IMG/VR virus record: IMGVR_UViG_3300018049_000158 | Span: 1-23,042 of that record | Origin: a virus | Reading direction: 5' to 3' (one strand) | Length of the DNA stretch: 23,042 nt | Part shown: positions 1 through 23,042 of the stretch, piece after piece | Numbering within the stretch: the stretch's first letter is position 1 | Layout: every line of letters starts with the position of its first letter | The notes under the pieces: model-generated | Told to the model about the DNA's origin: nothing | What the model saw: only the letters and a program-made list of their open reading frames with translations | The model's database searches: none | Position numbers and translations under genes: made by a program

Positions 1-369
1 AGAGTCGGAATACGGCAATTCAACTTCCAATTTACTATGATTCCTACTAGTAGCGCGGAGGCAGAAGCCATAAGAGAGATTGTAAAGATATTTCGAGAGT
101 CTATGTATCCTGAGGTAGAACCTATAGCGGACTTTCCTGCCTTCCTTCGATACCCAAATTCGTGGAAGATCGAGGTTAGACCGAACGGGAGGCCGGGATC
201 AGAATATAACGTTAAATTTAAAAATTCGTTTCTTACCAGTGCCTCAGTGAGTTATAACCCAACATCCACTTCTTACTTTAAAGACGGTTCTCCAGTTGAA
301 ACGGTACTTTCATTAGCATTCAAAGAAAAAGAAGTGCTTTCAAGACAAGATATCGGAGCCGGATTCTAA
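1..369 (+). CDS. Baseplate tail-tube cap protein, gp48/gp54 family (5' end missing)
   Basis: The reading frame is open at base 1, so the gene begins upstream; 122 codons are visible. The ATG at 37 is internal, because the residues before it (RVGIRQFNFQFT) continue the family pattern. The visible part looks like the C-terminal region of the T4 gp48/gp54 proteins, which cap the baseplate hub and nucleate tail-tube assembly: an FQFTMIP.S..EA..I..I...F stretch, a YP..W.IEV strand, then SFLTSASVSYNPTS and the closing PVETVLSLAFKEKEVLSRQDI. The choice between gp48 and gp54 cannot be made without the N-terminus. It ends in a TAATG overlap with gene 53, which fits translational coupling inside a baseplate operon. 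Confidence 0.75.
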   Translation, partial: RVGIRQFNFQFTMIPTSSAEAEAIREIVKIFRESMYPEVEPIADFPAFLRYPNSWKIEVRPNGRPGSEYNVKFKNSFLTSASVSYNPTSTSYFKDGSPVETVLSLAFKEKEVLSRQDIGAGF

Positions 370-1091
370 TGCCTTTTTTAAATAATTTTCCAAACACTCC
401 TTATAAATTTGGTAATGAAGATTTCACTGTAGATTTTCCGGATCTTACAGTTTACTCTGATATAATTGATTCGGTTAAGTTGAATGGTTCTTTCTATGAC
501 AAATACTATATTCAACAAGGAGAGAGACCGGATACGCTTTCTCAGAAGATCTATGGCACCGATAAATGGCATTGGACCTTTTACCTGTTAAATGATCATC
601 TAAGAGAAATGGGTTGGCCTCTTGATAGGGCTAAGCTCCAGGACAAATTGGATGACGATTTCCCGAATACGATTCTTGTAACATACGAAGATATATTCGA
701 TAACTTTAAACCTGGTACCACGGTCACCGCCGCGAAATCAAACGCGACTGGAAAGATTATCCGAAGAAATGTAGATCTTGGATATATCTGGGTTGAGGGT
801 AAGCATGAATTCCAAGAGGATGAAACGATTGACGCATTCGAGGATGGAATAGATAAAACGGTTATCATCCATAAAGCGTATAGTGAGGAAAAGACAGCTC
901 CGATGTTCTATACAGATGCAAATGGTAACCCAGCTGATATCGATCCGAGAGTTGGTCCCGGTGAACTGTTAACTGCTACAACCTATGAGCGGTACTATAT
1001 AGATCTGAATGAAGAAAATCGTAGCATTAAAATAATGAGTAAAGAAGTAGCTGCACAGGTCGTCGAAGAAATGAAAAAGGTATTAATATAG
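369..1091 (+). CDS. 53: Baseplate wedge protein gp53
   Basis: Predicted 240-residue baseplate wedge subunit, longer than T4 gp53 (196). Residues about 44-95 carry the gp53 signature: YYIQQGERPDTLSQKIYGT, then KWHWTFYLLN and a MGWPLD segment. This is the LysM-like part of gp53, which in T4 helps lock wedges around the hub. Residues about 113-160 form an added small beta module (FKPGTTVTA, NATGKI, YIWVEG, F..DETI). A similar pattern occurs in gp8 and in the 1775-residue protein of this window, which probably accounts for part of the extra length. The ATG overlaps the previous stop (TAATG), and the next gene starts two bases after the stop. Confidence 0.9.
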   Translation: MPFLNNFPNTPYKFGNEDFTVDFPDLTVYSDIIDSVKLNGSFYDKYYIQQGERPDTLSQKIYGTDKWHWTFYLLNDHLREMGWPLDRAKLQDKLDDDFPNTILVTYEDIFDNFKPGTTVTAAKSNATGKIIRRNVDLGYIWVEGKHEFQEDETIDAFEDGIDKTVIIHKAYSEEKTAPMFYTDANGNPADIDPRVGPGELLTATTYERYYIDLNEENRSIKIMSKEVAAQVVEEMKKVLI

Positions 1092-1092
1092 T

Positions 1093-2499
1093 ATGGCAGG
1101 TCTTCCTAAAGGTAAGGTTGTTACACCTTACGATTACTCGATAGACACAGCAAGGATTACTGCTGATCGTGCGCCCGGTCAGGCAATCGATATTCGTGAA
1201 GCTATCGTCCAAATAGACCTGTACGAGCACGTAGAGCACCCGTATGTGTCCGGCTCAATGATTGTACTGGATAACGTTGGAATATTCGAGCTGGGCGATT
1301 TTCAAGGAACCGAGAAATTTCAATTAAAGATTACACTACCTGACGATACCAAAAGTATTGAAAAGAATTTTATCATTGTATCTGTACAAAATGTTGTGAA
1401 AGAAAACGATAACACCTCTGATCTTTATTTCAGATTGGTGGAAGAGTCTTTCTTTAAAAATAAGATTAAAACGATGAGTAAGGGGTTCGAGGGTAAACCA
1501 AGTGAGATCATTGAATCTATCTTAAAAGAATCAGAGATCGGTGTAACTCTTGAAAAAGGAACTCCTGAGATACAAAACCGTATGAGATATATTGTTCCTT
1601 ATATCTGCCCATACGAAGCATGTGAGATTCTAAAGCAAGTATCTACTACGTCTGATGGTTATCCTTACTTTTTATATTCAACGGTTGGAAGTAAGGATAA
1701 GCTATATTTTAAGAACTTAGAGGAGTTATTCCAGGCTGCACCTATCACTAGCGAGCCGTTCATCTACTCGTTGTATACTACTGGTAAACAGGATGCTGAA
1801 TACACTCAACAAGCTAGATTTATAGAAGGTCCGTACGCAGAGAACCGTTTGATCACTGGAAGAAAGAATAAGCTAAAGCTAGAAGGTAAAGGTAGAACTG
1901 TCTCTAACTTTAACGTTTCAAATAATCATGACGTCCTATCGATTTTAAAAAAGGGATATATCGGATCAAACGTTTCTTCTATTAACTTGAATACAAGACA
2001 GACCGGTGCAGAGTTTAAGTTTAATGTGCAAGAAGTATTCGATAAAATGAGTACTTCAAGCATTTTTCCTGACGGTCAAAAAATACAGACATATGATGAC
2101 AAGGCTTTTGACGGAATGCATAATTCAAGCGCTAAGACCCAAACACGTTTATTCTCGTCACGTATATACTCAGACAATATAGCGAATATACATGATGAAG
2201 GATATACCCTCGGGGGTAACTCTCGAAACGTATACACTCAGAGAGCTATTCGCAATTTCTTCAGTAAAGAATCAATGGACGTAACTGTACCGGGTTATCA
2301 CTTCTTAGGAGAGAATCGAACAATTGGTCGGAAGATCAACCTGGGCTTCATTAAAAGTAACATTGATGCGAGTTTTACAGATCCATTTGACCGAAAGCTT
2401 TCAGGTGAATATATGATTTTTGCCACGAGACATACCTTTAGTCTGAAGAGATATGATGTAAGTTTAACCGGTATCAAATTAAGTAGTAGGAACAACTGA
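1093..2499 (+). CDS. 27: Baseplate hub protein gp27
   Basis: Predicted 468-residue hub subunit, longer than T4 gp27 (391). In T4 a gp27 trimer forms the ring joining the tail tube to the gp5 spike. The N-terminal 130 residues show the tube-like domain: a DIREAIVQIDLYEHVEHPYV stretch, then SGSMIVLDN and a LGDFQGTE...L.I.LP pattern common to gp27-type and other phage hub proteins. The middle (about 170-215) has a YIVPYICPYEACEIL...TSDGYPYFLYS segment typical of hub domains that fold back onto the tube domain. The C-terminus includes Y.V..PG...L..G..I.L, also expected for hub proteins. It lies directly upstream of gene 5 with a TGATG overlap (2497-2501), which fits equimolar synthesis of the gp27-gp5 complex. 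Confidence 0.85.
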   Translation: MAGLPKGKVVTPYDYSIDTARITADRAPGQAIDIREAIVQIDLYEHVEHPYVSGSMIVLDNVGIFELGDFQGTEKFQLKITLPDDTKSIEKNFIIVSVQNVVKENDNTSDLYFRLVEESFFKNKIKTMSKGFEGKPSEIIESILKESEIGVTLEKGTPEIQNRMRYIVPYICPYEACEILKQVSTTSDGYPYFLYSTVGSKDKLYFKNLEELFQAAPITSEPFIYSLYTTGKQDAEYTQQARFIEGPYAENRLITGRKNKLKLEGKGRTVSNFNVSNNHDVLSILKKGYIGSNVSSINLNTRQTGAEFKFNVQEVFDKMSTSSIFPDGQKIQTYDDKAFDGMHNSSAKTQTRLFSSRIYSDNIANIHDEGYTLGGNSRNVYTQRAIRNFFSKESMDVTVPGYHFLGENRTIGRKINLGFIKSNIDASFTDPFDRKLSGEYMIFATRHTFSLKRYDVSLTGIKLSSRNN

Positions 2500-3419
2500 T
2501 GAGCTATTTTATAGGTGATACCAGTAATTTCGGTGACGATGTAAGATGGTGGGTCGGTGAGGTTGTTGATACTAAAAATGATCCGCTGCAGCAAGGAAGA
2601 GCTCTTGTAAGGATCTTTGGCATACACGGTCCAGATGTTCGGGATGATCAATTGCCATGGGCACCAGTTATACTTCCGGTAACAAGTGCAGGTGCAGGCG
2701 GTGGAGGTATTACACCGAATCTACAAGATAATGCAAGAGTGATGGGGATCTTTCTAGACGGAAGAATATCACAGAATCCAATCATACTTGGTCATACCGT
2801 TACTACGGATCAAGGTCTACCTCCTGCAGGTCAGGGCGGTTCTCCTTCAGGTACATACGGAATTCTTCCCGATGCAGGTAATTTACCAGCTGGTCAGATA
2901 ACGGGTTCTCGGTTCAACGGAACTTCTCCTGAAATGAGAGAGACTGTTGAAGAAAGATATGGACCGATTACCGATCAAGAGTTTAGGGATCTCGTGTCAA
3001 TTATATACTGTGAAGCAACACCGGATGATAAAGAAAGAGCTTGGGTTTGTGCAACAATAATGAATAGAAGAAGAGCGAATCGTTGGTTCTCTGCTGATAC
3101 GGTAATAGGGGTTCTTTCGAAAAGATTCCAGTTTCAACCTGTGACGGGCTTATCTGGTAACGGTCCACCGTTACAGAAATTCATTGACGGACCTCCTGAA
3201 TCTATAGCTCGTCAGATATACGGGGCTGTAACACAATACCTAAATACTGCACCTGATAATCTATATAACTTTACTTCTGGTAATCCAGGTGCATATAGAG
3301 GAACCGGTAACGATCCAGAAAGTGTAAAAAGAGAGTGGACAACTGGTGACAACGCCTTGGTGTTTGTTGATACGATCGGTGAAACAATGTTCTTCATTGA
3401 TCCGAGAGGAGATGGATAA
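2499..3419 (+). CDS. 5: gp5-like hub protein: OB-fold plus SleB-like cell-wall hydrolase, no beta-helix
   Basis: 306 residues. Residues about 15-102 are the gp5/VgrG OB-fold: RWWVGEVVD...DPLQQGRALVRIFGIHGPD, the LPWAPVILP strand, and GIFLDGRISQNPIILGH. A Gly/Pro-rich linker (about 103-150) follows. Residues about 155-300 look like a SleB-type hydrolase (Hydrolase_2 family): IIYCEATPDD with candidate catalytic Glu172, then ERAWVCATIMNRRRANRW, TVIGVLSKRFQFQPV and a conserved NFTSG region. T4 gp5 carries a T4-lysozyme-type domain at the equivalent place and then continues into a C-terminal beta-helical needle; this protein stops after the hydrolase. A needle-like domain is encoded separately at 5613-7169. 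The role inferred is local peptidoglycan cleavage during tail contraction. SleB-like identity is from motif memory, not a search. Confidence 0.85.
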   Translation: MSYFIGDTSNFGDDVRWWVGEVVDTKNDPLQQGRALVRIFGIHGPDVRDDQLPWAPVILPVTSAGAGGGGITPNLQDNARVMGIFLDGRISQNPIILGHTVTTDQGLPPAGQGGSPSGTYGILPDAGNLPAGQITGSRFNGTSPEMRETVEERYGPITDQEFRDLVSIIYCEATPDDKERAWVCATIMNRRRANRWFSADTVIGVLSKRFQFQPVTGLSGNGPPLQKFIDGPPESIARQIYGAVTQYLNTAPDNLYNFTSGNPGAYRGTGNDPESVKREWTTGDNALVFVDTIGETMFFIDPRGDG

Positions 3420-3422
3420 TTC

Positions 3423-5594
3423 ATGCCTTTATTAGCTTTGAATACTATTAATAAAGTAATAACTGGTTTAAGTGCTGCTGGCAATCTTCTAACCGAAGGA
3501 TTGATCGACGTCTCTTTATATTCAAGAGCTGCTGACTTTGGTAAGTTAGGATCTGTGGGGGATCTTATCGGTGAGGAGGGAAAAGAATATTTTAAGGTTA
3601 TTCAATCTGCCGTAGATGGATCGAACTTTAGTGCTGTTGCTCCACTTAGCTTTTCTGGTGTAGCTACCTCCTTTAGTGATCTAAGAGGAATGCAGTTAGC
3701 ATTTTCAAACGCTTTAGTCGATCTATCTGACGGCCTTGCAAATGCAGAGGTCTATGTTAATGGAGCAGGTAAGGATCAGTTAATTGATCAAACGACCATT
3801 AGCTCTTTGCAGTCAGAACTTGATTCGCTCAACGGTGATCTCAATGGATCGGTGACTACTACATCAGAACTATTAAAGACTGTAACCTCTTCAAGCAATC
3901 CTGCAGCATTGAATAGAGCTCTTCAGGAATCTACTAACGTTGAATTATCAGATCTAAGCGGCGTTTTAGAGCAAGCGAATAATTTTCCTACCCAAGACGT
4001 AGGAGAGGCAATACGTCAAGCTGATTTCAGAGAACCGAGTGGTGTAGCTCTATTACAATTCTCTGAAGTTACAAGTGTCATTTCAGGATTAAAAGACTTA
4101 GCAAGTCGTGTTCAAAGCGAAATACTACAACTTGGCGAGGGTATAATCCCAGATGATATCATTAGTGATCTATCCAGTCAGGTAAAGGATATCCAGTCAG
4201 GTATACCAGCAATTTCAAAGGCAGCTGCTACTGTCGGAGCTATATCTGGTGTGATTGAGTCAACTGTTCCATCATATTCCGGTAGATTGGTAGATGATAT
4301 TGTATACGATCTTGATGAAGAGATACAGAAGACGCTGCAGACTCTTTTAAGTAAAAACCTTATACCGGCAGATGAAAAACTTCAAATCCTTCAATCATTA
4401 GTTTCCGGAAATATTACAAAGGCAACAAATCTTGTAATAAGGTTCCAGAATGAAACAGCCACGATTACCGAACCAAAGGATATATCTGCGGTATTAGAAA
4501 ACATTAATCTTGATGTTCCGACTATGGTTACCGATGGATCCGGTGAGAGAATCCCAGCCACAAATCTCTCTTCAATCGGTAATCTCAACTTTGTTAATAC
4601 TGCAGAAGAGATGGAAGCTATATTCGCTTCATCCTCTCGCAGGATTGATTCGATCTTACTCCACGGGGGTCCAGGAAATATTGACGCATCGGTTTTAAAT
4701 AACTATCACTTTACCATTGGCCGCAAAGGTAGAGTCGTTCGAGGCGCACCGATCGGGCAAACTGTTTCAGGTCTCGGAGGAGGTAATGGAACAGTACACA
4801 TTTTAATTCAGGGTGATCCACTTGCTGTAGACCAGACTACAAATAAAGGTACCACACAGCAAATTGAATCCTATAGACAGATCATAATCGCTGCAAAAAG
4901 AATAATTCCTGGTATCACAAGTGATAATGTAAACGTAGTCAACACTGCGCTTGCTGAAGCAGCAGGTAGCCAGGTACAAGGCCCAGCTTCACCTCCAATC
5001 ATTTCTGAGGGGGTAGTACCATTTAATCCGAACCAAGTTGATTATTGTAGTACCGGATCAGGTAATAGCTTTACTGGACCAGCTGGAAGAGCGCCAGCAT
5101 ATAATGGACCTATCATTCCTGGAAAAGCAGGCTTTGGTCCAGATAACGTCCCCTATACCGAAAGATATTCTATGGATCAAACCAAGAATCCTGAAAGGAT
5201 TGGTTACGATGGAACAAACGGAAAAATCGATCCGAGCACATTGATTCAGGTTCAGGAAAGATCCTACTCTGGTTGGGGCACAGGTCCAATGCTTCTCAAA
5301 CCGGATGTCGCCCAAAACTTTATTGAGATGAGAGATGCTGCAAGATCTGATGGAATTGATATTATATTGAATCACGGCTATCGTTCGTACTATTATCAGT
5401 ATCTAATCTCGATAGATCCAGGTGAACCAATCTTTGCCCAGCCGGGTAGATCAAACCATGGTACAGCTGTGGCAATCGATGTACATCCTGGTCCTGGTGT
5501 TTTGAACTGGATGAATGCAAACGGAGCTCGTTGGAATCTTATTAATAGACTTGGATCCAGAGATCCGATCCACTTCTCCCCGAGTGGCAGATAA
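3423..5594 (+). CDS. Hub-associated multidomain protein: helical N-terminus, degenerate amidase-like domain, M15 peptidase
   Basis: 723 residues. Residues 1-400 are Ser/Leu/Asp-rich and mostly helical in appearance, with no recognised family. Residues about 400-510 resemble an Amidase_2 (N-acetylmuramoyl-alanine amidase) fold: IDSILLHGG (His414), NYHFTIGRKGRVVRGAPIGQ and TVHILIQGD (His459). The usual late H...CPG zinc-ligand segment is not visible, so this domain is probably inactive. Residues about 580-723 look like an M15 D,D-peptidase (VanY-like): HGYRS, then SNHGTAVAID (Ser677, His679, Asp686; one Gly of the S.H..G.A.D motif is Ala) and a terminal DPIHF (Asp714, His717) in place of the usual EPWH. 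Three likely zinc ligands are therefore present. The gene starts four bases after gene 5 ends and is followed by the spike gene, so a hub or spike-associated peptidoglycan peptidase is the likely role. Confidence 0.72.
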   Translation: MPLLALNTINKVITGLSAAGNLLTEGLIDVSLYSRAADFGKLGSVGDLIGEEGKEYFKVIQSAVDGSNFSAVAPLSFSGVATSFSDLRGMQLAFSNALVDLSDGLANAEVYVNGAGKDQLIDQTTISSLQSELDSLNGDLNGSVTTTSELLKTVTSSSNPAALNRALQESTNVELSDLSGVLEQANNFPTQDVGEAIRQADFREPSGVALLQFSEVTSVISGLKDLASRVQSEILQLGEGIIPDDIISDLSSQVKDIQSGIPAISKAAATVGAISGVIESTVPSYSGRLVDDIVYDLDEEIQKTLQTLLSKNLIPADEKLQILQSLVSGNITKATNLVIRFQNETATITEPKDISAVLENINLDVPTMVTDGSGERIPATNLSSIGNLNFVNTAEEMEAIFASSSRRIDSILLHGGPGNIDASVLNNYHFTIGRKGRVVRGAPIGQTVSGLGGGNGTVHILIQGDPLAVDQTTNKGTTQQIESYRQIIIAAKRIIPGITSDNVNVVNTALAEAAGSQVQGPASPPIISEGVVPFNPNQVDYCSTGSGNSFTGPAGRAPAYNGPIIPGKAGFGPDNVPYTERYSMDQTKNPERIGYDGTNGKIDPSTLIQVQERSYSGWGTGPMLLKPDVAQNFIEMRDAARSDGIDIILNHGYRSYYYQYLISIDPGEPIFAQPGRSNHGTAVAIDVHPGPGVLNWMNANGARWNLINRLGSRDPIHFSPSGR

Positions 5595-5612
5595 GTGAAT
5601 TAGGAGAAATAA

Positions 5613-7169
5613 ATGACGACCGCACAAGATATTGTTATTGCTATCGGGACAAATGATACTAGCACAAGTGACATTATTGCTGGTAATATAAGACAAATCG
5701 TTAATTACTTTGAAGAAATTGGTGTTCAAAGTATTACTATTATTCTGCCGAATCTTCAATTATTTCGTACACAGTATGAAGCGATAACGAGAGGAGCTGG
5801 TGGTACTTCGGCTAAGTTGGTAAACGGCGAATATCAACAATCGAAACTGACCGATAACTATGTAAAAAGATTTAACACGACAAACCCCGGAGCCACTATT
5901 CTAGGTGATCTAAATGCAGTTAAGCTGGCTGGGTCAACGTCATCAGAATCAACTTCATTCCGAAGCGCTGGAGCAACCACTGGCGAGTTAACTGCACAGG
6001 TTGTTGGTGTACTTGGAAATCCTTTAATAGAGGAAGAGAATGAAGGATCCACAACAGGACTTACCGATACCGTTACCGGTAGAGCAAATGAGCAATTAAG
6101 AACTAACTCTGCTTTAACAGGTGTTGATCTATCTTGTCATGGCGGCAGAGTTGGCGATTACGGAAATACCCAGGTAACAAGATCTCCTGGCGGGCATCAT
6201 GTCGAATTAAACGATACACCTGGGTCCGAAAGAATACTTCTCAAGCACTCAAATGGTTCTGGTATTGAAATCCGTCCTGATGGTTCTATTCTTATTTCAG
6301 CATCGTCACTTGTATTCGATTTACAAGGCGGTATGAACATTATAGGCAACGGTAATCTAAATATCGATGCTGGTGATGTTACAGTAAAAGGTAGAGGTAA
6401 GATTAAGCTTGATGCAGGCGGTAGACTGATCACCAAATCAACACACTCTATGGAGCTTGTCTCAGGATCAAAATACTCTAAAATTGACGGTTCGGCCCAT
6501 ACACGTATTACAGGACAAAACTCTTCCATTACAGTCGGTGAGAAATCTGAGGTGAACCTAAGTGGATCAAGTATAAGTACCAAAGGTGAAAGTAAAATAC
6601 TCAGTGAAGGTAATATGACGCTTGCTTCGGCAGGTCCGTTTTCTCTTAGCTCCCAGATAGGGGCTTACATGTCTTCACCTTCAACTCGTATCAACGGCAA
6701 TAAGTTACAGATCATAGGATCTTCTGGTACGATTGGTGGTGATAATATCATCATGTATAACTATAATATGTACACAGACCATACCATAACAGCTGGGGAT
6801 ACGCTGGAGACGCGAGCTGTTCATGCAGATAGGGTAAATGCTACAAGTATGCATGCTACCACGTTCCATGGCGATCTAACCGGTCGAGCAGACACGGCTA
6901 TTGCTTCTGATACGGCCAACTATGCTTCAAGTGCTGGTTCTGCTCCATTAGGTTCTGCTGGTTCTCCTTCTGGTTGGACGAATAATAATACTACTGCAGA
7001 TGACGTAGAGCTTGATGATAAAGAAACGTTCAGACCGACTAGTGATATCGTAAACGCTCGAATGAAGACCCTTGGAAATGGTATAAGAGAAGTTCAGATT
7101 GATGTTGGAGATTACATCCGAGATCAACTTGATCACAGTGAAAGACACGGTCTGTCTACTAGAAATTAA
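5613..7169 (+). CDS. Cell-puncturing spike, gp5 C-terminal/VgrG-type beta-helix with truncated SGNH hydrolase N-terminus
   Basis: 518 residues. The first ~95 residues resemble the second half of an SGNH/GDSL hydrolase: IVIAIGTND (block III, residues 12-15), then IRQIVNYFEEIGVQSITIILP. The GDS nucleophile block is absent and no D..H block V is visible. A TAA stop lies immediately before the ATG, so the N-terminus cannot be extended. Residues about 171-235 match the strand after the OB-fold in gp5/VgrG spikes: GGHHVELNDTPGSERILLKHSNGSGIEI, then PDGSILIS. Residues about 235-390 are repeated short strands (LNIDAGDVTVKG, IKLDAGG, SITVGEKSEVNLSGS) typical of a trimeric beta-helix needle. The C-terminus carries a fibre-like FHGDLTGRADTA segment. 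A TAGGAG ribosome-binding site precedes the start. Role inferred: the membrane-piercing needle, encoded apart from gp5. Confidence 0.78.
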   Translation: MTTAQDIVIAIGTNDTSTSDIIAGNIRQIVNYFEEIGVQSITIILPNLQLFRTQYEAITRGAGGTSAKLVNGEYQQSKLTDNYVKRFNTTNPGATILGDLNAVKLAGSTSSESTSFRSAGATTGELTAQVVGVLGNPLIEEENEGSTTGLTDTVTGRANEQLRTNSALTGVDLSCHGGRVGDYGNTQVTRSPGGHHVELNDTPGSERILLKHSNGSGIEIRPDGSILISASSLVFDLQGGMNIIGNGNLNIDAGDVTVKGRGKIKLDAGGRLITKSTHSMELVSGSKYSKIDGSAHTRITGQNSSITVGEKSEVNLSGSSISTKGESKILSEGNMTLASAGPFSLSSQIGAYMSSPSTRINGNKLQIIGSSGTIGGDNIIMYNYNMYTDHTITAGDTLETRAVHADRVNATSMHATTFHGDLTGRADTAIASDTANYASSAGSAPLGSAGSPSGWTNNNTTADDVELDDKETFRPTSDIVNARMKTLGNGIREVQIDVGDYIRDQLDHSERHGLSTRN

Positions 7170-7182
7170 GTGAGGAATAGAA

Positions 7183-8040
7183 ATGGCAATCTTTTTTAAT
7201 GATACAGGACAGGTTATTTCGAGCCTAAGAAACAGCACGCTTTCTTTTGAAAATAATCCTCTTCATGTACAAGAATCCATTGCAAAAGGATTTATATCTG
7301 AAGAGGGTCTGAATGTTTCTCCTCCTGCTATACAAAAGATCGCTGGTGCACAACCAGTAACAGGATTGACAAAGCTTGGTATAGGCGCACCAACAAAAAG
7401 ATTTCAGCCATCTGTCGGTTTAAAGGATTTTGTTCCCGATCCTGAATTCTTTCCTACGGCGAATAAAATATCTACACAGGGTTCAGGATATCATCTTACA
7501 AGAAATATCACTATTGCAACCTTTAGCGGATCGAATCATGCTCCTGTAGATTTCGACCAAGTAGAAGAACCGATGGTTGTAGCAAAGAATTTGTACCTTC
7601 AAGCATGCATCCTTTCTGCAGCAAGTTCAAGGAAAGAGTTTCAGGGTTACAGGATTTTAGTTGAAGAAGGTCTTTATAACTATGCAGATGTTGAAACAAG
7701 AATCGAAGGTGACTTAGCAGATCTTTCTTCGAAAGGAAGAGCAATCGCATATAACGTAGTGACACACGAGGGTGGATTCTATAGTAAGAGTAAGGTGTTT
7801 CAATTAGCACAATATCTTTTACACTATCCGTTCTATGATAAGTTAATATTAGATTGGCACACTTATACAGGTGCGCTTGGGGTTAGATTGTTTGTGGTAA
7901 CTCCTGATATATCAAATGGCACTGAAGGTGTAGTCTTTAAAAGAGAGACAGAGACTCGATTCAACAATAAAGTAATGTCGGGTAGCTTATGTCTACTCGG
8001 AACAAATATTGGTGGCACATCTACAACGGAATCGATTTAA
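7183..8040 (+). CDS. Spike-adjacent structural protein, possible catalytically dead M15-like fold
   Basis: 285 residues with no confident family. The N-terminal ~100 residues are low in recognisable features. Residues about 155-240 show the spacing of a Peptidase_M15_3-like domain: YRILVEEGLYNY, then SSKGRAIAYNVV (about 182-193), then PFYDKLILDWHTYTGALGVRLFVV. In active members these correspond to S.H..G.A.D, the PFDQLI.E strand and a W.H. strand. Here the ligand positions appear to be Ser, Ala and Arg, so metal binding would be lost. This is inference from pattern, not a search result. The gene follows the spike after 13 bases with a GAGGA ribosome-binding site and is the last gene before the promoter region at 8041-8124, so it probably serves the spike or hub. 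A purely structural baseplate protein of unrelated fold is the main alternative. Confidence 0.55.
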   Translation: MAIFFNDTGQVISSLRNSTLSFENNPLHVQESIAKGFISEEGLNVSPPAIQKIAGAQPVTGLTKLGIGAPTKRFQPSVGLKDFVPDPEFFPTANKISTQGSGYHLTRNITIATFSGSNHAPVDFDQVEEPMVVAKNLYLQACILSAASSRKEFQGYRILVEEGLYNYADVETRIEGDLADLSSKGRAIAYNVVTHEGGFYSKSKVFQLAQYLLHYPFYDKLILDWHTYTGALGVRLFVVTPDISNGTEGVVFKRETETRFNNKVMSGSLCLLGTNIGGTSTTESI

Positions 8041-8045
8041 ATCAT

Positions 8046-8053
8046 CATAAATA
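8046..8053 (+). promoter_or_regulatory. T4-type late promoter motif CATAAATA
   Basis: This matches the T4 late promoter TATAAATA, read by gp55-containing RNA polymerase, at seven of eight positions. It lies in the only gap of this part of the window, six bases after the stop of the 7183-8040 gene and about 70 bases before the gene 25 start. Marine T4-like phages are known to tolerate a variable first base in this motif. Confidence 0.65.
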
Positions 8054-8064
8054 GATTTAAGGGA

Positions 8065-8092
8065 TTTACAAAAGATAAAAATCCGGTATAAT
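8065..8092 (+). promoter_or_regulatory. Sigma70-like promoter TTTACA-N16-TATAAT
   Basis: TTTACA at 8065-8070, a 16-base spacer and a perfect TATAAT at 8087-8092 form a near-consensus host-type promoter. No MotA-like box is evident upstream. It sits just downstream of the late motif and points at gene 25. It could give early or middle expression of the wedge genes, or be chance in AT-rich DNA; no other match of this quality was noticed in the window. Confidence 0.5.
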
Positions 8093-8107
8093 ATTAAAGA
8101 CCTTTTT

Positions 8108-8127
8108 GGGAAGGATAGAATACATTG
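8108..8127 (+). promoter_or_regulatory. Strong ribosome-binding site deciding a TTG start for gene 25
   Basis: GGGAAGGA at 8108-8115 is a good Shine-Dalgarno sequence nine bases before TTG at 8125-8127. No ATG or GTG lies in frame near the conserved N-terminus, so TTG is the best-supported start. Confidence 0.7.
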
Positions 8128-8568
8128 GCTACCCGTACATTTTCTCAAGAGACGAATGTCTTATCTGGGAGCAGTATTACATCATCTCGTTCTAGAGATT
8201 ATAAAGATATAGATCTATCATTCCTTACGAATGACTATGGAGATGTGTATAAAAAGATTGATGCTGCTGCAGTAAAACAATCATTAAAGAATTTAATATT
8301 AACTGACTATGCAGAGAAGCCTTTTAATTATTACTTTGGATCAGATATAAGAGGATTACTCTTTGAACTTTTTGATGCTGGTACCGAAGGCGATGTACAA
8401 TATAGGATTCAAAACGCAATTGATAACTGGGAGCCAAGAGCACAGGTAATTAATATTACGGTAAAGGCTCTTGATGAAGAGAACGCATTAGATATTCAAC
8501 TTACTTTTAGGGTTATTAATACGACAGAAACAATTACCCTTAATACAACTCTTTCGAGGCTAAGATAA
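8125..8568 (+). CDS. 25: Baseplate wedge protein gp25
   Basis: 147 residues, close to T4 gp25 (132). The GPW/gp25 family signature is clear in residues about 50-145: VKQSLKNLILTDYAEKPFNYYFGS followed by DIRGLLFELFD, then RIQNAIDNWEPRAQVINITV and a closing strand pair. In T4 gp25 sits in the wedge core next to gp6 and gp53 and contacts the sheath, where it primes sheath assembly. The first ~30 residues are a Ser/Thr-rich extension. It starts with TTG behind a strong ribosome-binding site, unlike its ATG-starting neighbours, and is followed one base later by gene 6. It is the first gene after the promoter-bearing gap. Confidence 0.94.
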   Translation: MATRTFSQETNVLSGSSITSSRSRDYKDIDLSFLTNDYGDVYKKIDAAAVKQSLKNLILTDYAEKPFNYYFGSDIRGLLFELFDAGTEGDVQYRIQNAIDNWEPRAQVINITVKALDEENALDIQLTFRVINTTETITLNTTLSRLR

Positions 8569-8569
8569 G

Positions 8570-10405
8570 ATGGTAACAAACGTACAATCTACACAATTAG
8601 ATTTCCAAACTATTCGAGAAAATCTAAAAACATATTTTGCTCAGAGTGATCAGTTCTCTGATTATGACTTCGAGGCATCGGGTCTTTCAAATATCTTAGA
8701 CGTCTTAGCTTGGAACACCCACTTTAATGCTCTGACTGCGAATATGGCGATTAACGAGTCTTTCCTCGAGACTGCTCAACTTCGTGCGTCCGTGCTTACG
8801 CATGCGCACTCGCTCGGGTACTTCCCAAGATCCAAAAGATCTGCTATAGCAAATGTTCAACTTGTAGCAGATCTAAGTTCTTATTCCGGTGTACGACCCG
8901 CTACCGTGACTTTACCTTCAGGCTATACATTAACGGCAACTGTTGATTCTCAAACATACACTTTTCAAACAAGATCCTCACTGACTGCGATTGATGACGG
9001 TACAGGTTTCTATTCATTTAAAGATGAAGAAGGTTCTACTACTGTTCCGATCTACGAAGGTACAGAGACCATTAGAAACTTTCTAGTTCCTTCAGGTTTA
9101 GATAAAAAGTTGTACGTGATTGCTGATCCGAATATGGATACTACAAGTGTCGTGATCAAGGTGTATCAAAATCAGGACAGTACTTCATACGAGTATTATA
9201 CTGACATTAACCGAGCCATTCGCATCACGGAAGATTCTCGATACTATCTTTTAAAAGAATCTCCGAATGGTTACTATGAATTACAATTTAGTGATGCTTT
9301 AGACATTGGTCGTTCACCTGATCCTGGTAGTAGAATTGAGGTAAATTATCTATCAACAGCAGGTGGTGATGCTAACCGTGCTTCAAGATTTACAGGATCA
9401 AATTATACTGTAGACGGTCAGAATTTTAATATCGTATGCACTACTTTAAATAACTCATCTGGTGGATCAGATCCGGAATCAATTGAATCAATCCGCTTTA
9501 ACGCTCCATTGGTCTATTCATCACAAAAACGTGTTGTTACACCAGATGACTATAACGCTCTTATACGTTCAAACTATCCGAATATTGATGATGTGATTAC
9601 ATGGGGTGGACAGGATAATGATCCGATCGACTATTCTTCCGTTTACATCTGTATCAAATATCCCGATGATACACCTGAAGACACCAAACAGCAAACGGAG
9701 ATTGCAATATCATCAGACGTTGTAGGTGCTCTTGGAATAAGCGGTATAGAACCAAAGTTTGTCAGACCGATATATACATCCGTAGCACTTGAGATTCGGT
9801 ATGACTTTAACCCAAACCTATCAGGTATTAGTAACACCGCTCAGAATACTCAGATCCTTGAAACTACATCACAATACTTTGATGATAACGTAGAAAGATT
9901 TAATGGATCATTCAGGGCTTCTGCACTATCATCGGTCATTGATAATCTTTCTACAGCTATCCTTGGTAACCATATTGATCTAAAAATCGGACAGACAATT
10001 GAACCGGTACTTAATCAATCAAAAGCATATACTGTTTTATTCCCTGTACCCCTTGCTATTCCTGATGCTGATGATCATATAATTACATCATCTCGTTTCA
10101 CCTATCAAGGTCAGATTTGTACGATTAAGAATCAGCTTGGCACGAATAATCTACAAGTCGTCAACCCGAGTGGTAAAGTTCTAGTTACAAGTATTGGTTC
10201 ATATGATTCAGGAAGTGGAAAGGTTTCAATTGTAAATCTTAATCCTGAATCGATTATAGGTAATACTAACACGATAAAAATTAAAGCTATTACATCGGAT
10301 CAAGGTACTATTCGTCCGTTAAGGAATTATATTTTACAGTTTGATAATGATGACAGCTTTGCAAGAGCAACAATTGATTATGGACAAACTCGGGTTACGT
10401 TATAA
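8570..10405 (+). CDS. 6: Baseplate wedge protein gp6
   Basis: 611 residues, close to T4 gp6 (660). The N-terminal half shows the gp6/baseplate J-like pattern: LDFQTIRENLKTYF, then FEASGLSNILDVLAWNTHFN, NMAINESFLETA and HSLGYFPRSKRSA. Residues about 310-345 carry a VVTPDDYNALIRSNYPNID segment, the typical J-family stretch. In T4 gp6 dimers bind gp25 and gp53 and form the inner ring that holds the wedges together and rearranges when the baseplate switches shape. The gene starts one base after the gene 25 stop and its TAATG stop overlaps the next gene, which fits a gene 25-6-7-like wedge operon. Confidence 0.94.
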   Translation: MVTNVQSTQLDFQTIRENLKTYFAQSDQFSDYDFEASGLSNILDVLAWNTHFNALTANMAINESFLETAQLRASVLTHAHSLGYFPRSKRSAIANVQLVADLSSYSGVRPATVTLPSGYTLTATVDSQTYTFQTRSSLTAIDDGTGFYSFKDEEGSTTVPIYEGTETIRNFLVPSGLDKKLYVIADPNMDTTSVVIKVYQNQDSTSYEYYTDINRAIRITEDSRYYLLKESPNGYYELQFSDALDIGRSPDPGSRIEVNYLSTAGGDANRASRFTGSNYTVDGQNFNIVCTTLNNSSGGSDPESIESIRFNAPLVYSSQKRVVTPDDYNALIRSNYPNIDDVITWGGQDNDPIDYSSVYICIKYPDDTPEDTKQQTEIAISSDVVGALGISGIEPKFVRPIYTSVALEIRYDFNPNLSGISNTAQNTQILETTSQYFDDNVERFNGSFRASALSSVIDNLSTAILGNHIDLKIGQTIEPVLNQSKAYTVLFPVPLAIPDADDHIITSSRFTYQGQICTIKNQLGTNNLQVVNPSGKVLVTSIGSYDSGSGKVSIVNLNPESIIGNTNTIKIKAITSDQGTIRPLRNYILQFDNDDSFARATIDYGQTRVTL

Positions 10406-11601
10406 TGTCTTCAAGAAGTTTATTCGAATATAATAGAAGGAATCCGAATCTTAGGAAATCTAAGATTCGTGAGGTTTTACCTGGGTACTACTCTGAGGAA
10501 TATCCTGCTCTTATTAATTTTTTAGAAACTTATTATGAAGCACTAGATGATCCGAACGAATTAATAAATACACTTGAATACGAATTACTTTCTCTTCGAG
10601 ATCTAGATGAGATTAATCTACAATATATTGATAGACTTTTTTATGAAATAGCAAATGGTGCTGGTGCTAGATATTTTACTAATCCAAGATTAATCGGTAA
10701 GTTATTTAACCTCCTTTTACAAAATAAGGGTAACGAGTTTTCTACCAATCTTTTCTTTGAATTCTTTTTCTCTGAAAATGTTGATATCATCTATCCCAAA
10801 AATAATATATTAAAAACCTTTTCTGGTGACTCTTCTAAATTAGAAGAAGCGAAGATTGGTGTCGAAAGCCTAAGATATATTCAAGATGGTTTAAAGTATC
10901 AGTTACTCTCGATCGCACTCAGATCCGGAAAAGGTATTAACGAATGGGGAGATCTTTATAAAAGATTCGTCCATCCAGCCGGTTACTACCTATCCTCAGA
11001 GATCGGCATCGAAACTACTGCATCATTAAATATAACAGGTCAAAGTTTTATCAATGAACCGTTCTCTTATCAAATCACTATCGAGCCAGGTATAGTAGGA
11101 GGTGATAGTGCTGGTGGCGGGTTTGGCATAGATGAAAGATCTAGACTTATAGTAACGAATGCAGGATTTTCTGAATTCGCCAGTCAGTACCAAGATGACA
11201 GTGATAATTATTTCTACTTCAGTTTGAATGAAACTGTAAAGAAGTATGATGACGCTTTAATTGGATACATCGACAGTCATTACGATGACTTTAAAGATTT
11301 CAATAAGCTAACCTCTCATACATTTGACGAAGACAGCGGACAGTTATCGAATAAATTCCTAGAGCTAAGTACAGATCTAGAAACAATGGATAATTCAACT
11401 GCACTATCTACGTTTACCGCTGATGCTCTTGCGAATATCTCAATTATCAGTCCGTTTGAATTCCAAGCCACATATGGTGGCGCTTACTTCCAGATGTCTG
11501 ATATGTATACCTCAATCGGCGGTGATTCAGCAAATAATGACTCAGATCTAATCGCTTGGGCGTTTGACGCAGAGGCCACAGGTAAGCTCGGTGATGTCTG
11601 A
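10405..11601 (+). CDS. Probable baseplate wedge protein in the gp7 position
   Basis: 398 residues. It starts in a TAATG overlap with gene 6 and occupies the place of gene 7 in T4, but T4 gp7 is 1032 residues, so any equivalence would cover only part of it. The N-terminus (LREVLPGYYSEEYPALINFLETYYEALDD, in part) resembles the first domain of virion structural proteins found after gp6 in marine T4-like phages. The middle (SLRYIQDGLKYQLLSIALRSG, then KRFVHPAGYYLSSEI) also looks like a conserved core. The last ~150 residues are Asp/Ser/Asn-rich and lack recognisable motifs. Identity with gp7 rests on gene order and weak resemblance. It is the last gene before a perfect late promoter. Confidence 0.6.
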   Translation: MSSRSLFEYNRRNPNLRKSKIREVLPGYYSEEYPALINFLETYYEALDDPNELINTLEYELLSLRDLDEINLQYIDRLFYEIANGAGARYFTNPRLIGKLFNLLLQNKGNEFSTNLFFEFFFSENVDIIYPKNNILKTFSGDSSKLEEAKIGVESLRYIQDGLKYQLLSIALRSGKGINEWGDLYKRFVHPAGYYLSSEIGIETTASLNITGQSFINEPFSYQITIEPGIVGGDSAGGGFGIDERSRLIVTNAGFSEFASQYQDDSDNYFYFSLNETVKKYDDALIGYIDSHYDDFKDFNKLTSHTFDEDSGQLSNKFLELSTDLETMDNSTALSTFTADALANISIISPFEFQATYGGAYFQMSDMYTSIGGDSANNDSDLIAWAFDAEATGKLGDV

Positions 11602-11630
11602 ATTTAACGCAGACTACCTCTTATTTCTGA

Positions 11631-11638
11631 TATAAATA
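11631..11638 (+). promoter_or_regulatory. Perfect T4-type late promoter TATAAATA
   Basis: An exact match to the T4 late consensus lies in the 67-base gap between the gp7-position gene and the gp10-like gene, 31 bases before the ATG at 11669. It probably drives expression of the 11669-22486 block by sliding-clamp-activated late transcription. The TTAGGTGG ribosome-binding site at 11658-11665 follows it. Confidence 0.85.
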
Positions 11639-11668
11639 AAAGTAAAGAATTTCTAAATTAGGTGGAAA

Positions 11669-12460
11669 ATGACTAGACAGACCCTTAATACTGGCTCCTC
11701 TGCAAATGATGGAACGGGTGATACGCTAAGACAGGCCGCAATTAAGATTAATTCTAACTTCCAAGAAATCTATAACTTCTTGGGAGGTACTACTGACAAT
11801 CTTTCTACTAATGTAAGTCTGGAAAATAATACTGTAGATTTTACCGGAACTAGTTTTAGTACATCTCTTGGAAAAATAGATCCGTCGGCAGATAGAACCA
11901 TTAATCTACCAAATGCAACTGGTACGATTTCATTAATAGATAACACTGAGACTCTTACGAACAAGACTCTCCAGGATCCAAATATTCAAGACTCAAACTC
12001 TGCTGACTTTCTTATCTTCTCTGGAAGCGGATCAGCAGTAAACGAGATCACAGTTTCAAATGCAAATACTGGCGGGTCTCCGTCATTTATTGCTTCAGGT
12101 GACGACGCTGAGATTAATCTACAGCTTCAGGGTAAAGGTAACGGATCGGTAAATTCCGAAAAGCTTTCTCTCGGTAATGAAACAATTACTGCAGATGGAA
12201 GCTCAGTTTCTACAACGAAATCATTTACTATCTTTAACTCCGGCACTGCATTACCTAATATTACTTTAACGGACGGTCAAGTTGTTGGAGAGATTAAAAA
12301 CTTTGTTAATCAAGGTGCAGGTGCAGTTACGATGACACCTGCATCGTTCACTCAAGGAACCTCTATTACTATAACAACCTACGGTTCTTTAACAATGATT
12401 TGGGATGGATCGAATTGGTATGTTACTGGAACATCACCAACAGCGGTATCGATTAGCTAA
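11669..12460 (+). CDS. gp10-like N-terminal baseplate/fibre protein
   Basis: 263 residues. The N-terminal motif TLNTGSSANDGTGDTLRQAA followed by IKINSNFQEIY closely parallels the start of T4 gp10, a trimeric wedge protein whose N-terminus binds gp7. Residues about 95-110 carry LTNKTLQDPNI, a linker motif common in phage tail fibres. Residues about 190-255 have a strand-rich end (ITLTDGQVVGEIKNFVN, MIWDGSNWYVTG) of the kind found in short trimeric fibres. At 263 residues it is far shorter than T4 gp10 (602), so it is best read as a short trimeric fibre attached by a gp10-type foot. A gp9- or gp12-like role is possible. Confidence 0.6.
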   Translation: MTRQTLNTGSSANDGTGDTLRQAAIKINSNFQEIYNFLGGTTDNLSTNVSLENNTVDFTGTSFSTSLGKIDPSADRTINLPNATGTISLIDNTETLTNKTLQDPNIQDSNSADFLIFSGSGSAVNEITVSNANTGGSPSFIASGDDAEINLQLQGKGNGSVNSEKLSLGNETITADGSSVSTTKSFTIFNSGTALPNITLTDGQVVGEIKNFVNQGAGAVTMTPASFTQGTSITITTYGSLTMIWDGSNWYVTGTSPTAVSIS

Positions 12461-12471
12461 TAGGAATTAAA

Positions 12472-13809
12472 ATGACTGCAATTATTACAGATAAACTAAG
12501 AAGAACCTTTATTGACACCCTTGTAGATAATATATTAGGATCTTCTGATAACTATTATATAGCTGTTGGTAGATCGGAAGTTTGGAACGATTCAGACATT
12601 GATCCTACACCATTAAATAGTGACGAAGATATTGAAAAATTTAGACATTCTATGCAGTCTATTAAATCTGCAGAGAATGTCTCTCGTTCAGTGCCAAGAG
12701 TAAACTGGTCAACTGGTACGATATATCAAGGATATGATGACGCTTCTGTTGGTCATCCTACTATTCCTTTCTATGTGATTACAGATGAATTCAATGTTTA
12801 CGTATGTGTAGATGGTGCTAAGAACGCTGATGGTACTCGTAAGATTTCTACGATTAAACCTACAGGTCAAAGTACAAATATCATTACATTAGCCGATGGC
12901 TATACCTGGAAGTTCTTATATTCTATTCCTACGAACACTGCTGTTAGATATCTTTCCTCTAACTTTATGCCAGTTAAACTTGTAGACTCTGCCGACGCTG
13001 CAGTCGATTTCTCTGATGATATTCAATACAGCGTTCAAACAAATGCTATTGATGGTCAAGTTCTGAACTTCCGCGTTGATGATGGTGGCAGCGGCTACAC
13101 ATCAGCTCCAACGGTAGAGATTACAGGAGACGGTGTAGGTGCTGCTGGAACAGCTACGATCAACACCTCTACAGGTGAAGTTGTTAAAGTAGATGTAACT
13201 TCAAGAGGAACTGGATACGGTAAAATCTCAGTTAAGCTTACTGGAGGTGGTGGTTCTGGCGCATCGGTTCGTGGCGTACTTTCTCCAAATGGTGGATTAG
13301 GTTCAAACCCTATTATAGATCTAAAATCTACTGCTCTTATGTTCAACGTAAAACCTTCAGGTACAGAAAGTGGTAACTGGATCGTGAATAACGACTTCCG
13401 TCAAGTTGCTATTCTTAAAAATCCTGAAGCTTATAATGGTAGTCTTTTCACAGACGAAATCGGTCTAGCACTCAAAAAATTCCGTATGAATTCTATTTCA
13501 GATGCATCTGATTTTGAATTCGATCAAGAGATAACAGGAACTATTTCACAAAGTAAAGCAATCATTGATTATATTGACTCTGATACCATTTACTTCCACC
13601 AAACATTGGAAACCGGCTTCGGATCTTTTGACTCCGATGTAGGATCCACTATTACTGGGGTTGGTTCAAGCGGCGTTATAGCTGAGATTATAGATAATAC
13701 AAATGACGTCAACAACCTATCAGGTGAAATTCTATATTTAGAAAATAGAGCACCAATCTTGAGAGACGCACAACAAACCGAAGATATCAAAGTGATTCTA
13801 CAACTTTAA
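12472..13809 (+). CDS. 8: Baseplate wedge protein gp8 with a GSGY-repeat insert
   Basis: 445 residues against 334 in T4 gp8. The N-terminal part fits gp8: LRRTFIDTLVDNIL, YYIAVGRSEVWND, VPRVNWSTGTIYQGYDD, and the hallmark LADGYTWKFLYSIPTNTAVR. The C-terminal GEILYLENRAPILR..QQTEDIKVIL also matches gp8-type proteins of marine T4-like phages. Two additions account for the extra length. Residues about 203-270 hold a tandem pattern (GGSGYTSAPTVEITGDG, then RGTGYGKISVKLTGGGGSGA), probably a small beta-prism. Residues about 347-405 hold the TGTISQ..A..DYID module also seen in gp53 and the 1775-residue protein. In T4, gp8 dimers bind gp7 and gp10 in the wedge. An AGGAA site precedes the start. Confidence 0.88.
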   Translation: MTAIITDKLRRTFIDTLVDNILGSSDNYYIAVGRSEVWNDSDIDPTPLNSDEDIEKFRHSMQSIKSAENVSRSVPRVNWSTGTIYQGYDDASVGHPTIPFYVITDEFNVYVCVDGAKNADGTRKISTIKPTGQSTNIITLADGYTWKFLYSIPTNTAVRYLSSNFMPVKLVDSADAAVDFSDDIQYSVQTNAIDGQVLNFRVDDGGSGYTSAPTVEITGDGVGAAGTATINTSTGEVVKVDVTSRGTGYGKISVKLTGGGGSGASVRGVLSPNGGLGSNPIIDLKSTALMFNVKPSGTESGNWIVNNDFRQVAILKNPEAYNGSLFTDEIGLALKKFRMNSISDASDFEFDQEITGTISQSKAIIDYIDSDTIYFHQTLETGFGSFDSDVGSTITGVGSSGVIAEIIDNTNDVNNLSGEILYLENRAPILRDAQQTEDIKVILQL

Positions 13810-13821
13810 GGCTAAAAAAAT

Positions 13822-16800
13822 ATGGCTTCACCACTTATTCAAAATATATTCTCTAACGTTTATAAAGATGATTTCCGCGATAGTGCAAACTATCATCGTA
13901 TTCTTTTTAATTCCGGTAGAGCTGTACAGGCAAGAGAACTTACTCAAATGCAGACCATCATCCAAAGGGAGATGGAAAGATTTGGTAATAATATCTTTAA
14001 AGATGGTGCAGCGGTAAATCCTGTACAGAACGTTTACATTAATAATAAATTTGATTTTGTTAAAATCCAAAACACTGGATTGACAGCTTCTGCTATTATC
14101 GGATTTACCCTTACAGGTGCCACATCAGGAGCAGTTGCAAAAGTAGTAGATTACATTGCACCTGAAGATGGTGATCCTGCAACTTTATATGTCACTTACT
14201 CTTCCGGTGGTGGTATTAATGGTGACTCACGCTTCAGAACTGGTGAAACTTTAACCGGTGGACCAATCTCCATCTATGTTCAAAGCACTAATACCACTGA
14301 CAATCCATCTATAGGTTATGCTACAAAGGCATCGGTTCAAACAGGTGCATTCTTTGTCAAGGGACACTTCGTTCAATCGAATCCACAGTCAATCATCGTA
14401 AGTAAATATTCTTCAACACCTACAGAGATAGTTGGATTTAGAGTAACAGAAACTGCTCACACAGTACTCGATGATACAACTCTTTATGATAACTCTCAGG
14501 ATAATTACAATCTAACTGCTCCCGGTGCTGACAGATATAAGATTTCTCTTGATTTAGTTACTCAGACTGAAGCAGCAGCAAATGATTGGGATTTTGTATT
14601 CCTTGCAAATATTGTAGGTGGTGATGTTGTTCAGATCAACGATGGCGCTGATGGTTATAATAGAATTCTTGACGTCATGGCTCAAAGAACAAAAGAGGAG
14701 TCAGGCAATTATACTGTTCGCCCGTTCACTTCTTTCTTCCAGGAAGATAGTGCTAATACACACCTAATACTAAATGTTGCTGGGGGTGTTGGATACGTTA
14801 ATGGCTACCGTGCATCGCCTGGTCCGAATAAAATCAGAGTACCGAAGCCGACTGATACCGAAGTAAGAGCAGATGAGGCAATCTCTGCAACTTATGGTAA
14901 CTGGGTAGAGGTTGACACTATGTTAGGAGACAGTGGGTTTCCTGATGTTACAAACCTAACAACTGTTAATTTAAGATCTGCTACTACTCATGGCGGCAGC
15001 ACTATTGGTACTGCAAGAGTGAGATCAGTTGAGCCTGTTGGGTCAAATTATAAGGTCTATCTCTTTGATATTCAGATGAATACGAGTCAGGACTTTAGAA
15101 GTACAAGATCTATCGGTACAAGTACGACCAACTATGCAGACGTAGTATTACAGAATGGCAATGCTGTGCTTGAAGGAATTCAAGATGCGAACCTATTCTT
15201 TCCTTTACCTTATACCCGACCTGAATCGATCGAAGCCGCGGCAGCTTATTACACTTATTCCACACTTAGAAACTTTACTGCTACTACAACAAGTGGTAAT
15301 GCTACTATCAGTGCGAATGCTGGTGAGACCTTTGATAACACGAATTCATGGATCGTATTTGATGATACAACTGGCGCGGTTATCTCGAGTCCTACAATCA
15401 CTCTTACAGGAAGTCCAGTAGGAAACTCTGCTGATATTAGTGCAGGAAACGGCAGTAACGGTATACGTGTTGTTGCTATCTTGCAAAAAGGTGGATCTGG
15501 TGACGGTAACGCCTATAAGACTAAAACTCTTACCAATACTACTGTAACATCTACAGTTACATCAGACTCTGAAGGAACTTGGATCTCACTTGAAAATGCT
15601 GATATCTATAACGTCACTCGCATCACTGCTGTTGATTCCGATGGTCCAGATCTATCGAGCAGATTCTATCTTGATAACGGTCAGAGGGATAACTTCTATG
15701 GCGTAGGTAAGATTCGCCTAAATCCTGGTCAAGTTGCTCCTGTAACTGACGTATTCGTAAGATTTAATCACTTTGCTCACTCTGGTGATGGCGACTTCTT
15801 CTGCGTTAGCTCTTATCCAGTTGGAACAGGTTCAGGTCAGATCCTTTACTCAGAGATCCCATCATATAGACAAACAAATGGTGAAAGAGTTGAGCTAAGA
15901 GACGTTCTTGACTTCCGTCCAAGAAAAGATAATACCAACGCAAACTTTACTGGCACAGGATCCAGCTCATCTGAGATTCCGCCAAATACAGATCTTATTA
16001 CAGTTACCCCGACTTACTATCTTCCGAGAAGGGATGCACTAGTACTTCAGGATAACGGTGACCTTGCGTACCTAACAGGAACATCGAACTTTAACCCACA
16101 GTATCCGAAGATTCCTGATAACTCTATGCAGCTCTATAGCTTCCAACTAGAGCCGAATACGCTGAATCCGAAAGATCTTCAGTCACGTCACTATGACAAC
16201 AGAAGATACACGATGAGGGATATCGGAAAGCTTCATCATAAGATTAATAAGGTAGAGGAGTTAGCTACTCTTAGCCTACTAGATCTTGAGGCTTCTACTC
16301 TTGAGGTTCTCGATGGTAGCGGTAATCCAAGAACAAAGGCAGGATTCCTTACAGACGACTTTAAGGATCACAGAGCTTCAAACGTAGATGATTTAGAATT
16401 CAGAGCTTCTATTGATCCTACCCAAGGTATTATGAGACCTGGTTATAGACAGAAGAACGTTCCACTAATCATCGACTCTGATGCATCACTATTAGCAAAT
16501 ACTGTTCTAAGATCAGACTATATTCTTCTTGACTATACATCAACGTTGATGCTTGAACAACCAATTGCTTCTCGTATCCAAAACATCAACCCATTCACTG
16601 TTATTAATTATAACGGCACTCTTATAATGTCACCATCTGGTGATGAAGCTGGAGACAACGATTCAATTAGGCTTAGAGTTGATGGAAGAGACGAGATTGG
16701 TATCGAAACATTCTTAAACAATATTCTCGGTCAAGATGATACTCGTGAGGTTCTAAGACAGCTTGAGAATAATCCTGAGTTTGGTGGACGTGCAGCATTC

Positions 16801-19149
16801 GTCCGTCAGAGAATTTCTCTAAACGATGCAAACAACTTTACGAGTGCAGGTAGCCTAGAGGATGCGATTTCTACACTTCCGCCGAACACTTCTCAAATCC
16901 TTGCATCTGTGTTTGATAATATTAATCCGACATGGAGAGAATATGCTTGGGGTTGGGCAGGTATCGAAAGCAGAGAAACTGAGGAACAGCTTCTCAACGG
17001 TGGTATACCAACTACATCTGAAAGCACATTTGGTAGATTTGCTACTCGATTGTTTATCCCGCGTATACGCTCTCGCGAAGTACGATTCCACGCAAAGGGT
17101 CTGAAACCGAATACTATCCACTATCCGTTCTTTGATGGTATACGTGTTGATTCTTACGTAGTACAACTTAGCAGACTCGGACTCAATGCACAATACTGGG
17201 ATCACGAAAGATGGTGGTGGTCCAACCGCAGAACATGGGTGTGGCCAGGTTGGGATTCACGTCTGTTCTTCAGGAGACGTTGGTGGAGATGGCACCCATA
17301 TTGGCAAGACACACAGCCTTCTGTAACTCAGAGGCGCCTCGTCTCGGATGAAAACGGTGAGATAAAGGGATCATTCATGATTCCAAATAATAACGAGGAT
17401 GTTTTCTTTGCCGGTGAAAGAACATTCTCTCTTTATGATATTACTGAAGAAGATCTACTTAACTCTACATCAAGAGCTTCAACTGTATATACGGTTGAAG
17501 GTACGAACTCTGTTAGAATAGAAGGGAATAGGACCGCCGGCGGAAGATCTTCTTATGGTCTAGGTCTATTCCTTATATTTGCCTTTGACCCTGTTGCTCA
17601 GGCATTCAGAGTAGAGAATCCTTCAGGTGCATATATTACAAAGATCAGAGTGTACTTCCAATCAAAAGATACTGTAAACAACATTCCTGTAGATTGTGAG
17701 ATTCGCCCGATGGTGAATGGATATCCTGCAGCAGAAGAGATTGTTGAAGGTGGATTTAAACAGCTGCAGGCATCAGAAGTAAATGTTTCTGACGATGCAT
17801 CCGCTGCTACAGACTTCGTATTCGACGTTCCAGTTTACCTTGAGGGTAACAAAGAGTACGCATTCGTTCTCAGAGCAGCGACAGATGCTTATAACGTCTG
17901 GACAGCTAAGATGGGTGACTTCATTCTTGGTAGAACTGATAAGAAAGTTTCAAAGCAACCTTCTCTGGGAGCTTTCTTCGTATCATCAAATGGTACAACT
18001 TGGAACGGTATTCACGATCAAGATATTACATTCCAGATCGAAAGAGCAGAGTTCGAGACAAGTGGCTCGGTCATTATGCACAATGATGTAATTGTTCCGA
18101 AACTTATTCCTGAGAATCCGTTCTTATTCGATTCTGGAAGTGATATCGTAAGAGTCATTCATCCGAACCATGGTCTACAAGTTGGCGATGATATATCATT
18201 CCCAGGCGTAGACTCTTCACTTAGCTATCCGCTTTCAAATGCTTCAGTACTTGCTGGAATGTTCGATGTTAAGAAAGTTGATAACACTGGTTATCACATT
18301 CAGATCAGTGAGAACGCTACGGGTAATGCAAGATCCGGTGGTTCTAATGTTCAGGCTCCTGATAATGCCGTAATGGATGAGATGTATCCGTCAATCGAGG
18401 TATTTACACCTTCAAAGACAAATACGTCTATGCAGGGTAAATTTACATACGGTCTATCTCTCGCGGGCGCATCCGGATCAGAAGGACACGGTACAACATA
18501 CAATCTAGAAGCAGATTACACTCATAACTTGGTACCATTTGAAGCTTATAAGTTTGATGCTCCAAGAGTAATCGTATCAGAAAAGCTAGAGGAAGATATA
18601 GAGCATCCGGATAACACTGCGTTTATTAAGGTAAATCTGACCACTACTTCGGATTGGGTATCGCCAATTGTATCAGCATCAAGAGCTTCTATTACAACCA
18701 TTAGTAATATTATTGATAATCAGGATTCTGCAGATGACGTATCGCCTTTCAATAATCCTCTAAGCTTTATCTCAGAGACCGATCCATTTGGTGGTACTTC
18801 AGCTGCTAAGTATGTAACAAAACCAGTTACAATTGAAGAACCAGCAAAAGGACTTAAGGTCATTCTTTCTGCAAATAGACCGAAAGCTGCAAGCTTCGAT
18901 CTCTATTACAAGATTGTTAGCGGTGACGGAAATCTAAATGAAACAGCATGGGTTTACCAAGATCCTGATACTGAAGTACCGTTCGATGAGGATCCCACTA
19001 AGTTTAGAGAGTATCGCTACACAATTGGTGGCGTAGGTGGAACACTCGACGAATTCACAACGTTTCAGATTAAGATCGTTATGAATAGTTCTAACAGCTC
19101 TCGAGTCCCAGTCTTCAAAGACTTCAGAGCAATTGCTTTAACGGTGTAA
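13822..19149 (+). CDS. Giant baseplate/tail-fibre structural protein, DUF4815-like N-terminus
   Basis: 1775 residues, the largest gene here. The N-terminus (YKDDFRDSANYHRILFNSGRA, then RELTQMQTIIQREMERFG and NIFKDGAAVNP) matches the DUF4815-type start seen in large virion proteins of marine T4-like phages. Residues about 94-146 carry the TLTGATSGAVAKVVDY...GETLTG module shared with gp53 and gp8. A long strand-rich middle follows. Residues about 1124-1161 form a Trp/Arg-rich segment with 11 Trp in 38 residues, placed between FFDGIRVDSYV and a G.I.G.F.IPN stretch. The C-terminus has repeated beta-sandwich-like strands ending FKDFRAIALTV. No enzyme motif was found. It probably forms an arm or long peripheral baseplate element to which the fibres downstream attach; a gp7-like scaffold role is an alternative. 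Confidence 0.72.
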   Translation: MASPLIQNIFSNVYKDDFRDSANYHRILFNSGRAVQARELTQMQTIIQREMERFGNNIFKDGAAVNPVQNVYINNKFDFVKIQNTGLTASAIIGFTLTGATSGAVAKVVDYIAPEDGDPATLYVTYSSGGGINGDSRFRTGETLTGGPISIYVQSTNTTDNPSIGYATKASVQTGAFFVKGHFVQSNPQSIIVSKYSSTPTEIVGFRVTETAHTVLDDTTLYDNSQDNYNLTAPGADRYKISLDLVTQTEAAANDWDFVFLANIVGGDVVQINDGADGYNRILDVMAQRTKEESGNYTVRPFTSFFQEDSANTHLILNVAGGVGYVNGYRASPGPNKIRVPKPTDTEVRADEAISATYGNWVEVDTMLGDSGFPDVTNLTTVNLRSATTHGGSTIGTARVRSVEPVGSNYKVYLFDIQMNTSQDFRSTRSIGTSTTNYADVVLQNGNAVLEGIQDANLFFPLPYTRPESIEAAAAYYTYSTLRNFTATTTSGNATISANAGETFDNTNSWIVFDDTTGAVISSPTITLTGSPVGNSADISAGNGSNGIRVVAILQKGGSGDGNAYKTKTLTNTTVTSTVTSDSEGTWISLENADIYNVTRITAVDSDGPDLSSRFYLDNGQRDNFYGVGKIRLNPGQVAPVTDVFVRFNHFAHSGDGDFFCVSSYPVGTGSGQILYSEIPSYRQTNGERVELRDVLDFRPRKDNTNANFTGTGSSSSEIPPNTDLITVTPTYYLPRRDALVLQDNGDLAYLTGTSNFNPQYPKIPDNSMQLYSFQLEPNTLNPKDLQSRHYDNRRYTMRDIGKLHHKINKVEELATLSLLDLEASTLEVLDGSGNPRTKAGFLTDDFKDHRASNVDDLEFRASIDPTQGIMRPGYRQKNVPLIIDSDASLLANTVLRSDYILLDYTSTLMLEQPIASRIQNINPFTVINYNGTLIMSPSGDEAGDNDSIRLRVDGRDEIGIETFLNNILGQDDTREVLRQLENNPEFGGRAAFVRQRISLNDANNFTSAGSLEDAISTLPPNTSQILASVFDNINPTWREYAWGWAGIESRETEEQLLNGGIPTTSESTFGRFATRLFIPRIRSREVRFHAKGLKPNTIHYPFFDGIRVDSYVVQLSRLGLNAQYWDHERWWWSNRRTWVWPGWDSRLFFRRRWWRWHPYWQDTQPSVTQRRLVSDENGEIKGSFMIPNNNEDVFFAGERTFSLYDITEEDLLNSTSRASTVYTVEGTNSVRIEGNRTAGGRSSYGLGLFLIFAFDPVAQAFRVENPSGAYITKIRVYFQSKDTVNNIPVDCEIRPMVNGYPAAEEIVEGGFKQLQASEVNVSDDASAATDFVFDVPVYLEGNKEYAFVLRAATDAYNVWTAKMGDFILGRTDKKVSKQPSLGAFFVSSNGTTWNGIHDQDITFQIERAEFETSGSVIMHNDVIVPKLIPENPFLFDSGSDIVRVIHPNHGLQVGDDISFPGVDSSLSYPLSNASVLAGMFDVKKVDNTGYHIQISENATGNARSGGSNVQAPDNAVMDEMYPSIEVFTPSKTNTSMQGKFTYGLSLAGASGSEGHGTTYNLEADYTHNLVPFEAYKFDAPRVIVSEKLEEDIEHPDNTAFIKVNLTTTSDWVSPIVSASRASITTISNIIDNQDSADDVSPFNNPLSFISETDPFGGTSAAKYVTKPVTIEEPAKGLKVILSANRPKAASFDLYYKIVSGDGNLNETAWVYQDPDTEVPFDEDPTKFREYRYTIGGVGGTLDEFTTFQIKIVMNSSNSSRVPVFKDFRAIALTV

Positions 19150-19150
19150 T

Positions 19151-19351
19151 ATGAAAGTAAAAGGTCATAATAACCTTTTGAAAGACTTCGCATCAGGTGC
19201 AGTTGTAAATACTGATATATCATCAATGAGGGCGGCAAGGGAAAGACGTGCCGCCCAATTACAAGAAAAAGAAAGATTCAATAATCTAGAAAAAGAAGTG
19301 AGCGACATTAAAATTCTTCTAGAAAAAATAATAGGAAAGTTAAATGACTGA
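19151..19351 (+). CDS. Small coiled-coil protein of unknown function
   Basis: 66 residues beginning two bases after the previous stop (TAATATG). The N-terminus (LLKDFASGAVVNTD) is followed by an Arg/Ala-rich helix (SSMRAARERRAAQ) and a Leu/Ile-heptad-like helix (FNNLEKEVSDIKILLEKIIG) likely to form a coiled coil. Similar small proteins sit between large structural proteins and fibres in marine T4-like phages, where no function is established to my knowledge. Its stop lies inside the next gene (eight-base overlap), which suggests translational coupling to the S74 fibre; an assembly helper or fibre adaptor is a guess. It contains a GC-rich hairpin at 19230-19256. Confidence 0.65.
   Translation: MKVKGHNNLLKDFASGAVVNTDISSMRAARERRAAQLQEKERFNNLEKEVSDIKILLEKIIGKLND
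19230..19256 (+). other. GC-rich perfect inverted repeat inside the 66-residue gene
   Basis: GGGCGGCA at 19230-19237 pairs perfectly with TGCCGCCC at 19249-19256 across an 11-base loop. The bases after it are A-rich rather than T-rich, so it is not a typical terminator. It lies 88 bases before the fibre start at 19344 and might influence mRNA stability or coupling; it also simply encodes the RAARERRAA repeat. Confidence 0.55.
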
Positions 19352-20195
19352 AATTGCCATTAATAATACTATCGATTATTGGAGACTCCAATATAATACG
19401 CTGCAAGCGGATGTTACGACTTTAACAGATCGTGTCAATGATCTAATTGGTGATCCCGATATTCCTGGTGATACCGGAACTATTGATGGTGACGCTAAAA
19501 GCAATTTCTCTTCCGCAAATGCTGCTATTTTATATGATGTCAATACAGGTGTATTCACACATACTACTGGCGGGGGAACAACCGTAAATAATAGTAATGG
19601 TGTAGTTGTTCAGGATATCGGATTAGACGATTGGGGTCACGTTTCGTCCATCGGTTCTGTTGATCTTGATAATAGATATATGAGGCCGGACGTGCTGGTA
19701 ACAAAAACTTCTGGCGATATCACATTAAATGACAATATTGCATTAAACATTGGTTCAGGAGATGATGCAGAGCTTTTCCACGATGGAGCAAATCTCTATC
19801 TTGATCTAAATAATGATGATAACATGTACATCCGTGATGGAAATAGTGGTAACGCTACCCGTTTTACTTTTTCGGTATCAAATGGTAACTTTACTGCAAC
19901 AGGAAACGTAACAGCTTATTCGGATTTAAGATTAAAAAGTAATGTAGAAAAAATTACAGATGCTGTTAAAAAAGTACAAAGTCTAAACGGCGTAGTCTTT
20001 GATAGACTAGAAGAAAGTTTAGATCAACGTGGAACCGGGTTAATTGCACAAGAGGTGCTAGCAGTATTACCAGAGGCTGTAGTCGAGGATGAGAACGGAT
20101 ATCTTTCAGTTGCTTATGGTAACCTTGTTGGTCTGCTTGTAGAATCTATTAAAGAATTGAAATCAGAAATAGAAGAGCTCAAAGGTAGTCAGTAA
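19344..20195 (+). CDS. Tail fibre with self-cleaving S74 intramolecular chaperone domain
   Basis: 283 residues. Residues 1-40 are a helical, probably coiled-coil start (YWRLQYNTLQADVTTLTDRV). The middle contains fibre strands, including LNIGSGDDAELFHDGANLYL followed by a D-rich loop. The C-terminal ~91 residues are a Peptidase_S74 domain: SDLRLKSNVE (Ser193, Lys198, the expected self-cleavage pair), VFDRLEE, GTGLIAQEVLAVLPEAV, LSVAYGNLVGLLVESIKELK. Known S74 domains trimerise the fibre, then cut themselves off just before this Ser. Cleavage would leave a ~192-residue trimeric fibre. It overlaps the preceding small gene by eight bases and the following adhesin gene by one (TAATG). The role is probably host recognition at the baseplate periphery. 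Confidence 0.88.
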   Translation: MTEIAINNTIDYWRLQYNTLQADVTTLTDRVNDLIGDPDIPGDTGTIDGDAKSNFSSANAAILYDVNTGVFTHTTGGGTTVNNSNGVVVQDIGLDDWGHVSSIGSVDLDNRYMRPDVLVTKTSGDITLNDNIALNIGSGDDAELFHDGANLYLDLNNDDNMYIRDGNSGNATRFTFSVSNGNFTATGNVTAYSDLRLKSNVEKITDAVKKVQSLNGVVFDRLEESLDQRGTGLIAQEVLAVLPEAVVEDENGYLSVAYGNLVGLLVESIKELKSEIEELKGSQ

Positions 20196-21007
20196 TGACA
20201 CTACAAACATCTGGACCAATCTCTATAGCAGATATATCCAATGAATTCACTGGTGACTCTCGTCCTAACAGTTTAAGTGAATTCTATAGACGTGGGCCGA
20301 GGGTGCCTGATGCGCTTGCTAACTTGGGAATTCCCCTTAGCGGTACAATAAGCGTTGGTGATTTCTACGGCGGAAGAGGTCCATTGACCCTAGAATGGGA
20401 AATCATTGGTGGCGGTGGAGGCGGTGGAGGCGGCGATGACGCCCCGTACCAGTCAAACTTTCGCCCCGCAATCGCTCTGGATGGGCTTGGAGAGACCGGG
20501 GAACAATCTTATTTTAGAGTATTAGATTTCCCGAATGGATTGGATCAACCTTCTCAACTTGCTTTTGAAAGCGTTGTGAATGGTGGAACAGGTGGTATAA
20601 GCTTCGATATCAATGAGGGAACAGATCCCCATCCTAGAGGTACAGATGGTGAAGCAAGTTTTTATGGTCCAGGAGGATTGGGCGGTGATGGAAACCTTAA
20701 CGGAGAGAATGCTCCTTCAGGATCATATGGTGCCGCCGGCGGCGGAGCAGGCGGAGATCGAAGCGGTTACGGCGATGCTGCAGGTCCATCAGGCAGAGGA
20801 GGATTTGCTGGTCAAAGAACTTCCGGTACTACCGTCGTAAAACCTGGATCAAGGGTTGAAGTTTTCGTAGGCAGGGGTGGCGGCGGTGACCAGGTAGGAA
20901 CATATAACGGCGGTAACGGTAGACGTGGATACTTCAAGGGAACTATTGTAGAGACCGGACTAGTATTAGAACAGGCATCAACTGGTAATAAAGATTGGAC
21001 AATATAA
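20195..21007 (+). CDS. Glycine-rich adhesin-like fibre protein
   Basis: 270 residues. The start (LQTSGPISIADISNEFTGD, then NSLSEFYR) is a fibre-attachment type N-terminus common in marine phages. After SVGDFYGGRGP comes a strand, then nine consecutive Gly (residues 72-80, bases 20408-20434), and the rest is rich in Gly motifs (GPGGLGGDG, AAGGGAGGDRSGYGDAAG, GRGGGGDQVG, GGNGRRG). This recalls gp38-type adhesins of T-even phages, where Gly-rich motifs form a polyglycine-helix sandwich and intervening loops contact the receptor. The relation is by composition, not proven homology. Its position right after the S74 fibre suggests a tip adhesin. A Gly-rich ice-binding-like wall or generic structural repeat is the alternative. 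Confidence 0.65.
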   Translation: MTLQTSGPISIADISNEFTGDSRPNSLSEFYRRGPRVPDALANLGIPLSGTISVGDFYGGRGPLTLEWEIIGGGGGGGGGDDAPYQSNFRPAIALDGLGETGEQSYFRVLDFPNGLDQPSQLAFESVVNGGTGGISFDINEGTDPHPRGTDGEASFYGPGGLGGDGNLNGENAPSGSYGAAGGGAGGDRSGYGDAAGPSGRGGFAGQRTSGTTVVKPGSRVEVFVGRGGGGDQVGTYNGGNGRRGYFKGTIVETGLVLEQASTGNKDWTI

Positions 21008-21564
21008 TGATAGAAAGTTTCAACCAATATTCCCAGCATCTAGAAGATCTACCTGAAGCCCTAAGAAGCGGTATATACGAGATCGGATTTTCTTGGAAAG
21101 ATGGGCTTGAAAGAATTGGGGTTCTTACACGAGACTCTAAAGTCTTTCATAACATATTAAAACATTTAAATTCAAAAGTAGATTACAATCTTGTACCCGG
21201 ATCCATTTATCTAATGGAAGGTAAAAGATACGTATGTTCTATTGATCCTGAAGTAGAACCATTCAAGATTTATATTGATGAGGGTATAAAAAATCAATTG
21301 GTTGGATATAATATTTCGAATGGCGAGATATACGAAACCAAGACCTATACCAAATCTTTAGGAACTATAGAGGTTAAAAGATATCAGGATGATGGTACTT
21401 TTACGACTCAAGAGGAATTCCCAGTAGATCCAGATGACTGGCCAGGAAACCCTGGTATATTACAGACCGCCAAGGAAAACGACATATTGATGGATCTGAT
21501 ACATAGACCAGATCAGAATTTTTATTATTTAAGGATACGTTTTAATGCTACTCGAAAGCTTTGA
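21007..21564 (+). CDS. Unknown fibre-locus protein, tandem paralogue A
   Basis: 185 residues from the ATG at 21007, which overlaps the preceding stop (TAATG) as other couplings here do. A TTG four codons upstream is an unlikely alternative. The protein has a short helical start (MIESFNQYSQHLEDLPEALR), strands with a VGYNISNGEIYETK segment, and a C-terminus (DDWPGNPGIL, then NFYYLRI) that parallels the next gene. No known domain, catalytic motif or membrane segment was recognised. It is soluble in appearance and rich in Tyr/Asp/Glu. A fibre chaperone or adhesin-associated role is inferred only from its place between the adhesin and the BppU-like gene. Confidence 0.6.
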   Translation: MIESFNQYSQHLEDLPEALRSGIYEIGFSWKDGLERIGVLTRDSKVFHNILKHLNSKVDYNLVPGSIYLMEGKRYVCSIDPEVEPFKIYIDEGIKNQLVGYNISNGEIYETKTYTKSLGTIEVKRYQDDGTFTTQEEFPVDPDDWPGNPGILQTAKENDILMDLIHRPDQNFYYLRIRFNATRKL

Positions 21565-22123
21565 ACATTTATATGATGATTTAAAAAACTTAGACGATGA
21601 ACTGAAATCAGATATTATAGAATTAATATTTTGTTTAAGAAACCACGTTTTAACTATTACACCATGTTTTCTGAGATTTGATCTTTTAAAAAAATATTTA
21701 ATCGAAAAAGGTTTATTCGAATTATTAGAGAATATAATTGATCGTAATGCTGCTGGATATGGTATAGATCTGTCTGTTTTAAACGGCGTCTATAAGATCT
21801 ACGTTTTACATAAAGAAGAAAAAAGAAATCAATATGGTGTAATTTCGGGTACAGGATATAATATAAGATTTGTTGATAATGAACCTGAGATATATGAAAT
21901 CAAAGAATATATGAATGATCGAAGTTATGTTAGAATCTCGAAAGAGAATGATGATATAAAGATTGAAAAAAGTAAAGAAATATTATCTGATCGTTGTGAC
22001 TGGAAAGGTCCAAAAGAGATATTAGATATCGTTCAAGAGAATCGATTTTGGGCAGTGTTATTAACAAAAGAGGATAAGAATCAATCCTATCTTCGTATTA
22101 GTCCTCTAAGGGGACTTGTGTAA
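21545..22123 (+). CDS. Unknown fibre-locus protein, tandem paralogue B
   Basis: 192 residues. Its start (LLESFEHLYDDLKNLDDELK) and end (CDWKGPKEILDIVQENRFW, then QSYLRI) line up with the preceding gene, as does an EPEIYEIKEY stretch with the neighbour's GEIYETKTY. The two are therefore probably a diverged tandem duplication. It overlaps paralogue A by 20 bases. It is more AT-rich and more Lys/Ile-rich than the baseplate genes, which could mean recent acquisition or relaxed composition. No function can be assigned; co-chaperone or receptor-binding accessory roles are speculative. Confidence 0.6.
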   Translation: MLLESFEHLYDDLKNLDDELKSDIIELIFCLRNHVLTITPCFLRFDLLKKYLIEKGLFELLENIIDRNAAGYGIDLSVLNGVYKIYVLHKEEKRNQYGVISGTGYNIRFVDNEPEIYEIKEYMNDRSYVRISKENDDIKIEKSKEILSDRCDWKGPKEILDIVQENRFWAVLLTKEDKNQSYLRISPLRGLV

Positions 22124-22138
22124 TTAAAGAGAATACAT

Positions 22139-22486
22139 ATGGCGCAATATGAAGAGATAACAATTGATCAAGGTGCAGATGCTACAATTGAACTCTATCT
22201 TTTAAATAAAGATGGAACAGAAAAGAATGTAACTGATCATACAGTTTCCGGTAAATTAAAGAAAACGTATAACACAAAAGACTCTGATTCCATTCCATTT
22301 AATACATCAATTGTTGATGGTGCAAATGGTATTATATCATTCGGATTAACAAACACTGAAACCGATGCATTAAAAGCCGGAAGATATGTTTATGATATAG
22401 AAATTTCTTATGACAGTGATGGCAATACAATCGTAGAAAGAATATTAGAAGGTATTATTACTGTTACTCCTTCTGTCACTCGATAA
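22139..22486 (+). CDS. BppU-like beta-sandwich structural protein
   Basis: 115 residues. The pattern ITIDQGADATIELYLLNKDG, then VSGKLKKTYNT, GIISFGLTN and a LKAGRYVYDIEI stretch ending in LEGIITVTP resembles the N-terminal anchoring domain of BppU-type baseplate proteins and small conserved virion proteins of marine T4-like phages. Such domains are small beta-sandwiches that fix receptor-binding parts to the baseplate. It contains no catalytic motif, signal peptide or membrane segment. It starts 15 bases after paralogue B and is the last gene before a late promoter. Confidence 0.65.
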   Translation: MAQYEEITIDQGADATIELYLLNKDGTEKNVTDHTVSGKLKKTYNTKDSDSIPFNTSIVDGANGIISFGLTNTETDALKAGRYVYDIEISYDSDGNTIVERILEGIITVTPSVTR

Positions 22487-22493
22487 TTATTTG

Positions 22494-22501
22494 TATAAAT
22501 A
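22494..22501 (+). promoter_or_regulatory. Perfect T4-type late promoter TATAAATA
   Basis: An exact late consensus lies in the 43-base gap after the BppU-like gene, 28 bases before the ATG at 22530. It probably gives the lectin-like gene its own late transcript. An AAAAAGG ribosome-binding site at 22515-22521 follows. Confidence 0.85.
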
Positions 22502-22529
22502 GATAGAAAGAATCAAAAAGGTTTAAAAC

Positions 22530-23042
22530 ATGACAATATTTCACATGGGCTCAGAAATATTCGATCCTGGAAAAATAGGGTCAGGAATTACTTACGGGGA
22601 ATACGGAGGCCTTGAGGGTGGCCCGTTAGGAAATATGTTAGTAAACGCTAGAACGTTTTTAAACTGTTACAGTGAAAACAATAGGAACATTCTTTCCTTC
22701 TCGAATGACGCGGTGCTGGCGTCTACTTCCCCTAGTGGCCTTTGGATTCACTATAGAAGTACAAGGGAAGATGGAACATCTACTGCATACTCGAGTGGCG
22801 GTACTTTGGCAATAGCTGGAACTGATTGGGATAATGCTCGAATAACTTCGAGTTCAAGAGGGTTTTATTACGAAAGAAATAGTACTACTGGTTATGTTTA
22901 CAATTCTGAAACCGATTCCTATGACACGGTTTTAGGTAAGTCGTACGCCGGTACGGTAGATATACACGTAAGATTAGATGCGGTAGACGGATTCGTAAGG
23001 GTTTATTATGATAATATACTTAAATACGGCAGATCCGGCAGC
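22530..23042 (+). CDS. Lectin-like fibre/adhesin protein (3' end missing)
   Basis: The frame is open from the ATG at 22530 to the window edge (171 codons) with no stop. The ATG is preceded by AAAAAGG and a perfect late promoter. The N-terminus (MTIFHMGSEIF followed by Gly-rich turns) is not recognised. Residues about 65-165 look like a concanavalin/LamG-type beta-sandwich: LWIHYRSTRE, then GFYYERN, TGYVYNSE, and the hallmark VDIHVRLDAVDGFVRVYYDN, which matches the strand of such lectin-like domains that precedes a ligand-facing edge. This suggests a carbohydrate-binding virion protein. The C-terminus is not visible, so total length and partners are unknown. Confidence 0.68.
   Translation, partial: MTIFHMGSEIFDPGKIGSGITYGEYGGLEGGPLGNMLVNARTFLNCYSENNRNILSFSNDAVLASTSPSGLWIHYRSTREDGTSTAYSSGGTLAIAGTDWDNARITSSSRGFYYERNSTTGYVYNSETDSYDTVLGKSYAGTVDIHVRLDAVDGFVRVYYDNILKYGRSGS

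Follow-up and report, generated by a model that had tools for sequence, protein, structure and literature searches.

A split gp5 with predicted-catalytic and metal-free hydrolase folds in the tail hub of a T4-like myovirus

Results

Pieces of gp5 between gp27 and gp25

We propose that a T4-like myovirus encodes its cell-puncturing hub on the 23,042-base IMG/VR fragment analyzed here (the window), with gp5 in pieces and with two domains predicted to be catalytic, one for glycan and one for peptide bonds, next to two metal-free folds; we give this reading a probability of about 0.72. The puncturing role is proposed by analogy with T4, and we also infer the enzymatic activity of hub domains and the presence of the hub proteins in the virion.

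The window was recognized as part of a T4-like myovirus by gp53, gp27, gp25, gp6 and further baseplate genes (Pfam, PHROG). Within 13822-20195 it also encodes a protein of 1,775 aa that matches DUF4815 (E 2e-52) and, nearby, a protein with a Peptidase_S74 chaperone at its end (E 9e-13); both are probably tail fibre parts. Four open reading frames, of 306, 723, 518 and 285 aa, lie between gp27 and gp25:

1093-2499: gp27 (phrog_350, E 3e-42)
2499..3419, + strand: N-terminal part of gp5 as a gene of its own (gp5N), 306 aa, OB fold and enzyme domain, counterpart of T4 gp5* (phrog_430)
3423..5594, + strand: middle protein (MID), 723 aa, gene between the two gp5 halves (homologues at the same place in about 40 loci)
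5613..7169, + strand: C-terminal needle of gp5 as a gene of its own, 518 aa, counterpart of T4 gp5C (phrog_430)
7183..8040, + strand: probable needle-tip protein, 285 aa, putative M15-like fold without zinc ligands (fusions, model, ligand columns)
8125-8568: gp25 (Pfam, E 8e-13)

The 306-aa and the 518-aa protein matched the two ends of one profile, phrog_430 (baseplate hub and tail lysozyme), at positions 13-115 (E 5e-25) and 332-598 (E 6e-15), respectively, which indicates homology of the OB and needle parts to gp5. T4 gp5 unites OB fold, enzyme domain and beta-helix in a single precursor; in the window, by contrast, the two halves are separate open reading frames with the 2.2 kb MID gene in between. 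Several other metagenome contigs carry near-identical copies of the window, so the gene breaks at the hub are not errors of a single assembly. Furthermore, the gene order gp53-gp27-gp5N-MID-needle-285-gp25-gp6 is repeated in about 40 IMG/VR loci (viral contigs). These T4-like loci form a clade in which gp5 is split up: one gene encodes the OB fold and the enzyme, the next is the variable middle gene and the third encodes the needle. The original prediction had placed four hydrolase-type domains between gp27 and gene 25; all four were confirmed, that of the 285-aa protein most weakly.

A diverged SleB-like domain behind the OB fold

The OB fold of gp5N is matched weakly by the Gp5_OB profile in the window, and the same profile was matched by 25 of the 26 members of the clade alignment. 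The second half of the protein carries the first of the two domains that we predict to be catalytic:

2886..3416, + strand: SleB/Hydrolase_2-type domain, residues 130-306 (Pfam E 0.0022 and a bridge through SynMITS9220M01)
3012-3014, + strand: candidate catalytic Glu172 (SleB family alignment)

Taken in isolation, this domain scored 19.0 bits against Pfam Hydrolase_2 (E 0.0022), below the curated cut-off of 27. With a SleB profile, it ranked first among 2,001 sequences, 2,000 of them shuffles, and the single sequence reached an hhalign probability of only 4%. A link was provided by a hub-cluster protein of the cyanophage SynMITS9220M01, which was related to the window domain by tblastn (E 0.009) and matched Hydrolase_2 above the cut-off (E 2.7e-7). 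A two-sequence profile built from this protein and the window domain aligned with 124 SleB-type sequences at an hhalign probability of 92% (E 5e-7). A PDB sequence search with the SleB region returned nothing useful, and in viral contigs the SleB and M15 regions of the window had no close relatives other than copies of the same virus.

The domain is strongly diverged, particularly in its C-terminal half, and its E172-A and N-R motifs line up with those of SleB endolysins. Glu172 occupies the position of the catalytic Glu of the SleB family. These comparisons identify the second half of gp5N as a diverged SleB/Hydrolase_2 domain, weakly so from the single sequence and with the cyanophage protein as a bridge; the SleB-like hydrolase and the Glu172 of the original prediction were both correct. 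We refer to it as SleB-like because its membership depends on this bridge and its own Pfam score lies below the cut-off.

At 1354-1830, L129, a 157 kb record behind locus L064 and the closest near-complete relative, encodes a SleB-type protein that stands alone and has a signal or anchor at its N-terminus. This protein is probably the lysis endolysin of its virus, and the SleB domain of the window gp5 could have come from it.

An amidase-like and an M15 domain in the middle protein

The middle protein carries two domains of hydrolase type:

4584..4952, + strand: degenerate Amidase_2/PGRP-fold domain, residues ~388-510 (homology, fold match, ligand table)
4662-4664, + strand: His414, sole retained amidase zinc ligand (ligand table)
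5190..5591, + strand: M15 (VanY-type) peptidase domain, residues 590-723, C-terminus of MID (VanY, E 5e-7)
5457-5459, + strand: putative M15 zinc ligand His679 (alignment with cyanophage M15)
5478-5480, + strand: putative M15 zinc ligand Asp686 (alignment with cyanophage M15)
5562-5564, + strand: M15 candidate acid Asp714 (D/E at this position in cyanophage M15 domains)
5571-5573, + strand: putative M15 zinc ligand His717 (alignment with cyanophage M15)

The window MID itself did not match the Amidase_2 profile, which was matched by 15 of 28 MID homologues (best E 1.7e-15). The AlphaFold model of residues ~390-545 resembled LysC (Z 10.5, rmsd 3.5, 120 aligned) and T7 lysozyme (Z 9.5), and its further neighbours were AmpD and PGRPs, including non-catalytic PGRPs. 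The model thus points to an Amidase_2 fold, in line with the amidase-like domain that had been predicted. Of the three zinc ligands of this family (H, H, D/C), two are absent from the window. The complete H/H/D set is present in 13 of the 28 homologues, and at least two of the three ligands are lost in the other 15, the window included. Since the window retains only His414 while 13 homologues have all three ligands, its amidase-like domain is very likely not an active amidase.

The C-terminal domain of MID scored 30.0 bits against VanY, above the cut-off of 25. It contains the H-x6-D ... H pattern with an acid before the last His, and His679, Asp686, His717 and Asp714 align ligand by ligand with the M15 domains of the cyanophages DSL-LC03 and S-SSM4. 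With this apparently intact zinc site, the domain looks catalytic and is a predicted peptide cutter; the M15 peptidase and its three named ligands had been correctly foreseen.

Upstream of these domains, residues 1-387 (window 3423-4583) are predicted to be mostly helical, with low confidence; they have no family match and are partly conserved across the clade. Model confidence is low in MID outside residues 388-500.

The needle and its probable tip

The open reading frame of the needle is preceded by TAGGAG, a ribosome-binding-like sequence. The protein is ~100 residues longer at its N-terminus (window 5613-6002) than its relatives and begins with a G-T-N-D motif. The motif resembles part of an SGNH hydrolase, and an SGNH-like reading of the first ~115 residues is at most a possibility, as no family and no relative was found.

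The 285-aa protein belongs to no sequence family in Pfam, NCBIfam or PHROG, and Pfam and NCBIfam were also empty for nine relatives. Its structural model (pLDDT 87) gave no significant match with Foldseek (E above 0.1). With VIA-align, the top 22 rows were all chains of the Hedgehog/M15 DD-peptidase fold, at a modest best Z of 5.6. We conclude from the model that the protein probably has a Hedgehog/M15 fold, this being the weakest of the four domain assignments. Four fused relatives had Peptidase_M15_3 matches, which we did not count as evidence for the fold: they more likely stem from an additional M15 domain at the C-terminus, as was seen directly beyond the 285-aa part in L080. In the 33-member alignment of the family, no sequence has a His at 182 or an Asp at 189, so that the first two M15 ligands are absent, and no His column is universally conserved. 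The "possible dead M15-like protein" of the original prediction is therefore probably right, the fold being the uncertain step.

The 285-aa domain continues the needle protein in most relatives and is a separate gene in the window, L064 and L007. Because of these fusions, the 285-aa family probably represents the tip of the needle. In ten other loci (L066, L067, L068, L070, L086, L089, L097, L098, L109 and L112), the needle-tip protein is in two genes, with a break near residue 75. The window has its break at another position, which suggests that gene fission has affected this polypeptide more than once. Needle proteins extending past the 285-aa part were observed in L072 (7830-10142), L080 (7872-10490) and L087 (7791-10337); the extra segments contain M15-type domains in L080 and L087, and the segment in L072 is unexplained. 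A PAAR cap, sought in ten clade records that were mostly fragments and without a T4 control, was not found. That the tip domain replaces PAAR is only a suggestion.

The two metal-free folds might be peptidoglycan-recognizing binding modules, comparable with the non-catalytic PGRPs of animals. We hold this to be a tentative option, to be given rather less than even odds. It is favoured by the persistence of both folds in many lineages after ligand loss and by the non-catalytic PGRPs among the structural neighbours of the amidase-like domain, but retention of the folds would also be expected if their role were purely structural. Such a binding function is compatible with the puncturing hub proposed above and does not exclude it. 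A more specific idea, that the metal-free M15-like tip, conserved throughout the clade, is a substrate-reading module that touches peptidoglycan peptides first and triggers needle release for the wall-cutting domains, appears to us a long shot.

Exchange, loss and movement of domains among relatives

Behind the OB fold, Phage_lysozyme2 was matched in 21 of 26 clade members, SLT in one and Hydrolase_2 in one; the window is a member with a SleB/Hydrolase_2-type domain at this place. In every intact hub examined, the OB fold is followed by an enzyme domain that can be recognized or aligned, and the presence of such a domain in the OB protein is the feature that does not vary across the clade.

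The amidase zinc site changed state at least four times on a gp6 tree, which is a quick tree with several open forks and some long branches. The window groups on it with L007 and L064 (support 99), whose MID proteins have C-terminal extensions with zinc-peptidase-like motifs that carry no Pfam name. An M15_3 domain ends MID in L089 and the needle protein in L082, the two being 42% identical (E 6e-24), and the needle protein of L080 also ends in a similar M15 domain. Judging from their sequences, homologous M15 domains have moved between the middle gene and the needle end in different viruses. A rule by which amidase loss is offset by M15 gain was rejected, as several lineages have neither. Comparison across the relatives indicates that the domains of the spike genes are swapped, lost and moved between hub genes. 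The suggestion that the enzymes are adapted to an unusual cell wall found no support: closely related viruses differ in their enzyme set, and hub clusters of cyanophages contain enzymes of the same types.

We also considered that all four domains are structural relics, the wall being opened only by other enzymes and by puncturing force of the gp5 type. The strong divergence of the SleB-like domain and the wide occurrence of degenerate amidase domains in the clade would agree with this. Yet the M15 zinc triad and Glu172 of the SleB-like domain are retained, and the persistence of an enzyme domain behind the OB fold in all intact hubs examined also argues against it, so that we regard it as unlikely. 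That all four domains are active as a four-enzyme kit is highly improbable, since each has a hydrolase-type fold or sequence match but the amidase-like domain lacks two ligands in the window, where 13 relatives keep all three, and the first two M15 ligands occur in 0 of 33 members of the 285-aa family, with no universally conserved His. A mix of active domains and structural relics, one of the two alternatives in the original prediction, fits best, with catalytic residues kept in the SleB-like and M15 domains and zinc sites lost in the other two.

Discussion

In the puncturing hub that we propose, gp5N, with its OB fold and SleB-type domain, would be bound to gp27 and cut glycan strands, and the C-terminal M15 peptidase of MID would cut stem peptides; cleavage of both bond types by these two apparently intact domains is plausible. 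The zinc-less amidase-fold domain of MID would probably serve only in structure or peptidoglycan binding. The 518-aa protein would be the beta-helical needle and the 285-aa M15-like protein without a zinc site its tip domain. By analogy with T4, the needle would pierce the outer membrane and then be shed, which would free the enzymes bound to gp27. The proteolytic cleavage step of T4 gp5 would not be needed here, because the gp5 halves are encoded by two genes.

The gp5 spike of T4 is a textbook puncturing device. In the present clade, its parts are encoded apart and its enzyme domain can be exchanged; peptidases move between MID and needle proteins, and enzyme folds persist after loss of the metal site. 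Since some natural relatives have an intact zinc site and others do not, comparing them offers a direct test of the importance of individual hub domains for penetration of the wall. The clade also allows one to test whether the division of gp5 into genes takes the place of its proteolytic activation in T4.

In T4, gp5 is a single precursor chain from which the lysozyme is freed by proteolysis, gp5* and gp5C being separate chains in the mature particle; the lysozyme is kept inactive by a linker and a helix until cleavage and needle shedding (PMC3004832). The window resembles this system in its OB fold, enzyme domain, beta-helical needle and adjoining gp27 and gp25. It differs in having two genes with a third between them instead of one cleaved precursor. 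A SleB-type domain stands where T4 has its own type of lysozyme, and an M15 peptidase and a tip domain are present in addition. The contrast with the single tail lysozyme of T4, drawn in the original prediction, is correct, and multi-enzyme hubs were already known: the hub protein gp15 of the Anabaena myophage A-1(L) has endoglucanase and peptidase domains shown to lyse host cells (PMC10966104). This is likewise a baseplate hub with several hydrolase domains, but all are in one protein, the enzyme types are others and there is no T4-type gp5.

A split gp5 has been reported for the Pootjesviridae Atu_ph04, phiM9 and P10VF (PMC6630229), in which the OB part and the needle part are also separate genes. 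The OB part of P10VF has a CHAP domain and lies ~33 kb from the needle part, with no MID-family gene found in the stretches read; no member of the 285-aa family was found. The hub clusters of Kyanoviridae (DSL-LC03, S-SSM4, SynMITS9220M01) are similar in having VanY-type M15, SLT or Hydrolase_2 domains between hub genes and gp27/gp5. They differ in that gp5 is a single gene where it was read (S-8S56, S-CAM3), and the 285-aa family was not found in them. Split gp5, dual-activity hubs and the same enzyme types in cyanophage hub clusters are thus already known. As far as we searched the open-licence literature, the new elements are the shuffling of domains between hub genes throughout a clade, an amidase site that was lost repeatedly and the M15-like tip without zinc ligands.
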